Source of the DNA: Oceanospirillaceae bacterium
Lineage (GTDB): Bacteria; Pseudomonadota; Gammaproteobacteria; Pseudomonadales; Balneatricaceae
Direction: 5' to 3'
NCBI GenBank assembly: GCA_013373085.1
Contig: JABXIM010000025.1
Span: forward strand, 62,001 to 126,000
DNA length: 64,000 nucleotides
The translations under genes and the position numbers were made by a program. The notes under the pieces are model-generated. The model ran no database searches, was not told the DNA's origin, and saw only the letters and a list, made by a program, of their open reading frames with translations. Shown here piece after piece: positions 1-64,000 of the stretch (position 1 is its first letter; the number at the start of each line of letters is the position of its first letter).

Positions 1-722
1 AGCGGATCCGTATCGCCGACATCGTGCGCATCGCAGCGTGGCGACAGATGAACACCGACGCGTCCGCTGCCCCATACGCCTGTTACTGCATCGGTGATCT
101 CGAGCAGCAGCCGCGCCCGGCTCTCGACCGAGCCGCCGTAGGCATCATCGCGCCGGTTGGTGCTGTCCTGCAGAAACTGATCGATCAGATAGCCGTTTGC
201 GGCGTGTATTTCGACGCCGTCGAACCCGGCTGCCAGCGCATTTTCCGCCCCTTTACGGTACGCATCGACGATGCCCGGTATTTCATGGGTTTCCAGAGCA
301 CGCGGCCGGGTATAGGGCCGCTGCGGACGGATCAGGCTGACATGGCCGGCCGGCGTGATGGCGCTGGGCGCCACCGGCAACTCGCCATCGAGGTAAACGG
401 GATCGGATATACGGCCTACATGCCACAGCTGCAGCACGATGCGTCCACCCTTTTCGTGGACGGCATCGGTGATTCGACGCCAGCCCGCCATCTGCTCCTC
501 ACTCCAGATCCCGGGTGTATCGGGGTAACCGACCCCCATTGGCGTAACCGATGTCGCCTCGGTGATGATCAGGCCTGCGGATGCCCGCTGGGTGTAATAG
601 GTTCTCATCAGTTCGCCGGGGACGCGGCCTGCATCGGCACGACAACGGGTCAGCGGCGCCATGACGATACGATTGGACAGTTCGATCTCGCCGATGCGAA
701 TGGGGTCGAATAGCGTGGCCAT
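1..722 (-). CDS. Old-yellow-enzyme family alkene reductase (NemA-like), 3' end cut by window edge
   Basis: This is an FMN- and NAD(P)H-dependent ene-reductase of the old yellow enzyme family, expected to reduce activated C=C bonds or electrophiles such as N-ethylmaleimide in the cytoplasm. About 240 N-terminal residues are visible. They start MATLFDPIRIGEIELSNRIV, followed by the PLTRCRAD segment, LQLWHVGRISDP, and the EIHAANGYLIDQF motif that carries the His/Asn substrate-binding pair. The family is usually about 360 residues, so roughly a third is missing past position 1. ATG at 722 is chosen because it gives the canonical N terminus and has GGAG about 10 bases upstream. A 56-residue gene lies just upstream in the same direction, and both sit behind a promoter with TetR-type operators, which suggests induction by reactive electrophiles (inference). 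Confidence 0.9.
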   Translation of the reverse strand, partial: MATLFDPIRIGEIELSNRIVMAPLTRCRADAGRVPGELMRTYYTQRASAGLIITEATSVTPMGVGYPDTPGIWSEEQMAGWRRITDAVHEKGGRIVLQLWHVGRISDPVYLDGELPVAPSAITPAGHVSLIRPQRPYTRPRALETHEIPGIVDAYRKGAENALAAGFDGVEIHAANGYLIDQFLQDSTNRRDDAYGGSVESRARLLLEITDAVTGVWGSGRVGVHLSPRCDAHDVGDTDP

Positions 723-775
723 TGATAACAAGCTCCAAACGACAGATTAACGGACAGTGTAAATGGAGTGGCGCT

Positions 776-946
776 TCAGCAGGCCTGACTCCAGGGGTCT
801 TTCCCGTGCAGGGCATCCGACTGGGACCGAACTTCGACGCCATAGCGCAACGCCATCGGATCCCGGCCGATATCTCGCAGCGTATGGCGGCTGATCCTGT
901 GCGGCGCCGGCTTGAAGAAATGAAGAATTCGTTGATGCAGTTTCAC
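776..946 (-). CDS. Small basic protein, DUF1127-like (56 aa)
   Basis: A 56-residue open frame starts at GTG 946, behind a strong AGGAGG ribosome site (about 952-958), and ends 53 bases before the ene-reductase. The protein begins MKLHQRILHFFKPAP and contains ISRHTLRDIGRDP. That segment resembles the L-x-DIG core of DUF1127 small proteins; the match is by eye only. It would be the first gene transcribed from the TetR-type promoter at 994-1022, so it is probably co-expressed with the reductase. An upstream in-frame TTG at 976 is rejected because the ribosome site lies after it. Function is unknown. Small size and lack of a clear family leave some doubt that it is a gene. Confidence 0.5.
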   Translation of the reverse strand: MKLHQRILHFFKPAPHRISRHTLRDIGRDPMALRYGVEVRSQSDALHGKDPWSQAC

Positions 947-967
947 AATCAGACCTCCTCGCCCCAA

Positions 968-985
968 ACAAACCAACCGGTATGT
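968..985. promoter_or_regulatory. Second, degenerate TetR-type operator
   Basis: On the minus strand this reads ACATACCGGTTGGTTTGT. It matches the perfect operator at 999-1016 in the first eight bases and in six of the last eight. The two sites start 31 bases apart, about three helical turns, on the same DNA face. Binding is inferred. Confidence 0.5.
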
Positions 986-993
986 ACAGCCAA

Positions 994-1022
994 GTTAAAC
1001 ATACCGATCGGTATGTCGTCAA
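994..1022 (-). promoter_or_regulatory. Promoter with embedded 18-bp palindromic TetR-type operator
   Basis: Positions 999-1016 form the perfect palindrome ACATACCGATCGGTATGT, a shape typical of TetR-family operators. Read on the minus strand it fills the spacer between a -35-like TTGACG (1017-1022) and a -10-like TTTAAC (994-999) with 17-base spacing. A bound repressor would block RNA polymerase for the small protein and the ene-reductase. The divergent desaturase at 1164 could share the control. The cognate regulator is not adjacent inside the window; the TetR gene at 19.6-20.1 kb has a different dyad in its own promoter. Confidence 0.75.
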
Positions 1023-1163
1023 GGCGTGTCGCCGTCTGTTTGCACTTGACAGCGAGTTGAACAAAAATCGGTCTGAAGCTGACTAACGAAGACGTGCCTG
1101 CACTCGCTTTCATGCACGTCCGCTCGACGCCGGCCGCGTCGATGCAAGGCCCGGGAGTTGCTT

Positions 1164-2333
1164 ATGCTGGACGGACTCTTTCCCCTGCCCTGGTGGGGCT
1201 ACGTACTGGTGCTGCTGGCGCTGACCCACGGCACCATCGTTTCGGTCACCATCTTCCTGCACCGGGCACAGGCCCACCGCTCTCTGCAGCTTCATCCTGC
1301 ACTCAGTCACCTGTTCCGCTTCTGGCTCTGGCTGACCACCGGCATGATCACCCGCGAATGGATCGCGGTGCACCGCAAGCACCACGCTCACTGTGACAGC
1401 GACGGTGACCCCCACAGCCCGCAGCTGCAGGGGATTTCGCGGGTATTTTGGCAGGGCGCAGAACTGTACCAGCAGGCCTCGAAAGATCAGGATTCGCTGC
1501 AACGCTTTGGCAAGGGGGCGCCCGACGACTGGCTGGAACGGCATCTCTACAGCCGCCATCCGTCGCTTGGCATCACGCTGATGCTGACGATCGACCTGCT
1601 CTGCTTCGGCATCGTCGGCCTGAGCATCTGGGCGCTGCAGATGGCCTGGATTCCCTTTTTCGCGGCCGGCGTGATTAACGGCCTTGGTCACTGGGGAGGC
1701 TACCGCAACTTCGAAACCGCCGACGCTTCGCGTAACCTGCTGCCGTTCGCGGTATTGATCGGCGGCGAAGAGCTGCACAACAATCACCACGCAGCCCCCG
1801 CTTCGCCACGGCTCTCCTGCCGCTGGTACGAGCTGGATATCGGCTGGTGCTACATCCGCCTGCTGGCCTGGCTACGCCTGATTCGCATACGCGAGGCGGG
1901 TCTGCTGCCCAGACTCGCCCATGGACTCAGCGCACGCACCTGGAGCAGCCGTTTCCATGTCCTCAGCCTGTATGGCCGTCAGGTCGTGCTGCCGATCTTG
2001 CAGCAGGAGTGTCGCAGCACCAACCGGACGCGCCGAAGGTTATTGAAGCGCACCCGCTGGTTGCTACTGCGGGAGAAGCGCAAGATGAACGAGGCCCAGC
2101 GTCGCTGTCTCGAGCATTCGCTGTCGCTCAGCAAGCGCCTGGCGACCGCCTACGAATACCAGCTGCGGCTGCGGGCACTCTGGCATCAGCCCGGGCGCTC
2201 GTCTGACAAGCTGCGCCACGCGGTACACGACTGGTGCCAGGACGCACGCCGGTCCGGTGTCGAGGCGCTGGCCGAGTTCGCGGAACAGCTGCTGCAGGCG
2301 CAGCAACTGGCAGTGGCCAAGGCCCGAAGCTGA
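1164..2333 (+). CDS. Membrane fatty acid desaturase, DesA-type (acyl-lipid delta-9 desaturase family)
   Basis: This integral-membrane di-iron desaturase of about 389 residues would introduce a double bond into acyl chains of phospholipids or acyl-CoA. The three histidine boxes are visible: HRAQAH (33-38), HRKHH (70-74) and HNNHH (205-209). Hydrophobic segments lie near 10-32, 45-62 and 135-170. A basic, arginine-rich C-terminal tail (about 240-389) extends beyond the catalytic core, as in Pseudomonas DesA-like proteins. ATG 1164 is preferred to the in-frame TTG at 1158 because GGGAG at 1153-1157 is correctly spaced for it. It is transcribed divergently from the reductase unit and shares the intergenic region with the TetR-type operators. 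Substrate and position of desaturation are inferred from the family. Confidence 0.88.
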   Translation: MLDGLFPLPWWGYVLVLLALTHGTIVSVTIFLHRAQAHRSLQLHPALSHLFRFWLWLTTGMITREWIAVHRKHHAHCDSDGDPHSPQLQGISRVFWQGAELYQQASKDQDSLQRFGKGAPDDWLERHLYSRHPSLGITLMLTIDLLCFGIVGLSIWALQMAWIPFFAAGVINGLGHWGGYRNFETADASRNLLPFAVLIGGEELHNNHHAAPASPRLSCRWYELDIGWCYIRLLAWLRLIRIREAGLLPRLAHGLSARTWSSRFHVLSLYGRQVVLPILQQECRSTNRTRRRLLKRTRWLLLREKRKMNEAQRRCLEHSLSLSKRLATAYEYQLRLRALWHQPGRSSDKLRHAVHDWCQDARRSGVEALAEFAEQLLQAQQLAVAKARS

Positions 2334-2436
2334 GACACTCGCAGGTCGCAGCCTCTGCCGGCCCTGACCTCGCCATCGACCATCTTTCCTCCGGTGACCG
2401 GGCATGCGTAACTCAGCCCCGAGCGGCTCACCTCGA

Positions 2437-3495
2437 CTAACGCCTGGCTTCCAGTATCAGGTTGAAGGGCGTGCGCTTGGCGCAGCGAAAGTGACTGAAG
2501 CCAGCCTGGCGGAATACTTCCGCCAGACGCGCCTCCCCGGCCTGGGCGCCCAGTGCTGTCCCTTCTCTTTCCGACAGTGAGTGGGCACAGCAGATGGTGG
2601 TGGAAGCCGAATAGTAGAGCCGGGCGACCGGCCCCTTGTTCTCTTCCAGCCGGTCATGGGCAAAGGGTTCGACCAGCATCACCGTGCCACCCTCGTTCAG
2701 CCGCTCGGCCGCATGCCGCGCCGCGCCGACCGGGTCCCCCATATCGTGCAGGCAGTCGAAAAAGCAGATCAGGTCAAAACCGGGGCCGGGGTATTCCAGG
2801 GCATCGGACAGGGTAAAGCTCACCCGGTCTGATACAGCGGCGTCCCGCGCCTGTTGCTCTGCCGCAGCCAGCGACGCCGGATGCGCATCGAATCCCCGGA
2901 AGCGGGACGCCGGAAATGCCTGCGCCATCAGCACGGTCGAATGACCATGGCCACAGCCAACATCCGCAACCCGGATTCCCTGCTCCAGCCGCTGCAGCAC
3001 GCCGTCGAGCGCCGGCAGCCACTCCTGGATCAGCGAGCCACGATAGGCGTTGCGGTAAAAGGCCGCGCTGCCACAAAACAACCGGTGACTGTGATCCCCC
3101 CAGGGCACCCCCTCACCGGTTCGAAAGGCATGCAGCGACTTGTCCTCGTCCAGCCACATCGACGCCGGTACTTCCCAGGCTGGCGGCATGAATACAGGAC
3201 TGTCCTCGTCGGATAGCACCGCCCGGTGCTCTTCCGGCAGCTCATAGGTCCGGCTCGCCGGGTGATACTCGAGATAACCGCCTGCTACCTGACTGTTCAG
3301 CCACTCGCGAACATATCGCTCGGCGCAGCCGGCACGCACGGCCACCTGATCGGAGTTCAGAGGGCCGGCACCGTCAAGCGCCCGATAAAGACCCAGCTTG
3401 TGCCCCAGGCTGACCATCACGCCATTGTACCCAGCCGCCAGCTCGGAGATGACCTGATCCAGAAAACCCTGCTGTTTTTGTACGTTGATAGCCAT
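2437..3495 (-). CDS. Class I SAM-dependent methyltransferase with N-terminal winged-helix domain
   Basis: The 352-residue protein has an N-terminal winged-helix-like region (about 20-95, with YVREWLNSQVAGG) and a Rossmann methyltransferase domain from about residue 170. Motif I reads VADVGCGHGHST (176-187), followed by an acidic FRGFDAHP strand, LSDALEYPG, and FDLICFFDCLHDMGDP. This architecture matches the Rv2258c-like group, whose members methylate small molecules; the substrate cannot be read. ATG at 3495 is adopted. It is divergent from the GlxA-like regulator at 3619, with only about 120 bases between the starts, so that regulator may control it (inference). Confidence 0.85.
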   Translation of the reverse strand: MAINVQKQQGFLDQVISELAAGYNGVMVSLGHKLGLYRALDGAGPLNSDQVAVRAGCAERYVREWLNSQVAGGYLEYHPASRTYELPEEHRAVLSDEDSPVFMPPAWEVPASMWLDEDKSLHAFRTGEGVPWGDHSHRLFCGSAAFYRNAYRGSLIQEWLPALDGVLQRLEQGIRVADVGCGHGHSTVLMAQAFPASRFRGFDAHPASLAAAEQQARDAAVSDRVSFTLSDALEYPGPGFDLICFFDCLHDMGDPVGAARHAAERLNEGGTVMLVEPFAHDRLEENKGPVARLYYSASTTICCAHSLSEREGTALGAQAGEARLAEVFRQAGFSHFRCAKRTPFNLILEARR

Positions 3496-3618
3496 GATTC
3501 CGGCCCTCCGCCGTTTCTGAATTGACCCTTACAGGGTGCCTCCGAAACAGACAGCAGATGAGTGCCAGACAGGCCACAACCGGTTCGTTTGAGCCATACT
3601 GGTCGCATGGAGGTAACG

Positions 3619-4662
3619 GTGGCGCAGCAAAAGACACACATCAGCGTAGTCGCCATACCGGATGCGGTCATATCCACCCTTGGCGGGATATACGACGTCT
3701 TCAACGCACTGCCGGCGATTGCGGCAATCGACGATTCGGTCCCGACACCGACGCCACTGCAGGTCGAGATCGTGGCACAGTCCCACGACAGCGTGCCATT
3801 GGCCAGCGGTCTGAGCATCGCGCCCCATCGCGGGATCGACGAGGTGATTCGCAGCGATATCATCATCGTGCCGTCGGTGCTGCTGCATGATGGCTGGCGA
3901 CAGGGCCGCTACCCGGCGCTGGTCGCCTGGCTGAAGGAGCGGTATGAGCAGGGCGCAGTGCTCTGCTCGGCCTGCTCGGGCCTGTTTCTGCTCGCCGAAA
4001 CAGGCCTCTTCGATGGCCATGAATGTACCGTGCACTGGGCCTATGCCAACCAGTTTCGCCGCCAGTACCCCGAAATTCCGGTGTCCCCGGAAAAGCCGCT
4101 CGTCGTGTCGGGTGAGCGACAGCAGCTGATCTCGTCCGGCGCCTCGACCTCCTGGCAGGACCTGGTGCTGTATCTGCTCGCGCAGCACACCGGGCCAACG
4201 GCGGCTCAGGCCATCGCCAAATTCTTCGCCCTGCAGTGGCACCTTGAGGGACTTGCCCCGTACGCACCCTTCATGCCGGTACATGATCACGGCGACGCCA
4301 CCGTGCTGGAGGCACAGCGCTGGCTCGAGCGTCACTACAGCGTCGCCTCCCCCGTTGACGAAATGGTCACCCGCTCCGGACTCGCCCAGCGAACCTTCAA
4401 GCGTCGCTTCAGCCGTGCAACCGGCCTGTCACCGATTGGCTACGTTCAACAGCTGCGGATTGACGAGGCGAAACGGCGGCTCGAGCGCACCCGGTTACCC
4501 GTGGACGAGATCAGCTGGCAAATAGGCTATGAAGACCCGGCTTTTTTCCGCCGTCTGTTCAAGCGTCTGACCGGCATTACACCCGGGGCGCACCGACGCA
4601 GATTCCAGCTATCCCCCGCGGCAACCGAGTCCCCGCGACCGGCCGGAATTGCCGGCAACTGA
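3619..4662 (+). CDS. GlxA-family transcriptional regulator (DJ-1/PfpI domain plus AraC HTH)
   Basis: A DNA-binding regulator of about 347 residues. The N-terminal half is a DJ-1/PfpI-like glutamine-amidotransferase fold starting ISVVAIPDAVISTL, with the nucleophile-elbow-like segment VLCSACSGLFLLAETG. The C-terminal third is a double helix-turn-helix AraC domain (VDEMVTRSGLAQRTFKRRF and EISWQIGYEDPAFFRRLFKR). GTG at 3619 is chosen because GGAGG at 3609-3613 sits five bases upstream; an earlier in-frame ATG at 3607 overlaps that ribosome site. It is divergent from the methyltransferase gene. GlxA-type regulators often control nitrogenous-compound catabolism, but no such genes adjoin here, so the effector is unknown. 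Confidence 0.88.
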   Translation: MAQQKTHISVVAIPDAVISTLGGIYDVFNALPAIAAIDDSVPTPTPLQVEIVAQSHDSVPLASGLSIAPHRGIDEVIRSDIIIVPSVLLHDGWRQGRYPALVAWLKERYEQGAVLCSACSGLFLLAETGLFDGHECTVHWAYANQFRRQYPEIPVSPEKPLVVSGERQQLISSGASTSWQDLVLYLLAQHTGPTAAQAIAKFFALQWHLEGLAPYAPFMPVHDHGDATVLEAQRWLERHYSVASPVDEMVTRSGLAQRTFKRRFSRATGLSPIGYVQQLRIDEAKRRLERTRLPVDEISWQIGYEDPAFFRRLFKRLTGITPGAHRRRFQLSPAATESPRPAGIAGN

Positions 4663-4723
4663 ACCGGCGCGGGCGAAACCATGGCTTGCGCAAAGTTAAG
4701 CGCAATACCGAGGCGCAGGCGCC

Positions 4724-7009
4724 TCAGTCATCACCGTCCGCGGCCCGACGCGGCAACATCAGCTGCAGCGTTTCAGGCGTCAGGCACTCGCGCTCGCTGC
4801 AGGCCTGGAAATCCAGCGCCAGCATCGCCGTATCGCCGTCGGGCCAGTGAGCATTGATTGCGACCTCTCCTTCGTAAACGGCAAGCGGCGGCTGCCCCTT
4901 GACCAGCACCCGGCGCAACGGCGCCGGATATTCGATTCGATCCAGCGGCCGGAACTGGTCGAGGCTGCGCAGCGTCGTTGCCACCAGCGCATTGGCGTCG
5001 GCGCGATGGCTGCCGATATGCCAACTGTCGCAGATTTGCAGCCGCACGCTCAGCAGGCCATCATGCCCCCGCCGCGCCTCCACCCGGATACGCCCGCCGG
5101 CGCCGTATTGCAGCGTCGCCGGCAGTCCGAAGCGGTGCCGCCGCAGCGCGGCCAGCATCGAGGGGTAAGCCAGCGGCTGGGCTCCGATGGCATCGGCGAA
5201 ACAGGCCTCGAGCCTTCGGATCTGCTGCGATAACTGCCGCGATCCTGTGCGCTGCTGCAGCAGTACCATCGCCATCAGCGTCGCCGAGTTCCCCGAAGCA
5301 CAGGTCATATCCATCGCCTGTTTGCTGCGGCCGAGATCAGGTTCGTCCGCGCCCCGGACCGCGTTGAAGAAGCCGCCGCCGTCCTCGTCGCCGAAATGGT
5401 CGCAGAGCTCCCGATACAGCAGTTGCGCACGCTCCAGCCAGACCGGCTCGCTACTGCAGTCATAGAGCGCTAGCAATGCCTGCAGATAGTAGCCGTAGTC
5501 AGCGAGCGTCGCGGCGACCGACGGGCGACCGTGAATGCAGTTGCGGTACAGCTGTCCCGGCTTGCCTGCACGCCGCCAGATCGCCAGCGCGCAATCCCCC
5601 GCCGCCTCTGCATAACGGGGTTCGGCCAGGAGCCGCCCTGCTTCGGCCAGGGCGATGATCGTCATGCCGTTCCACTCGGTGATCTCCTTGTCGTCACGCA
5701 GCGGCTGCGGGCGCTGGCGCCGGGCCTTTAGCAGGGTCTGCCTGACAGCATCCAGCCGGGTCAGAAGTTCGCGATAACTGCCAGCAAGGCCCGGCACCTG
5801 ATCGGCTAGCGCCTGGGGCAGGTGCAGGATATTGCGACCGTCGAAATTGCCGGCCGCCGTGACGCCATACAGCGCCTCGACGAAAGCAAGGTCATCCGGC
5901 GCCAGCAGAACCGCCAGTTCGTCGTACGACCAGCTAAAGCAACGCCCTTCCTCACCCTCGCTGTCGGCATCGGTGGCGGCGTAGAAGCCGCCTGCCGGCG
6001 AGCACATCTCCGCCAGCAGGTAGTCGAGGGTCTCACGCAGGATACGCCGGTATTCGGGATCGCCACAGATTAGCCAGGCTCTCAGGTAAACCAATGCCAG
6101 CTGGGCCTGGTTGTAGAGCATTTTCTCGAAATGCGGCACGCGCCAGGCGCTGTCGGTGGCGTAGCGGTGGAAACCACCCGCCAACTGGTCGTAGATACCG
6201 CCGCGCAGCATCGCATCGAGCACACGGCGCAGGAAGGGCCAGGCGGGATGCATCTGTGCCCGGGTCCCGGCACGCTGTACTTCGTCGAGTAGCAACAGCA
6301 GCTGCGGTTCGTGGGGGAATTTCGGCGCCTGGCCGCTGCCACCATGCCTGCTGTCCTCCATCGCCAGCAGCGACTGCACGAAGGTGTCGAAAATCGCGTC
6401 ATCCACCCGCCCTTGCGCGCCCGCCTTCGGGTTCAGGGCCTGGACGGCCTGATGCACCTTCTCGCCACTGTTACAGAGCGCGTCCGGCTGCGCGTCCCAA
6501 TGACGGCGCACCTGGTCGAGAAGATTGAGAAAGGTCGCTTTCGGCAGGTAGGTGGCGCCGAAAAACGGCTTGCCGTCGGGTGTCAGGAAGCTCGACATCG
6601 GCCAGCCGCCCTGGCCGCCGGTGAGCTGGAGCGCAGTCATATAATAGTCGTCGAGGTCGGGACGCTGCTCGCGGTCCACCTTGATGCTGATGAAAGCGTC
6701 GTTCAGCGCATCCGCCACCTCGAGGTCGTCGAAACACTCATCCTCCATGACATGACACCAGTGGCAGGTGGCATAACCGATGGACAGGAATACCGGGCGG
6801 TTGCGCTCGCGGGCGGTGGCAAAGGCGGTCTCGCCCCAGGGATACCAGTCCACCGGGTTGTGGGCGTGCTGGAGCAGGTAGGGCGAGTCCTCGACAATCA
6901 GACGGTTGGTGTAAAGGGGTTCTCCGTCGTCCCGACAATGCCGTGTACGGGGGTTGTAAAGGTGACGCTTCGACCGGCTTATCCGCTCGAACTCGGTATC
7001 GGAAGGCAT
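4724..7009 (-). CDS. YyaL / SSP411 family protein (DUF255 thioredoxin-like domain plus alpha/alpha barrel)
   Basis: A 761-residue cytoplasmic protein. The N-terminal thioredoxin-like DUF255 domain starts near residue 35 ([20 protein letters not shown]) and carries the CHWC motif (Cys82, Cys85) followed by VMEDECF and [12 protein letters not shown]. The remainder resembles the glycosidase-like alpha/alpha barrel of this family, with [20 protein letters not shown] and [17 protein letters not shown]. The family is widely conserved; its biochemical function is not established. Compared with usual members it has about 30 extra N-terminal residues rich in Arg and His, so translation might start further in. 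It is followed by no clear partner and converges with the GlxA-like gene. Confidence 0.88.
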
Positions 7010-7099
7010 GCTTGCCTCCTCTGTTTGCGCTCTCTCCGCTGAGCGTTTTTCCTGTTCGCAGTATAGAAAAAGGGTTTTCGACCCGGCAGTTCGGTGTAC

Positions 7100-7753
7100 T
7101 CAGTCGGGACGAAACAGGTCGCCAAGCTCGATTAGCGTAAGATTACCAGTGAAATAGGCCCCGGTATCGATATTCAGTACATTGCCCAACAGCAGAGGTT
7201 CAGGCACCGGGGTATGACCGCAAACCACCCGGTCGATGCCACCTACCGGTTGCGTCCGGCGGCGTTCCACTCTCTCCCGCGCCCAGAGTAATGTCTGCGG
7301 GTCGCCGTCTTCGACCTGTCGCCAGTCATCGCCGGGCACCTGCGCGTGCACCAGTCCGACACGTCCAAATGGCGTTGCCACTTCGATACCGTACGGCAGC
7401 GATGGCGCCAATCGGTAGCAGAGCCTTGCCACCCGGTCGATGCTGAGTTCGTAGATCCATTCGCCGCCATTGAGCATCCACAGATCGAAGTGCCGCCCGT
7501 TGAGCAATGCATCGAACATCATCGCTTCGTGATTGCCCCTCACGCTATGGCACCAGGATTCGAACGCCAGCTCCAGGCACGCCAGCGACTCCGGTCCTCG
7601 GTCGACAAGGTCACCGACGGAGAACAACCGGTCGCGTTCCTTATCGAACGCCACCTCCGCCAGCCGCGATGCCAGCAGGCTGTAGTGGCCGTGCAAGTCA
7701 CCAACGGCAAAATCCCGGCCACGGTTATTGAGTCCGTACCTGGCCACTTTCAT
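7100..7753 (-). CDS. Serine/threonine-type phosphoprotein phosphatase (PPP superfamily, PrpA/PphA-like)
   Basis: A cytoplasmic metallophosphatase of 217 residues. The PPP signature motifs are present in order: GDLHGHY, GDLVDRGPES and RGNHEAMM near the N terminus, then a late histidine motif, VVCGHTPVPEP. Size and motifs match the bacterial PrpA/PphA group, which dephosphorylates proteins and is linked to envelope stress in E. coli. ATG 7753 is preferred over GTG 7762 because AGAGG lies eight bases upstream of it. Its start faces a 530-base intergenic region shared with the divergent cytochrome gene. Confidence 0.88.
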   Translation of the reverse strand: MKVARYGLNNRGRDFAVGDLHGHYSLLASRLAEVAFDKERDRLFSVGDLVDRGPESLACLELAFESWCHSVRGNHEAMMFDALLNGRHFDLWMLNGGEWIYELSIDRVARLCYRLAPSLPYGIEVATPFGRVGLVHAQVPGDDWRQVEDGDPQTLLWARERVERRRTQPVGGIDRVVCGHTPVPEPLLLGNVLNIDTGAYFTGNLTLIELGDLFRPD

Positions 7754-8286
7754 GGTTAACACCTCTGCTTATATTTGACCTCCCGGCAACCGATGCGATC
7801 CGGTGTTTTTATTTGGCGACAAAAAATAAACGTCGCTACTATGCGACGTTAATATATTCGCACTCGCTAATGATTAGGGTGAAACACATTCAACGCCTCT
7901 GGCAAGTTATCCAGGCCTGTTCGTCCTATCAAAACTCATTTAAAACAACCGTTTAACAACGCCTGAAAGTACCTTTCAATACCTATTACCGCACTGCAAC
8001 GATGGAAATATCGAAAAAACCCGTCAGCGAATTTTATTTTCAAAAAAAAGCCGACCTATACTTCCCGACACAGCATAAATGGAAATAGAACTATTGGAGG
8101 CAGGGACGCGTTCCCCTCTTCTGGTACCTAGACCCGCCCCGTCCCGGGGCCGGGTCGTAATCTGGTATCCGGATGACTTGGCGTAAAACTCCTTGCTCTT
8201 CAAGCAGCGCAGCTCCGGTTGTTTCGAAATATCGCACTGACCGGACGACGCATGAGCCGAATTAAGCCCGGAAAGGAGTCGAGGAG
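7754..8286. other. Long AT-rich intergenic region / leader of the cytochrome gene
   Basis: No convincing gene is seen. It contains a perfect inverted repeat AACGTCGC-tactat-GCGACGTT (7829-7850), possibly an operator, and a GC-rich hairpin at 8131-8156 (11 pairs with one bulged C, loop TCC) about 130 bases before the cytochrome start. The part from about 7860 to 8095 is clearly more AT-rich than the neighbouring genes, as expected for a promoter region. A strong ribosome site (GAGGAG) precedes ATG 8287. Confidence 0.5.
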
Positions 8287-10788
8287 ATGAAAGCCGTCAG
8301 AATATCCCTGTTGCTGGCCGCCTTTTCTTTGTTATTACAGGCCTGTACCCCATCCAATATATGTGGCGAGGGTGCGGGTCAGGTTCGCGACGAAGCACTC
8401 TGCGTTGGCCGCGATGCCGATTCTCTCAAGGGTTCGGCCATCGATTATTTCGCCGACATGGATTACGGCATCAGTAAGGACCCGGAAGAAGTCGCCAAGC
8501 GCCTCGACCCCTATATTCCCGGCATCACGCCCGAGCAGGCGCGCGACGCCATTGTGCGCGGCCGCAACAACTGGATCGTCTGGACCGCAGGCAACGATGC
8601 CCTCTGGGACGAAATTTCGCGGGTCAGCGTCGGCAACCTCGACTTCCTCAAGACCCTCTCCAACCACCCGAGCCTGAAATTCAGCCGCGACAACCGCTGG
8701 CGCTACCTCGGGGTCGTCAACGAGCCGTGCTACAACAAGGGCGAGGGCCCGCGCGAAGATCGTTACGGTCTGTGGCTCGATGTGCGCGATCCCTCCTGCG
8801 CTCCCGATCCGTTCGAGGACGAGATCAAGTATCCCGGGGTTGAGATCGGCGCCCGCGGCAAGAACATGCCCGCCGGTTCCTATTACGGTTACGGCACCGG
8901 CATCGTCGGCCTGAGACTGTTCCCGAATCCGGACTTCGACGAAGAAGCCGAGGCCAACTGGGACCCGGATCGCTACTACAACGATCCCGACTACTATCAG
9001 AACAAGGACCTGGTGAAACCCTACCGTGTCGGCATGTCCTGCGGTTTCTGTCACGTCGGCCCGAACCCCGCCAACCCGCCGGCAGATCCGGAAAACCCCG
9101 AGTGGGCAAACCTCAACTCGAACCCCGGCGCGCAGTATTTCTGGGTCGACCGTATCTTCATGTGGGACGCCGACGCCAGCAGCTTCCCCTACCAGCTGTT
9201 CCATACCTCGCGCCCCGGCGCGCTGGACACCTCGCTGATCTCGTCGGACTACATCAACAACCCGCGCACCATGAACGCCATCTACAACCTCGGCGCACGG
9301 GTGGAAATCGCCTCGAAACTCGGCCGCGAGAAGCTGGCCGGCGGCGGCCTCAACAACAAGCAGTTCAATCAGCTCGATGCCGTTCCGGAACAGAGCCCGC
9401 TGAATCAGTTCTATGAAGAACCCGATACCGTCTTCACGCCACGCGTGCTCAAGGATGGCGCCGATTCCGTCGGAGCGCTCGGGGCGCTGAACCGGGTCTA
9501 TGTCAACATCGGCCTGTTCAGCCAGGAATGGCTGGAGCATTTCAAGCCACTGCTGGGCGGCAAGCCGATCAGCCCGTTCGAGATCGAAGTGGCACGCAAA
9601 AACTCCAGCTACTGGAACGCCAATGAAGCCCAGACGCCGGATCTTGCCCTGTTCCTGCTGGCTTCGGCGCGACCGGACTACCTCGCCGACGCGCCCGGAG
9701 GCGAACAGTATATGAGCAAGGACGCATCGCAGCTCGCGCGCGGTCAGGAAGTCTTCGCCGATACCTGTGCCCGCTGCCACTCCAGCAAGCTGCCTGAGAA
9801 AACCTGGGATTTCTTCCCCAACCACGGTTGCGTAGAGGACGGCTACCTGCAGTGTTTCGCCAACTACTGGCGCTGGAGCGAGAGCGACGAGTTCAAGGGG
9901 CAGATGCGCGAGATCGTCAAGCAGGACGACTTCCTCGACAACAACTTCCTCTCCACTGAACTGCGCATTCCGGTGACCTTGCTTGAAACCAACGCCTGCA
10001 GCCCGCTCGCGACCAACGCGATCGCCGGCAATATCTGGGACAACTTCTCGTCGGAATCCTACAAGCAGCTGCCATCGGCCGGCACCCTGACAGTACAGCA
10101 CCCGATCAGCGGCGAACCCTGGGCCTACGAGCTGCCCGCCGGCGGACGCGGCTATACGCGGCCGGCGTCGCTGGTCAGCCTTTGGTCCACGGCACCTTAC
10201 CTGCTCAACAACACCGTCGGCGACTTCAAATGGACAGGCTCCGTCGAAGACCGCATGGCGTCGTTCGACGACTCCATCGAAAAGATGCTGTGGCCGCAGA
10301 AGCGCGAGGGTGATTTCACCGTCATCACCCGCTCCGGCAAGACTCATCCCGGTGTGATCGACCGCACCTCGGAACAGAGCTACCTGCGTGTCGCCAGCGG
10401 TTACCTGCCGGGCTTCCTGCAGACGCTGGAAGGTCCGCTGAGTAGCCTCTTGCCCTGGCTGTTCGGAGACGACGGCGTCGAAATCGGACCGCTTCCGACC
10501 GGCACGCCAATCAACCTGCTGTCGAATATCGATATGGAAAAACGCGACGAAGTCGTGAAGGTACTGCTCCAGGCCAAGAAGGACCTCAAGGCACTGCCGG
10601 AGAACGCCAGCGATGAAGAGGCCCGCGCGGTCTTCGCCGACCTGGTCGATCCGCTGCTCGCGGTCAACAAGTGCCCGGACTTCGTGGTCAACAAGGGCCA
10701 CTACTTCGGCACCGACTACATGGTCGACGAACCGGGCCTGAGCGATGACGACAAGTACGCCCTGATCGCCTATCTGAAGACACTCTAA
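8287..10788 (+). CDS. Large di-heme c-type cytochrome lipoprotein
   Basis: An 833-residue exported protein. The N terminus is a lipoprotein signal (ISLLLAAFSLLLQAC), with the lipobox cysteine at residue 20. Two heme c attachment motifs are visible: CGFCH (252-256) and CARCH (494-498), the second in the typical ARGQEVFADTCARCH context. Size and heme spacing recall the RoxA/MauG-related di-heme cytochromes, but I cannot assign it to that family by eye. The GMC oxidoreductase gene follows after 15 bases, so the likely role is to accept electrons from that enzyme, or an oxygenase/peroxidase acting with it (inference). The long leader with two hairpins suggests regulated expression. Confidence 0.85.
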   Translation: MKAVRISLLLAAFSLLLQACTPSNICGEGAGQVRDEALCVGRDADSLKGSAIDYFADMDYGISKDPEEVAKRLDPYIPGITPEQARDAIVRGRNNWIVWTAGNDALWDEISRVSVGNLDFLKTLSNHPSLKFSRDNRWRYLGVVNEPCYNKGEGPREDRYGLWLDVRDPSCAPDPFEDEIKYPGVEIGARGKNMPAGSYYGYGTGIVGLRLFPNPDFDEEAEANWDPDRYYNDPDYYQNKDLVKPYRVGMSCGFCHVGPNPANPPADPENPEWANLNSNPGAQYFWVDRIFMWDADASSFPYQLFHTSRPGALDTSLISSDYINNPRTMNAIYNLGARVEIASKLGREKLAGGGLNNKQFNQLDAVPEQSPLNQFYEEPDTVFTPRVLKDGADSVGALGALNRVYVNIGLFSQEWLEHFKPLLGGKPISPFEIEVARKNSSYWNANEAQTPDLALFLLASARPDYLADAPGGEQYMSKDASQLARGQEVFADTCARCHSSKLPEKTWDFFPNHGCVEDGYLQCFANYWRWSESDEFKGQMREIVKQDDFLDNNFLSTELRIPVTLLETNACSPLATNAIAGNIWDNFSSESYKQLPSAGTLTVQHPISGEPWAYELPAGGRGYTRPASLVSLWSTAPYLLNNTVGDFKWTGSVEDRMASFDDSIEKMLWPQKREGDFTVITRSGKTHPGVIDRTSEQSYLRVASGYLPGFLQTLEGPLSSLLPWLFGDDGVEIGPLPTGTPINLLSNIDMEKRDEVVKVLLQAKKDLKALPENASDEEARAVFADLVDPLLAVNKCPDFVVNKGHYFGTDYMVDEPGLSDDDKYALIAYLKTL

Positions 10789-10803
10789 GCGGGGGTAACC
10801 ACT

Positions 10804-12675
10804 ATGAGTACCGAATACGATTACATCGTCGTGGGCTCCGGTGCCGGCGGCGGCACCCTCGCGGCACGACTGGCGGAAAACGGCCACAGTGTGCTGGTAC
10901 TGGAAGCCGGAGGTGATCCCCGGTCACTGTCGGGCGGCGACGCGGTCAGCGACGACAACCGCTTGCCGGACGACTACGACGTGCCGGTGTTCCATGCCTT
11001 CTCCAGCGAAAACAGGGCCATGAAGTGGGACTACTTCGTGCGCCATTATGGTGACGACGGGCGCCAGAAGAAGGATCCCAAGTTCACCGCCAGCTATGAG
11101 GGCGAGGACGTCAACGGTGTGCTCTACCCGCGCGCCGGCTGCCTCGGCGGCTGCACCGCGCACAACGCCATGATCACCGTCTACCCGCATAACGACGACT
11201 GGGACCATATCGCCGAGATCACCGGCGACGACTCCTGGAAGGCGCGGCCGATGCGCGACTACTTCCAGAAACTGGAAAACTGCCACCACCGGCCCGACGA
11301 GCGCCTGTACAATCGGCTGGCGAATCCCAGCAAGCACGGCTTCAAGGGCTGGCTGCAAACCGAAAAGGCGATCCCGAAGAGCGCACTCGGCGACGGTGAT
11401 CTGGTCAAGACACTGGTCAGCTCGGTCGAGTCCGCCTTCGAGCAGCTGGACGAGCCCTTCCAGCGTGGTGAATGGCTGCGCCAGGGTCACGGCGACCCCA
11501 ACGACTGGCGCCTGGTCAAGGACAACGCCACCGGATTGCGCTACCCGCCGCTGGCGACGAAGAACCACCAGCGCATGGGTTCGCGCGAGCGTCTGCTCGA
11601 TGTGCAGAAACGCCATCCCGATCGCCTCAAGATCGAACTCGACGCTCTGGTTACCCGGGTGCTGTTCGATGATGACAACCGTGCCACAGGCGTCGAAGTC
11701 ATGAAAGGTGCGCGCCTCTATCGTGCTCACTGCAAACCCCACGGCCAGCCGCAGGAAACCCTCATCGCCCGCGCCCGCAAGGAAGTGATCCTGGCCGGCG
11801 GTGCTTTCAACACCCCGCAGTTGCTGATGCTGTCCGGCATAGGTCCGCGTGACGAGCTGACCAAGCACGGTATCGACGTGCGCGTCGAACTTCCCGGCGT
11901 TGGGCGCAACCTGCAGGACCGCTACGAAGTCGGTGTGGTCAACCGTATGAACTTCGATCACTGGGAGGTGCTGAAAGGCGCCAAATACGCCAAGGGCGAT
12001 CCGCAGTACCAGCAATGGGCCGACAAGCGCGAGGGGGTCTACACCACCAACGGCGCCGTCATCGCGGTGATCAAGCGCTCGCTGCAGGAGCGTCCGTTGC
12101 CCGATCTGTTCTGCTTCGCACTGCTCGGGCTGTTCAAGGGCTATTTCCCGACCTATTCAAAACTGCTGGCCGATCACCTCAACTACCTGACCTGGGCCAT
12201 TCTCAAGGCGCATACCAACAACACCGCAGGATCGGTCACGTTGCAGTCGAGCGATCCGCGGGACACTCCGCACATCAACTTCCGCTATTTCGACGAGGGC
12301 AATGACGCCAGCGGTGAAGACCTCGAATCGGTGGTTGCCGGCATCAAGTTCATCCGCACTCTGACCCAGCCGCTGAAGGACAAAGGGCTGATCGCCGAGG
12401 AGGAGCTGCCGGGCGAGGCACTTCAAAGCGACGAGGAGCTGCGCGACTTCGTGCGCAATCAGGCCTGGGGACACCATGCCTCCTGCACCTGCCCGATCGG
12501 CGCCGACGACGACCCGATGGCGGTGCTCGACAGCAATTTCAGGGTGCGCGGCACCAAAGGTCTGCGGGTGGTCGATGCCTCGGTATTCCCGCGCATTCCC
12601 GGCTTTTTCATCGTCTGTGCCATCTACATCGTGGCCGAAAAGGCCGCCGATGCGATTCTGAAGGACGCCGGCTGA
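10804..12675 (+). CDS. GMC-family FAD-dependent oxidoreductase
   Basis: A 623-residue flavoprotein of the glucose-methanol-choline family, expected to oxidise an alcohol or sterol-like substrate. The N-terminal FAD motif is IVVGSGAGGGTLAARLAE (GxGxxG at 11-16), followed by VLVLEAGGDP. GMC signature segments include YPRAGCLGGCTAHNAM and AGGAFNTPQLLMLSGIG. The catalytic histidine region is AWGHHASCTCPIG (His557/His558). The last motif reads FPRIPGFFIVCAIYIVAEKAAD and lacks the usual second His/Asn. No signal peptide or Tat motif is visible, although the neighbouring cytochrome is exported. It lies between the cytochrome (15-base gap) and the patatin (13-base gap), so the three are probably one operon. 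Confidence 0.9.
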   Translation: MSTEYDYIVVGSGAGGGTLAARLAENGHSVLVLEAGGDPRSLSGGDAVSDDNRLPDDYDVPVFHAFSSENRAMKWDYFVRHYGDDGRQKKDPKFTASYEGEDVNGVLYPRAGCLGGCTAHNAMITVYPHNDDWDHIAEITGDDSWKARPMRDYFQKLENCHHRPDERLYNRLANPSKHGFKGWLQTEKAIPKSALGDGDLVKTLVSSVESAFEQLDEPFQRGEWLRQGHGDPNDWRLVKDNATGLRYPPLATKNHQRMGSRERLLDVQKRHPDRLKIELDALVTRVLFDDDNRATGVEVMKGARLYRAHCKPHGQPQETLIARARKEVILAGGAFNTPQLLMLSGIGPRDELTKHGIDVRVELPGVGRNLQDRYEVGVVNRMNFDHWEVLKGAKYAKGDPQYQQWADKREGVYTTNGAVIAVIKRSLQERPLPDLFCFALLGLFKGYFPTYSKLLADHLNYLTWAILKAHTNNTAGSVTLQSSDPRDTPHINFRYFDEGNDASGEDLESVVAGIKFIRTLTQPLKDKGLIAEEELPGEALQSDEELRDFVRNQAWGHHASCTCPIGADDDPMAVLDSNFRVRGTKGLRVVDASVFPRIPGFFIVCAIYIVAEKAADAILKDAG

Positions 12676-12688
12676 GGACCTGACAGCG

Positions 12689-15130
12689 ATGCTTAAATGG
12701 CTTGCCGAGCGGTTCGAGACCAGGGAGCCGGTCGATGTCGAAACCGTGCTGGCGTCGGAGCGCGCGCACATCGAGCCCGAACAGGCGCGCGCTTTTGACG
12801 CCAGCCACCGGACGTACCTCGATCAGCACTACCGGGTTTTCGTCGAGCAGCAATACCCGGAATACGTACGCGATCGTTATACGTACATGGACCCAAACGG
12901 CTATCCGAACCGGGCACGCCCCTGCTACGGTCTGGCGCTGTCCGGTGGCGGCATCCGTTCAGCGTCTTTCGCCATCGGCGTGATCCAGGCGCTACGCAAC
13001 CGCCACCTGGCGGGCAACAAGCCGCCGCTGTTTGAACGGCTGACGTACCTGTCGACGGTTTCCGGCGGCGGTTACGCCGGCTCCGCGCTGACCTGGTACC
13101 AGAAACTTTATCAATGCTTCCCGTTCGGCAATATCGACACCTTCGCAGGCAGCCTTCACACAGGCACCGGCGAGAACGATGAGAACAGCGAACCAAAGGT
13201 CGACGAAAGGCCTGACAGCCGCTACGAAAACAGCATCCTCAGCTACATCCGTCAGCACGGTAAGTACCTGACACCCTCGTACCTCGGCCCCGCGTCACTG
13301 GTGGGCAACGTACTGCTCAGCGTGATTCATTCGGTGGTGGCTTATACACTGATGTTCAGCCTCGCATTCCTGCTGTTCGCGCTGGTCGCCAACACCGGCG
13401 TGCTCGACCCGCTGCTCAACCTGCCGCTGCTGGACTCCCTGAGCATCAAGGCGTACATGGCGAAGGTACCCGAAGGCCTCGTCAGTCTCAGGGGACACGA
13501 GGATTTCAGTCCCCACCGCCTGGCCTTCTCGGTATTCTTCCTGACGATCAGCCTGTTGATCGTCGCCACCTTCCTGCTGATTGTCCTGTTCTACGGCCTC
13601 GGCAGCTTCGCGACGGCCCGCTTCGCCAGCGCCTATTGCCTGCGCGTCCGGGTACAGCGCGCACTGGGCCTGCTGTTGCAGGGACTGGCCGTCGCGCTGT
13701 TCTTCGCCGCCATCCCGCCAGCCGCACACCTGGTATTCGGCACCGGGCTCGGAACCGGCGATCCGGGACTGTGGAGTTCCATAATCTCGGGCCTGGCTGG
13801 CATCCTGCTGTCCATTCGCCAGTTCCGCCTGAATACAGAGACCGGCGGCACCGGCAGCGGTCTGCCGAAGCAGCTCATCCGTGTGTTGACGCTAGTGGCG
13901 GTAATTGTCTTTATCTTCTTTATTTTCCTGTTTTCATACATCATCGCCGAAGGTATCCACGAGCACGCATCACCCGCATGGATGCTGTTGTTCGTAGTGC
14001 TGGCATTCGTGATACCGCTGATCGTCAACATCAACCAGGTGGCCCCGCATAAGATGTACCGCGACCGGCTGATGGAAACCTTTCTCAAGCCGCCAGGCGT
14101 GAAACCGACCGATCCGCTGGGCGAGCGGGGAAAGGCTGCGAATCAAAGTACCCTTGTGGACATCGCCGAATCCCGGGTCTGGTCGCCGTACCATCTGATC
14201 AACTGCAACGTGATACTCAATAACGGCATCAATCCGCGCTACCGCGGCCGTCTCGGCGACAGTTTCCTGCTATCGCCGCTCTACTGTGGCAGTCGGGCGA
14301 CCGGCTACAGCAGTACCGACCACTTCGACAACGGCCACCTGACGCTGGCCACCGCGATGTCGATCTCGGGCGCGGCGGAAAACCCGCATTCAGGCGTGGC
14401 CGGCGCCGGCGGTGTCACCAGCCCGTTGCTGTCGTTCCTGGCGACCTTTCTCGGCCTGCGCCTCGGCTACTGGACCTTCAATCCGCGTCACCCGCTATGC
14501 TCACTGCAGCACCTCATCCGGCCCAACTACCTGCTGCCGGGGTTCCGCAGCCTGTTCAACTATGGCCACAGTGAACGCAACCTGATGATCGAGCTTTCCG
14601 ATGGCGGCCATTTCGACAACACCGGCCTCTACGAGCTGGTACGCCGCCGCACGCCGGTCATCATTCTCTCCGACGGCAGTGCCGACCCGGACGCCACCTT
14701 CGACGATTTCGGCAACGCGGTGGAGCGCATCCGCGTCGATTTCGGCGTTTCGATCCGCTTCCCCCACGAGGAATTCGACATGTCCGGCGTGCAGCCCGGC
14801 AGCCAGGCCACGAAAAGTGACAACAGCGCCCGTCTGTACGATGAAAAATACCAGCTCGCCGAGCGCGGCTACGCCATCGGCGATATCCTGTACCCCGACG
14901 TCGGCGAGCAAAAAGCCTTCGCCGGCCGCTTTGTCTACATCAAATCGGCCCTGACGCGGCGCCTGCCCGGGGACCTCTATGCTTACAAGCTGGCCAACCC
15001 GAGTTACCCCAACCAGCCCACCAGCGATCAATTCTTCGACGAGCGCCAGTTCGAGGCCTATCGCGAGCTGGGATACCAGCTTACGCGCCAGTTGCTGGAC
15101 AACGAGAAGGCGATGGATCTGTTGCCATAG
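12689..15130 (+). CDS. Patatin-like phospholipase with multiple membrane segments
   Basis: An 813-residue lipid acyl hydrolase. The patatin oxyanion loop is LALSGGGIRSASF (GGGIRS at 86-91). The nucleophile serine is probably Ser125 in STVSGGGYAG; the residue two before it is Thr rather than Gly. The catalytic Asp lies in LSDGGHFDN (Asp638). Between the two halves of the catalytic domain are about five hydrophobic segments (about 206-240, 278-308, 325-350, 398-425 and 431-450), so the enzyme is membrane-embedded. It starts 13 bases after the GMC oxidoreductase and is probably cotranscribed with it, which hints that the oxidised substrate is released from, or part of, a lipid (inference). Confidence 0.87.
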   Translation: MLKWLAERFETREPVDVETVLASERAHIEPEQARAFDASHRTYLDQHYRVFVEQQYPEYVRDRYTYMDPNGYPNRARPCYGLALSGGGIRSASFAIGVIQALRNRHLAGNKPPLFERLTYLSTVSGGGYAGSALTWYQKLYQCFPFGNIDTFAGSLHTGTGENDENSEPKVDERPDSRYENSILSYIRQHGKYLTPSYLGPASLVGNVLLSVIHSVVAYTLMFSLAFLLFALVANTGVLDPLLNLPLLDSLSIKAYMAKVPEGLVSLRGHEDFSPHRLAFSVFFLTISLLIVATFLLIVLFYGLGSFATARFASAYCLRVRVQRALGLLLQGLAVALFFAAIPPAAHLVFGTGLGTGDPGLWSSIISGLAGILLSIRQFRLNTETGGTGSGLPKQLIRVLTLVAVIVFIFFIFLFSYIIAEGIHEHASPAWMLLFVVLAFVIPLIVNINQVAPHKMYRDRLMETFLKPPGVKPTDPLGERGKAANQSTLVDIAESRVWSPYHLINCNVILNNGINPRYRGRLGDSFLLSPLYCGSRATGYSSTDHFDNGHLTLATAMSISGAAENPHSGVAGAGGVTSPLLSFLATFLGLRLGYWTFNPRHPLCSLQHLIRPNYLLPGFRSLFNYGHSERNLMIELSDGGHFDNTGLYELVRRRTPVIILSDGSADPDATFDDFGNAVERIRVDFGVSIRFPHEEFDMSGVQPGSQATKSDNSARLYDEKYQLAERGYAIGDILYPDVGEQKAFAGRFVYIKSALTRRLPGDLYAYKLANPSYPNQPTSDQFFDERQFEAYRELGYQLTRQLLDNEKAMDLLP

Positions 15131-15156
15131 AACCAGTGGGCCTGCGCTCTGTGGCA

Positions 15157-15172
15157 GCAACGCCCTCGTTGC
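15157..15172. terminator. Hairpin between convergent genes
   Basis: GCAACG-ccct-CGTTGC is a perfect 6-bp stem with a 4-base loop between the stops of the patatin and aldo/keto reductase genes. There is no T-run on either side, so terminator function is tentative. Confidence 0.35.
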
Positions 15173-15191
15173 GAACAGTCATCGCACCGGT

Positions 15192-16109
15192 TCAGAGACT
15201 GGCGACATAATCGATCATCTGTTCACGCATGCGTGGGCCCGGCAGCGGGCCGTATAGCGCGCCCATGTTCTCGGTCATATGGTCCACGCGCCGGGTCGCG
15301 GGAATGGCGCAGGTCACCGCCGGGTGAGAAAGGATGAACTTGAGGAAGAACTGCGCCCAATTGCGGACCTCGATTTCGGCGGCCCAGGGCGGCAACGGAT
15401 ATCGCGCAAAGCGCTCGAACAGCGCTCCGCGGCGAAACGGACGATTGACGATGACCGCCACACCGCGCTCGGCGGCCAGCGGCAGCAACCGCTGCTCGGC
15501 CTCGCGATCAAGCAGGTTGTAGGTCAGCTGCACAAAATCGAGCGATTCGCGACGCAGTATCCGTTCCAGCTCGTCATGACGCCGGCCATGGGACGTGGTA
15601 ACGCCGATATAACGCAGGCGGCCGGCCGCTTTCATTGCACGCAGGGTATCGAGCTGCTTCTCCCAGGCCACCAGGTTGTGCACCTGAATCAGATCGAATC
15701 GCTCCAGCCCCCAGAGCTCATGGGACTGTTCGATCTGCATCCGGCCGTGAAACTCCAGCGGCGTCCAGACCTTGGTGGCGGCGAACAACCCGCCCGGATA
15801 ACCGAGCCGCTCGAGGCAGTGCCCGACCACCTGCTCCGATGAGCCGTACATCGGTGAGGAGTCGATCAGACCGCCGCCAGCCATAAAGAAGGTGCGCAAC
15901 ACTTCCGTGCGCGTACTCAGCCCCTGCGGATCCGTACCGACATCGAAGGTCAGCCAGGTGCCCATGCCAATGGCGGGAATCGCTTCGCCACTGGATGGAA
16001 TGGTACGGCTCTGCATGCCGGTCGCCCACAGCGGGCGCGGCAGCGTCGCACAGGCCCCTGCGGCCAGCAGGGCCCACAACAGCCTCCGACGGTTCAGGTC
16101 CGGCATCAT
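15192..16109 (-). CDS. Aldo/keto reductase with Tat-type signal peptide
   Basis: A 305-residue NAD(P)H-dependent oxidoreductase of the aldo/keto reductase fold. The N terminus MMPDLNRRRLLWALLAAGA carries a twin-arginine-like motif (NRRRLL) and a hydrophobic stretch ending ATLPRPLWA, so it is probably exported folded to the periplasm. The catalytic tetrad is visible as Asp in LIDSSPMYGSS, Tyr in the same segment, Lys in AATKVW and His in IQVHNL. ATG 16109 is chosen because GGAG lies six bases upstream; ATG 16133 and TTG 16148 are further in-frame options. It converges on the GMC/patatin genes. Being periplasmic, its cofactor source is unclear unless it carries a bound nucleotide. Confidence 0.83.
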   Translation of the reverse strand: MMPDLNRRRLLWALLAAGACATLPRPLWATGMQSRTIPSSGEAIPAIGMGTWLTFDVGTDPQGLSTRTEVLRTFFMAGGGLIDSSPMYGSSEQVVGHCLERLGYPGGLFAATKVWTPLEFHGRMQIEQSHELWGLERFDLIQVHNLVAWEKQLDTLRAMKAAGRLRYIGVTTSHGRRHDELERILRRESLDFVQLTYNLLDREAEQRLLPLAAERGVAVIVNRPFRRGALFERFARYPLPPWAAEIEVRNWAQFFLKFILSHPAVTCAIPATRRVDHMTENMGALYGPLPGPRMREQMIDYVASL

Positions 16110-16217
16110 CTCGGTCTCCGATCTCGGCTCCATACCGCCGTCAGACAACGCCTGGCGTTACAGGGTCCGTACAGCAGTGACTGACCTCACCCGATTCACC
16201 ACCGAGATATCACGCCA

Positions 16218-17258
16218 TCACTCTTGGCGCGCCAGCAGATCGGGATACTTGCGTATCGCCGCGCGTAACTGATGGTAGGTAAGCCCGAGCGCTCCGGCGG
16301 CTTTGCGCTGGTTGAACCGGTTACTTTCCAGCGCCTGACGAATCAAACGCTGCTCAAGCCGCGACAGCTGCTGTCGCAGATCGATCGGGAAGGACGCCTC
16401 CGCCAACGGATTCCCGGCTGTCGCGCTTTCCTCGCTCTCCGTGACCGAAGTCGCTTCATGCGACGCCGTCTGAAGGGGCTGCCAGGGCGCGGTGAAGGGA
16501 TCCAGTACGATCTGCCGCACCGGTTGCTGCGGCTCGGGATTGCGATAAATGCTGCGCTCCACCACGTTCTTCAGCTCGCGCACGTTACCGGGCCAGTCAT
16601 ACTCCATCAGCTGACCCAGCGCCGTTTCGCTGAATCCCGGAAACCAGTCCTGGCCGAGCTCACGGCACATGCGCTGGGCGAAGTGCTCGGCCAGCTCCTG
16701 GATGTCGTCGCGCCGGTACCGCAGCGGCGGCAGGTTCAGTACGTCGAACGCCAGCCGGTCCAGCAGGTCGGCACGGAATCGACCGGCGCGCACCAGCGCC
16801 GGCAGGTCATCGTTGGTGGCCGCTACCACACGCACATCGACCTGAAGCGTGCGACTGCCGCCGAGCCGCTCGAAGCGCCCGTACTCGATGATGCGTAACA
16901 GCTTTTCCTGCACCCTGACCGATGCCGTCGCCAGCTCGTCCAGGAACAGGGTGCCGCCTTCGGCACGCTCGAACAGCCCCGCCCGCGCCCGGTTCGCGCC
17001 GGTAAAGGCGCCCGCCTCGTGCCCGAACAGTTCGGATTCCAGCAGCGACTCGCTCATCGCCGCGCAGTTCACCTGCAGATAGGGCTGCTGCCAGCGGCTC
17101 GAGAGGTAATGCAAGCGCTCGCCAAGCAGCTCCTTGCCGGTGCCCCGCTCACCGATGACCAGTACCGGCCGGTCCAGTGGCGCCAGGCGCGAAGCCTGCG
17201 TCAGCACCTGGTGAAAGTTGTCGGAACTGCCGATGAGCGTCTGCCGAGCCTGAATCAT
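16218..17258 (-). CDS. pspF: PspF, sigma-54-dependent activator of the phage-shock operon
   Basis: An enhancer-binding protein of 346 residues without a receiver domain. It starts directly with the AAA+ module (LIGSSDNFHQVL, Walker A GERGTGKE). The sigma-54 contact loop is GAFTGA, the Walker B region is GGTLFLDELATA, and the arginine-finger area FRADLLDRLAFDV is present. The C-terminal Fis-type helix-turn-helix is RKAAGALGLTYHQLRAAI. It is divergent from pspA, the classical arrangement, and would activate the -24/-12 promoter at 17385-17400 when PspA releases it. ATG 17258 is preferred over TTG 17267; the ribosome site is weak, as often seen for this low-abundance regulator. Confidence 0.95.
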   Translation of the reverse strand: MIQARQTLIGSSDNFHQVLTQASRLAPLDRPVLVIGERGTGKELLGERLHYLSSRWQQPYLQVNCAAMSESLLESELFGHEAGAFTGANRARAGLFERAEGGTLFLDELATASVRVQEKLLRIIEYGRFERLGGSRTLQVDVRVVAATNDDLPALVRAGRFRADLLDRLAFDVLNLPPLRYRRDDIQELAEHFAQRMCRELGQDWFPGFSETALGQLMEYDWPGNVRELKNVVERSIYRNPEPQQPVRQIVLDPFTAPWQPLQTASHEATSVTESEESATAGNPLAEASFPIDLRQQLSRLEQRLIRQALESNRFNQRKAAGALGLTYHQLRAAIRKYPDLLARQE

Positions 17259-17384
17259 AAAAACCAACTTTTAGCTTACTTAACTTATTTTTAGCCAAAT
17301 ACACCAATCCATACAACGAAAACAGCACCACGACTGCACACCATTCCCAATAAATATTAATTATTTCAAACACTTAAAAGTATA

Positions 17385-17400
17385 TGGCATGAGTCTGGCT
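17385..17400 (+). promoter_or_regulatory. Sigma-54 (-24/-12) promoter of pspABC
   Basis: TGGCATGAGTCTGGCT places GG (17386-17387) and GC (17398-17399) exactly ten bases apart, the strict sigma-54 spacing. It lies 52 bases before the pspA start. The AT-rich stretch at 17270-17380 between pspF and pspA is where PspF (and IHF) sites would be expected; I could not define them. Confidence 0.85.
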
Positions 17401-17451
17401 TTATCCCGGGCAGAGAGACGCACGACACCGCACAGCAGGAGGACCGCAACC

Positions 17452-18129
17452 ATGGGCATCTTTTCACGCTTTGGCGACATCATTAACGCCAACCTTACCG
17501 CCCTGCTCGACCGCGCCGAAGACCCGGCCAAGATGATTCGCATGATGATCCAGGAAATGGAGGATACCCTGGTCGAGGTACGCACCACCTCCGCCCGCGT
17601 GATCGCCGACCGCAAAACCCTGGAACGGCGGATCGCCCGGCTGCAGGACGAAGCCATCGAGTGGGAACGCAAGGCGCGCCTGGCCATCAGCAAGGGCCGC
17701 GAGGACCTGGCCCGCGCCGCACTGGCCGAACAGCAGGCGGTCGACGACGCGCTGCGCCAGGCCAGCGCCGAAGTCACCGCCATCGAGGAGCAGCTCGGCA
17801 TCCTCAACGAGGAAATCGGTCAGCTGCAGCAGAAGCTGGACGACGCCAAGGCGAAGCAGAAAGCGTTGCAGGTGCGCGAGCAGACCAATCGCTCCCGCAT
17901 GGACATGCACCGCTCCGGAAACCGCGAAAAGCTCGAGGAAGCCTTCCGCAAGTTCGAAGCCTACGAGCGCCGCATGGATAACATGGAAGCGGAACTCGAG
18001 TCCCGCGATCTGGGTCGTAACCGCAGCCTGCACGAGGAATTCGAAGAGCTGGAACGCGACGACCAGGTGGAAGAAGCGCTGGCGGCCCTCAAGGCAAGGA
18101 TGCAGGCCGACAAGCGGAGTGACGACTGA
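17452..18129 (+). CDS. pspA: PspA, phage-shock effector and PspF inhibitor
   Basis: A 225-residue coiled-coil peripheral membrane protein of the PspA/IM30 (ESCRT-III-like) family. It stabilises damaged inner membrane and holds PspF inactive under normal conditions. The N terminus MGIFSRFGDIINANLTALLD gives the amphipathic helix, followed by AEDPAKMIRMMIQEMEDTL and long heptad-rich helices to about residue 200. ATG 17452 has an AGGAGG ribosome site about ten bases upstream. The stop overlaps the pspB start by one base, so expression is coupled. Transcription comes from the sigma-54 promoter just upstream. Confidence 0.96.
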   Translation: MGIFSRFGDIINANLTALLDRAEDPAKMIRMMIQEMEDTLVEVRTTSARVIADRKTLERRIARLQDEAIEWERKARLAISKGREDLARAALAEQQAVDDALRQASAEVTAIEEQLGILNEEIGQLQQKLDDAKAKQKALQVREQTNRSRMDMHRSGNREKLEEAFRKFEAYERRMDNMEAELESRDLGRNRSLHEEFEELERDDQVEEALAALKARMQADKRSDD

Positions 18130-18398
18130 TGTCCATGATGATGTTCTTCTTCATCCCGACGGTGATTTTCCTCACCGTCGTGGTGCCGATCTGGCTGGTC
18201 CTGCACTACTGGACCCGCGCCCGGCAGAACAAGGGGTTGTCCGATGACGACCGCCACGAGCTGGAGCAGGCGGTGGCGCTGGCCGAGCGCCTCGAGCAGC
18301 GCGTCGCGACCCTGGAAACCATACTCGACAGCGAACACGCCGGCTGGCGCACGGCCCGTGACGATGACGGACCGGCCCGCCGCAGCGCAAGGAGTTGA
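18129..18398 (+). CDS. pspB: PspB, phage-shock membrane protein
   Basis: An 89-residue inner-membrane protein with one N-terminal transmembrane helix (MFFFIPTVIFLTVVVPIWLV). A cytoplasmic amphipathic, leucine-zipper-like segment follows (ELEQAVALAERLEQRVATLE). With PspC it senses membrane stress and recruits PspA away from PspF. It is slightly longer than the usual roughly 75 residues because of a polar C-terminal tail. Its start overlaps the pspA stop (TGATG), and pspC follows two bases after its stop. Confidence 0.92.
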   Translation: MSMMMFFFIPTVIFLTVVVPIWLVLHYWTRARQNKGLSDDDRHELEQAVALAERLEQRVATLETILDSEHAGWRTARDDDGPARRSARS

Positions 18399-18400
18399 AA

Positions 18401-18790
18401 ATGCAAAAGGCATGCAAACGCAACGGCTATAACCGCAACCTCTACCGCAGCTCTAATCAGGGCTGGATCGCCGGCGTCTGCGCCGGGCTCGCTGAAAGCT
18501 ACGGTCAGCCGGTCTGGCTGGCACGGATTATTTTCCTCACGCTGTTCCTGTTCAGCGGCAGCCTGGCGGTACTGCTCTACCTGGCCGGCGTGGTGCTGCT
18601 CGAGCGCCGCCCCGAAGCAGCGCCGCGGGAGACGCCACGCCGGCCAGCATTCGATTATGGCCAGCCGATGAATGCCCGCCTGCGACAGATTGGCGAGCGG
18701 ATGCGCGTCCTCGATCAGCGGCTGCAGGCCATGGAGCGTTACGTCACCTCGAGCCGCTACCGCTTCAACAAGGAGTTCAAGGATCTCTGA
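18401..18790 (+). CDS. pspC: PspC, phage-shock membrane sensor
   Basis: A 129-residue PspC-domain protein. The hallmark N-terminal segment is LYRSSNQGWIAGVCAGLAE, then VWLARIIFLTLFLFSG and a transmembrane helix LAVLLYLAGVVLL. The C-terminal part is a predicted helix containing LRQIGERMRVLDQRLQAME. It acts with PspB at the inner membrane. ATG 18401 is preferred to TTG 18395, which overlaps the pspB stop. It ends the psp operon; the next gene begins 59 bases later and may read through from it. Confidence 0.93.
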   Translation: MQKACKRNGYNRNLYRSSNQGWIAGVCAGLAESYGQPVWLARIIFLTLFLFSGSLAVLLYLAGVVLLERRPEAAPRETPRRPAFDYGQPMNARLRQIGERMRVLDQRLQAMERYVTSSRYRFNKEFKDL

Positions 18791-18849
18791 AGCTTGTGCC
18801 AAGCCGGTATCTCTCGGTTAAGATGTCAGCTCTTAATGGAGCTGCCCCT

Positions 18850-19461
18850 ATGGATCAGAAGCCGCAAGACACCGCCCCCGGGCTGAATGCCACCGAAGCT
18901 GCCGAGAATGCCGTAACGGTGGTGATTTCCAGGCGCATCAAGAAGGGCAAGGAAAAGGATTTCGAGCATCTGAACGCGGCCATCAGCCGCGAAGCCGTGC
19001 ACTTTCCCGGCTTTCTCGGCACCACCCTGTTCCGCCCCGCCAGCAGCGAAGATCCGGAGTACCGCATCATTTTCAAGTTCCGTACCCGCGAGGACTTAGA
19101 CCGCTGGCATCACTCCGCCGAACGCCATCGCTACCTGGACGACATCGAAGCTTGCCTGGATGCGCCCGACAAGACCGAAGTATTGTCGGGGCTGGTCGCC
19201 TGGTTCTCGTTGCCGGGCCAGAATCCGGTGCAACCGCCGCCGAAATACAAGATGGCGGTGGTCGCCTGGCTGGCGATCTTTCCATTGATCACGCTGATCA
19301 CCTGGACCCTGGGTCCCTGGCTGGGCCGGTTTCCGCTCGTTCCCCGCACCCTGGCGATGACGGTGGTCGTGACGCTGCTGATGACCTACATCCTGATGCC
19401 GGCCCTGACCAGGCTGCTGGCGTTCTGGCTGTTTCCAAAGCGGGACCGCGGCGAACGGTAA
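18850..19461 (+). CDS. Membrane-anchored antibiotic-biosynthesis-monooxygenase (ABM)-domain protein
   Basis: A 203-residue protein with an N-terminal ABM-type dimeric alpha/beta-barrel domain (about 25-110: VTVVISRRIKKGKEKDFEHL, FPGFLGTTLFRP, YRIIFKFRTREDLDRWHHS). Two C-terminal transmembrane helices follow at about 132-155 and 165-190. This architecture recurs in many proteobacteria as an uncharacterised membrane protein. The ABM fold can bind heme or act on small aromatic substrates, but no specific activity can be read. ATG 18850 has GGAG eight bases upstream; earlier in-frame starts lie inside the leader. It follows the psp operon on the same strand, so co-expression under envelope stress is possible (inference). 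Confidence 0.8.
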   Translation: MDQKPQDTAPGLNATEAAENAVTVVISRRIKKGKEKDFEHLNAAISREAVHFPGFLGTTLFRPASSEDPEYRIIFKFRTREDLDRWHHSAERHRYLDDIEACLDAPDKTEVLSGLVAWFSLPGQNPVQPPPKYKMAVVAWLAIFPLITLITWTLGPWLGRFPLVPRTLAMTVVVTLLMTYILMPALTRLLAFWLFPKRDRGER

Positions 19462-19498
19462 CCAAGCAATGCCGTGATATCAGCCGCCTGCATCGTAG

Positions 19499-19526
19499 GA
19501 TGCGGTGAAGCGCAGCGTAACCCATC
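19499..19526. repeat. Degenerate REP-like element
   Basis: Preceded by GTAG, the sequence runs from GATGCGGT to ACCCATC with GAAGCGCAGCGTA between. It resembles the GATGGGT...ACCCATC inverted repeats found at 22225-22291 and 54563-54627, with one arm decayed. It lies between convergent genes. Confidence 0.5.
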
Positions 19527-19566
19527 AATTGCGCGCAGCGCATGACGAGCCTCCTCAGGATGGCAT

Positions 19567-20124
19567 TCACGCCAAAACACCGACAGCCCGGGCGATCAAC
19601 GCACGCAGCCGCACCGTATCCGGCCCTTCCTGGTCACGCATCGCCGGTTGCAGGATGCCTTCGCGGCACAGCGCGCGCAGCACGAAACGCTGCCCATCGT
19701 CCAACCCCGCCTGATGTGCCTCCAGCACTGACCCGCACCAGCGTTCGAGCCCCTGCTCGAAGGTGTCGAACAGCTGCCAGGCGCCCGATTCCATCTTGTG
19801 CCGCTCTCCGAGCATGATGCGGTACACCGCAAGCATCTCGGGCTGCGCCGCCAGCAGCCGGTAGGCCTCGAGTATCGCCCCTAGCCAGTCATCCACGGCC
19901 GCGTCGATGGCATTGCGCTGCTGCTCCGCCGCCTCGATCGTCTGTTCCAGCATCGCCTGCCACAGCACCTGTTTGCTGGCGAAGTGGCTATACACCGTGG
20001 GCTTCGACACCCCGGCCTGCTGTACCACCAGATCCACGGTGGTGCCCTGGTATCCGCGCTCGATAAACAGCGCGCGGGCGCTGTCGAGTATCTGCTGCTT
20101 TTTGGAGGGCCGCCCTCTGGCCAT
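19567..20124 (-). CDS. TetR-family transcriptional regulator
   Basis: A 185-residue repressor. The N-terminal helix-turn-helix reads QQILDSARALFIERGYQGTT, then VVQQAGVSKPTVYSHFASKQ, a textbook TetR domain. The C-terminal ligand domain is typical in length and resembles AcrR-like members. ATG 20124 is chosen because GGGAG lies five bases upstream; an earlier in-frame start at 20139 is less well placed. It is divergent from trpB, with a 21-bp dyad between them (20173-20193), so it probably represses both itself and the trpBA pair (inference). The ligand is unknown. Confidence 0.9.
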   Translation of the reverse strand: MARGRPSKKQQILDSARALFIERGYQGTTVDLVVQQAGVSKPTVYSHFASKQVLWQAMLEQTIEAAEQQRNAIDAAVDDWLGAILEAYRLLAAQPEMLAVYRIMLGERHKMESGAWQLFDTFEQGLERWCGSVLEAHQAGLDDGQRFVLRALCREGILQPAMRDQEGPDTVRLRALIARAVGVLA

Positions 20125-20145
20125 GTCGACTCCCGGCATTAACGT

Positions 20146-20193
20146 TTGACAGCTGAGGATTTTACTAATATTTTAACTAAACGGTATAGTTAA
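20146..20193 (+). promoter_or_regulatory. trpBA promoter with overlapping dyad operator
   Basis: A consensus -35 box TTGACA (20146-20151) is followed 17 bases later by TATTTT (20169-20174). Overlapping and just downstream is a perfect dyad, TTAACTA (20173-20179), a 7-base spacer, and TAGTTAA (20187-20193). It sits between the TetR gene and trpB, the expected place for that repressor to bind. Confidence 0.65.
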
Positions 20194-20211
20194 TTTAATC
20201 GAGAGACGGTG

Positions 20212-21447
20212 ATGAAAAGCGATCAGGGCTTCTTCGGCCGCTTTGGCGGCAGCTACATTCCGGAAATACTCCACGCCAGCCAGCGCGAACTGGTAGCCGC
20301 CTGGGAAGAGGCATCCGTCGATGCCGATTTTCTGGCGCTCGTCGACCGGGAGATGCAGCAGTATTCGGGCCGGCCGACGCCGCTGACACCCTGCCCCAAC
20401 CTGAGCCGGACGCTCGGTGGCGCTCAGGTCTACCTCAAGCGCGAGGACCTGAACCATAGCGGCGCCCACAAGATGAACAACGTCATCGGCCAGGGCCTGC
20501 TGGTCAAACGCATGGGCAAGAAGCGCATCATTGCCGAAACCGGCGCCGGTCAGCACGGTGTCGCCTCGGCGCTGATCGCGGCGCGGCTCGGACTCGACTG
20601 CACCGTTTACATGGGGGCCCGCGACATCGAGCGCCAGTATCCCAACGTGTTCTGGATGAAGCAGCTTGGCGCCACCGTTGTGCCGGTCACGAGTGGCGCC
20701 CAGACGCTGCGCGACGCCCTCGACGAGGCGCTGCGCGACTGGTCTTCGGATCCCTCCGGCAGCCATTACCTGATCGGCACCGCCTGCGGCCCCGCCCCCT
20801 ACCCGGAGATGGTGGCGCAGTTTCAGTCCGTGATCGGCCGCGAAGTCCGCACCCAGAGCCTGGAGCAGTTCGGCGCGCTGCCGGACCGCATCTACGCCTG
20901 CGTCGGCGGCGGCAGCAACGCCGCCGGTATCCTGCTGCCCTTCGTCGATGACGCCGCTGTCGAGCTGGTCGGTATCGAAGCCGGCGGCCGTGGCCAGGCG
21001 CCGGGCGAGCACTCGATCCGGCTCTCGGACGGTCTCGGCAGTCCCGGCATCGCCCAGGGCTTCGCCACCATGTTCCTGCAGGACGACCAGGGCCAGCTGA
21101 TGGAGACCCACTCGGTCGCCGCGGGGCTCGACTATGTCGGCGTATCACCGATCCTGGCCCATCTGGCGGAAACCGGTCGCGTGCGCATGAGCGCCGCCGG
21201 CGATGACGAAACCCTGTCCGCCTTCCGCACGCTGCTGCGACATGAAGGCGTAATTCCGGCGCTGGAGTCGGCCCATGCCGTCGCCGGCGCGCTGCGCGAA
21301 ATACCAAAGCTGTCGCCGGAGCAACGGGTGGTGATCAACATCTCCGGACGTGGCGACAAGGATATCTTCAACGTGGCTAGCGCACTGCAGGATCCCGAGT
21401 TCAACGGCTTCCTGCAGCGCTATCTGGAACGGGAGGCACAGGCATGA
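20212..21447 (+). CDS. trpB: Tryptophan synthase beta chain
   Basis: A 411-residue PLP enzyme that joins indole and L-serine to form tryptophan. The PLP lysine is Lys87 in HSGAHKMNN, the same position number as in the Salmonella enzyme. It is followed by AETGAGQHGVASA and the glycine-rich phosphate loop CVGGGSNAAG. The N terminus FFGRFGGSYIPEIL is slightly unlike the usual FGGxYVPE segment, suggesting a side branch of TrpB. ATG 20212 is used, with GAGAG upstream; GTG 20209 is adjacent in frame. It overlaps trpA by four bases (ATGA), so the two are coupled. Control by a divergent TetR protein is unusual for trp genes. Confidence 0.92.
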   Translation: MKSDQGFFGRFGGSYIPEILHASQRELVAAWEEASVDADFLALVDREMQQYSGRPTPLTPCPNLSRTLGGAQVYLKREDLNHSGAHKMNNVIGQGLLVKRMGKKRIIAETGAGQHGVASALIAARLGLDCTVYMGARDIERQYPNVFWMKQLGATVVPVTSGAQTLRDALDEALRDWSSDPSGSHYLIGTACGPAPYPEMVAQFQSVIGREVRTQSLEQFGALPDRIYACVGGGSNAAGILLPFVDDAAVELVGIEAGGRGQAPGEHSIRLSDGLGSPGIAQGFATMFLQDDQGQLMETHSVAAGLDYVGVSPILAHLAETGRVRMSAAGDDETLSAFRTLLRHEGVIPALESAHAVAGALREIPKLSPEQRVVINISGRGDKDIFNVASALQDPEFNGFLQRYLEREAQA

Positions 21448-22217
21448 GCGCTCTGCAGCACTTTATCGAAACCCGACGCAAAGATAGCGAAATCCTGCTG
21501 ATGACCCACGTGGTCTACGGCTACCCGACGGTAGACGAAAGCCTGGCGCTGATGCGCGATCTGCTGGATACCGGCGTCGAACTGCTGGAAGTGCAGTTTC
21601 CGTTCTCCGATCCGTCCGCCGACGGCCCGTCGATCCTCAATGCCTGCCACGAGGCACTGGAAAACAAGCCAACGCTCTCAGCGTGCCTGGAGGACATGGC
21701 GAAGCTGTCGCGCGACTATCCCGACAGCCGAATCCTGTTGATGAGCTACCTGAACCCGTTTTACCGCTACGGACTGGAGCGCCTGCCTAAAGACGCTGCT
21801 CAGTCTGGCATCAGCGGCTTTATCGTGCCGGACCTGCCGCTGGAGCTGGCCGGCGCTTTCCGAAGCGCCTGCAACGATGCCGACGTGGAGCCGGTGTGGA
21901 TGCTGACGCCGGAAACGCCGGCGTCACGCATGCAGGACATCTGCGCAGCGGCAACCGGGCTGCTCTACTGCGTCAGCCGCCGCGGCGTCACCGGCAAAAG
22001 CGACGGCAATGCACAACCGCTCGACGACTACCTGGCAGGCATCCGCACCTACACTGATTTGCCGCTGGCCGTCGGCTTCGGCATCCGGGATGCGGCGCAG
22101 GTGGCGGCGCTGACCGGCAAAGCCGATATCGCCATCCTTGGCTCGGGCATACTGGACGCCTTCAACGCAGGCGGCCGGGCCGCGGTGCGGGACCTGGTGC
22201 AGTCTTTACGGGGCTGA
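21444..22217 (+). CDS. trpA: Tryptophan synthase alpha chain, divergent form
   Basis: A 257-residue TIM-barrel lyase that cleaves indole-3-glycerol phosphate to indole and glyceraldehyde 3-phosphate and channels indole to TrpB. The catalytic residues fall at canonical numbers: Glu49 in ELLEVQFPFSDP and Asp60 in SADGPSI. The usual ELGVPFSDP is here EVQFPFSDP, and the first strand is THVVYGYPT instead of AYLTAGDP, so it belongs to a divergent branch. The phosphate-binding loop GFGIRDAAQV and ILGSGILDA are present. Its start overlaps the trpB stop. A REP-like hairpin begins eight bases after the stop and may end or stabilise the transcript. Confidence 0.9.
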   Translation: MSALQHFIETRRKDSEILLMTHVVYGYPTVDESLALMRDLLDTGVELLEVQFPFSDPSADGPSILNACHEALENKPTLSACLEDMAKLSRDYPDSRILLMSYLNPFYRYGLERLPKDAAQSGISGFIVPDLPLELAGAFRSACNDADVEPVWMLTPETPASRMQDICAAATGLLYCVSRRGVTGKSDGNAQPLDDYLAGIRTYTDLPLAVGFGIRDAAQVAALTGKADIAILGSGILDAFNAGGRAAVRDLVQSLRG

Positions 22218-22224
22218 CGCATTT

Positions 22225-22291
22225 GATGGGTTACGCGACGCGCTAAACAAGCAGATGCGGATACGCCATGCCACTGCGTCGCTAACCCATC
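22225..22291. repeat. REP-like inverted repeat downstream of trpA
   Basis: Arms 22225-22241 and 22276-22291 pair as GATGGGTTA, a bulged C, GCGACGC against GCGTCGCTAACCCATC. The unit is followed by CTAC, completing the flanking GTAGG/CCTAC pattern seen at the other REP-like sites. It may act as terminator or mRNA stabiliser for trpBA. Confidence 0.7.
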
Positions 22292-22325
22292 CTACAATCT
22301 GTCGCTGAGAAGCTGATATCGGTAC

Positions 22326-22452
22326 GTTGGGTGAAGGCAGGAACGGCCGTAACCGCCATGGAAGGTGGAAATACTGGCACTGCAGGAGCAAATGCCAGTG
22401 AACCCAACGCTTTTAGTGCCGACCGGCACCAACCGGTCTGCACTGCGATCAA
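22326..22452 (+). repeat. Structured intergenic repeat, copy 1
   Basis: An outer stem GTTGGGT (22326-22332) / ACCCAAC (22402-22408) encloses two hairpins. Hairpin 1 is CCGCC (22353-22357) / GGTGG (22364-22368). Hairpin 2 is ACTGGCA (22373-22379) / TGCCAGT (22393-22399) around a GCAGGAGC loop. A third, partly decayed hairpin follows at about 22430-22452. The same module recurs at 28708-28808 and 54433-54560. No credible gene lies in 22218-22681. Confidence 0.7.
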
Positions 22453-22681
22453 TATGCGGCTGCCGCCTGCCCGTCCTGCTTTCTTTTCGCGAGCGCGACC
22501 ATGCATGGGCGGGCGACAGATCACAACCACCGCCCCCGAGCCATCCCCCGAAACCACCCGCGTCAAAAGACCTCCGGCGCCGCTCCGACGTCTCCAAGTC
22601 TGCCCGGCCGGGCAAAAACTGTTTGTTCTGCAATACTTTACCTACTCGTACTCCGTCAAGAATCCGAGCTAGGAGAGTAAT

Positions 22682-23680
22682 ATGAAGGCATTAATCGGCG
22701 CACTTCCGCTACTGCTGGCGGCTACCCTTGTCCAGGCCGACGACAACTGCGGCCGCGTCACCATCGCCGACATGAACTGGAATTCTGCCTCCCTGATGGC
22801 CAACGTCGACCGCTTTATCCTCACCAACGGTTACGGCTGCGATGCAGAGCTGGTCCCCGGCGACACCATGCCGACCGGTACGTCGATGACCGAAAAAGGC
22901 GAGCCCGATATCGCGCCGGAACTCTGGAGCAATTCGATGAAGGCGGCGCTGGAGAAAGGTGTAGAGGAGAAGCGGCTGCGTATCGCCGGCAAGTCGCTGT
23001 CCGACGGTGGCGAAGAAGGTTTCTGGGTGCCGCAGTATCTGGTCGACAAGGACCCAAGCCTGGCGACCATCGACGGCGTCATCGCCCACGCCGACCTGTT
23101 CAAGAACCCGGAGAATCCCGACAAGTCGGCCTTTATCGGCTGTCCGGCGGGCTGGACCTGCCAGATCACCAGCGGCAACCTGTTCAGGGCGCTGAAGCTC
23201 GGCGACGCCGGCTTCGAGCTGATCGACCCGGGTTCCGCCGCCGGGCTGTCGGGCTCTATCGCCCGCGCCTACGAGCGCGAGGAGCCCTGGTTCGGCTATT
23301 ACTGGGCGCCGACCGCGGTGCTCGGCAAGTACAAGATGGTCAAGGTCGACTTCGGGGTCGGCGTCGACGAGGAGCACTACGTCAACTGCATCAGCGTCGC
23401 CGACTGCCTGGACCCACATGTCACCATGTACCCGCCCGCGCCGGTACACACCGTCACCACCGAAGGCTTTGCCGAGCGCGCACCCGAAGCCTTCGACTAC
23501 CTGAGCAAGCGCGCTTTCACCAACGCCCAGATGAACGAAATCCTCGCCTGGATGGAGGACAATCAGGCCGACGGCGACTTTGCCATGGAATACTTCCTCA
23601 AGAACTACGAGGACACCTGGACTCCCTGGGTGCCGGACGACGTTGCCGCCAAGGTCAAGGAGGCACTGGCGAATCTCTAG
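22682..23680 (+). CDS. Glycine betaine/proline-type ABC transporter substrate-binding protein (OpuAC/ProX family)
   Basis: A 332-residue periplasmic binding protein. A signal peptide covers about residues 1-19 (LLLAATLVQA, cleaved before DDN). The mature part is an OpuAC fold: VTIADMNWNSASLMANV, IAPELWSNSM, GFWVPQYLVD, WFGYYWAPTAVLGKY. Conserved tryptophan and tyrosine residues in these segments suit an aromatic cage for a quaternary amine. Binding protein, permease and ATPase genes follow in that order on the same strand, forming a complete importer. The ligand could be glycine betaine, choline, proline betaine or a related compound; the sequence alone does not decide. A small hairpin after it may raise its expression over the permease. 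Confidence 0.9.
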   Translation: MKALIGALPLLLAATLVQADDNCGRVTIADMNWNSASLMANVDRFILTNGYGCDAELVPGDTMPTGTSMTEKGEPDIAPELWSNSMKAALEKGVEEKRLRIAGKSLSDGGEEGFWVPQYLVDKDPSLATIDGVIAHADLFKNPENPDKSAFIGCPAGWTCQITSGNLFRALKLGDAGFELIDPGSAAGLSGSIARAYEREEPWFGYYWAPTAVLGKYKMVKVDFGVGVDEEHYVNCISVADCLDPHVTMYPPAPVHTVTTEGFAERAPEAFDYLSKRAFTNAQMNEILAWMEDNQADGDFAMEYFLKNYEDTWTPWVPDDVAAKVKEALANL

Positions 23681-23697
23681 CGTTTACCCTCTCCGCT

Positions 23698-23712
23698 CCG
23701 GCCGATGGCCGG
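23698..23712 (+). other. Small intra-operon hairpin
   Basis: CCGGCC-gat-GGCCGG is a perfect 6-bp stem between the binding-protein and permease genes. Such stem-loops often protect the upstream mRNA segment, giving more binding protein than permease; that role is inferred. Confidence 0.45.
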
Positions 23713-23747
23713 GGCGCGTCCCCCCGCCTGTCCACAGGAGGTAACGT

Positions 23748-24647
23748 ATGGCCGATGCATCCTGGCTCAGGGAATTTCCAGAGATGGACCGGATGGACCT
23801 GCTCGAAATCCGCAAGACGCTCGATACCGCCTATCGCGAGTTTTCGCGTAGCTACGGCGACGCAATCGAATCCTTCTTCGACCCGCTGCTCGACTTTCTG
23901 ATCTGGTTCGAGCAACTGCTGATCAACTCCCCCTGGTGGGCCGTGATTCTGGTCGTGACCGCACTGGTGTACAGCGCCACCCGCTCCTGGAAGCTGTCGG
24001 CCGGCGTGGTGATCTCCTTCCTGCTCATCGGCTACTTCGGCATGTGGGAAGACACCATGAGCACCCTGAGCATCATCACCGTCTGCACACTGATGTCGAT
24101 CGTGCTTGGCATTCCCATTGGCATCCTGATGGCCCGCTCAGACCGCGTGCAGACAGTCGTTACGCCGGTGCTCGATATCATGCAGACGATGCCGGCGTTC
24201 GTCTATCTGATCCCCGTGGTGATGCTGCTCGGTATCGGCAAGATACCGGGACTGATCGCGGTGGTGATCTATGCGATCCCGCCGGTGATCCGGCTCACCA
24301 ACCTGGGCATCCGGCTGGTCGACCCCGAAGTGATGGAGGCCGCCACCGCCTATGGCGCCAGCCCGATGCAACGGCTGTTCGGCGTGCAGTTGCCGCTGGC
24401 GATGCCAACCATCATGGCAGGGATCAACCAGACCATCATGATGGCGCTGGCGATGGTGGTCATCGCCTCGATGATCGGCGTCAAGGGGCTGGGACAGCCG
24501 GTGCTGAAATCGATCACCAATCAGTATTTCACCCTGGGCCTGTTCAACGGCCTGGCCATCGTCGCGCTGGCAATCATCTTCGACCGCGTATCCCAGGCCT
24601 ACGCGCGCCGCACCCAGCGACACATGAAAGGAGGACGCAATGGCTGA
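23748..24647 (+). CDS. Betaine/proline-type ABC transporter permease (OpuAB/ProW family)
   Basis: A 299-residue inner-membrane permease with about six or seven hydrophobic helices after a polar N terminus of about 55 residues. The EAA loop that contacts the ATPase is seen as EAATAYGASPMQRLFGVQLP, followed by MAGINQTIMMALAMVVIASM, both characteristic of ProW-type proteins. ATG 23748 has AGGAGG five to ten bases upstream. The end of the gene overlaps the start of the ATPase gene by eight bases, consistent with coupled translation of the complex. Confidence 0.92.
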   Translation: MADASWLREFPEMDRMDLLEIRKTLDTAYREFSRSYGDAIESFFDPLLDFLIWFEQLLINSPWWAVILVVTALVYSATRSWKLSAGVVISFLLIGYFGMWEDTMSTLSIITVCTLMSIVLGIPIGILMARSDRVQTVVTPVLDIMQTMPAFVYLIPVVMLLGIGKIPGLIAVVIYAIPPVIRLTNLGIRLVDPEVMEAATAYGASPMQRLFGVQLPLAMPTIMAGINQTIMMALAMVVIASMIGVKGLGQPVLKSITNQYFTLGLFNGLAIVALAIIFDRVSQAYARRTQRHMKGGRNG

Positions 24648-25827
24648 AGCGCTGATCCGGGTGGAGGGGCTCTACAAGGTCTTCGGCAAGGATCCGGCGT
24701 CGGTGATGCCGCTGGTGCGCGAAGGTCGATCAAAAGACGACATTCTCGCCGAGACCGGTCATACGGTCGGGCTCAAGAATATAAATCTCAAGATCGGCAA
24801 GGGCGAGATCTACGTCATCATGGGGCTGTCGGGGTCCGGCAAATCGACGCTGATCCGGCACTTCAACCGCCTGATCGACCCCACCGAGGGTCGTATACTG
24901 ATCGAGGGGGTCGATGTCATGAAACTGTCCCCCAAGGAGCTCATCGCGTTCCGCCGCTACAAGATGTCGATGGTGTTCCAGCGCTTCGGCCTAATGCCGC
25001 ACCGTACCGTGCTCGAAAATGTTGGCTACGGCCTCGCCATCCAGGGCAGTGACCGCAACAGTCGCAACGACAAGGCAAAGCATTGGCTGGAGGCCGTGGG
25101 ACTCGCGGGCTATGGCGAGCAGTACCCGTCGCAGCTGTCCGGCGGTCAGCAGCAGCGCGTCGGACTCGCCCGGGCGCTGTGTACCAACGCAGAGATCCTG
25201 TTGATGGATGAAGCCTTTTCGGCACTGGACCCGCTGATTCGCAGCGAAATGCAGGATCAGCTGCTCGAGTTGCAGCAAAAGCTGCACAAGACAATCATTT
25301 TCATCACCCACGACCTCGACGAAGCGCTACGGCTTGGCGATCGCATCGCCATCCTCAAGGACGGTGCCCTGGTTCAGGAGGGCGCACCGGTCGACATCCT
25401 GCTGCACCCGGCGGACGACTATGTCGCCGCTTTCGTCAGGGACGTCAACCGGGCCCGGGCGCTGACGGTCGAGACAGTCATGACACCCGCGGCCTGCTGC
25501 ATCAACAGTGATTCCGTCCGCGACGCGCTAGCCACTCTGGAAAGCGCCGGCCGCGATTACGGCTTTTACGTTACCCAAGCAGGTTATCAGGGCACCCTGA
25601 GCCGCCGCAGGCTGGAATCGGCGTCCGGCGAGCATATCGACAGTCAATTGCTCGAGGCAGTGTCCCCGGTCTCGCCCGATGCACTGATCGAGACGGTAAT
25701 CCCCGACACCCTGGAGACGCCGGGTCCATTGCCGGTCGTGGATAAGGACGGCCAGCTCCAGGGCGAGCTGTCACGCGCCAACCTGGTCGAGGTACTCGGT
25801 GGCGGATCGGACCGCAACGCGGCCTGA
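24640..25827 (+). CDS. Betaine/proline-type ABC transporter ATPase with CBS region (OpuAA/ProV family)
   Basis: A 395-residue ATPase. It has the ProV-type N-terminal extension (VEGLYKVFGKDP), Walker A GLSGSGKST (62-70), signature LSGGQQQRVGLARAL, Walker B ILLMDEAFSALDP, and the H-loop FITHDLDEALRLGD. The C-terminal 120 residues (from about VETVMTPAACCINSD) form a degenerate CBS-like region, which in OpuA senses ionic strength and gates transport. This suggests osmotic regulation of the importer (inference). It overlaps the permease gene by eight bases. The following fusion gene starts 40 bases downstream on the same strand. Confidence 0.92.
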   Translation: MAEALIRVEGLYKVFGKDPASVMPLVREGRSKDDILAETGHTVGLKNINLKIGKGEIYVIMGLSGSGKSTLIRHFNRLIDPTEGRILIEGVDVMKLSPKELIAFRRYKMSMVFQRFGLMPHRTVLENVGYGLAIQGSDRNSRNDKAKHWLEAVGLAGYGEQYPSQLSGGQQQRVGLARALCTNAEILLMDEAFSALDPLIRSEMQDQLLELQQKLHKTIIFITHDLDEALRLGDRIAILKDGALVQEGAPVDILLHPADDYVAAFVRDVNRARALTVETVMTPAACCINSDSVRDALATLESAGRDYGFYVTQAGYQGTLSRRRLESASGEHIDSQLLEAVSPVSPDALIETVIPDTLETPGPLPVVDKDGQLQGELSRANLVEVLGGGSDRNAA

Positions 25828-25867
25828 CCCGGAATCCTGTGCATCTCCAATCCTGCCGGAAGACAGC

Positions 25868-28669
<2,802 letters not shown>

Positions 28670-28671
28670 AC

Positions 28672-28695
28672 GCACCCGTCCTTTAAATCGGGTGT
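28672..28695 (+). terminator. Weak hairpin after the fusion gene
   Basis: CACCCG (28673-28678) and CGGGTG (28689-28694) pair around a 10-base AT-rich loop three bases after the stop codon. No T-run follows, so termination is only possible. Confidence 0.35.
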
Positions 28696-28707
28696 AGGAC
28701 CGCCTGA

Positions 28708-28808
28708 CCTCCATGGACGGAGGAAATGCAGGCATTGCAGGAGAAGATGTCAGTGAAACACATCACCAGGGTATCAACCGACACCAATCGATCTGTACAG
28801 CGATCGAT
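28708..28808 (+). repeat. Structured intergenic repeat, copy 2
   Basis: Hairpin 1 is CCTCC (28708-28712) / GGAGG (28719-28723). Hairpin 2 is CAGGCA (28729-28734) / TGTCAG (28748-28753), with one mismatch and one G-T wobble around GCAGGAG. Hairpin 3 is ATCGATC (28787-28793) / GATCGAT (28802-28808), perfect. The outer GTTGGGT arm found in copies 1 and 3 is absent. Copies 1 and 2 bracket the transporter/fusion block at 22.7-28.7 kb. Confidence 0.7.
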
Positions 28809-28946
28809 ATGGCGGGTTCCCCTAAAACGGCTCCTGCGTTTTTAGGACTTCCACCGTCCCCGGCGGTTTCGCGATGCCCGCCCCCAGTCGGATATGGATA
28901 CCTGCCGATGAATCGCTACACCCACTCTCCGGTCGGAATTTCGTAG

Positions 28947-28979
28947 GTTGGGTGGAGCGGCAACGCCGCGGAACCCAAC
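28947..28979. repeat. REP-like inverted repeat
   Basis: GTTGGGT (28947-28953) pairs with ACCCAAC (28973-28979) around an inner perfect stem GCGGC-aac-GCCGC (28957-28969), preceded by GTAG. It lies just after the end of the pirin gene. The region 28670-28999 holds no gene. Confidence 0.7.
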
Positions 28980-28999
28980 ACTTATCCCAAAGAACAAAT

Positions 29000-29692
29000 T
29001 CACGGCAGATCGAACAGCAATGCCTGCACCGGTCTATCGCCGGCCTGGAACTCCAGCTGCGTCAGATCCTGCAGCCGCGCCCCGTCACCGGCCAAGAGCT
29101 CACACCCGTTCAGCCTCAGCTCGCCATCGATCAGGTGCAGATACTGCCGGCGACCGGTTTCCAGCCCCCGGGATAGTGACTGTCCCGGGTCCAGCCGCAG
29201 TTGGTAGAGGCGCGCATCCTGGCGGATGCGCAGGCTGCCATCGGCGCCATCGGGACTTGCCACCAGCGTCAGGCCGGGCACCGTATCGAAACGCTTCTGC
29301 TGGTAGCCCGGTTCGCCACCGGCGCGGTCCGGTTCGATCCAGATCTGCAGGAAGCGCACCGGCTCCCGCTTCGAAGCGTTGTACTCGCTGTGGCGGATGC
29401 CACTGCCGGCGGACATCAGTTGGAACTCACCGGCCGGCAGGCGCTGTACGTTACCCGCGCTGTCGCGGTGTTCCAGCGCGCCCTCGAGTACCAGACTGAT
29501 AATCTCCATATCGCGGTGGCCGTGGGCATCGAATCCGGCTCCCGGCGCCACCCGGTCGTCATTGATCACCCGCAGCGCCGAGTGGCCCAGGTGCCGCGGG
29601 TCGTAGTATCCCGCAAAGGAGAAGCTGTGCCGACTGTCGAGCCAGCCGTGGTAACCACGGCCGCGCTCGTCACTGTGACGGATATCGATCAT
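29000..29692 (-). CDS. Pirin-family bicupin protein (YhhW-like)
   Basis: A 230-residue pirin. The N-terminal cupin carries the metal-ligand residues: His pair in AHGHRDMEIIS, then SAGSGIRHSEYN. Early segments HSFSFAGYYDP and LRVINDDRVAPGAGFD are pirin hallmarks. E. coli YhhW has quercetin 2,3-dioxygenase activity in vitro; the physiological role is uncertain. ATG 29692 has GAGGTG six bases upstream, better than the upstream in-frame start at 29719. It follows the DoxX gene by ten bases; pirin and DoxX are frequent neighbours and probably one operon. Confidence 0.9.
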   Translation of the reverse strand: MIDIRHSDERGRGYHGWLDSRHSFSFAGYYDPRHLGHSALRVINDDRVAPGAGFDAHGHRDMEIISLVLEGALEHRDSAGNVQRLPAGEFQLMSAGSGIRHSEYNASKREPVRFLQIWIEPDRAGGEPGYQQKRFDTVPGLTLVASPDGADGSLRIRQDARLYQLRLDPGQSLSRGLETGRRQYLHLIDGELRLNGCELLAGDGARLQDLTQLEFQAGDRPVQALLFDLP

Positions 29693-29702
29693 GACGTTCA
29701 CC

Positions 29703-30143
29703 TCAGGCCGCACGGGCACTCAGGCCGCGATCCAGGCTCAGCCGGCCGCCACCGGAGATCAGCAGCGATACAGCCCCCGCCAGCAACGCCAGGCCGAACT
29801 CGTAACCGTTATTGCTCATGAACAGGCCATTGCCGATGTGCACCGACAGGATCGCCACCACCATGGTCACCGCCAGCACCAGCGCCGTCGGACGGGTCAG
29901 CAGCCCCAGTAGCAGGAAGAGACCACCGAAGAACTCCGCAGACCCTGCTGCCAGCGCCATCAGGAACCCGGGCTCCAGGCCGATCGAGGCCATCCACTGA
30001 CCGGTGCCCTCGAGACCGTAACCGCCGAACCAGCCGAACAGTTTCTGGGCGCCGTGGGCGGCGAAGATCAGTCCCAGCGGGACGCGCAGCGCCAGACCCG
30101 ACCAGTGGTTGCCTGCGGCGATGATGGAGTTGAGTGCTTGCAT
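29703..30143 (-). CDS. DoxX-family inner-membrane protein
   Basis: A 146-residue membrane protein with four hydrophobic helices. The DoxX signature is present: LRVPLGLIFAAHGAQKLFGWFGG near the N terminus, then FLMALAAGSAEFFGGLFLLLG and LVLAVTMVVAILSVHIGNG. DoxX proteins are associated with redox and electrophile stress, but no reaction is assigned here. ATG 30143 has a GAGGT ribosome site; GTG 30152 is an in-frame alternative. The pirin gene follows in the same transcript. An AraC regulator lies upstream on the same strand. Confidence 0.88.
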   Translation of the reverse strand: MQALNSIIAAGNHWSGLALRVPLGLIFAAHGAQKLFGWFGGYGLEGTGQWMASIGLEPGFLMALAAGSAEFFGGLFLLLGLLTRPTALVLAVTMVVAILSVHIGNGLFMSNNGYEFGLALLAGAVSLLISGGGRLSLDRGLSARAA

Positions 30144-30279
30144 GTCGTTCACCTCGTTTGAATGGTTCCGGAACGCCTTTCGCCCCGTTCGATGAGCCCA
30201 CTATAGGGAACATCGACCAGGCAAAAAACCGGAACAATCTGAGGCAAAAGTACAGTCAGATTGAACAATCCTGGATACG

Positions 30280-31038
30280 TCAGACTGACCTGGCGTCCCT
30301 CGGCGCCTGCCCGAAATACTGGCGGTAGGCCCGGCTCAGGGCTTCCTGGCTACCGTAACCGTAACGACTCGCTACAGTCTTGACCCGATCGCCTGCCGCC
30401 AGGTCCTGTCGCGCCAGCATCAGGCGCCACTGCCGCAGGTAACCGAAAGGGGTCTGCCCCACCTTTTCCGCGAACCGGGCCATGAACTGGCTGCGGGACA
30501 GACCCGCGAGCTCGGCCAGCGTCTCGATGCGCCAGGGGCACTCCGGCGCCTCGTGAATCGCCACCAGGGCACGACAGAGCCGGTCATCCGCCAGACCCGC
30601 AATCAGTCCCGGCTGGCGCTGTTCCTGCTCCAGGGCATGGCGCAGCAGCAGGATCACCAGCACTTCGAACAGGCGTTGCAGCGTGGAGTAGCCGCCGCAA
30701 CGACCGGCTTTCGCCTCGCGGCCAATCAGCTGGGCCAGATCGTTGACCATGCTATCCGGGGCCACTGCCATCATCATGCACTCGGGCAGCGCGCGGGCCA
30801 TTGGATTCGCCTCGCCGCCGAGGGACACCGTCGCCGCCGTGACGACGCGGGCACGCAGCGTTTCGTCAGCCCCACCGACAGGCGATCCGATTGGCCAGAA
30901 CCAGACCTGCTCGATGATTCCGTCTGCCGGTGACCCCAGCAACAGCATATTGGCCGCGGTATCGACTGGATCGGCCAGCACCGAGGCCTGCAGCTCGAAA
31001 CGGGTCAGCAGCGCAGATAACCGATCGGGCTTTTCCAT
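30280..31038 (-). CDS. AraC-family regulator with cupin_6-type sensor
   Basis: A 252-residue regulator. The N-terminal sensing region (about 1-130) is of the cupin_6 type common in AraC regulators (ECMMMAVAPDSMVNDLAQLI, then GGYSTLQRLFEVLVILLLRH). The C-terminal double helix-turn-helix contains LAELAGLSRSQFMARFAEKV and VASRYGYGSQEALSRAYRQY. ATG 31038 has AGGAG correctly spaced. It is upstream of doxX-pirin on the same strand and divergent from a DsbA-like isomerase, whose promoter contains an 18-bp dyad. It could therefore control either or both (inference). Confidence 0.88.
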   Translation of the reverse strand: MEKPDRLSALLTRFELQASVLADPVDTAANMLLLGSPADGIIEQVWFWPIGSPVGGADETLRARVVTAATVSLGGEANPMARALPECMMMAVAPDSMVNDLAQLIGREAKAGRCGGYSTLQRLFEVLVILLLRHALEQEQRQPGLIAGLADDRLCRALVAIHEAPECPWRIETLAELAGLSRSQFMARFAEKVGQTPFGYLRQWRLMLARQDLAAGDRVKTVASRYGYGSQEALSRAYRQYFGQAPRDARSV

Positions 31039-31090
31039 ATCGGACTCCTGATCATGAAAACCGGACAAAATATTAACTTGAGTACTCTAC

Positions 31091-31108
31091 ACTGGTTACC
31101 GGACCAGT
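31091..31108. promoter_or_regulatory. 18-bp dyad in the regulator/isomerase intergenic region
   Basis: ACTGGT (31091-31096) and ACCAGT (31103-31108) flank TACCGG. It lies 42 bases before the DsbA-like isomerase start and 53 bases before the divergent AraC gene, a plausible operator position. The binding protein is not known. Confidence 0.4.
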
Positions 31109-31149
31109 AAACACATCAGCAACGCTGTTTTCACTCCACGAGGTTCAAG

Positions 31150-31758
31150 ATGCGTCCCCGGATCGACTACTACTTCGACTCCCTGTCCCCCTTCACCTAC
31201 CTGGGCCACGCCCGGCTTTTGCAGATCGCCGCCGACGCCAGCGCCGAAATCTGTTACCTGCCGGTGAAACTCGGTCCGGTGTTCGCGGCATCCGGCGCCA
31301 AACCGCTGGCGGAGCGCCCCCAGCCACGTCGAGACTACCGTCTGCTGGAACTGGACCGCTGGTCGAAGAAGCGCGGACGCCCCCTGAACCTTCAGCCACG
31401 CTATTTCCCGGTGGATACGGACCTGGCCAACCGCTGCATCATCGCGCTGCAGGCAGACGGGCGGGATCCGGCGCAGTTCGTCGATCGCATCCTCGCCGCC
31501 TGCTGGTCCGAGGAGCAGAATATTGCCGACCCGGCGCTGATCCGCGACCGACTCGAAGCCTGCGGCTTTGACGCAGATCAGGTCTGCACCCGTGCAGCGA
31601 GCGATGAAATACGGGCGCGCTATGACCAAAACACCGACCAGGCGGTTGCCAGTGGCATTCTAGGAGCCCCCGCCTACGTGCTCGACGGCGAACAGTTCTG
31701 GGGCCAGGACCGGCTTGAACTCCTCGAGGACAAATTGTCCGAATACAGAACCGCCTGA
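31150..31758 (+). CDS. DsbA-family protein, 2-hydroxychromene-2-carboxylate isomerase type
   Basis: A 202-residue thioredoxin-fold protein. It belongs to the kappa-class glutathione transferase / HCCA isomerase group: the N terminus IDYYFDSLSPFTYLGH has the serine of the SP(F/Y) motif (Ser13) in place of DsbA cysteines. The C-terminal cis-proline segment is ILGAPAYVLDGEQFWGQDRL. Such enzymes use glutathione on small aromatic or aldehyde substrates in the cytoplasm. A glutathione transferase gene follows 13 bases after its stop, strengthening a glutathione-based detoxification role (inference). Confidence 0.88.
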   Translation: MRPRIDYYFDSLSPFTYLGHARLLQIAADASAEICYLPVKLGPVFAASGAKPLAERPQPRRDYRLLELDRWSKKRGRPLNLQPRYFPVDTDLANRCIIALQADGRDPAQFVDRILAACWSEEQNIADPALIRDRLEACGFDADQVCTRAASDEIRARYDQNTDQAVASGILGAPAYVLDGEQFWGQDRLELLEDKLSEYRTA

Positions 31759-31771
31759 CGCTGGAGGAAAC

Positions 31772-32467
31772 ATGATCGAGCTCTACCACAGCCCCACACC
31801 CAACGGTCAGAAAATCGCCATCATGCTCGAGGAGTGCGACCTGCCCTACGAGCTGCATCCGATCGATATCACCCGCGGCGACCAGTTCGACCCGGCGTTC
31901 CTGAAGATCTCGCCAAACAACAAGATTCCGGCCATCGTCGATACCGACGGCCCCGGCGGTGAACCGATCGCGATCTTCGAATCCGGTGCCATTCTGCAGT
32001 ACCTCGGCCGCAAAACCGGCCGCTTTTATCCACAGGACGAACGTCAGCGCACCGAAGTCGAACAGTGGCTGATGTGGCAGGTCGGCGGCCTCGGGCCGAT
32101 GGCCGGCCAGGCGCATCACTTTCGCGGCTACGCGCCGGAAAAGATCGATTACGCCATCACGCGCTATACCAACGAGGTCAACCGGCTTTACGGCGTGATG
32201 GACGAGCGACTCGAGGACCGCGACTACCTCGCCGGCGACTATTCGATCGCCGATATCGCCTGCATCGGCTGGATCAACTCATACCCGAAACAGGGCCAGG
32301 ATCTCGATGAGTTCCCGCACCTCAAGGCCTGGTACCGCCGCATGCTGGCCCGGCCTGCCGTTGCAAGGGGGCTGGAGCTGGGTCGCGATGACAGTCTCTC
32401 AGACCGCATCGCCAGTGACTCCGAAATTCAGAAGGTGCTGTTCGGCCAGCGCTGCCGTCGCCGCTGA
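31772..32467 (+). CDS. Glutathione S-transferase, YfcG/Nu-class-like
   Basis: A 231-residue cytoplasmic transferase or disulfide-bond reductase. The N-terminal thioredoxin-like domain starts MIELYHSPTPNGQKIAIMLE, with SPNNKIPAIVD and the gamma-glutamyl-contact FESGAILQYL. The all-helical C-terminal domain contains GLGPMAGQAHHF and YLAGDYSIADIACIGW. The sequence TPNGQKI is characteristic of the YfcG/YghU group. ATG 31772 follows a GGAGG ribosome site. It sits between the isomerase and thiol peroxidase genes. Confidence 0.9.
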   Translation: MIELYHSPTPNGQKIAIMLEECDLPYELHPIDITRGDQFDPAFLKISPNNKIPAIVDTDGPGGEPIAIFESGAILQYLGRKTGRFYPQDERQRTEVEQWLMWQVGGLGPMAGQAHHFRGYAPEKIDYAITRYTNEVNRLYGVMDERLEDRDYLAGDYSIADIACIGWINSYPKQGQDLDEFPHLKAWYRRMLARPAVARGLELGRDDSLSDRIASDSEIQKVLFGQRCRRR

Positions 32468-32566
32468 GGCAAACCGACACGCATGCAAGCGCAGCGCCCA
32501 GCCGGAAAAATGCTATGCTCAGTGAACTTTGTAACCCGACACCAACAACGACAAAGGATGCAATCC

Positions 32567-33058
32567 ATGGCCACTATCACCCTGAAAGGCAACCCGGTCG
32601 AAACCTGCGGCGACCTGCCCGCCGTCGGCAGCCAGGCTCCTGATTTCACGCTGGTCAAATCGGACCTCAGCGAAGTGTCTCTTGGCGACTACCAGGGGCA
32701 GAAACTGGTGCTGAACATTTTCCCGTCGGTCGACACTCCGACCTGTGCCACCTCGGTTCGTACCTTCAACAAGAAGGCGTCCGAAACCGGCGCCAACGTG
32801 CTGTGCGTATCCGCCGACCTTCCCTTCGCCGCCGCGCGCTTCTGTGGTGCCGAAGGTATCGACAGCGTCGCCACTGGCTCCACCTTCCGTTCCAGTTTCG
32901 GCAGTGACTACGGCCAGACCATCACCGGCGGCCCGTTGACCGGTATCCTCGCCCGCGCCGTCGTGGTCATCGATGGGGACGGCAAGGTGCTGCACACCGA
33001 GCAGGTTTCAGAAGTCGCCGACGAACCGAACTACGACGCGGCGCTGGGCGCGCTCTGA
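32567..33058 (+). CDS. tpx: Thiol peroxidase (peroxiredoxin)
   Basis: A 163-residue atypical 2-Cys peroxiredoxin that reduces hydrogen and lipid hydroperoxides with thioredoxin. The peroxidatic cysteine is Cys60 in PSVDTPTCATSVR and the resolving cysteine is Cys93 in ARFCGAEG, matching the Tpx layout. The N terminus ITLKGNPVETCGDLP and the tail are typical of the family. ATG 32567 is preceded by AAAGGA. It ends just before a strong hairpin, so it probably closes its transcript. Neighbouring glutathione genes suggest an antioxidant group. Confidence 0.95.
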   Translation: MATITLKGNPVETCGDLPAVGSQAPDFTLVKSDLSEVSLGDYQGQKLVLNIFPSVDTPTCATSVRTFNKKASETGANVLCVSADLPFAAARFCGAEGIDSVATGSTFRSSFGSDYGQTITGGPLTGILARAVVVIDGDGKVLHTEQVSEVADEPNYDAALGAL

Positions 33059-33074
33059 TCGGTAACCTTCGCGC

Positions 33075-33104
33075 CCGGCGGAGAGGGAGGCCCCTCTCCG
33101 CCGG
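33075..33104 (+). terminator. Strong GC-rich hairpin after tpx
   Basis: A perfect 13-bp stem (33075-33087 with 33092-33104, CCGGCGGAGAGGG and its complement) with a 4-base loop begins 17 bases after the tpx stop. There is no T-run, so termination may need help. Confidence 0.6.
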
Positions 33105-33614
33105 AGCGGACATCGTATCGGCAATGGCTTCCATTTTCGAAGCCTCAACCGTCCTGCAGCATCGTCGAATACATCCACTGCACGTCCGCTATCCCGCTGC
33201 TCCCCGCGACATCCCCTCTGGTAGTCACAGCATTTTCCGGCACCCGTTGCACTACGCTGATTGCGGCGGTTGTGACACGTCTCCCAACCTCAGCACCTGA
33301 CTAAAAACCTGGGTTAGTACGAGGATAATTAACTACACTCTTTTTGTGGGTTTCTCGCTCCAGTGATGCAGTGCTGACAAAAGCCGTTCGGTTTAGGTCA
33401 TCTTTCCACGAGCACGCGAAATAAAAACGGAGCAACGAGCAGCAGTGCCAACCAAAGGAAAAGTCGTCTCTGACCGACCGGAGGTAAAGTCCGCCACCTG
33501 GCCCGCCCGTCAGGATCCGCCGACGGCCGGTTTCAGATTCAGGATGCTGCTACCGGGATGCATCTTTGCTCCGATCACTGACTTCAGGCATCCGCCGAAG
33601 CAAACGGAGGAGAC
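33105..33614. other. Intergenic stretch without recognisable genes
   Basis: No coding frame of credible composition was found on either strand. The part around 33290-33360 is AT-richer and could hold the promoter of the decayed DUF3604 gene that follows; a GGAGGAG ribosome site ends the stretch. Confidence 0.5.
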
Positions 33615-33921
33615 ATGAACCATTCCAGCCCCACTGCTGGTTGCTGCAGTTTGTGCGACCACATTGCTACCACTCCCCCTGTACGCCGAAACCTACGCCG
33701 GTTAAGGAGCCGAACCGACCGAGGGCGACCACCTCGGCGAGAAGGAGTACTCGCCCTACCTGGACATCGGCTATCCGCAGCGCGTGTTCTGGGGTGATAC
33801 CCACGTGCACACCGCCTGTTCGACGGATGCCGGCATGATCGGCAACCGGCTCGGGCCGAAGTTGCGACAGATCGTGATCGCGGGACATTCGCCAGAACCG
33901 GCACTCTGGACTCACAAGTAA
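33615..33921 (+). pseudogene. 5' remnant of a DUF3604 gene (frameshift, stop, truncation)
   Basis: After a good ribosome site and ATG 33615 the frame is lost at once. One base over, a complete signal peptide can be read (TIPAPLLVAAVCATTLL, ending LPLYA), then an in-frame TAA at 33703-33705. In the same frame the sequence continues EKEYSPYLDIGYPQRVFWGD, then THVHTACSTDAGMIGNRLGPK, clearly matching residues about 46-84 of the intact DUF3604 protein at 33939. Similarity ends near 33861 and unrelated codons run to TAA 33919. The gene is therefore a truncated, doubly broken copy directly upstream of an intact paralogue. A 3' remnant of another copy lies at 57526-57969. Confidence 0.85.
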
Positions 33922-33938
33922 GAAAAAGGAGCTTTTCG

Positions 33939-35864
33939 ATGTACAGTCATCAACCATTACTCGCCGCCGCCATCGCGATGCTGGTGGCGCTGACGTCCAC
34001 CCCTCTTCTCGCTGCGGACTCCGCAACGGGCTTGGATTTCGCGGTCGATCGCGACAACGCGCCCGTGCTGGAAAAGAACTACTCGCCCTTCGTCGGCGAC
34101 GACTATCCCGACCGCGTATTCTGGGGCGATACCCATGTTCATACCTCGTACTCCTACGACGCGGGCCTGGTCGGCAACACCCTGGGACCAGACGCGGCCT
34201 ATCGCTTCGCCAAGGGGGAGCAGGTCATCTCGGCCACCAAGGTGCCTGCGAAGCTCGTGCGCCCGCTGGACTGGCTCGTCGTCGCCGATCATGCCGAAAC
34301 ACTGGGCGTACCGGTACTGATCCAGCGCTCTGATCCCATGCTTCTGAAGAACGAGATCGGCAAGAAGACACACGACCTCTATATGCAGGGCAAGGTCTAC
34401 GAGGCATTCGAGTACTACGGCCGGAAGGTTCTGGTCGAGGGCAACAATCCGATGAGTGATCCTGGTATCGTCCGCACGATGTGGGAGGAGATGATCGGTT
34501 TCGCAGAAAAGTACAATGATCCGGGGAAATTCACCGCCTTCATCGGTTTCGAATGGTCGGCGATGCCGGCCGGCAACAACCTGCACCGGGTCCTGGTCAT
34601 GCGCGACGACGGTGACAAGGCGAGCGAAGTGCTGCCTTTTGCCGCTTACGACTCGGCTGACCCCGAAGATCTCTGGACCTGGATGGCGCGTTACGAGGAG
34701 AAGACCGGCGGTCGGGTACTCGCCATCCCCCACAACGGCAACATCTCCAACGGGGTGATGTTCGCAACCGAGACCCTGTCAGGCAAGCCTATTGACAAGC
34801 GCTACGCCGAGGCGCGTGCCAAGTGGGAACCGCTCTACGAGGTGACACAGATGAAGGGTGACGGCGAGGCACATCCCCTGCTCTCGCCGGAGGACGAATT
34901 TGCCGACTACGAAAACTGGGACCGCGGCAACTGGGCCGGCGAGAAAAAGACTCCCGAGATGCTGCCCCACGAGTATGCGCGCAGCGCACTGAAGATTGGC
35001 CTGCAGCTCGAGCAGAAGCTTGGCGTCAATCCGTTCAAGTTCGGCATGGTGGGCGCCACCGATACTCACACCTCGCTGGCCACGACCCGCGAAGACAACT
35101 ACTTCGGCAAAGTCTCGCTCATGGAACCGGGGCCGGATCGCTTCGCAGGGCAGATCGTGCCCGATCCGCAGGGCGTGGGCACGGCGACCTACGAATTCGA
35201 GACGATCGCGTCGGGTCTCCAGGGCGTGTGGTCGAGAGAGAACACGCGCGCGGCCCTGTGGGATGCCATGGAGCGCAAGGAAACTTATGCCACGACCGGC
35301 ACGAGAATCACCGTCCGCGTCTTCGCCGGTTGGGACTTCGACGAGAAGACCGTGCTGCGGCCCGACTTCGCGAAGGTCGGCTACCGCGACGGGGTGCCCA
35401 TGGGCGGGGACCTGAGAGCGGCACCGGCGGGCAAGACACCTCGCCTGATGGTCCGTGCCTTGCGCGATCCCGACGGGGCCGACCTCGACCGCGTGCAGAT
35501 CGTCAAGGGCTGGCTCGATGCCAACGGCGAGCTCCACGAGCAGATCTACGATGTCGCCTGTTCTGATGACCGCGCCATCAACGATAAGAATCGCTGCGAA
35601 CGCCCTGTGGGTAACACCGCAGACGTGGAGAAGGCCACCTATACGAACGATATCGGCGAGCCACTCCTGATGGCCTACTGGCAGGATCCGGATTTCGATC
35701 CGAAGCAGCGGGCTTTCTACTACGTCCGCGTCATCGAGATCCCGACGCCGCGCTGGACCACCTACGACGCCGCCTTCTTCGGCGTAGCGCTGCCCGATGG
35801 GGTGCCGCCAACCCAACAGGAGCGCGCCTATACCTCTCCGATCTGGTACACGCCGCAGGGCTAA
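33939..35864 (+). CDS. DUF3604 domain protein, exported
   Basis: A 641-residue protein with an N-terminal signal peptide (about 1-25, LTSTPLLAADS). The DUF3604 core starts with VFWGDTHVHTSYSYDAG (WGDTHVH at 62-68). Further histidine/aspartate motifs include VVADHAE, AIPHNGNISNG and GATDTHTS. These resemble the metal-binding motifs of PHP-type hydrolases, so a metal-dependent phosphatase or hydrolase in the periplasm is possible (inference). The C terminus ends in RAYTSPIWYTPQG, the family's usual ending. It follows a decayed paralogue and precedes DUF1254/DUF1214 genes, a recurring neighbourhood. The biochemical function of DUF3604 is unknown. Confidence 0.9.
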   Translation: MYSHQPLLAAAIAMLVALTSTPLLAADSATGLDFAVDRDNAPVLEKNYSPFVGDDYPDRVFWGDTHVHTSYSYDAGLVGNTLGPDAAYRFAKGEQVISATKVPAKLVRPLDWLVVADHAETLGVPVLIQRSDPMLLKNEIGKKTHDLYMQGKVYEAFEYYGRKVLVEGNNPMSDPGIVRTMWEEMIGFAEKYNDPGKFTAFIGFEWSAMPAGNNLHRVLVMRDDGDKASEVLPFAAYDSADPEDLWTWMARYEEKTGGRVLAIPHNGNISNGVMFATETLSGKPIDKRYAEARAKWEPLYEVTQMKGDGEAHPLLSPEDEFADYENWDRGNWAGEKKTPEMLPHEYARSALKIGLQLEQKLGVNPFKFGMVGATDTHTSLATTREDNYFGKVSLMEPGPDRFAGQIVPDPQGVGTATYEFETIASGLQGVWSRENTRAALWDAMERKETYATTGTRITVRVFAGWDFDEKTVLRPDFAKVGYRDGVPMGGDLRAAPAGKTPRLMVRALRDPDGADLDRVQIVKGWLDANGELHEQIYDVACSDDRAINDKNRCERPVGNTADVEKATYTNDIGEPLLMAYWQDPDFDPKQRAFYYVRVIEIPTPRWTTYDAAFFGVALPDGVPPTQQERAYTSPIWYTPQG

Positions 35865-35879
35865 GCCCTGGTTGCCGCA

Positions 35880-35896
35880 GGCGGGCGCTGCCCGCC
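35880..35896 (+). terminator. Hairpin after the DUF3604 gene
   Basis: GGCGGGC-gct-GCCCGCC is a perfect 7-bp stem 16 bases after the stop codon. No T-run follows; a terminator or mRNA-end stabiliser is possible. Confidence 0.5.
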
Positions 35897-35931
35897 CGCT
35901 CCAAGCCCCCCCAACATCTCAGGATGTCGCC

Positions 35932-36807
35932 ATGAAATATCGCTTTATTGCCAAAGCGGCCTTCTTCATAGCGTCGTCGGCCGCGCTGGCCGGAAACACC
36001 GGCGCAGCCGTTTGAATGATATTGGCGTCATCACCGGCACCCCAGTGGCGGCCGGTAACCGTCAAGCTGCCAGAGGTGGGCGGCCGCTACATGTCCATGC
36101 ATGTGGTGAATCAGGATCACTACATGCTCTTCGAAACGGAGCCCGGCAGCTACGAGCTCACCGAAGACTCCGTGGGCTCGCGCTTCGCGCTGGTCACGAT
36201 TCGGACCTTCGTCGACCCCAAGGACCCCAAGGACGTCGAGCAGGCTCACACCGCCCAGGATGCGATCGAGATCAGCGGCGGCGGCACGGGTCCGTTCGAG
36301 GCGCCGGACTGGGATCAGGAGGCGCTGGCGATGGCACGCAAGGCGCTCAGTGATCTTGCCACCCTGGGTATGGACTCCTCCTATGCGTTCGGGCGCAAGG
36401 AAGATACGCGGCCCATCGACCACCTCATCGGAGCGGCGGCCGGTTGGGGTGGCCTGCCGCGCCACGCGGCCATGTATGTGCTCGGCAGCGTCGACAAGAA
36501 CGACGGCGAGATGCCGTATGCAGTGACCGCCAGGGATGTACCGGTTGACGCCTTCTGGTCGGTCACCGTCTACAACGCCGACGGCTATCTCGAGGCCAAC
36601 GACCTCGGCGTGAACAGTTACAACAATGTCACTGCCAAACCGAACCCGGACGGATCCCACAGTATCCATTTTGGCGGATGCGCGGACGGGCGCGTCAACT
36701 GCATCCCCATTACGCCGGGCTGGAACTATGCGGTTCGCATGTACACTCCCCGCCCCGAGATCCTCGACGGCAGCTGGACGTTTCCCGAAATCAAGCCGGC
36801 GAACTGA
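35932..36807 (+). pseudogene. DUF1254/DUF1214 gene with internal deletion and in-frame stop
   Basis: ATG 35932 begins a signal peptide (MKYRFIAKAAFFIASSAALA) that runs into an in-frame TGA at 36013-36015. The same frame resumes at ATG 36016 and codes for 263 residues with good family similarity: VTVKLPEVGGRYMSMHVVNQ, TFVDPKDPKDVEQAH, GGLPRHAAMYVLGSVDKNDG, VPVDAFWSVTVYNADGY and FGGCADG. From memory, intact short-form members have roughly 70-90 residues between the signal peptide and the VTVKLP segment; these appear deleted here. The resumed frame lacks a clear ribosome site and signal peptide. Most likely a recently inactivated gene, though a cytoplasmic short product cannot be excluded. Confidence 0.7.
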
Positions 36808-36821
36808 GAGGAGACAAATCG

Positions 36822-38234
36822 ATGCAAACGAGCAGGATGATCAGGACCATCGTCTGTACGATAGTAATGTGTACCGCGGTCGGCGCACAGAATGCGCGCG
36901 CGCAAACCGCCGTCACCGCCGAGGAAGCGCGCGCGATCGCAAAAGAAGCCTATATCTACGCGAACCCGATCGTGGACGCGTACCGAGCGATGTACAGCTG
37001 GTTCCTGGATGAACAGAGTCCCGAGTTCAAGGCCCCCCTGAACCGGATCGGGAACGTGCCCCGCGTCTTCACGCCCGAGGACAGGGCGGTGCAGTCGCCC
37101 AACTCCGATACGCCCTACAGTTTCCTGGCGCTGGATCTGCGTACCGAGCCCTACGTGCTGAAGGTCCCGAAAATCGAAAAACAACGCTACTTCAGCATCC
37201 AGCTCATCGATCTTTATACCCACAACTTCGATTACATCGGCAGCCGTGCCACCGGCAATGGTGGCGGCGATTTCCTGATCGCCGGCCCCGGCTGGCAGGG
37301 CGACGCGCCTGACGGGATAAAGAAAGTCATTCGCTCGGAAACCGAGCTTGTGATTGCCGTCTACCGCACGCAGCTGTTCGGCCCCGACGACCTCGACAAG
37401 GTCAAGGCCATCCAGGCCGGCTACGAGGTGCAGCCCCTGTCGGCGTTTCTCGGCCAGCCCGCACCCGCGGCGGCGCCGGCGATCGAGTTCATCGAACCTT
37501 TGACGCGCGAGGAGATCACCAAATCGCCGAAAGTTTTCCAGCAGCTGAATTTCGTGCTGCAGTTCTGCCCCACGCACCCCTCCGAGCAGGAACTCATGGA
37601 GCGTTTCGCCAAACTCGATATCGGCGCGGGCAAGACCTTCGACTGGGACGCGTTCTCGCCGGACATCCAGGCCGCCATCGGCCAGGGCATCGCCGATGCC
37701 TGGGCAGACTTCGCGCAGCTGAAGGCACGGGGGGACGCGGGCGAGATCGGCACCGCCGATATCTTCGGCACGCGCGAGCACCTGCAGAACAACTACCTCT
37801 ACCGCATGGCCGCCGGCGCGCTCGGTCTCTGGGGCAACAGCGAGGCAGAAGCCATCTATCCGGCCTACTGGAATGACACCGACGGCCAGGCACTGGATGG
37901 CGCCAATCGCTACACCCTGAGGTTCGCGTCGGGCCAGCTACCCCCCGTAAATGCCTTCTGGTCGCTGACCATGTACGAGTTGCCGGAGATGCTGCTGGTG
38001 GCCAATCCCATCGACCGCTACCTGGTCAACTCGCCCATGCTCGACGATTTCGTGCGCAACGACGACGGTGGCGTCACCCTCTATATCCAGCACGAGTTGC
38101 CGGGCAGGGCCCTCGAACCCAACTGGCTGCCGGCGCCCGCAGGCCCGTTCTTCATGGCGATGCGACTCTACTGGCCGAAAGCCGAGGCCCTGGACGGCAC
38201 CTGGGAGCTGCCGCCGCTCATGCGAGCGCCGTAA
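36822..38234 (+). CDS. DUF1254/DUF1214 domain protein, exported
   Basis: A 470-residue protein with an N-terminal signal peptide ending near ARAQTAV. The DUF1254 half includes AYIYANPIVDAYRAMYSWFL, the conserved SPNSDTPYSFLALDLRTEP, and YFSIQLIDLYTHNFDYIGSR. The DUF1214 half includes RYTLRFASGQLPPVNAFWSL and LYWPKAEALDGTWELPPL. ATG 36822 has GAGAGGAG upstream. Proteins of this type are widespread in soil and marine bacteria and their function is unknown. It follows the damaged paralogue and precedes the phosphatase gene by 24 bases, so all may share a transcript. Confidence 0.9.
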   Translation: MQTSRMIRTIVCTIVMCTAVGAQNARAQTAVTAEEARAIAKEAYIYANPIVDAYRAMYSWFLDEQSPEFKAPLNRIGNVPRVFTPEDRAVQSPNSDTPYSFLALDLRTEPYVLKVPKIEKQRYFSIQLIDLYTHNFDYIGSRATGNGGGDFLIAGPGWQGDAPDGIKKVIRSETELVIAVYRTQLFGPDDLDKVKAIQAGYEVQPLSAFLGQPAPAAAPAIEFIEPLTREEITKSPKVFQQLNFVLQFCPTHPSEQELMERFAKLDIGAGKTFDWDAFSPDIQAAIGQGIADAWADFAQLKARGDAGEIGTADIFGTREHLQNNYLYRMAAGALGLWGNSEAEAIYPAYWNDTDGQALDGANRYTLRFASGQLPPVNAFWSLTMYELPEMLLVANPIDRYLVNSPMLDDFVRNDDGGVTLYIQHELPGRALEPNWLPAPAGPFFMAMRLYWPKAEALDGTWELPPLMRAP

Positions 38235-38258
38235 AACATGCAATCAGGAGTGATACTT

Positions 38259-39971
38259 ATGAGCAGGCAACGATCACTACCGTTTAAGACCGGTATACTG
38301 GCCCTTACACTATGGCTGGCGCCGGGATTGAATGCGGCGGAGCCTGCGGCTCCGCCACGGCTGGTGCTGCAGATCACGGTCGACGCCCTGCGCGGAGACC
38401 TGCCCGGCCGCTATGCCCATCTGTTCGGCGACGGCGGCTTTCGCTACCTGATGGGCCAGGGCGTGCACTACACCAACGCCCATTACCAGCACGCCAATAC
38501 CGAAACCATCGTCGGACATGTGTCCCTGGCGACCGGCTCCGTCCCCGCCGCCCATGGCATGGTGGGCAACATCTGGTTCGACCGCGAAAAGGGACGGCGG
38601 GTCTACAACATCGAAGATCCCGATCACCATCTGCTTACCGCCGGCGCCGACGTCGACCGCAGTATCGAGATCGACCCGACCCAGAAAGCGGCGCAGGTGG
38701 ACGGCCGATCGCCGGCGACCATCCTGTCCTCGACCTTCAGCGACGAACTGGCCGTACACTATGGCGGCCGGTCGAAGATCTTCGGGATTTCGATCAAGGA
38801 CCGCGGCGCGGTGTCGCTGGCCGGTCATGCGGGCAAGGCGTTCTGGTTCTCCAAGGCCACCGGCGAGTTCGTCACCAGCAGCTACTACTACGACGCCTAC
38901 CCCGAATGGGTAACCGCCTGGAATGCCGGCAAACCCGTACAGGCTTATGCCGGCCGGTCCTGGGAGCTGATGCAGGATGCCTCCCGCTACCTGTTCGGCG
39001 ACAGTGACGAGCGTGAATACGAGATCGATTTCCCCGGCTTCGGCCGCTCCTTTCCGCATGCCTACGGTGCTGCGGACGACAAGTATTTCACCACGCGCCT
39101 GACGCTCAGCCCGGCCGGCGACGAGCTGACCCTGAAATTCGCCAAGGCGCTGCTCGACAACGAACAGCTCGGCCAGGACGAGGTACCGGATTACCTCGCG
39201 GTGAGCTTTTCCTCGACCGACTATGTCGGCCATCTGTTCGGTGCCTCGAGCCTGGAATCCGAGGACAATCTGGCGCGGCTCGATCGCACCCTGGCGGAGC
39301 TGTTCGCCTACGTCGACGACACGGTCGGGTTGGACAACACCCTGATCGTGCTGTCGGCCGATCATGGCCAGCCCGAGGTACCGGGACGCCTGCACGAGCT
39401 GGGTATCGAACACGCCGATTACTTCGACACCGACGCACTCGACAGCACCCCGGCCATCGCGGCGCTGAAACAGCAGTTCGGTATCGGCGAAGAGCTTATC
39501 GAGGGCTACTTCCACCCCTACCTGTACCTGAACCGCGACCTGATCCGCGACAAGGGTCTGGACCAGGCCGCGGTGGAAAGGGTCGTAGCGGCCGAGCTGG
39601 TCAAGTTCGACGGCATCGCGGCCGCGGTCTCCAGTATCGCGCTTCGCACCGCCAGCCTGCCGGACACCCTGCTGATGCGCGCCATCTTGCGCAACTTCCA
39701 CCCCAAGCGCTCGGGCGATATCTACCTCGTGTTCGAACCGAACATCTTCATCAATGACTTCGACGGGCTGACGGTGGCATCTACCCATGGCTCACCCTGG
39801 CGCTACGACACCTACGTACCGGTTATCTTCGCCGGCGCCGGACTGCAGGCGAAGACCGTTAGCCGACCGGTTACCCCCTACGATGTGGCGCCGACGCTGG
39901 CGAACTATCTTGGCGTCAAGCCGCCTTCAGGTGCCATTGGCAACCCGCTGGCCGAGGTCGTCGGTGACTGA
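38259..39971 (+). CDS. Alkaline phosphatase superfamily enzyme, PafA-like, exported
   Basis: A 570-residue periplasmic metalloenzyme with a signal peptide (about 1-27, ending GLNAAEP). Metal and nucleophile motifs of the PafA/NPP group are visible: LQITVDALRGD (Asp42), ANTETIVGHVSLATGS with the likely Thr nucleophile at 83, SFSSTDYVGHLFG, LSADHGQPEVPG, and ASTHGSPWRYD. It should hydrolyse phosphate monoesters or nucleotide diesters and release phosphate from organic sources. ATG 38259 has AGGAG upstream; ATG 38238 overlaps that ribosome site. It closes the row of DUF3604/DUF1254 genes, which may point to organophosphate use for the cluster (inference). Confidence 0.88.
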   Translation: MSRQRSLPFKTGILALTLWLAPGLNAAEPAAPPRLVLQITVDALRGDLPGRYAHLFGDGGFRYLMGQGVHYTNAHYQHANTETIVGHVSLATGSVPAAHGMVGNIWFDREKGRRVYNIEDPDHHLLTAGADVDRSIEIDPTQKAAQVDGRSPATILSSTFSDELAVHYGGRSKIFGISIKDRGAVSLAGHAGKAFWFSKATGEFVTSSYYYDAYPEWVTAWNAGKPVQAYAGRSWELMQDASRYLFGDSDEREYEIDFPGFGRSFPHAYGAADDKYFTTRLTLSPAGDELTLKFAKALLDNEQLGQDEVPDYLAVSFSSTDYVGHLFGASSLESEDNLARLDRTLAELFAYVDDTVGLDNTLIVLSADHGQPEVPGRLHELGIEHADYFDTDALDSTPAIAALKQQFGIGEELIEGYFHPYLYLNRDLIRDKGLDQAAVERVVAAELVKFDGIAAAVSSIALRTASLPDTLLMRAILRNFHPKRSGDIYLVFEPNIFINDFDGLTVASTHGSPWRYDTYVPVIFAGAGLQAKTVSRPVTPYDVAPTLANYLGVKPPSGAIGNPLAEVVGD

Positions 39972-40145
39972 GTCGCTAACGGCGGTCGCCAGTGATATCC
40001 CCCCGGGAGGCACCTCAACGACCCCGGGCATCATCCGTCCGCGCTAGCCGTTGCAGCCTCTGCTGTTGACTACACTCAGAAGAATTGCCGTATTGCACCG
40101 GATGACACCGTGGCCAATCGCCGACAAGCGGGTACCTCAGTGGAA

Positions 40146-42623
40146 ATGCGCATGTACCTGATCGCATGCATGGCTATCATGCTCGCGTGCTTCACGCCAT
40201 CGGGCTGGACAGCCGAGACGGACGTCACCATTGACGCCGACCCGCTACGACCGGCCGATACCTCCAGTCCGCGCGACACACTGGACAGCTTTCTTACCGA
40301 TTTCAGCCTGCTGGTGAAGGACTACAGCCAGTCCCGGCCCAGCGATAAAATCTACCGGACCTTCGTTCGTGCCAGCCAGACCCTTGACTTCAGCGCTAGC
40401 CCGGAAAGTAAATCCTGGAACGTTCGCAGTGAGCGCATGGCGCTGTTATATGAACTGCTGGCACGGGTTCCACTGCCACCGCCGGAGCAGATTCCGGGAG
40501 ACGACGAGGTCGCCGAGAGCGGCATCACCCAGTGGAGAATTCCGAACACCGATCTGGCCATTGTCCAGATCCGGGAAGGTCCCCGAGCCGGACAGTTTCT
40601 GTTTTCGGCCGGGACGGTCCAGTCCCTGGACCGCCTGTATCGGCAGGCAAAACATCTGCCCTATACGCCGGGCACTGCCAGCGGGATTTACGAAGCCATG
40701 TTCGGTGCCGAAACCCGGGTAAATGTACCCCATCAAATTCTGCGCGAGCGCCTGAAACCGGTCGATACCTCAAGCCCGCGCTCGACTTTCGAGAGCCTTC
40801 TCGACCTCGTTAACAGGGCCTACCAGCTCGCCGGTGAGGCCAATGATGCACTGCAGGCCCAGCCCCCGCGGATTACACACCAACAGGCGATCGAGGCCGA
40901 GACCCGTGCCCGCGAACTGCTCAGACGGGCCAGCAGCACACTCGATCTGAGCCAGGTGCCGGTCGCATTGCGCGAGAGCGCGAGTATAGAAGCCTCACTG
41001 CTACTGAAGGAAATTCTCGACCGGATGCTGTTGCCGCCGCTCGATGTAATGCCCAATGCACAAATGCTGGCAGCGTTACGCGCCAAAGCGGATGAGGCAA
41101 ACCGAAGCCAAGCGGAGCCCCTGCGCTGGAGAGTACCGGATACTCAGCTGGAAATAGTGGAAATCACCGAAGGTGATCGAACGGCGCAGTTTCTCTTCAG
41201 TGCACGTACGGTACGGAACCTCATTGAGACCTACAAGAAAATCGATGATTTACCCTATCGCAAGGTACAGTTTGGCGGAACCGAGATGGAGTATATGTCT
41301 CCGGAGATTTCACCAGGCTTCTACGAAAGTTATATTTCTGCCTCCGGCTATCTTGTGCCGGAGGCGCATTTTTTTGGCAGGATGGTGAGCATTTTGCCGG
41401 CCTCGTTCAGGGAAATGTACGGCAGGCAGATGGTATGGCAGTGGATCGGACTCATTCTATGCGCGCTGGTGACGCTGCTGTTCGTCCATTACCTGACACG
41501 TGCATCAAGACGGCTGATAAAAGGACTCAAAGCGCCGATCCGCGACTGGCTCAAGGTGCTTACCTGCGCCCTGACCGTCTCCGTTTTCCTGTTGGCCGAA
41601 GCCGTTATCGGACGAAGTCTCAAGTTTACGGGAAACGTTCAGGCCGTCGTGACGACGACTATCACGATAGTGCTGCTGTTGCTGACAGCCAGGCTGGCCT
41701 ATCTGTTTTGCCGAGCGATAGGTGAGACAATCGCTTCCCCGCGCCGCATGAAAGGCAGAGTTTCAGAGGCGGCATTACTGAAAATCGTGGCCACCGTCGT
41801 CGGCTTTATTATCGCGGTTGGCATCGTGATACTCGGTCTGAGAGCACTTGGTACCGACCTTATGCCAGTTCTCGCAGGGCTTGGCATTGGTGGCCTCGCG
41901 ATTGCGCTGGCGGCCCAGACTACCATCGCCAACTTTATCGGCGGTCTCATTCTGCTGGCCAACAAGCCGATTCAGGTCGGCGAATTCTGCCGCTATGGCG
42001 AAGACCCTTCCAGTGACTGGCTGCGGATCGGCACTGTCGAGGAAATCGGCTGGCTGGCCACGCGTATTCGCGGAACCGACAGAACCGTGACCACCATCCC
42101 GAACGCCGAATTTTCCAACATGCACATCGTAAATCTTACCCGGCGCGACCAGCGCCTGATGAAAACGACGCTGCAACTTCGTTACGAAACAACACCGGAT
42201 CAGTTGCGTCACATCCTTATCAGGATTCGGGAATTGCTGCTGGGCCATCCGATGGTAATAGCCGATCCGGCACGCGCCCGGTTCGTGGCCTACGGCGCCT
42301 ATTCAAAAGATATCGAGATTTACTGTTATCTGCATTGCACCGAACAAAACGAATTCCTGGCTGTTCAGGAAGATTTGCTGTTGCGCATGGAAGATATCGT
42401 GACGTCGGCTGGCAGCGGTTACGCCTTCCCGTCACACACCACCTATATCGCACGCGATAGCGGAATTGATGATACGGGGCGCAAGAAGGCCGAAGCTGAC
42501 GTAGAACGGCTTCGAGCCACGGGAAAGCTGCCATTTCCGGAATTCGATGAAGAAGAGCGTGATCGACTCGAGGACCGGCTGGATTACCCGCCCAAGGGCT
42601 CGTCCGGTCATGGGGTAACCTGA
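40146..42623 (+). CDS. MscS-family mechanosensitive channel with duplicated periplasmic domain
   Basis: A protein of about 825 residues. A signal-like N terminus (MYLIACMAIMLACF) leads to a large periplasmic part made of two copies of one domain. Copy 1 starts DTSSPRDTLDSF (residue 38) and contains QWRIPNTDLAIVQIREGP and QFLFSAGTV. Copy 2 starts DTSSPRSTFESL (residue 207) and contains RWRVPDTQLEIVEITEGD and QFLFSARTV. Transmembrane helices lie at about 430-620. The pore helix region is LGIGGLAIALAAQTTIANFI, followed by an MscS beta domain (RIGTVEEIGWLATRIRGTD, VTTIPNAEF). It would release solutes on hypo-osmotic shock. Start choice among GTG 40110, ATG 40146 and ATG 40152 is uncertain; no ribosome site decides. 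Confidence 0.85.
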   Translation: MRMYLIACMAIMLACFTPSGWTAETDVTIDADPLRPADTSSPRDTLDSFLTDFSLLVKDYSQSRPSDKIYRTFVRASQTLDFSASPESKSWNVRSERMALLYELLARVPLPPPEQIPGDDEVAESGITQWRIPNTDLAIVQIREGPRAGQFLFSAGTVQSLDRLYRQAKHLPYTPGTASGIYEAMFGAETRVNVPHQILRERLKPVDTSSPRSTFESLLDLVNRAYQLAGEANDALQAQPPRITHQQAIEAETRARELLRRASSTLDLSQVPVALRESASIEASLLLKEILDRMLLPPLDVMPNAQMLAALRAKADEANRSQAEPLRWRVPDTQLEIVEITEGDRTAQFLFSARTVRNLIETYKKIDDLPYRKVQFGGTEMEYMSPEISPGFYESYISASGYLVPEAHFFGRMVSILPASFREMYGRQMVWQWIGLILCALVTLLFVHYLTRASRRLIKGLKAPIRDWLKVLTCALTVSVFLLAEAVIGRSLKFTGNVQAVVTTTITIVLLLLTARLAYLFCRAIGETIASPRRMKGRVSEAALLKIVATVVGFIIAVGIVILGLRALGTDLMPVLAGLGIGGLAIALAAQTTIANFIGGLILLANKPIQVGEFCRYGEDPSSDWLRIGTVEEIGWLATRIRGTDRTVTTIPNAEFSNMHIVNLTRRDQRLMKTTLQLRYETTPDQLRHILIRIRELLLGHPMVIADPARARFVAYGAYSKDIEIYCYLHCTEQNEFLAVQEDLLLRMEDIVTSAGSGYAFPSHTTYIARDSGIDDTGRKKAEADVERLRATGKLPFPEFDEEERDRLEDRLDYPPKGSSGHGVT

Positions 42624-42830
42624 ATCCTTCGGCACCCAAAACCGGCCGATAGGACCGAATAAAACTATATTCCTGCAGGACGAATAAAACATTGCCGGGA
42701 GGTTTGTCAGGTCATTGGATACAGACCTATGCTTAGGGACAAACAGCCGAGAGGTGTGCCGAAAGACTCAGATCGCCAGTTGCAAACAGCTTTAATGCCC
42801 GCAGGCGGTAAGTATAAGAGGTCATGACCT

Positions 42831-43154
42831 ATGAGACGCTCACACAGATACTGGTTGACACTGCTGATGGTCGGCGTCACGACACTTGGCGGGACGCGCG
42901 TGGTTACAGCGGCGCCCAGCCCTGCCGACTGTGCCGCCGAGGCCGACCGGGCTTCCCGAGACAGTGGTTCGATCGTGGGTGGGGCCGGTATCGGCGCCGC
43001 AACCGGTGCCATGTTTGGCGTCATTGTGGGGGACAGCCGCAGGAGCGCCCGACGTGGTGCGGCGCTGGGGACCGTCGCCGGCGGCGTACGCCAGGGCGTT
43101 CGCAGGGAAGATGTCTACAAGAATGTTTACGACGCCTGCATGCGCAGACAATAG
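42831..43154 (+). CDS. Glycine-zipper protein, exported (107 aa)
   Basis: A 107-residue protein with a signal peptide (about 1-27, RYWLTLLMVGVTTLGG). A glycine-zipper stretch follows: SIVGGAGIGAATGAMFGVIVG and GAALGTVAGGVRQGV. Two cysteines, in PADCAAEAD and DACMRRQ, could form a disulfide in the periplasm. The pattern matches small outer-membrane-associated glycine-zipper proteins of unknown role. Just downstream is a long hairpin, and the HdeA-like gene follows on the same strand. Confidence 0.78.
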   Translation: MRRSHRYWLTLLMVGVTTLGGTRVVTAAPSPADCAAEADRASRDSGSIVGGAGIGAATGAMFGVIVGDSRRSARRGAALGTVAGGVRQGVRREDVYKNVYDACMRRQ

Positions 43155-43155
43155 T

Positions 43156-43200
43156 AACCCGGCGTGCAAATAGATTCGTTATCTCTTTGCACACCGGGTT
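43156..43200 (+). terminator. Long hairpin between glycine-zipper and HdeA-like genes
   Basis: AACCCGGCGTGCAAA (43156-43170) pairs with TTTGCACACCGGGTT (43186-43200) with a single mismatch, around a 15-base loop. It begins two bases after the stop codon. No long T-run follows. Confidence 0.65.
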
Positions 43201-43233
43201 AATAGCAAATTGAACCCGACTGGGGGACTGGTT

Positions 43234-43548
43234 ATGAGAAAGATGATTCGCACACTGATTCCTACCTTTATCGCTTCTGCAACCCTGTTTTCAGCTCCGT
43301 TGATCGCCGCCGAGGAAGAAGAAAAGCCTGTCGAAATGAGCAGCTACCTGTGCAAGGATGTGATGCGTTTGTCAGGATCGGACCGGGATATCGCCATGGC
43401 CCTGATGCACGGCTACATCCTGGGGAAAAAAGGCGAGACAACTTTCGTTTCCACCGAGCTGAACCAGCAGTCGAACGAGTTTTTCGAAGTCTGCCTGGAC
43501 CAGCCACAGGCAAATGCCATGGCGACATTTGAGGAAGTCACCAAATAA
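43234..43548 (+). CDS. HdeA-like periplasmic protein
   Basis: A 104-residue exported protein with a signal peptide (about 1-26, ending SAPLIAAEE). The mature part has two cysteines in the HdeA arrangement: SYLCKDVMRLSGSDRDIAMA, with GYILGKKG, then FFEVCLDQPQANAMATFEE. HdeA/HdeB proteins are acid-activated periplasmic chaperones; many relatives outside enterics are uncharacterised. ATG 43234 has GGGGGAC upstream and is preferred to ATG 43210. It is followed 30 bases later by an alpha/beta hydrolase gene. Confidence 0.75.
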   Translation: MRKMIRTLIPTFIASATLFSAPLIAAEEEEKPVEMSSYLCKDVMRLSGSDRDIAMALMHGYILGKKGETTFVSTELNQQSNEFFEVCLDQPQANAMATFEEVTK

Positions 43549-43578
43549 TCAGGGCCTGTTTCGTCAGAAAATATTGCA

Positions 43579-45057
43579 ATGAAAACAGGCTGGAGCAGAA
43601 CTCCCAGAAATGTCCTGAAAGCATTGTGCTATGGGATTGTGGGCGCTTTGGTAATTCTGCTGATCGTCGCGGTGCTCTATCTGAACAGCCGCGCCGACTT
43701 GAATGTCTGGCACAAGGCCGATCTGGACGAAGAGTTCAACGCCGAAAAAGGGCTGTCAGACTTTCAGCAATACCTGTCACTGGAAGCGCGCCTATTCCAG
43801 CAGCTCGAAGAAGACGTTTACCAAAAGGTTCCGGCAGAACAGCAAGCCAATATCAATCGATATACCCGTGGTAGCCTCTCGGACCCGGAGCGCTGGCCAA
43901 CGAACTGGAACCGGACTTTCGAGCTGAGTGCAGAGCAACCGACCGCCGGTATTCTGCTGCTGCACGGTATGTCCGACTCCCCCTACAGCCTGCGCCAGTT
44001 GGGCACCGTTCTCAATGGCGCGGGGGCCTACGTGATCGGCTTGCGCCTGCCCGGCCACGGCACTGCGCCATCTGGACTGACCGACCTCGAATGGCAGGAT
44101 CTGGAAGCCGCCGTCGAGTTGGCGATGCGCCATTTGGCGAACCAGAGCAAAGGCCAGCCACTGTACATTATTGGTTATTCGACGGGCGCGGCCCTGGCGG
44201 TGCTCTATGCACTGTCTGCACTGGAGGATAACCGCCTGTCACGGGCGGACGGCCTGATCCTGGTATCGCCCGCCATAGGCGTCAGCTCGCTGGCCGTCCT
44301 GGCGGTATGGCAGGCCCGGCTCGGTCGCTGGCTCGGCCTGGACAAGCTGGCGTGGAACTCTATTTCTCCCGAATATGATCCCTTCAAATATGGCTCCTTC
44401 GCCATCAACGCCGGCGATGTCGTCTACCGGATCACCGGAGAGATCCAGCGCAGAATCGACGATGCGCAGAAAAACGGCACGCTGAGTGATTTGCCCCCAC
44501 TGCTCGCCTTTGCCTCGGTGGTCGATGCCACGGTTTCAACGCCGGCCCTGGTCAGCGGCCTTTTCGACCGCCTGCCTGCCGCAGAGCATGAACTGGTGCT
44601 GTTCGATATCAATCACAATGCCAACATTGAACCGATCATGCGGGCCGACACCGACGCCGTGTTGCGGCTTCTGCAGACGGACGAGGATCGCCCCTACATT
44701 CTCAGCCTTGTCAGTAACGAGCCCAGTCGGGGAGATACTGTCATGGTCAGTCGGACGGCACCTGCCGACGCAATCGGTTCCGAGACACCCCTGGATATCG
44801 GCTGGCCCGAGGACCTCTACTCCCTGAGCCATGTCGCCCTGCCCTTTCCGCCGCAGGATCCGTTGTATGGCGGACCCGATGCAGCCGAAAGCCCCGGTAT
44901 CCGGCTAGGCGACTTCGCACTGCTGGGCGAACGCGGCGTGTTGCAGATACCGGCGGCCGAAATGCTGCGCCTGCGCTGGAATCCGTTCTATCGCTACCTC
45001 GAGAAACGGGTACTCGATTTTCTCGCACTGTCGCCAACGCAGGAGCCGCACAACTGA
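43579..45057 (+). CDS. Membrane-anchored alpha/beta hydrolase
   Basis: A 492-residue protein with one N-terminal transmembrane anchor (about 15-37, GIVGALVILLIVAVLYL); the enzyme then probably faces the periplasm. The hydrolase fold shows the oxyanion segment ILLLHGMSDSPYSLR, GLRLPGHGTAPSG, and the nucleophile elbow IIGYSTGAAL. LFDINHNANIEP is a candidate catalytic His region. It resembles monoglyceride lipase/carboxylesterase-type enzymes, but the C-terminal 110 residues are not familiar. The start is ATG 43579. It converges on the small gene at 45082. Confidence 0.82.
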   Translation: MKTGWSRTPRNVLKALCYGIVGALVILLIVAVLYLNSRADLNVWHKADLDEEFNAEKGLSDFQQYLSLEARLFQQLEEDVYQKVPAEQQANINRYTRGSLSDPERWPTNWNRTFELSAEQPTAGILLLHGMSDSPYSLRQLGTVLNGAGAYVIGLRLPGHGTAPSGLTDLEWQDLEAAVELAMRHLANQSKGQPLYIIGYSTGAALAVLYALSALEDNRLSRADGLILVSPAIGVSSLAVLAVWQARLGRWLGLDKLAWNSISPEYDPFKYGSFAINAGDVVYRITGEIQRRIDDAQKNGTLSDLPPLLAFASVVDATVSTPALVSGLFDRLPAAEHELVLFDINHNANIEPIMRADTDAVLRLLQTDEDRPYILSLVSNEPSRGDTVMVSRTAPADAIGSETPLDIGWPEDLYSLSHVALPFPPQDPLYGGPDAAESPGIRLGDFALLGERGVLQIPAAEMLRLRWNPFYRYLEKRVLDFLALSPTQEPHN

Positions 45058-45081
45058 GCAGGCGCGGAGTGTTATGCACAA

Positions 45082-45219
45082 TCACCGCTGATCGCCCGCA
45101 TCCGGCGCCAGATCCGGTGGATTTTCGATAACGTCGGACCCGCTGGCCGCGATCGCAAACAACATGAGAATTATCAGTGCCCCATGGTGTAAAAACCGAA
45201 CACCGGAGTGTTTCATCAT
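45082..45219 (-). CDS. Small single-span membrane peptide (45 aa)
   Basis: A 45-codon frame with an AGGAG ribosome site just before two adjacent ATG codons (45219 and 45216). It has one hydrophobic helix (GALIILMLFAIAAS) and an acidic, proline-rich tail ending DLAPDAGDQR. It lies 72 bases downstream of the barrel-protein gene on the same strand and converges with the hydrolase gene. No family is recognised. The good ribosome site and membrane segment favour a real gene, but its small size leaves doubt. Confidence 0.5.
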   Translation of the reverse strand: MMKHSGVRFLHHGALIILMLFAIAASGSDVIENPPDLAPDAGDQR

Positions 45220-45291
45220 GAGCTCCTGATCGAAGCTCACCGATTCCGTGGTGGGTGCCCATTCCGCTTACGCACGAATTTCGGCGGCCAA

Positions 45292-46044
45292 TCAGAAGGT
45301 CCAGATCAGGCCGATCTGCCAGCCTTCCTGCCGTGCATCATAGACAAAGTCGTCTTCGTCATAATCGACATCGATTATCCGGTAACCGATGCCCGTGCCG
45401 ATGGCATCGGTCCACTGATAGCCGATATTGGCATTGATCTCGTAAAAGGAGTCGGACCCGACGCCAAAACCGCCGACGGCCCCACCACCGGCCAGGAAGA
45501 AACGCGAACTTCCCAGCGGCCAGTGGCCTTTGAATCCGAGCAGCGGATCGATCCAGGAATCGTCATCGGAGCGCTTTTGACCCGCCAGCATTCCCAATCC
45601 ACCTTTGAAGCGCAGCTCGCCATCGACATTCCAGTAACGCCCCCCGGCCAGCAAATCCATTGCCGCACCGGCACTGTTGTACAGTTCGTATTGATACGCG
45701 AGTGTAGCAATGGTCGTCTTGGTGGTGGTTTTGGCCTTGAGGTTGACCGGGTCCGGCACAAGCTCCTCCTCGGAGCGCACATCGGCGTAGAACAGGTCGG
45801 CAAAGATACCGTGGGATCCTTTCTTCGCGCTCATCAGTACCATCAGCGAGGTTTCGGTATCATCCAGCGCATCACTTGCCGAGATGTCGACGGGCGCCGG
45901 TGGCAGCCCGACGATCCCCACGTCACCCTCCAGACCGGCAAACCATAAATAGGGCGTCAGATTGAAGCGCCACTCCGGCTCCGCCAGAGCGGGCAGCGCA
46001 TAAAGGGCCAGTCCACACGCAACAACTTTACGAAGATGATTCAT
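45292..46044 (-). CDS. Outer-membrane beta-barrel protein (250 aa)
   Basis: A 250-residue protein with a signal peptide (VVACGLALYALPALA, cleaved before EPEW). Alternating aromatic/hydrophobic strands then run to a C-terminal phenylalanine (WQIGLIWTF), the outer-membrane barrel insertion signal. The start of the mature part, WRFNLTPYLWFAGLEGDVG, is typical of a group of small uncharacterised outer-membrane proteins of 8-10 strands. It is in a minus-strand row of envelope genes, with the small membrane peptide after it. Confidence 0.83.
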   Translation of the reverse strand: MNHLRKVVACGLALYALPALAEPEWRFNLTPYLWFAGLEGDVGIVGLPPAPVDISASDALDDTETSLMVLMSAKKGSHGIFADLFYADVRSEEELVPDPVNLKAKTTTKTTIATLAYQYELYNSAGAAMDLLAGGRYWNVDGELRFKGGLGMLAGQKRSDDDSWIDPLLGFKGHWPLGSSRFFLAGGGAVGGFGVGSDSFYEINANIGYQWTDAIGTGIGYRIIDVDYDEDDFVYDARQEGWQIGLIWTF

Positions 46045-46198
46045 TGTCTATCCAGTGCCTGATTGTTCTGCCTCACAACACAGCGGCCACAACAGAGAAC
46101 AATACCTCCCTGATACTGCGCATCGCTGATCCCCAAAACTTACATCTGCGGTCGACGAGCCCCGAAAGCGAGCTTGCCTCGCTCACTGCGATATACAC

Positions 46199-47245
46199 TC
46201 AGAACCGACGAAGCATCCCCACGCCGATCAACTTGACCGTGGTATCGTAAAAATCGATATCGTGATCTTCCTCGAACCAGGCCAGGGTGAAGTTGGCTGA
46301 CCAGTCCTTCCAGCCAAAAGGCTCGACATAAAAAGAGGTCCAGCTGCCGCCCAGGCGTTCCGTCTCATCCTTTTTGCCAAAAACCGGATTGGTTTTATCG
46401 TACTCCAGGTCGGCATAGGTGAAATTGACCACATGACGCCAACGCTTGTTCGGGGAGTAGATATAGAGCATCTCCAGGCCTGCGCCATCATTCGACATGG
46501 CGCCACCATCGAGGTCATTGTCGATAAACCGGATGCCGGGCGTCACGATATGCCGTTTGTCATCCGACGAAAATTCATAGCGAACGTCGAACCGGTTGAT
46601 ATCGCCGTTGCGATCCAGCAACCGCCGCTCGGCAGCGGACAACCCCAGCGCCTCGCCGCTGCGCTCCCTGTCGATATCGACTTCCGAACTGGTGTATTCA
46701 AGTTCCAGCCCGGTGCCGAATATTTGCTGCCAGTAGATGTTCGCGCCCGAGACATCCCGGTCGGTCCGCTTGCGCTTGACCCCGGTCAGATAGGGATCCT
46801 GCCAGACTTCTGTCACAACCGACGTTCTGCGCAGGCTGGCGCCGATGATACCGGCATCGCCAATCCCCTGCCGGACTCCCGCGACACTGTTCAGATCGAA
46901 GCGCAGAAAGTCTTCCAGCAGATTGCCCAGGTATAGCTGGGTGCGCGACTCGGCGAAAGTATAGGAGAGTTCGAAGTTAACCATCGGCAGGACGCCGGAC
47001 TCGTCATCGGGACTGCTGTTCAGGCTGTCGATTTTCTCCGGCCCAAGATCGATATCGCCAAGCGCCGCGATATTGGCCAGGACATTAGTCTCGGTGGTAT
47101 AAGCGCCCGCACCAAGATTGATAAATCCGCTGAAGCCGTCTTTTTGGGGAATGATGACAGCCGCCTGGGCCATCCCGGCCCCCGCAATCCCGGTTATCAG
47201 CGTCGCCAGTACAAACGTCGGGGTACTCTTACCAATTCGTTGCAT
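46199..47245 (-). CDS. DUF2860-like outer-membrane beta-barrel protein
   Basis: A 348-residue exported protein. Signal peptide about 1-28 (LATLITGIAGAGMAQA), mature start AVIIPQKDGFSGFINLGAGA, then many amphipathic strands and a terminal phenylalanine (GVGMLRRF). The DGFSGFINLG segment and the overall size resemble DUF2860 outer-membrane proteins; this assignment is by eye. The long strands and charged turns fit a 12-14-stranded barrel. It lies between the other barrel genes of the cluster, separated by about 150 bases on each side, so it may have its own promoter. Confidence 0.72.
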   Translation of the reverse strand: MQRIGKSTPTFVLATLITGIAGAGMAQAAVIIPQKDGFSGFINLGAGAYTTETNVLANIAALGDIDLGPEKIDSLNSSPDDESGVLPMVNFELSYTFAESRTQLYLGNLLEDFLRFDLNSVAGVRQGIGDAGIIGASLRRTSVVTEVWQDPYLTGVKRKRTDRDVSGANIYWQQIFGTGLELEYTSSEVDIDRERSGEALGLSAAERRLLDRNGDINRFDVRYEFSSDDKRHIVTPGIRFIDNDLDGGAMSNDGAGLEMLYIYSPNKRWRHVVNFTYADLEYDKTNPVFGKKDETERLGGSWTSFYVEPFGWKDWSANFTLAWFEEDHDIDFYDTTVKLIGVGMLRRF

Positions 47246-47397
47246 CGAGACTCCCTCTGATTAAAATCCATATTAGAAGAGGTATAGGCCAAAATGGATT
47301 GGCTTGCCAAAAAACCTTACGCTTTTCAAGGCTTAATCCACCTCGAGATGATTTTTGCGGCCTCGAGTACACCTTTATCACTGTAGGCATAGGTTCC

Positions 47398-48720
47398 CTA
47401 GAACGGCTGCCGGAAAAACATCTGCACCGCCCCGCCCTCCTCCGAGACCCCGGCGTCAACGCGAATCACGAGCCCGTAAACCAGAGCGCGAACACCACCT
47501 CCCAGGCTGACTTTCATGTCCCGGTGCAACTCGCCCAGGCTCCACTTGTCGGCGACCCTGCCCACCTCCAGGAAGCCAACCCACTGCCACCAGGGGATGC
47601 CAAGACTGCTGATCAGCGGGACTTCTGAAAGCGCGTTCCACTTCGGGATGTAACGATATTCGGCCGTATAGTTGATCGCGGCCCTGTCGTGAAACCGATG
47701 GCCGGGATAGGCACGCTGACGTTCAAGCCCGCCAAGCGTCGACCCTTCGAACAACGGCGCGCGGTGAAACACCCGCTCTCCGTCGCTGTTGATATGGAAT
47801 GAGTTCCAGGTGGGTACGTCCGAGGTCCAGACATCCAGTGCCAGCACCCGTTGCCGGGCCTTGGCCGTTGCGCCGAGATCGAAAAACTGGCTGTGGCGGA
47901 ACTGCACGGATGTCCAGCTGCTGGAGTCCTCGAGAAATCCCCAGTCACGTGACAGTGTCAGGCGTTGACGGGTACCCCGCGTGGGGTTGTTGTACCAGTC
48001 GGTATTGTCGTACTCCAGTGACAGCTTGATACCGGCCGTGCTGTTTTCGAACGAGTCGCCGCTGCTGTCCTGCTCGAAGTTCTGGTCGCGGTAAAACGGC
48101 CGCAACTCCAGCGTCGTGCGCCCGGACTGCAGCGGATTCCAGCCGCGCCCACCCGCTTCCGCTCCGGGTACCAGCAGACCCTTTTCCAGATAGAAGTCGT
48201 GAATCGGGTCACCCCGGCCATCCCCCACCGGCAGCAAATAGCGCAGGGTGACATAGCCGAAGAGATCGTCACCGGAGGCGGTAATAAAGTTGTCGACATC
48301 GGAATCGTTGGAACCGGCCCGCTCGTCGGGAAAGTCGGGGTTGCCGGACTGGTAGGTATCGACTTCGTCCCAGTTGGAATACATGAAGGCGGAATCGATG
48401 AAAAGGCGATCGGAAAATGGCAGCAGCACATCCGAGTTGGCCCAGAACAGCTGGTAGGAACCGTTCTGGCCGGCCCAGACATTACCCACAGAGATAACCT
48501 GGTCCTGGATGTAGCCCTTGCCGATAAACACCGCCGCAGCGGCAAGGCCGGTATCCGCATTGTAGAAACCGTATGGGATGATGCGTGCGGCGTTCTCGCC
48601 CTCCTCCAGCTGGGGGCCGGTCACCTCGACATTGTTGTTGATCGCCTGCGCATTCGACGCCAGCAGCGCCAGTACGGCCACAACCGAACGTATAGAAACA
48701 ATTTGGATGCCTTTGGTCAT
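47398..48720 (-). CDS. BamA/TamA-like surface-antigen barrel protein without POTRA domains
   Basis: A 440-residue exported protein with a signal peptide (SVVAVLALLASNAQA). The mature protein appears to be mostly a D15/Omp85-type barrel: VFIGKGYIQDQVISVGNVW, LRYLLPVGDGRGDP, SLEYDNTDWYNNPTRGTRQR and a C-terminal FFRQPF. The DNTDxxxNPTRG strand is the hallmark of surface-antigen barrels. No POTRA repeats precede it. It starts 12 bases after the PLD-family gene, so the two are probably cotranslated from one mRNA. It might help place or secrete lipid-acting partners at the outer membrane (inference). Confidence 0.85.
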   Translation of the reverse strand: MTKGIQIVSIRSVVAVLALLASNAQAINNNVEVTGPQLEEGENAARIIPYGFYNADTGLAAAAVFIGKGYIQDQVISVGNVWAGQNGSYQLFWANSDVLLPFSDRLFIDSAFMYSNWDEVDTYQSGNPDFPDERAGSNDSDVDNFITASGDDLFGYVTLRYLLPVGDGRGDPIHDFYLEKGLLVPGAEAGGRGWNPLQSGRTTLELRPFYRDQNFEQDSSGDSFENSTAGIKLSLEYDNTDWYNNPTRGTRQRLTLSRDWGFLEDSSSWTSVQFRHSQFFDLGATAKARQRVLALDVWTSDVPTWNSFHINSDGERVFHRAPLFEGSTLGGLERQRAYPGHRFHDRAAINYTAEYRYIPKWNALSEVPLISSLGIPWWQWVGFLEVGRVADKWSLGELHRDMKVSLGGGVRALVYGLVIRVDAGVSEEGGAVQMFFRQPF

Positions 48721-48732
48721 GCCCGAATGCCC

Positions 48733-50271
48733 TTAGAGTTGATTTTCGATCGGCAACAACCTGTACAGGGGCACCATGAAGCGACGCCCCCAGCCCGCCA
48801 GCGGCTCATTGCGATATACCTCCCGCTCCCCGCCATTCTCGTAAACCCAGTACAAGTCGTCGTTTTCGTTCATCCCGACCCGGAATGTTGTGGCCGGTAA
48901 TTCGGCCAGAACGGTTTCGGCAAACCTCTTGCCGACATCCGCAGAGTCGATAAACAAACCCATTTCGGTGTTGATCAGTAGCGAACGGGGATCGAAATTC
49001 AGTGACCCCACAAAGATCGTCTCCCGATCGATAACGCTGGCTTTGGAGTGCAGAGTAATCAGCTCCGGGCGGTGTCCCCATTCGGTTTCAGCACCGGGGC
49101 GGTCGACGCGGATTTCGAAAAATTCGACCCCGGCCTTCAGCAGGCGTTTGCGGTAGCGGCTGTAACCGGCATGTACCGGAACGTGGTTGGTGGAAGCGAG
49201 CGAGTTGGTGACGACGATCACACGGACGCCCCGCGCCAGGCAGTCCTCCAGTAACCGCGCGCCGATTTCCTGCGGTACGAAGTAGGGCGTGACGATCAGG
49301 ATCTCGTGCTGTGCCGATCGTAAACGACGACCGATTTCCCGGCCCAGCGTGGCCAGCGCGTCATCGCCCACCGAACCCAGCAGTTTAGTCGGACTGTCGG
49401 TTACCAGTTCGGCCTTGGCCGCCACCGGTTCGACACGTCGATTGGCAATATCCTGCACGAACGTGCTGTTGACCGCCTGGGCATAGAGGCTTTCGCTGCT
49501 AATGTCGGTCTGTTCACGGATCAGTCGACGCCAGTGGTCCAGGTTATTCGAATCCACCTCGCGTCCGAACGCCGCGACCGGAACCGAAAGGTCACTATTC
49601 CAGAATTCATCGAATCCTGTGCTGATCTGCTTAACCACGGGGCCAATGGCGAGGACTTCGAAGTCATCGAATTTGACGTCCTGCTTGAGCTCGAAATATT
49701 CCTCCGCGATGTTCCGCCCGCCAACGATACTCAGGCTATTGTCGACGGTGAACGACTTGTTGTGCATGCGCCGATTGGCGCGTCTGAAATCCAGCAGGTA
49801 GTTCCAGTATTTGAACCCCTGGCGAGACAGGGGATTGAACAGCCTGACCTCGATATTGGGGTGCGAGTCCAGCAACGTCAGCGCATCGTCCACATTCGGC
49901 GTGAATATATCGTCGATCAGCAACCTGACCCGCACGCCCCGGTCCGCCGCACTCAACAGCTTGCCGGTAAAGAGAGCGCCGGCTTCGTCCGGCTTGATAA
50001 TGAAATACTGGGCGTCGATCGAGGTCTGCGCCGTTTCCATCATGCGCAGACGCGCGCCAAGGGCCTCGATACCGTTGCGCAACGGGTAAAAACCGGAATG
50101 TTCGCCCTGCTCTGTGTGCCACGTCCGGTCGATTTGTCCAAGCGTCGTTTCGGCGTCGGCTGACAGAGTCGTGCTGGAGGTCCTGGGATAGTCGTAAGGC
50201 ACGCCGGCACAGGAAACCAGCGCCAGCGTCACGACCACCAGCAGCCATTTGGACCGGGAAATCCTCTTCAT
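48733..50271 (-). CDS. Phospholipase D-family lipoprotein (cardiolipin-synthase-like)
   Basis: A 512-residue PLD-superfamily protein. A lipoprotein signal (WLLVVVTLALVSC) gives a lipidated Cys21. Two HKD motifs are complete: His170-Lys172-Asp177 in MHNKSFTVDNSLSIVGGRN, and His408-Lys410-Asp415 in LHSKASVIDRETIFVGSLN. It resembles the ClsC/YmdC branch of phosphatidyl transferases, so it may make cardiolipin or exchange phospholipid head groups at the envelope. ATG 50271 is chosen because it opens the lipoprotein signal; an upstream in-frame start overlaps the patatin gene. It lies 34 bases after the patatin gene and 12 before the BamA-like gene. Confidence 0.9.
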   Translation of the reverse strand: MKRISRSKWLLVVVTLALVSCAGVPYDYPRTSSTTLSADAETTLGQIDRTWHTEQGEHSGFYPLRNGIEALGARLRMMETAQTSIDAQYFIIKPDEAGALFTGKLLSAADRGVRVRLLIDDIFTPNVDDALTLLDSHPNIEVRLFNPLSRQGFKYWNYLLDFRRANRRMHNKSFTVDNSLSIVGGRNIAEEYFELKQDVKFDDFEVLAIGPVVKQISTGFDEFWNSDLSVPVAAFGREVDSNNLDHWRRLIREQTDISSESLYAQAVNSTFVQDIANRRVEPVAAKAELVTDSPTKLLGSVGDDALATLGREIGRRLRSAQHEILIVTPYFVPQEIGARLLEDCLARGVRVIVVTNSLASTNHVPVHAGYSRYRKRLLKAGVEFFEIRVDRPGAETEWGHRPELITLHSKASVIDRETIFVGSLNFDPRSLLINTEMGLFIDSADVGKRFAETVLAELPATTFRVGMNENDDLYWVYENGGEREVYRNEPLAGWGRRFMVPLYRLLPIENQL

Positions 50272-50305
50272 GCGGCACCGATGCTCGGAACCTGCTGATT
50301 GGCGG

Positions 50306-52558
50306 TTAGCGAACCAGCGACCGTCCGAGGTAAAAAAAGATTGCGTCATGCCCGCCTTCCGCTTTCCCCAGTCCCAGATAGACAGGACCGATAGGCGTAT
50401 CGGCCCCCAGATACAGACTGCCGGCGACAATACCGTCGCTGCCGATATCGTCTTTCTCGTCCCAGACCCCGCCATACTCCAGCGAGCCGCCAAGATACCA
50501 CTGGAAGTATGGCAGCGGATCGAAACGCCGGTAGTAGAGTGCGGTCACCGCCATGGCCTGCTCGCCACTGAGCTGGTCGTTGGCAAATCCGGAGAGCGTC
50601 AGGAAGCCGCCCAGGGTAAAGCGGTCCTGAATGGCAGCGTCTCCCGACAGGGTGCTATCCAGAAAACCACCCAGCCCCAGAATATGACCGTTGTCGAAGG
50701 GCACGAATTTAGCCGCGTAGCTACTGAGCTGGTCAAATTCACCGTCGCTGCCCAATTCCTCCTGCGCGGTCGAGTATTCAACGCGCCCCACCCACCCGGT
50801 TTGCGGGAAATTGACATTGTCGAGACGATCGAAATAAATCGACGTAAAGAGTTCGGCGGTATCGAAATCGAACTCGGACTCGCCATCCACCGTCCCGGTG
50901 CGCAGTTCGACATCGCCGGTGTAATAGCGATATCCCAGCCGCCCCTCCCCATAGACGCCGAACTCGCGGCCCATGGCCAAGTCGATGAGCCCCTCGTTGA
51001 CATTGAAATCGGCCAGCCGGCGATCGTCGTGGCCGTCGAACAGCGAAATAACGCGTCGCCCGTAGGCCATTTCGGTATCGATGAAATAGCGCGAAAGCGG
51101 ATCGAGCGGCTGATACCACTCGACCGATGCTTTGGGCTCTCTCCCAAGCTGCAAGGAGGTCCGGATTTCCCCGTTGAGCGGGTTGATGCCGGTCCGCAAA
51201 TAGCCGAAGCCGAAATTGTAGAAACTGTCCCCCTCTTCGTTGCCGGAGAGCTGCACGCCCAGCTGGAGATAGTTGGGGCCCCACTTGCGGGCGACGGCGC
51301 TGACCAGCAGCCCCGACTGGCCATTCTCCTCGATCACGTCGTAGCGGACGCTCTGGAACAGTTCCAGGCCGTAGATATTGCCGATGTCCTGCTCCAGCCG
51401 GGCGCGGTCCAGCGGCTCGCCGATGCGCTGGCGCAAGCGGTCCCGGATCATGGCGTCATCGACGGTCGAATCGTTCTCGATCCGTACAAAATGCACGATA
51501 GGCCGGGCCGAATCTGGTGCCGGGTTCAGCGACGCCTGGTAGGCCCGGTAGCCACCTTTGGACAGTGACAACCCCGATAACTGCTGACGCTTCGACTCGG
51601 CGGCTTCAGCACCCAGCGGAATCGCGTCGGTGGCGCGTTCGAAATCGCCACTGGATATATCACCGAGCGCCGGCACGATCAGGACATCGCGATCCGTCAG
51701 GGTCGCGATCTGACGATCGGCATTGCTGCGTGTCAGAATCGAGGTCAGCTGGGCCGTGATTTTGAATAGATTATTGACCTGCTCGGCCGGGAGGTAAGGG
51801 GAACTGATATCGACGGCAATCACGATATCGGCACCCATGTCCCGCACCACATCGATGGGAATATTGTTGGTGATACCGCCATCGACCAGCAGCTTGCCAT
51901 CGATTTCGGCGGCGGCAAAGGCGCCCGGCACGGCCATGCTGGCGCGCATCGCGGTCGCCAGATCGCCCGTTCGCAACACCACGGCCTGGCCGTTTGACAG
52001 GTCAGAGGCGACGGCCCGAAACGGAATCCGCAGGTTGTCGAAATCGTCCACGTCGGTCACCGGGAGGGTCAGTTCCCGCAATGCCAGATCGAACTTCTGG
52101 CCCTGAATGGCGCCGGTCGGAAATTTCAGCGTCCCATCATCGGCAATGCCCGGCTTGGCCTTGATCAGGTAAAGGTCATCATCCCGCTTTCTGCGAAACG
52201 AACGCTCTTGCCGCGGCGGGTCATCGCTGAAAATATGCGCCCAGTCCATGGTTTCAAGCGCCTGTTCGATGGCGTCCGGACGCATGCCCGATGCATAGAG
52301 GCCGCCGACAATGGAGCCCATGCTGGTCCCGGCGATGTAATCGATGGGAATGCGCAACTCTTCGAGCACCCTGAGCACCCCTACATGCGCGGCACCGCGC
52401 GCGCCACCGCCACTGAGCGCCAGTCCCACCCGGGGACGGGATGCCGATGCGACGTCTGCAGCAAACAGCGGTGGGCACATCAATGAAAGGCAAAGCCCGA
52501 GCCAGAACACCAGATTGCGAATATCGAAGACGGAGTTGACGATTACTTTGCAGGACAT
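50306..52558 (-). CDS. Patatin-like autotransporter (PlpD-like, type Vd): patatin, POTRA and barrel
   Basis: A 750-residue exported phospholipase. Signal region about 1-34 (LVFWLGLCLSLMCPPLFA). The patatin domain has GLALSGGGARGAAHVG (GGGARG at 50-55), nucleophile Ser79 in AGTSMGSIVGG, and Asp226 in LLVDGGITNN. A POTRA-like segment follows at about 345-425 (RPIVHFVRIENDSTVDDAMI). A 16-strand-type barrel then runs to the end (FFYLGRSLVR). This order matches PlpD of Pseudomonas aeruginosa, which displays or releases a phospholipase A1. ATG 52558 gives a plausible signal peptide; the ribosome site GGGAGG is unusually far upstream. It heads the minus-strand envelope cluster. Confidence 0.9.
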   Translation of the reverse strand: MSCKVIVNSVFDIRNLVFWLGLCLSLMCPPLFAADVASASRPRVGLALSGGGARGAAHVGVLRVLEELRIPIDYIAGTSMGSIVGGLYASGMRPDAIEQALETMDWAHIFSDDPPRQERSFRRKRDDDLYLIKAKPGIADDGTLKFPTGAIQGQKFDLALRELTLPVTDVDDFDNLRIPFRAVASDLSNGQAVVLRTGDLATAMRASMAVPGAFAAAEIDGKLLVDGGITNNIPIDVVRDMGADIVIAVDISSPYLPAEQVNNLFKITAQLTSILTRSNADRQIATLTDRDVLIVPALGDISSGDFERATDAIPLGAEAAESKRQQLSGLSLSKGGYRAYQASLNPAPDSARPIVHFVRIENDSTVDDAMIRDRLRQRIGEPLDRARLEQDIGNIYGLELFQSVRYDVIEENGQSGLLVSAVARKWGPNYLQLGVQLSGNEEGDSFYNFGFGYLRTGINPLNGEIRTSLQLGREPKASVEWYQPLDPLSRYFIDTEMAYGRRVISLFDGHDDRRLADFNVNEGLIDLAMGREFGVYGEGRLGYRYYTGDVELRTGTVDGESEFDFDTAELFTSIYFDRLDNVNFPQTGWVGRVEYSTAQEELGSDGEFDQLSSYAAKFVPFDNGHILGLGGFLDSTLSGDAAIQDRFTLGGFLTLSGFANDQLSGEQAMAVTALYYRRFDPLPYFQWYLGGSLEYGGVWDEKDDIGSDGIVAGSLYLGADTPIGPVYLGLGKAEGGHDAIFFYLGRSLVR

Positions 52559-52707
52559 GGAAAACGCCTGTGCCTCCCTGTAATCAAGCGCCGGATCGCG
52601 TACGCGCCTGCGGAACAGGCAGCGATCGTTCCAGTATAGAAGCCGCTTGGCCGCAGCGTGGCACGCAAAGTGCCTTGACGACAGCAGCAAAAATAGCCGG
52701 ACAGACG

Positions 52708-54300
52708 TCAGCGTTTTACCCGACGGGCGATAAAATGTGAAACCGTCGGCGGCTCATCGCCGATATGAAAGCTTCTTTTGCGCTTCCAGATTGCCTTGTC
52801 ATGCGCGGTTACCCGCTCGTGCTGACGCATGTGCTCGACCCAGGAGCCGTCTACAAAATACTCAACGAATCGTCCCGGTATCGCGGCGTCCTGGAACAGC
52901 TCCCACGACAGCGCCCCGTTACGCAACCGATTGCGCCGGCTTTCCTGCATCAGTATCACGAAATCATCGGCCCGCGCCGGGTCGATGCTGTATTCGATTT
53001 GTACCATGACCGGTTCACGGTGGGGCTCCACGGGTACCGACAGCGCTGGTATCGTCCAGTAGAGATCCGGCGTCAGGTCGCGCGCGACCGCGGATTCCAG
53101 TGAAATACGCCGCACCAGCAGCAATACCAGCACCGCCGACAGCGCCGCCACGGTCAGGCTGGTGCGGATGTCGGTCAGGCTGGCTACCTGTCCCCAGAGT
53201 GCGGCACCACCGGCGGTGCCCCCCATCATCGCCATCTGGTACATCGACATGCCCCGGGCTCTGACCCAGTCCGGCAGTGACAGCTGAACGCTGATACTGA
53301 TGGAGTTGGCGGTGGCCAGCCAGGTAAGCCCGGACACCAGCAGCGCCGGCAACGCCAGCCAGAGGTTCGGTGCCAGCGCCAGACACAGCGTTGCCAGGGC
53401 ATTGATCAGGGCGCCATATTGCGCCACCTGGTCGCGGTTCAACAGCTGCCGGATTCTGGGCAGCAATAGCGCCCCCAGAATGGCGCCGCCGCCCATTGTC
53501 GCCAGCAGCAAGGTATAGGTACCGGCGTTGCCGCCAGGCAGCTGCTTCGCGACCAGCGGCAGCAGCGCGATTCCGGCGACGGAAAACAGGAAGAATGACA
53601 TGCTGCGCAGCAGCAGGCCCTGGAACTCGGGCGATTGCTGGCAGTACTGGAAACCGACACGCATCGCACCGAAAAACCGCTCGGCCGGAAGCGAGCTGAC
53701 CTTGCTGTCACGCTTCCAGCGTACCAGCGCCAATGCCACCAGCACCGAGAGCGCGGCATTGAGCAGGAACACCCAGGCGCCACCGGCAGTGGCGATAATC
53801 GCACCGGCGATTATCGGGCCGATGACACGGGCACCATTCATCGCCACACCGTTCAACGCCAGCGCCTTGCCCAGTTCGAGCCGGGGCACGAGCTCCGGCA
53901 CCAGCGCCGCGAACACCGGCCAGCGCATCGCAAGACCGATACCGTTGAGGAACGTCAGCAGCAACAGTGCCAGCGGCGTCAGGGACCCGCTCAGTGCCAC
54001 GATGCACAACAGTGTCGCCACCGACGCCACCCAGACCTGGGTGAAGATAAAATAGCGCCGGCGATCGACGATATCGGCCAGCGCGCCGCTGGCCAGTCCC
54101 AGCAGGAATACCGGCAGCGTCGACGCCGCCTGCACCAGCGCCACCATGACCGGCTCGCCACTCAAGGACGTCATCAGCCAGGCAGCGGTGGCATCGTTCA
54201 TCCACATGCAGAGGTTCGCCGTCATCCAGGCAAACCAGAGCATGCGGAACACCGGATGGCGCAGCGGCGTCCAGGGGGAGCCGGGGGCAGAGCGGGACAT
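52708..54300 (-). CDS. MFS transporter (EntS/MFS_3-like) with fused C-terminal ABM-like domain
   Basis: A 530-residue inner-membrane exporter. The first about 400 residues hold 11-12 hydrophobic helices with MFS_3 features: HPVFRMLWFAWMTANLCMWM, WLMTSLSGEPVMVALVQAAS and SGALADIVDRRRYF. The last 110 residues are soluble and resemble a dimeric alpha/beta-barrel (ABM-like): VMVQIEYSIDPARADDFVIL, then WELFQDAAIPGRFVEYFV. Related fused transporters occur widely, and the role of the tail is unknown. ATG 54300 is used; an in-frame TTG at 54330 is an alternative. Substrate unknown; it is not next to a biosynthetic cluster. Confidence 0.85.
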   Translation of the reverse strand: MSRSAPGSPWTPLRHPVFRMLWFAWMTANLCMWMNDATAAWLMTSLSGEPVMVALVQAASTLPVFLLGLASGALADIVDRRRYFIFTQVWVASVATLLCIVALSGSLTPLALLLLTFLNGIGLAMRWPVFAALVPELVPRLELGKALALNGVAMNGARVIGPIIAGAIIATAGGAWVFLLNAALSVLVALALVRWKRDSKVSSLPAERFFGAMRVGFQYCQQSPEFQGLLLRSMSFFLFSVAGIALLPLVAKQLPGGNAGTYTLLLATMGGGAILGALLLPRIRQLLNRDQVAQYGALINALATLCLALAPNLWLALPALLVSGLTWLATANSISISVQLSLPDWVRARGMSMYQMAMMGGTAGGAALWGQVASLTDIRTSLTVAALSAVLVLLLVRRISLESAVARDLTPDLYWTIPALSVPVEPHREPVMVQIEYSIDPARADDFVILMQESRRNRLRNGALSWELFQDAAIPGRFVEYFVDGSWVEHMRQHERVTAHDKAIWKRKRSFHIGDEPPTVSHFIARRVKR

Positions 54301-54432
54301 TGTCGACGGAGTGTCGTGATCGTTGGCCAAGCTTACCGTCTCTCCATGTACAGACTCAGTCAGGAAAGTATATGCCAGCCGCTTGTTATTCCGTTGAAAG
54401 CCGGAAACGCGGGATGGTTTTATTTTACTTAG

Positions 54433-54627
54433 GTTGGGTCAAGCGACGCAGGAGCGGACCGCCAAGGATGGCGGAAATACTGTCATTGCAGGAGCAAATG
54501 ACAGTGGACCCAACACCTGACTGCGGCACCCGAGGCCAATCGATCTGCACGGCGATCGATATGATGGGTTACGCCGCCCGTGATCCTGTGCCATTCGGCC
54601 CCCGCTGGGGTAGCGGCTCCACCCATC
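54433..54627 (+). repeat. Structured intergenic repeat, copy 3, with REP-like tail
   Basis: The best-preserved copy. Outer stem GTTGGGTC (54433-54440) / GACCCAAC (54507-54514). Hairpin 1 CCGCCA-agga-TGGCGG (54459-54474). Hairpin 2 ACTGTCATT (54479-54487) / AATGACAGT (54497-54505), loop GCAGGAGCA. Hairpin 3 ATCGATC (54539-54545) / GATCGAT (54554-54560). A REP-like pair GATGGGT (54563-54569) / ACCCATC (54621-54627) follows. It fills the gap between the MFS and LysR genes; no gene is seen there. Confidence 0.75.
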
Positions 54628-54644
54628 CTACGCCAGTCCACAGG

Positions 54645-55586
54645 TTACGTTGTCGATTTCTGTGCAACGTCAACGATCAGGCGACGGATCCACTCATGCG
54701 CGCGGTTCTGTTGCAGCAGCGGGCTCCAGGCCATCTTCAGTTCGAATTTCGGAATCTCGAACGGTGGCTCGCGCATCAGCAGGCGCGGGTTGTCGCGCTG
54801 CAGCAGCGCTGCGCGGGTCGGGATGGTCACCACCAGGTTCTTCTGCTCGGCCATCCGCGCCGCCGACTGATAATGGCGGGTAAAAACATTGATGTGGCGC
54901 TGCCGGCCGATCTTCTTCAGCGCCTCGTCGACCCAGCCCAGGCGTTTGATGTCCTGCGGCGTGATCCCCATGCTCGCGCCCATGCCGGTCTTGCTGACCC
55001 AGACATGGCCGGCTTTCAGGTAGGTATCGAGACTGTAGTCCGCTGCGATCGGATTGTCGCGACTGAACAGGCAGGAAAAGCTGTCCCACCACAGCGTCAC
55101 CTGGTGAAAAGCCTGCGGCATGCTGTCGAAGCGGTTGATCACCAGATCCACATGCCCCTGTTCCACATCCTGGAAGCTGAGGTCGCTCGGCGTCAGCACG
55201 TCCAGCACCACCCCCGGCGCCTCGTCGGCCAGCCGTTCCAGCACCAGCGGTATCAGCGTGGATTCACCGTAATCACTGGTCATGATGCGGAACACCCGGT
55301 CGCTGGACGCGGCATTGAACTGAACGTTCGGCTCCACCGCCTGCTCTACGGTAGCCAGCACGCTGCGGATAACGGGTTGCAGCGCCAGCGCACGCTCGGT
55401 GGGCATCATGCCTTCGCTGGTCCGCACCAGCAGCGGGTCGGAAAAAGTTTCGCGCAGCCGGCGCAGGCCATTGCTCATCGCCGGCTGGGTGATACCCAGC
55501 AGGCTGGCGGCCCGGGTGACGTTGCGCTCGCGCAGCAGAACATCCAGATACACCAGCAGATTCAGGTCCAGACGCTCCAGACTCAT
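54645..55586 (-). CDS. LysR-family transcriptional regulator
   Basis: A 313-residue regulator. The N-terminal winged helix-turn-helix is LLVYLDVLLRERNVTRAASL, then GITQPAMSNGLRRLRETFSD, characteristic of the NodD/LeuO-like branch of LysR. The effector domain (about 90-300) contains RIMTSDYGESTLIPLVLERL. It is divergent from aceA, with 178 bases between the starts, so it is a candidate regulator of isocitrate lyase (inference; in pseudomonads other regulators are known for aceA). The AT-rich stretch at 55590-55690 is where its sites would be expected. Confidence 0.9.
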   Translation of the reverse strand: MSLERLDLNLLVYLDVLLRERNVTRAASLLGITQPAMSNGLRRLRETFSDPLLVRTSEGMMPTERALALQPVIRSVLATVEQAVEPNVQFNAASSDRVFRIMTSDYGESTLIPLVLERLADEAPGVVLDVLTPSDLSFQDVEQGHVDLVINRFDSMPQAFHQVTLWWDSFSCLFSRDNPIAADYSLDTYLKAGHVWVSKTGMGASMGITPQDIKRLGWVDEALKKIGRQRHINVFTRHYQSAARMAEQKNLVVTIPTRAALLQRDNPRLLMREPPFEIPKFELKMAWSPLLQQNRAHEWIRRLIVDVAQKSTT

Positions 55587-55764
55587 CCCCTATCCCTCCG
55601 CGCAACACCAGTATTTATCAGTACTTCAGACAAATATTTCGCCTCTGAATGTTACAAATAGAACCCATTTATTTCAATTATGCCAGCAAAGCCCTTAGTA
55701 TTGGCTTCGAACAATTACGACAGCGACCGGCGCAACGGCCGCAACCACTACCGAGGGATCAACA

Positions 55765-57360
55765 ATGTCATACCGTGAACAGATCGACGCTATCGCCAGC
55801 CTGCGTGCCGCCATGGGTGACGGCTGGAGAGCCATCAACCCGGAATCGGCTGCCCGCATGAAGCTGCAGAACCGTTTCAACACCGGCCTCGATATTGCCA
55901 AGTACACTGCCAAGATCATGCGCCGGGACATGGCCGAATACGATGCCAACACTGCCGCCTACACCCAGTCGCTGGGTTGCTGGCACGGTTTCATCGGCCA
56001 GCAGAAACTGATCTCCATCAAGAAGCATTTCGGTAGCACCGACAAGCGCTACCTGTACCTCTCCGGCTGGATGGTCGCCGCGCTGCGCTCCGAATTCGGT
56101 CCGCTGCCGGATCAGTCGATGCACGAGAAGACCGCAGTCTCCGGTCTGATCGCCGAACTGTACACCTTCCTCAAGCAGGCAGACGCCTGGGAACTGAACC
56201 ACCTGTTCCGGGACCTGGACGCCGCCCGCGAAGCCGGCGACAACGCCAAAGAGGAGGCTCTGATCAGCCAGATCGACAACTTCGAGACCCATATTGTACC
56301 GATCATCGCCGACATTGACGCAGGTTTTGGTAACGCCGAGGCGACTTACCTGCTGGCCAAGCAGATGATCGAAGCCGGTGCCTGCTGCATCCAGATCGAA
56401 AACCAGGTCTCCGACGAGAAGCAGTGCGGTCACCAGGACGGCAAGGTCACCGTGCCGCACGAGGACTTCCTCGCCAAGATCAACGCCGTACGCTACGCCT
56501 TCCTCGAACTGGGTGTCGACGACGGTGTCATCGTGGCGCGTACCGACTCCCTCGGCGCCGGCCTGACCAAGCAGATTGCCGTGACCAAGGAACCGGGCGA
56601 CCTGGGCGACCAGTACAACAGCTTCCTGGACGGTGACGTTATCGAAAGCGCCGCCGATATCGCCAACGGTGACGTCGTCATCAAGCAGAACGGCAAACTG
56701 GTGCGTCCGAAGCGCCTGGCCTCCGGCCTGTTCCAGTTCAAGCAGGGCTCCGGCGAAGATCGCGTCGTGCTGGACTGCATCACCTCACTGCAGAACGGCG
56801 CCGACCTGCTGTGGATCGAGACCGAAAAGCCGCACGTCGGCCAGATCGCAGCCATGGTCAACCGTATCCGCGAAGTGGTGCCGAATGCCAAGCTGGTCTA
56901 CAACAACAGCCCGTCGTTCAACTGGACCCTGAACTTCCGTCAGCAGGTGTTCGATGCCTGGACCGAAGCCGGCAAGGATGTCTCCGCTTACGACCGCGCC
57001 GCACTGATGAGCGTCGAGTACGACGAAACCGAACTGGCGGCCGAAGCCGATGCGCGCATCCGCAACTTCCAGCGCGATGCATCGCGTGAAGCAGGTATCT
57101 TCCACCACCTGATCACGCTGCCGACCTACCACACCGCGGCCCTGTCGACCGACAACCTGGCCAAGGGCTACTTCGGTGAGGAAGGCATGCTGGCTTACGC
57201 CGGTGGTGTACAGCGTCGCGAACTGCGCGAAGGCATCGCCACCGTGAAGCACCAGGACATGGCCGGCTCCAACATCGGCGACGATCACAAGGAATACTTC
57301 GCCGGCGAAGCCGCGCTGAAGGCCGGCGGCAAGGACAACACCATGAACCAGTTCGGCTAA
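55765..57360 (+). CDS. aceA: Isocitrate lyase (long, Pseudomonas-type form)
   Basis: A 531-residue enzyme of the glyoxylate shunt that splits isocitrate into glyoxylate and succinate, allowing growth on acetate and fatty acids. The catalytic loop is DEKQCGHQDGK, with Cys221. Metal and substrate segments include IADIDAGFGNAEATY, GACCIQIENQ, VARTDSLGAGL and NNSPSFNWTLNFRQQ. The length is that of the longer isocitrate lyase subfamily rather than the about 430-residue E. coli type. ATG 55765 follows GAGGGA. An intrinsic terminator stands about 90 bases after the stop. The high, uniform codon bias suggests strong expression. Confidence 0.96.
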   Translation: MSYREQIDAIASLRAAMGDGWRAINPESAARMKLQNRFNTGLDIAKYTAKIMRRDMAEYDANTAAYTQSLGCWHGFIGQQKLISIKKHFGSTDKRYLYLSGWMVAALRSEFGPLPDQSMHEKTAVSGLIAELYTFLKQADAWELNHLFRDLDAAREAGDNAKEEALISQIDNFETHIVPIIADIDAGFGNAEATYLLAKQMIEAGACCIQIENQVSDEKQCGHQDGKVTVPHEDFLAKINAVRYAFLELGVDDGVIVARTDSLGAGLTKQIAVTKEPGDLGDQYNSFLDGDVIESAADIANGDVVIKQNGKLVRPKRLASGLFQFKQGSGEDRVVLDCITSLQNGADLLWIETEKPHVGQIAAMVNRIREVVPNAKLVYNNSPSFNWTLNFRQQVFDAWTEAGKDVSAYDRAALMSVEYDETELAAEADARIRNFQRDASREAGIFHHLITLPTYHTAALSTDNLAKGYFGEEGMLAYAGGVQRRELREGIATVKHQDMAGSNIGDDHKEYFAGEAALKAGGKDNTMNQFG

Positions 57361-57446
57361 GGGTTTAAAACGACTTAGATATCAACACCCTGCAACATTG
57401 CACTTCTCCGTGCGCCCAACGTGTGCCATTTTTCCCTCGGAAGATG

Positions 57447-57469
57447 GCGCCCGCTGGGCGCTTTTTTTT
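57447..57469 (+). terminator. Intrinsic terminator of aceA
   Basis: GCGCCC-gct-GGGCGC is followed directly by eight T residues (57462-57469), a textbook Rho-independent terminator 87 bases after the aceA stop. Confidence 0.92.
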
Positions 57470-57525
57470 GTACCGACTTCGACGACCTGCTGGTACGCCG
57501 GACCAGCGGCCTGCATTATCATCGC

Positions 57526-57969
57526 AACCTGCCGAAAGACGCAGCGCCCAGCTTCATGGTGCGCGCGCTGGGCGACCCGGACGGCGCCAACCTCGACCGC
57601 ATACAGGTCATCAAGGGGTGGCTCGATGCGGACGGGAAGCTCCATGAGCGGATCTACGACGTGGCGGTGTCGGGAGACCGCAAGATTGGCGCCGACGGCC
57701 GCTGCCGGGAACCGGTGGGCAACACCGTCGACGTGGCCAACGCAAGCTACACCAACACAATCGGCAACGCGACGCTTGGTGGCTACTGGAAAGACCCTGA
57801 CTTCGACCCTGCACAAAAGGCATTTTACTATGTCCGTGTGATCGAAATCCCACCCCCCCGCTGGACCGCTTATGATGCGAAGTTCTTTAACATCGACATG
57901 CCTGAAGGAACAGCTATGACGGTTACGGATCGGGCCTACACCTCGCCGATCTGGTATTCGCCGAATTAA
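57526..57969 (+). pseudogene. 3' remnant of a DUF3604 gene
   Basis: The frame codes for about 147 residues that match only the C-terminal quarter of DUF3604 proteins: APSFMVRALGDPDGANLDRI, VIKGWLDADGKLHERIYDVA, PVGNTVDVANASYTNTIG, DPDFDPAQKAFYYVRVIEIP and the ending YTSPIWYSPN. The intact proteins at 33939 and 60100 carry the same segments. No start codon, signal peptide or WGDTH core is present. The upstream side runs into the aceA terminator within about 60 bases. It is a truncated remnant, and the frame is still open, so loss of the 5' part seems recent. A 5' remnant of a DUF3604 gene lies at 33615-33921. Confidence 0.85.
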
Positions 57970-57987
57970 GGAAGTAAACGAAGAAAC

Positions 57988-58026
57988 AAAGAACCGCCTC
58001 AGCAGCAGTGCCGCAGGCGGTTCTTT
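57988..58026. terminator. Bidirectional terminator hairpin
   Basis: AAAGAACCGCCT (57988-57999) pairs perfectly with AGGCGGTTCTTT (58015-58026) over 12 bp, with T-rich ends in both directions. It serves the DUF3604 remnant on the plus strand and the HupE operon, which ends at 58136, on the minus strand. Confidence 0.85.
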
Positions 58027-58135
58027 ATGCAACCTCCCGTGAGGGGCTTTCGAGTTGGGTGCTGCACCGCCTGCATCTGCGTTTTCCCACCACAACACTG
58101 GAAATCGAAAACAGGTACGGTTTTCGCGTCAACGA

Positions 58136-59185
58136 TCAGACACCTGGCACTGCATACAAGGCAAAGATGCGCTCCAGGCTCCACAGGGTCGCAAAGCCTC
58201 CGACACCATAGGCCAGTGGCTGTTCCAGGCTGCGCATCAGGGCCGGCAATGAAATCGCCTTGCCGACGGACGTGAAGCGCCCCAGGGTATCCAGACAGCT
58301 GGCGGCAACCCACAGCGCTGCCAGGACAGTGGCCACGAAGGCCACCTGCCCCACTTCAACACCAGCGTTGAAGGCCAGCAGCGCAGCCGGAATCTCGGTC
58401 TCGGGCAGGCCGATGTCACCCAGGGCCGAGGCGAAGCCCAGCCCATGCATCAGACCGAACAGGGACGAGACGGCGATCGGGTATCGCCAGGTCAGGGTGT
58501 CCGGCCGGGCGCAGGCGATTTCACGGGCGAGGAAAACAATGGATAAGGCGATGGCCGCCTCTGTCGGCGGCACCGGCACACGCAGGATACCCAGGGATGC
58601 CAGGGACAGGGTGATGGAATGCGCCAGGGTAAAGCCGCTGATCGTGACCAGAAGCCGATGCCAGGTCCGGGCGATGAAAATCAGGCAGGCCACAAACAGC
58701 AGGTGATCGACGCCTTCCAGAATATGCTCGATGCCGAAGAGCAGGTAGGTCTTCGCCACCTCAAGCGTTGTCGGCTGCGCCGGCACCACAAAGGCGGGGC
58801 TTTCCGGCGTCAGACGGGTGACCTCCGTTGCGCCATTGAGCCAGTGGATCCGAACAATCGCATCGGTCACCAGGCGTTCCAGTCCCTCGATCGCAATGGT
58901 CGCTCCGACCAGTGCATCCGGATGGCGGATCGTCGATCGGGACAGAAAGGCGCCCCCTGCAAGCGTGGTCCGCGCAGGCTCGATCACCTCGACCTCGTCG
59001 GGCAGCCTGACCGACACCGCGAGCCGACCGTTTTGCCCCTTCGCCGGGACCTTCCACAGCTGCTCGAAAACGTCGGGCCCGGTCTGCTGCAGCTCCAGAT
59101 AGGCCGGCCGGAATTCGTCAGCCCCGGCAGGCCCGGCGAGGCAAACCAGGAGCCAGGTGAAAACCATCAGCAACCTTGGCATCAT
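58136..59185 (-). CDS. HupE/UreJ-family membrane protein, exported N-terminal domain
   Basis: A 349-residue protein with a signal peptide (LLMVFTWLLVCLAGPAGA), a soluble domain of about 120 residues, then a HupE/UreJ_2 membrane domain with about six or seven helices. Histidine-rich helix motifs are visible: FGIEHILEGVDHLLFVACL, SGFTLAHSITLSLASLG and LFGLMHGLGFASALGD. HupE/UreJ proteins are linked to nickel or cobalt uptake; this exported version is uncharacterised. It starts nine bases after the PpiC gene and is the last gene of the DUF3604 operon. Confidence 0.85.
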   Translation of the reverse strand: MMPRLLMVFTWLLVCLAGPAGADEFRPAYLELQQTGPDVFEQLWKVPAKGQNGRLAVSVRLPDEVEVIEPARTTLAGGAFLSRSTIRHPDALVGATIAIEGLERLVTDAIVRIHWLNGATEVTRLTPESPAFVVPAQPTTLEVAKTYLLFGIEHILEGVDHLLFVACLIFIARTWHRLLVTISGFTLAHSITLSLASLGILRVPVPPTEAAIALSIVFLAREIACARPDTLTWRYPIAVSSLFGLMHGLGFASALGDIGLPETEIPAALLAFNAGVEVGQVAFVATVLAALWVAASCLDTLGRFTSVGKAISLPALMRSLEQPLAYGVGGFATLWSLERIFALYAVPGV

Positions 59186-59193
59186 GCCGCCTC

Positions 59194-60093
59194 CTATATC
59201 CTGCCGGGGGCGAGATTCGCCGCGCTTTGCATCGTATCGTCACCTGCGGCAGCCTCCTGCGCTTCCACCCGGACCTCATAGCGACTGCGCATTTGTCGGA
59301 ACAGCCGTTCATTGGCCTCCTGACGCTGTGCCAACTCCCAGTCCCGCAGCACAAGGTCACGGACTGCGCCCAGTTCGGGCACACTCCCCTCGACCCGCCC
59401 GGAGATACGCACCAGGTGCAGGCCATAGCCGGAGCGCACCGGCCCCTCCCAGCGGCCAACGGGCAGGTCAAGGAGGGATTGCGCAAATGCCGGCCCCAGC
59501 ACCCGCTCGACCTCAGACTCACTGGCCTCACGGAATTGCTGCGGAACCATCAGGGAATCACCGCTCAGCTCGGCAGAGACCTTATGCTCGCGAAGTTTTT
59601 CCAGCAGCGCAACGGCATCGGACTCAACGGCTGCCCCGCGCAGGTCCGGACTCAGATAGAGATGCTCGAAGCTCAGCCGGGTCGGCGCACGGTACTCGCT
59701 GGCCTTCGCATCGAGGTATGCCTTCAGCACCTGATCACCGGGATCTTCCACGACCATCATGTCTTCAGACAGAAACTGGAGCTTTTGACCCAGGCGACGG
59801 CGAATCAGCCCATCATCCTGGTCCAGGCCCATGGCCAGTGCTTCGCGATAGTACACTTCCTCGCGGATGTGGCTATCGATCAGCCCCTGGATTTCCCGCG
59901 CAGTCGGGTGACGCTGCCACACTTTTTCGAAGCGTAGAATGAGCGCGTCGACCTGCCCCTGGGTGACGACGATCTGTTCCGGCTTCAGGGCTTCGTCAGC
60001 CACGCCACCATCGCCTCGCTCGAAAAACAGAAACAGCCCGCCCGCCAGTATCAGGAAATACAGCAGCGGTTCTTTCAGTACAGTCTTCATCAT
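59194..60093 (-). CDS. PpiC-type (parvulin) peptidyl-prolyl isomerase, membrane-anchored
   Basis: A 299-residue protein with an N-terminal membrane anchor (LLYFLILAGGLFLFF). A SurA/PpiD-like chaperone helix region follows (QVDALILRFEKVWQRHPTAR, then IREEVYYREALAMGLDQDD). The C-terminal parvulin-type domain includes the conserved GPVRSGYGLHLVRISGR. It probably assists folding of an exported partner, most simply the DUF3604 protein encoded seven bases upstream or the HupE-like protein downstream (inference). Both gaps in the operon are under ten bases. Confidence 0.87.
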   Translation of the reverse strand: MMKTVLKEPLLYFLILAGGLFLFFERGDGGVADEALKPEQIVVTQGQVDALILRFEKVWQRHPTAREIQGLIDSHIREEVYYREALAMGLDQDDGLIRRRLGQKLQFLSEDMMVVEDPGDQVLKAYLDAKASEYRAPTRLSFEHLYLSPDLRGAAVESDAVALLEKLREHKVSAELSGDSLMVPQQFREASESEVERVLGPAFAQSLLDLPVGRWEGPVRSGYGLHLVRISGRVEGSVPELGAVRDLVLRDWELAQRQEANERLFRQMRSRYEVRVEAQEAAAGDDTMQSAANLAPGRI

Positions 60094-60099
60094 TTCGGG

Positions 60100-61968
60100 T
60101 CAGGACTCCGGCGAATACCAGATGGGCGAGGAATAGGCCCGCTCCTGGATGGTGGCGGGTCGGTTGGTTTCCTTCCAGTCTATCCCCAGCGCCAGCGAAT
60201 CCAGCAGGGAATAACGCGGCGTCGGAATTTCCAGTACACGCACGTAATAAAAGGCCCGAACATCGGGATCGAAGTCCGGATCCGTCCAAGTTGCGGTCAG
60301 TTGGGCTTCACCAATCGTATTGGTATAGCGCCCCGTTTCCAGATCAACCGTATTGCCCACCGGCGTCTTGCAGCGTCCGGTCTCGTCGATTTCCCGGTCA
60401 TCCGAAACGGCGACATCGTAGATACGTTCCTGCGCCACTCCCTGCTCATCCAGGAACCCCTTGATGATCTGAATCCGATCCAGATTGCCGCTTTGTGGAT
60501 CCTTCATGGCCGCGACAAGGAAGCTGGGCGCCGTGCCCCCCTCCGCCGGGGCCAGGTCAGCTCCCATGGGTACCCCCTTCGCGTACCCGACCTCGCTGAG
60601 TTTGCCATTGTCCACCGGGGAGCCTTCGAGTCCGTAACCGCCGAAAAAGCGCAGGGTAATGCGCGGCCCGCTGGTGCCATAGACCTCCTTGCGTTTGAAG
60701 GCGGCGGTCAGCTCCTCCCGGGTATTGGCCTTGGCCCAGACACCGACATAGCCCGCGGCCGCCATATCCCAGCCCATGGAGGAACCGATGCCGGTTTTGT
60801 GAGTACGCCGCTCGGGCGTACTGTCATGCTGTCCCTTGCCGGCAAAGTTGGTCTCCTGGACAGCGGAAATGCCGGTATGGGAATCCGTAGACCCTCCCAT
60901 ACCGTACTTGTAAGGATTCACACCGAGCTTCTGCTCCAGCTCCAGCCCCCGCATCAGACCGTTGCGGACATAATCGGCCTTGGTCGGCTCGGGCCGGGCG
61001 CCATCCGGGGTCAGCGCAAAATCGTAGGTCTCGAAATCCGCGAACTCGTCGTTCGGCGACAGGGCCGGATGCGCCTCCGAGTCCCCCTTGATCTGGGTCA
61101 CCTCCAGCACCGGCTCCCACTTCATCCGGGCCCTCGCATAGTCCGCATCCACCGGCTCCCCGTTCACGCGCTGCATGGGGAACATCTGACCGATACTGAT
61201 GTTGGAGTTGTGCGGCATGGCCACGAAAGTGGCGCCGGTTTTGTCCGAGGTGGTCTCCAGCCATTTCCAGAGGTCTTCCGGGTCATCGCTCTCCAGATAG
61301 CTGTAAGGGATATACTGCTTCGCCACGTCGCCGCCTTCGGCCTGGAACACCACCCGGTGAAGGTTGCCGCCGTTGGTATTGGAGGACCACTCGAAGCCGA
61401 TCAAGGCGGTAAACTTGCCCGGCTCGTTATGGCGTTCGGCCGTTTCGATGTAGTCATGCCAGGCCGTCGTTCGCTTGTCGCCTCCGTGCAGGTCGTCATA
61501 GAGGTCCTTACCCGATGCCCCCAGCTTGTTTTCCTGATTCGACGCGGCATAGTTGAAGGCATCATAGATTTCCTGCAGCTGCTCTTCGCTCCGGTCCGGT
61601 GCCAGTTCCAGCATCGCCTTGCCGGTCTTGGTCTGTCTCAGACTTTCATCCCCGTTGAAAAGGCGATAAACCGAGCCGAGCAGTTCCGCATGGTCAGCGA
61701 CCACCAGAAAATCCAGCGGTCGGCTCATCTGCCAGCGGGTCCCCGTCGTGGGATTGATGACCGGCAGGCCCTTGGCGTAACGGTAGGCGGTATCCGGGGT
61801 GCTGTTGGGCGTACCGAAGAGGTAAACATCGAAGGAGTTGCTGGTGTGCAGGTGGGTGTCACCCCAATACACCTGCTCGGGATAGGCCGCCTCCGGCCAG
61901 GCGCTAAAGGGCGCGCTGGCCATTACCGTGGCTAGGACTGTTAACAATGGTGTTCTTGTGTTCCTCAT
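60100..61968 (-). CDS. DUF3604 domain protein, exported, first gene of the PpiC-HupE operon
   Basis: A 622-residue protein with a signal peptide (about 1-27). The DUF3604 core starts QVYWGDTHLHTSNSFDVYLF (WGDTHLHT at 35-42). It also has VVADHAELLG, MPHNSNISIGQMFP, GGSTDSHTGIS and the C-terminal RAYSSPIWYSPES. It shares the C-terminal DPQSGNLDRIQIIKG and DPDFDPDVRAFYYVRVLEIP segments with the protein at 33939, but differs elsewhere, so it is an older paralogue rather than a recent copy. ATG 61968 has AGGCAGG upstream; an earlier in-frame start at 62055 would bury the signal peptide. Function unknown; a periplasmic metal-dependent hydrolase is possible. Confidence 0.9.
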   Translation of the reverse strand: MRNTRTPLLTVLATVMASAPFSAWPEAAYPEQVYWGDTHLHTSNSFDVYLFGTPNSTPDTAYRYAKGLPVINPTTGTRWQMSRPLDFLVVADHAELLGSVYRLFNGDESLRQTKTGKAMLELAPDRSEEQLQEIYDAFNYAASNQENKLGASGKDLYDDLHGGDKRTTAWHDYIETAERHNEPGKFTALIGFEWSSNTNGGNLHRVVFQAEGGDVAKQYIPYSYLESDDPEDLWKWLETTSDKTGATFVAMPHNSNISIGQMFPMQRVNGEPVDADYARARMKWEPVLEVTQIKGDSEAHPALSPNDEFADFETYDFALTPDGARPEPTKADYVRNGLMRGLELEQKLGVNPYKYGMGGSTDSHTGISAVQETNFAGKGQHDSTPERRTHKTGIGSSMGWDMAAAGYVGVWAKANTREELTAAFKRKEVYGTSGPRITLRFFGGYGLEGSPVDNGKLSEVGYAKGVPMGADLAPAEGGTAPSFLVAAMKDPQSGNLDRIQIIKGFLDEQGVAQERIYDVAVSDDREIDETGRCKTPVGNTVDLETGRYTNTIGEAQLTATWTDPDFDPDVRAFYYVRVLEIPTPRYSLLDSLALGIDWKETNRPATIQERAYSSPIWYSPES

Positions 61969-62313
61969 GGTACCTGCCTCTCCTTGTCTGATAGCACTGA
62001 GCACAAAATCGCCGGGCCGCTGCACCGTCAAAACGGAATTAGGGGTGCACGTCATTTATTTCTCGTCTGTCAAACAGCCGGCCCCGATTGAAGGTAAACA
62101 ACAACATTTCACAGCACGCCTGCGATCCAAGCGGCAGACTGCTTTGAAGTACCGAAACCTGCGTAAGGCCACGTCCAATACTGCAACCAGAGAACTCCAG
62201 TGTAGTACGGGCAATTGGAGTTCGGGTGACGGTTACCGGTCGGGAAATTTCTGATCCAACTCGGCCTGATGTCAGTATAACCCCCATGACGGTAGGCAAA
62301 ATGAGCATCGCGT
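61969..62313. other. Intergenic region between divergent genes
   Basis: This region separates the DUF3604 operon (minus) from the small basic-protein gene (plus). I see no coding frame of credible composition, no strong hairpin and no clear consensus promoter, though it must contain the start signals for both units. Confidence 0.4.
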
Positions 62314-62565
62314 ATGCTTACGAAACAACAGGAATTCACCGCCATCATCCAGCACCTGGCCACCAAGGCGGCGGCCCGTGTTCAGTCCGGGGTGACGAAA
62401 TTCCAGCTAAGGATCAGCCTGGAGCGAGACAGGAAACATGACGGGCAGATAGACAGAGCGCTGTCTGAAGCACTGAACATGGCAGGTGTTCGTTGCCATG
62501 TGCGAAGGTCGCCGGACAAAAGACGCTGCGGAGTGCTGGAGGTGGTCGTTGACCGCAACATGTAA
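62314..62565 (+). CDS. Small basic hypothetical protein (83 aa)
   Basis: An 83-residue frame, MLTKQQEFTAIIQHLATKAA..., rich in Lys, Arg and His, with two cysteines (RCHV and RRCGV). No signal peptide or membrane helix is visible. No family is recognised. The ribosome site is weak. Support comes from the protein-like composition and from the good terminator 48 bases after the stop. It is divergent from the DUF3604 operon and convergent with the M20 amidohydrolase gene. Confidence 0.5.
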   Translation: MLTKQQEFTAIIQHLATKAAARVQSGVTKFQLRISLERDRKHDGQIDRALSEALNMAGVRCHVRRSPDKRRCGVLEVVVDRNM

Positions 62566-62612
62566 ATATCTACAAAACCGAGCACCTCTCCAGGGTGCTG
62601 GCGTTGGATAAA

Positions 62613-62654
62613 GCAAAAAAGGGGCAGGGCTCACAAACGCTTCCCCTTTTTTGC
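62613..62654. terminator. Bidirectional terminator between convergent genes
   Basis: GCAAAAAAGGGG (62613-62624) pairs perfectly with CCCCTTTTTTGC (62643-62654) around an 18-base loop. A-runs on one side and T-runs on the other make it active in both directions. A smaller hairpin AGCACC/GGTGCT (62581-62599) precedes it. Confidence 0.88.
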
Positions 62655-62667
62655 GGCTAAGGCTCAA

Positions 62668-63981
62668 TCACCGGCCGTTGAGAAAATCGAGCGCGACGGT
62701 GGTCATGGCGGTCACGCCGATCGGCAGCGCCTTCTCGTTGACCTGGAATTTGGGCGAGTGATTCGGGTAGATGTCTTCAGGATTGTCCGGCGCCGCGCCG
62801 AGGAAAAAGTACATGCCCGGCACCTCCTGCGCATAGAAGGAGAAGTCCTCGGCAGGCGTGATCGGCAACGCTTCCTTCACGTCGGCGACCTTTTCCAGCG
62901 ACGGCATCATCCGCCGGGTGAGCTCCGGATCATTGTAAGTCACTGCGTAGCCGGCCGTGATGGTCAGCTCGGCACTGCCACCGCCACTTTCCGCGATACT
63001 CTTCACGGTACGCTCCATCAGTTGATGCACCTGCTCACGGATGTCGGGATCCAGAACCCGGATGGTACCGATCATTTCCACCTCGCTCGGTACGATATTC
63101 TGACGCACGCCGCCATTGATGGCGCCGACCGAGATGACGGCTGGCGACTTCGTCAGATCGACCCGGCGCGAGGTAATCGTCTGCAGTCCCAATACGATCT
63201 GGCTCGACAGTACGATCGGGTCGACGCCGTTCCAGGGCATCCCGCCGTGGGTCTGCTTGCCCGTGACCTTGATCTTGAAAGTGTCACTCGACGCCATCAC
63301 TCCCCGCTCGCGAACCTCGATCGTACCCACCTGCTTGGGCATGACATGCAGGCCGAAGACCGCATCCGGCTTGAGTGCGGCGAAAAGCCCCTCTTTCAGC
63401 ATCATCTTCGCCCCGCCCTCTTCGCCGTCTGGTGCGCCCTCCTCGGCGGGCTGGAAAATGAACATCACGGTGCCCTTTATCTCATCCTTCATTTGCGCCA
63501 GCACTTCGGCGGCGCCCATCAGAATAGCGGTATGGGCGTCGTGGCCACAGGCGTGGGCAACGCCAACCTCATTGCCGTTGTAGGTCGTGGCGACCTTCGA
63601 AGCGAAGGGAAGGTCGACGGCCTCGGTCACCGGCAACGCATCCATGTCGGCACGCAGCGCCACCACTGGCCCGTCCTCGGCGCCACGCAGGATACCGACC
63701 ACGCCGGTATGCGCAATGCCGGTCCGAACCTCGATACCCAGTGCCTTCAAGTGTTCGGTAACCAGTTCCGCAGTGCGAGTTTCGCGGTTGCCCAGCTCCG
63801 GATGTTGATGAATATCGCGCCGCCATTCGACAACCTCGGGCGTCACGGCTTCGATCAGCTTTCGTACCTCGGCCGAGTCGGCCGCAGATTCAGCAGCCTG
63901 AGAGATTGACGGCGCAATCGCCTGTACGCTCAGCACCGTGGCCAACAGCGAGATGCGCAGGCGTTTCGGAATATGTGACAT
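62668..63981 (-). CDS. M20-family amidohydrolase (hippurate/IAA-amino-acid hydrolase type), exported
   Basis: A metallopeptidase-type amidohydrolase of about 437 residues. A signal peptide (RISLLATVLSVQAIAPSISQA) precedes the catalytic domain. M20D motifs are visible: DIHQHPELGNRETRT, ALRADMDALPVTE, AHACGHDAHTAILMGAA with the metal-binding Cys/His pair, FIFQPAEEGAPDGEEGGAKM and TPAEDFSFYAQEVPG near the end. It should cleave an N-acyl amino acid or a similar amide in the periplasm. ATG 63981 is used; ATG 63996, five codons upstream, is equally possible because its ribosome site lies past the window edge. The gene ends at the shared terminator. Confidence 0.9.
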   Translation of the reverse strand: MSHIPKRLRISLLATVLSVQAIAPSISQAAESAADSAEVRKLIEAVTPEVVEWRRDIHQHPELGNRETRTAELVTEHLKALGIEVRTGIAHTGVVGILRGAEDGPVVALRADMDALPVTEAVDLPFASKVATTYNGNEVGVAHACGHDAHTAILMGAAEVLAQMKDEIKGTVMFIFQPAEEGAPDGEEGGAKMMLKEGLFAALKPDAVFGLHVMPKQVGTIEVRERGVMASSDTFKIKVTGKQTHGGMPWNGVDPIVLSSQIVLGLQTITSRRVDLTKSPAVISVGAINGGVRQNIVPSEVEMIGTIRVLDPDIREQVHQLMERTVKSIAESGGGSAELTITAGYAVTYNDPELTRRMMPSLEKVADVKEALPITPAEDFSFYAQEVPGMYFFLGAAPDNPEDIYPNHSPKFQVNEKALPIGVTAMTTVALDFLNGR

Positions 63982-64000
63982 AAGAAAACTCGCCATATTG

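What the first reader, a model, noticed from the sequence alone, without database searches (positions are those of the whole stretch)
54433..54627. Three-hairpin intergenic repeat whose copies keep pairing by compensatory changes
Three copies of one module occur at 22326-22452, 28708-28808 and 54433-54627. Hairpin 1 reads CCGCC/GGTGG, CCTCC/GGAGG and CCGCCA/TGGCGG. In hairpin 2 one pair is G-C, G-T and T-A in copies 1, 2 and 3, while the loop GCAGGAG is constant. Hairpin 3 is a perfect ATCGATC/GATCGAT in two copies. Bases change but stems stay, which suggests selection on a folded RNA or DNA structure, not just a decaying spacer. It fits no RNA family I recognise.
Basis: partly seen in the sequence, partly recalled or inferred. 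Interest (0 to 1): 0.62.

Follow-up and report, generated by a model that had tools for sequence, protein, structure and literature searches.

The report
Two-hairpin mobile repeat nested in palindromes
A piece of DNA about 50 letters long that folds into two small hairpins occurs tens of times in this marine bacterium's genome and in many relatives, often inside other fold-back repeats, and its folding is kept by paired changes, mainly on one strand.

Summary
Hairpins 1 and 2 form one module of about 50 nt: 4 copies in the window, 81 model matches in the genome. Hairpin 3 belongs to the host repeat (a BIME-like pair of inverted palindromes) and hardly covaries. Over 51 aligned copies, 12 of 16 pairs change on both sides (125 cells against 44.6 shuffled; 0/500 reach it); 56 further matches agree. 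No Rfam family reaches its cut-off in the window. In a class sample, 61 of 369 genomes (this one included) have a match; one genome has at least 150. Three of the window's four copies interrupt palindromes with RACC on both sides. The nearest sister genome has the host repeat without the module in two of the same spacers. Both loops carry GGA, as CsrA/Rsm sites do. Yet G-U outnumbers A-C on the GGA strand even where that strand is antisense between co-directional genes (15:3). I therefore favour a REP-like mobile element read as a folded single DNA strand. No transposase is tied to it (0 modules in 35 Y1-transposase loci), target repeats are rare outside Marinobacterium, and a CsrA-binding RNA remains a serious rival.

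The parts
54456..54507 (+). module copy 3: hairpin 1 (54459-54474, loop AAGGAT) and hairpin 2 (54479-54505, loop AGGA, one bulged base)
   Evidence: R1 match 75.9 bits; DNA fold z -7.88
54461..54510 (+). the 50 bp absent from the sister genome's repeat; GGACC stands on both sides (54456-54460 and 54506-54510)
   Evidence: alignment with the G373 spacer L199
54433..54514 (+). left REP-like palindrome interrupted by the module: GTTGGGT (54433-54439) pairs with ACCCAAC (54508-54514)
   Evidence: sequence; RNA fold of 54425-54600; uninterrupted paralogues L031, L045
   Evidence: almost no covariation in 47 distinct copies
54564..54626 (-). right, inverted REP-like palindrome (ATGGGT...ACCCAT) without a module
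   Evidence: sequence
22350..22401 (+). module copy 1
   Evidence: R1 match 71.0 bits
22326..22408 (+). left REP-like palindrome holding copy 1 (GTTGGGT...ACCCAAC); AACC on both sides of the module
   Evidence: sequence; the sister genome has an uninterrupted composite after trpA
28705..28756 (+). module copy 2a; the flanking palindrome is decayed here and RACC is not repeated
   Evidence: R1 match 59.7 bits; sequence
28787..28808 (+). hairpin 3 of the second composite
   Evidence: sequence
   Evidence: R1 match 50.9 bits; parse

Best explanation
The module is a small non-autonomous, REP-like mobile element, recognised and copied as a folded single DNA strand (the GGA strand). SHOWN: it is a pair of hairpins with conserved GGA loops, a usual one-base bulge and freely covarying stems; it occurs in 1 to at least 150 copies per genome; in Marinobacterium it interrupts other palindromes, in part with RACC repeated at both ends, and is missing from the same kind of repeat in a sister genome; its folding is favoured on one strand whatever the direction of neighbouring genes. 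INFERRED: an enzyme encoded elsewhere (HUH/Y1-like, or an insertion-sequence transposase that targets palindromes) reads loops and bulge on single-stranded DNA and places a copy at the exposed loop region of palindromes. Stems can then vary so long as they pair, which gives the compensatory changes. Tandem arrays of period 49-50 arise by repeated insertion or slippage.
For: Covariation: 12 of 16 pairs with both-side changes, 95.3% paired cells, 0/500 shuffles reach the observed values; a second set of 56 matches, none identical to a sequence of the first, 13 of 16 pairs and 95.8% (there 21/500 shuffles reach the number of pairs, 0/500 the other four measures). Loops: GGA of both loops and the A of loop 1 are invariant in the 51 rows of A1 (in the 66 distinct parses the A is G once). 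One-base bulge in 56 of 66 parses, A or G in 51 of those 56. Strand: G-U 55 vs A-C 22 on the GGA strand over 88 copies (p=2e-4); 15 vs 3 in 25 antisense copies and 11 vs 3 in 14 sense copies between co-directional genes; 29 vs 9 on pairs left free by the search pattern. Mobility: sister-genome repeats without the module; 81 matches in this genome, 40 and 55 in two congeners and at least 150 in G249; tandem copies 50 bp apart in G370 and 49 in G249. Target: RACC-like 4-mers flank the module directly in 25 of 87 copies, identical on both sides in 20 of the 25. Position: outer inverted repeats in 20 of 109 copies at score >=20 against 2.6% of exchanged flanks (3 of the 20 come from each of two genomes). 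Published: TnpA-REP reads single strands in a strand-specific way through loop and bulge (PMC8266576, passages); insertion sequences target REPs (PMC1525189, passages).
Against: No enzyme is tied to it: 0 modules in 35 Y1_Tnp loci of about 2-3 kb from 16 genomes. In G369 a module lies about 245 bp from a weak Y1_Tnp match, a single case outside those 35. No recurring neighbour gene apart from what I read as ubiquitous families. No leading/lagging bias among the listed matches of three genomes (49:40, 6:11, 5:13). RACC follows directly on the right in 11 of 21 copies here, 8 of 13 in M. nitratireducens, 4 of 9 in M. sedimentorum, 0 of 3 in M. profundum and 2 of 41 elsewhere, so a target duplication is not general, and HUH transposition should not make one (recalled). 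The sister-genome repeats may be separate insertions into the same spacers. About four in five copies show no strong outer inverted repeat within 14 bases.
Confidence: 0.55

Rival explanations
1. A CsrA/Rsm-binding RNA module: when transcribed, the two GGA-loop hairpins bind a CsrA dimer and act as a decoy or as a regulatory site in messages.
For: Hairpin 1 is a C-[ANGGAN]-G hexaloop with A, GGA and the closing pair invariant in the 51 rows of A1; RsmE was solved with an ANGGAN hexaloop (PMC7652899, passages). The second loop is AGGA, its GGA 22 nt after the first in the standard form (sequence). An Rfam RsmY match far below cut-off lies over a tandem array (22.6 bits, cut-off 57). Copy 3 folds as RNA into three AGGA hairpins inside the REP stem. 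G-U tolerance on the GGA strand fits RNA too, and is present in sense copies (11:3).
Against: Between co-directional genes the GGA strand is antisense in 29 and sense in 16 copies (p=0.07); outside this genome and M. nitratireducens 22 vs 8 (p=0.016). It is antisense between genes for PDH E1 and its acyltransferase, lgt and thyA, after infC, and between cytochrome-c assembly genes, so those messages carry UCC loops. Module frequency is 54 of 313 genomes with a CsrA match and 7 of 56 without: no clear dependence, though five of the seven are under 91% complete. Hairpin 2 has 11 pairs, while most CsrA SELEX ligands had four or fewer in a row.
Confidence: 0.22
2. No selection on folding: polymerase template switching keeps correcting imperfect palindromes, so both arms change together.
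For: This mechanism (quasipalindrome correction, recalled) could give paired changes in any palindrome, and the host repeats are palindromic too.
Against: It predicts loss of the off-centre bulge and no strand bias; the bulge is usual (56 of 66) and G-U exceeds A-C 55:22. Hairpin 3, a good palindrome in the same repeats, shows hardly any paired changes.
Confidence: 0.08
3. A transcribed 3'-untranslated or operon-spacer element like E. coli REPs, protecting or ending messages, the functional RNA being the UCC strand.
For: The module's edge lies 2-22 bp from a stop codon in L048, L056, L074, L107, L110 and L122, most of these genes confirmed by Pfam.
Against: The pairing preference lies on the opposite strand (15:3). 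The position fits equally well an insertion tolerated only there. Sense (16) and convergent (21) positions are also common.
Confidence: 0.1

Closest known systems
REP / BIME / REPIN elements with TnpA-REP (RAYT)
   Same: short extragenic palindromes, often in inverted pairs and arrays, many copies, strand-specific structure, bulge and loop features
   Different: two different hairpins in one unit, no GTAG tag at the module, no RAYT found beside it, nested inside other palindromes
RU-2, a 168-nt small mobile sequence of enterobacteria (PMC2759123, passages; recalled to be the same as YPAL)
   Same: RU-2 as printed contains GGA-loop hairpins (GCGCCAAGGATGGCGC, TACATGGATGTA). In a Marinagarivorans contig the module sits in a repeat sharing 28 exact bases with RU-2 (TCGAGCCTACATGGATGTATTTACGGCG; L106)
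   Different: RU-2 as printed has one hairpin of the hairpin-1 kind but no AGGA hairpin 2 beside it; it looks like a relative of one host repeat, not like the module
Insertion sequences that target REPs (IS1397, IS621, ISKpn1, ISPpu9)
   Same: insert into palindromic repeats (PMC1525189, passages)
   Different: this is about 50 bp, without a gene, and is itself a pair of hairpins
Rsm/Csr small RNAs (RsmY, CsrB)
   Same: hairpins with GGA in the loop; the RsmY consensus shown holds CCGCCcAGGAUGGCGG
   Different: dispersed copies, often antisense to the neighbouring genes, no transcript shown

Membership tests
GTAG-tagged REP with RAYT | GTAG (or like) tetranucleotide at the foot of the palindrome | tested here: not met
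   the module begins mostly TGACC, TAACC, AAACC, CGACC or GGACC in the copies read; the host left repeat in Marinobacterium often does begin GTAGG
GTAG-tagged REP with RAYT | Y1-family transposase gene flanked by the repeat | tested here: not met
   0 modules in 35 Y1_Tnp loci, out of 74 matches in all; one module about 245 bp from a weak match in G369
GTAG-tagged REP with RAYT | high copy number, outside genes | tested here: met
   at least 150 in G249, 81 here; 94 of 104 copies not inside a gene called by my script
CsrA/Rsm-binding RNA | GGA in the loop of a hairpin, ANGGAN preferred | tested here: met
   consensus from PMC7652899 passages; hairpin 2 has the tetraloop AGGA instead
CsrA/Rsm-binding RNA | the GGA strand is transcribed | tested here: inconclusive
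   more often antisense than sense between co-directional genes; no transcript data
CsrA/Rsm-binding RNA | CsrA binds it | not testable with these tools
   needs gel shift or CLIP
Rfam families (4227) | score at or above a family's gathering cut-off | tested here: not met
   0 matches in the window; RsmY 22.6 bits against cut-off 57 in L079
IS200/IS605-derived non-autonomous element | hairpins near both ends, fixed left flank, no target duplication (recalled) | tested here: inconclusive
   two hairpins and a conserved (N)RACC left flank, but RACC-like 4-mers recur on the right in 25 of 87 copies, 23 of them in Marinobacterium

The most novel reading that the evidence does not exclude
A widespread class of palindrome parasites: gene-less double hairpins of about 46 nt that an unidentified single-strand DNA enzyme copies into the exposed loops of whichever palindromic repeats a gammaproteobacterial genome happens to carry, with GGA loops and a bulged purine as the recognition code.
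Probability: 0.35. Interest if true: 0.72.

Novelty: new variant of a known kind. Interest (0 to 1): 0.52.

Why it matters
If right, there is a repeat family, absent from Rfam at its cut-offs, in roughly one in six sampled gammaproteobacterial genomes, whose structure can be tested strand by strand and which uses other palindromes as landing sites. Stems are free while loops and bulge are fixed, a natural experiment in how structured DNA spreads. It also warns that strong covariation, usually taken as the mark of a structured RNA, may come from DNA. If the CsrA rival is right instead, the repeats would be mobile binding sites for a global regulator.

Tried and rejected
Rfam at gathering scores (window) and with relaxed E-values (7 loci): nothing above cut-off for the module. 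TwoAYGGAY, an idea from memory: papers listed only; that family is not among the 5 matches at E<=1. RAYT as a neighbour-encoded mover: not supported. Lagging-strand bias: none found, using only the listed matches (95 of 150, 20 of 40 and 33 of 55, thinned to 89, 17 and 18), dnaA as origin, the terminus assumed opposite, and 5.0 Mb for G249. A gene that travels with the module: none beyond families I judged ubiquitous by eye. Plasmids 1 record (a Halomonas megaplasmid without annotated genes there), phages 0, E. coli genomes 0, all with one typed consensus query. Literature: searches listed no paper that I recognised as describing the module. Of the 31 papers holding a sequence word, 20 were listed and I opened one (PMC2759123). 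RepRanger paper: no Marinobacterium in its text (passages). GTAG/CGTC repeat paper: no GTTGGG word (passages). The library lacks most subscription papers. All papers were seen as listings, abstract starts or passages only; none was read whole.

Rows dropped or favoured before counts: A1 holds 51 of the 52 parses with a one-base bulge and a 5-base spacer; I left out L040, whose hairpin 2 is interrupted. The 14 other distinct parses (other bulge length or longer spacer, among them the window's minus-strand copy) are not in A1. The parser requires at least 4 of 5 and 7 of 10 standard pairs and the model favours paired copies, so percentages paired are inflated; A2 was fitted to the model. The G-U/A-C test on pairs left free by the search pattern lessens this bias but does not remove it. 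Gene calls are from my own codon-usage script; 15 flanking proteins at 8 loci and 5 in the window all have a Pfam match.

Full report
WHAT IS THERE. One search found 46 BLAST matches in the same genome. Reading them separates two things. The first is a host repeat: a left palindrome GTAGGTTGGGT...ACCCAACACC, a linker with the hairpin ATCGATC...GATCGAT, and a right inverted palindrome ATGGGT...ACCCATCCTACG, a BIME-like pair. Several copies have an empty left palindrome (for example L031, L019, L043). The second is the module, hairpins 1 and 2 together: (N)RACC-GCC-ANGGAY-GGC-GG-AAAT-N-CTGnnnnYGC-AGGA-GC-R-nnnnnCAG-N'. It sits in the left palindrome (22350-22401, 54456-54507), in the right one (28818-28869, minus strand), or, as in the second composite, in both (28705-28756 with a decayed left palindrome). 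The window has four modules.

COVARIATION. For 51 copies from this genome and named genomes (A1), 95.3% of cells pair, 12 of 16 pairs have changes on both sides, and 125 cells are changed on both sides against 44.6 in shuffles; 0 of 500 shuffles reach the observed values. Slid structures fall to 28-55% paired. A covariance model (R1) gave 56 matches in 43 further loci, 14 of this genome and 29 of other sampled genomes. None of the 56 sequences is identical to one in A1, and the 29 loci share no long stretch with the named loci. In this set 13 of 16 pairs vary on both sides with 95.8% paired cells (21 of 500 shuffles reach 13 pairs, none reach the other measures); it was fitted to the model. 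The base before hairpin 2 and the base after it also pair (C-G, A-U, G-C), giving 11 pairs. In A1, GGA in both loops, the A of loop 1 and the closing pairs are invariant; one base, usually a purine, is bulged near the tip of hairpin 2. The window's own minus-strand copy departs on both counts. Hairpin 3 shows no such pattern: 47 distinct copies, 29 perfect, almost no alternative pairs.

DISTRIBUTION. This genome: 81 matches at E<=0.01, with 150 of 3460 first-look candidates scored, so a lower bound. Same genus: 40 and 55 in two complete genomes; same order, G365: 11; a distant member of the class, G249: 150 of 150 scored candidates. In a sample of the class 61 of 369 genomes (this one included) have a match at E<=1e-4 with at most 15 candidates scored each. 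In a sample of the phylum 23 of 398 do, four of them outside the class, two of those strong. Their titles name taxa that I know as Gammaproteobacteria, such as Marinobacterium, Marinagarivorans, Zooshikella, Thiopseudomonas, Sedimenticola and Steroidobacter, or in one case (L145) only Proteobacteria. Most of the other stretches look like chance matches in coding DNA (by eye). One congener, G371, has a contig of 201838 bases, the length of a Marinobacterium sedimentorum contig; I infer that the window is from that genus.

MOBILITY. In the nearest sister, G373 (about 87-89% identical in the flanking genes), the spacer between the same two genes as copy 3 has the host repeat reading ...GCAGGAGCGGACCCAACACC without the module; the window has 50 bp more, with GGACC at both ends. 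The trpA spacer of copy 1 has in G373 a similar repeat with GTAACCCAACACC uninterrupted; the spacer of copy 2 has no such repeat. R1 finds no module in these G373 stretches, nor at the third site in the five other congeners, although G373 holds copies elsewhere. The host repeats may have arrived separately, so these are matched rather than proven orthologous empty sites. A RACC-like 4-mer follows the module directly in 25 of 87 copies and is identical to the one before it in 20 of the 25 (AACC/AACC 15, GACC/GACC 5). By host the counts are 11 of 21 here, 8 of 13 in M. nitratireducens, 4 of 9 in M. sedimentorum, 0 of 3 in M. profundum and 2 of 41 elsewhere. So a target duplication fits Marinobacterium only; elsewhere the left end is mostly TGACC or CGACC with no repeat. 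Arrays of period 50 (G370) and 49 (G249) occur. Around 20 of 109 modules the immediate flanks form an inverted repeat of score >=20, against 2.6% for flanks exchanged between genomes. Three of the 20 are from each of two genomes, and the arms differ between genomes (ATGCTGGT/ACCAGCAT, GTCGCGCG/CGCGCGAT, TTTCGGCAGC/GCTGCCGAAA). In one Marinagarivorans contig the interrupted repeat shares 28 exact bases with the published enterobacterial element RU-2. So in a fraction of cases the module sits at the tip of whatever palindrome is present.

WHICH STRAND. On the GGA strand, G-U pairs outnumber A-C mismatches 55 to 22 over 88 copies, and 29 to 9 when only pairs left free by the search pattern are used. 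Orientation to genes (own gene caller, 104 thinned copies): between co-directional genes 16 sense and 29 antisense; outside this genome and M. nitratireducens 8 and 22 (p=0.016); 21 convergent, 6 divergent, 10 inside a called gene, the rest with a neighbour missing. Pfam supports antisense copies between pyruvate dehydrogenase E1 and acyltransferase genes (L056), lgt and thyA (L107), after infC (L122), and between a cytochrome-c assembly gene and ccmE (L160); rpmI after the infC copy is my reading. G-U:A-C is 15:3 in the 25 antisense copies scored and 11:3 in the 14 sense copies. So the strand whose folding is guarded is the GGA strand whether or not it is the one transcribed with its neighbours. 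This points to a single DNA strand, or to RNA made only from source copies. It is not proof, because substitutions may be inherited from source copies.

CSRA. The loops match the CsrA/Rsm consensus closely (ANGGAN; PMC7652899, passages) and a weak RsmY match lies over an array. Against it are orientation and no clear dependence on csrA (54 of 313 genomes with a match, 7 of 56 without). Only 20 of the 56 negatives are listed; the others follow from absence in the positive list. Five of the seven are under 91% complete. I keep it as the main rival.

MOVER. Five Y1_Tnp matches are in this genome and 69 in 15 of 16 further genomes tested. In the 35 loci read there is no module; one further match in G369 has a module about 245 bp away. 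No recurring neighbour gene and no replication-strand bias were found. Published work shows that TnpA-REP reads single strands through loop and bulge (PMC8266576, passages) and that several insertion-sequence families target REPs (PMC1525189, passages). Either kind could act from elsewhere in the genome; neither is shown.

VERDICT. A real, strongly covarying, widespread two-hairpin repeat for which the searches found no name. It works like a REP-type mobile palindrome but fails the GTAG and RAYT tests of that family.

Noticed in passing
L009, L010, L012, L014, L034 (between hairpins 1 and 2): Copies carry an extra GC-rich insert (GGCCGCCCCGCGG, twice in a row in L010) between the two hairpins: a repeat nested in the module that is nested in a repeat.
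   Followed up: partly
L267, L268 (G370), L205, L214: Beside the module lie short hairpins with TCC/GGA loops and varied stems (GTACATCCTGTAC, GCGCATCCATGCGC), in mixed orientation, some next to terminator-like hairpins; in L267 and L268 the module appears to interrupt such hairpins. They look like a larger family of GGA-loop hairpins, to which parts of RU-2 would also belong.
   Followed up: partly
L106:3120-3290: Marinagarivorans repeat sharing 28 exact bases with the Yersinia RU-2 element printed in PMC2759123, interrupted by the module.
   Followed up: partly
L074:3605-3710: The module is flanked on both sides by the same 18 bases AAATAGGACTTATTTCCT, a longer direct repeat than RACC.
   Followed up: no
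L251-L265 (G249): In many of the G249 copies read, the module lies inside a longer repeat with outer arms like GGGTATGC/GCATACCC and further hairpins.
   Followed up: no
L106:4135-4420 (minus): Strong Rfam match to 5_ureB_sRNA (102 bits, cut-off 40) in a Marinagarivorans contig; it may simply reflect conserved coding sequence.
   Followed up: no
L098 near 1190-1250; L036: Short tandem repeats (CCCGTAA; GGGTATC) stand close to the repeats.
   Followed up: no
window 54440-54456: The host palindrome of copy 3 has its own CGC-AGGA-GCG hairpin, so the folded strand shows three AGGA loops inside one stem.
   Followed up: yes
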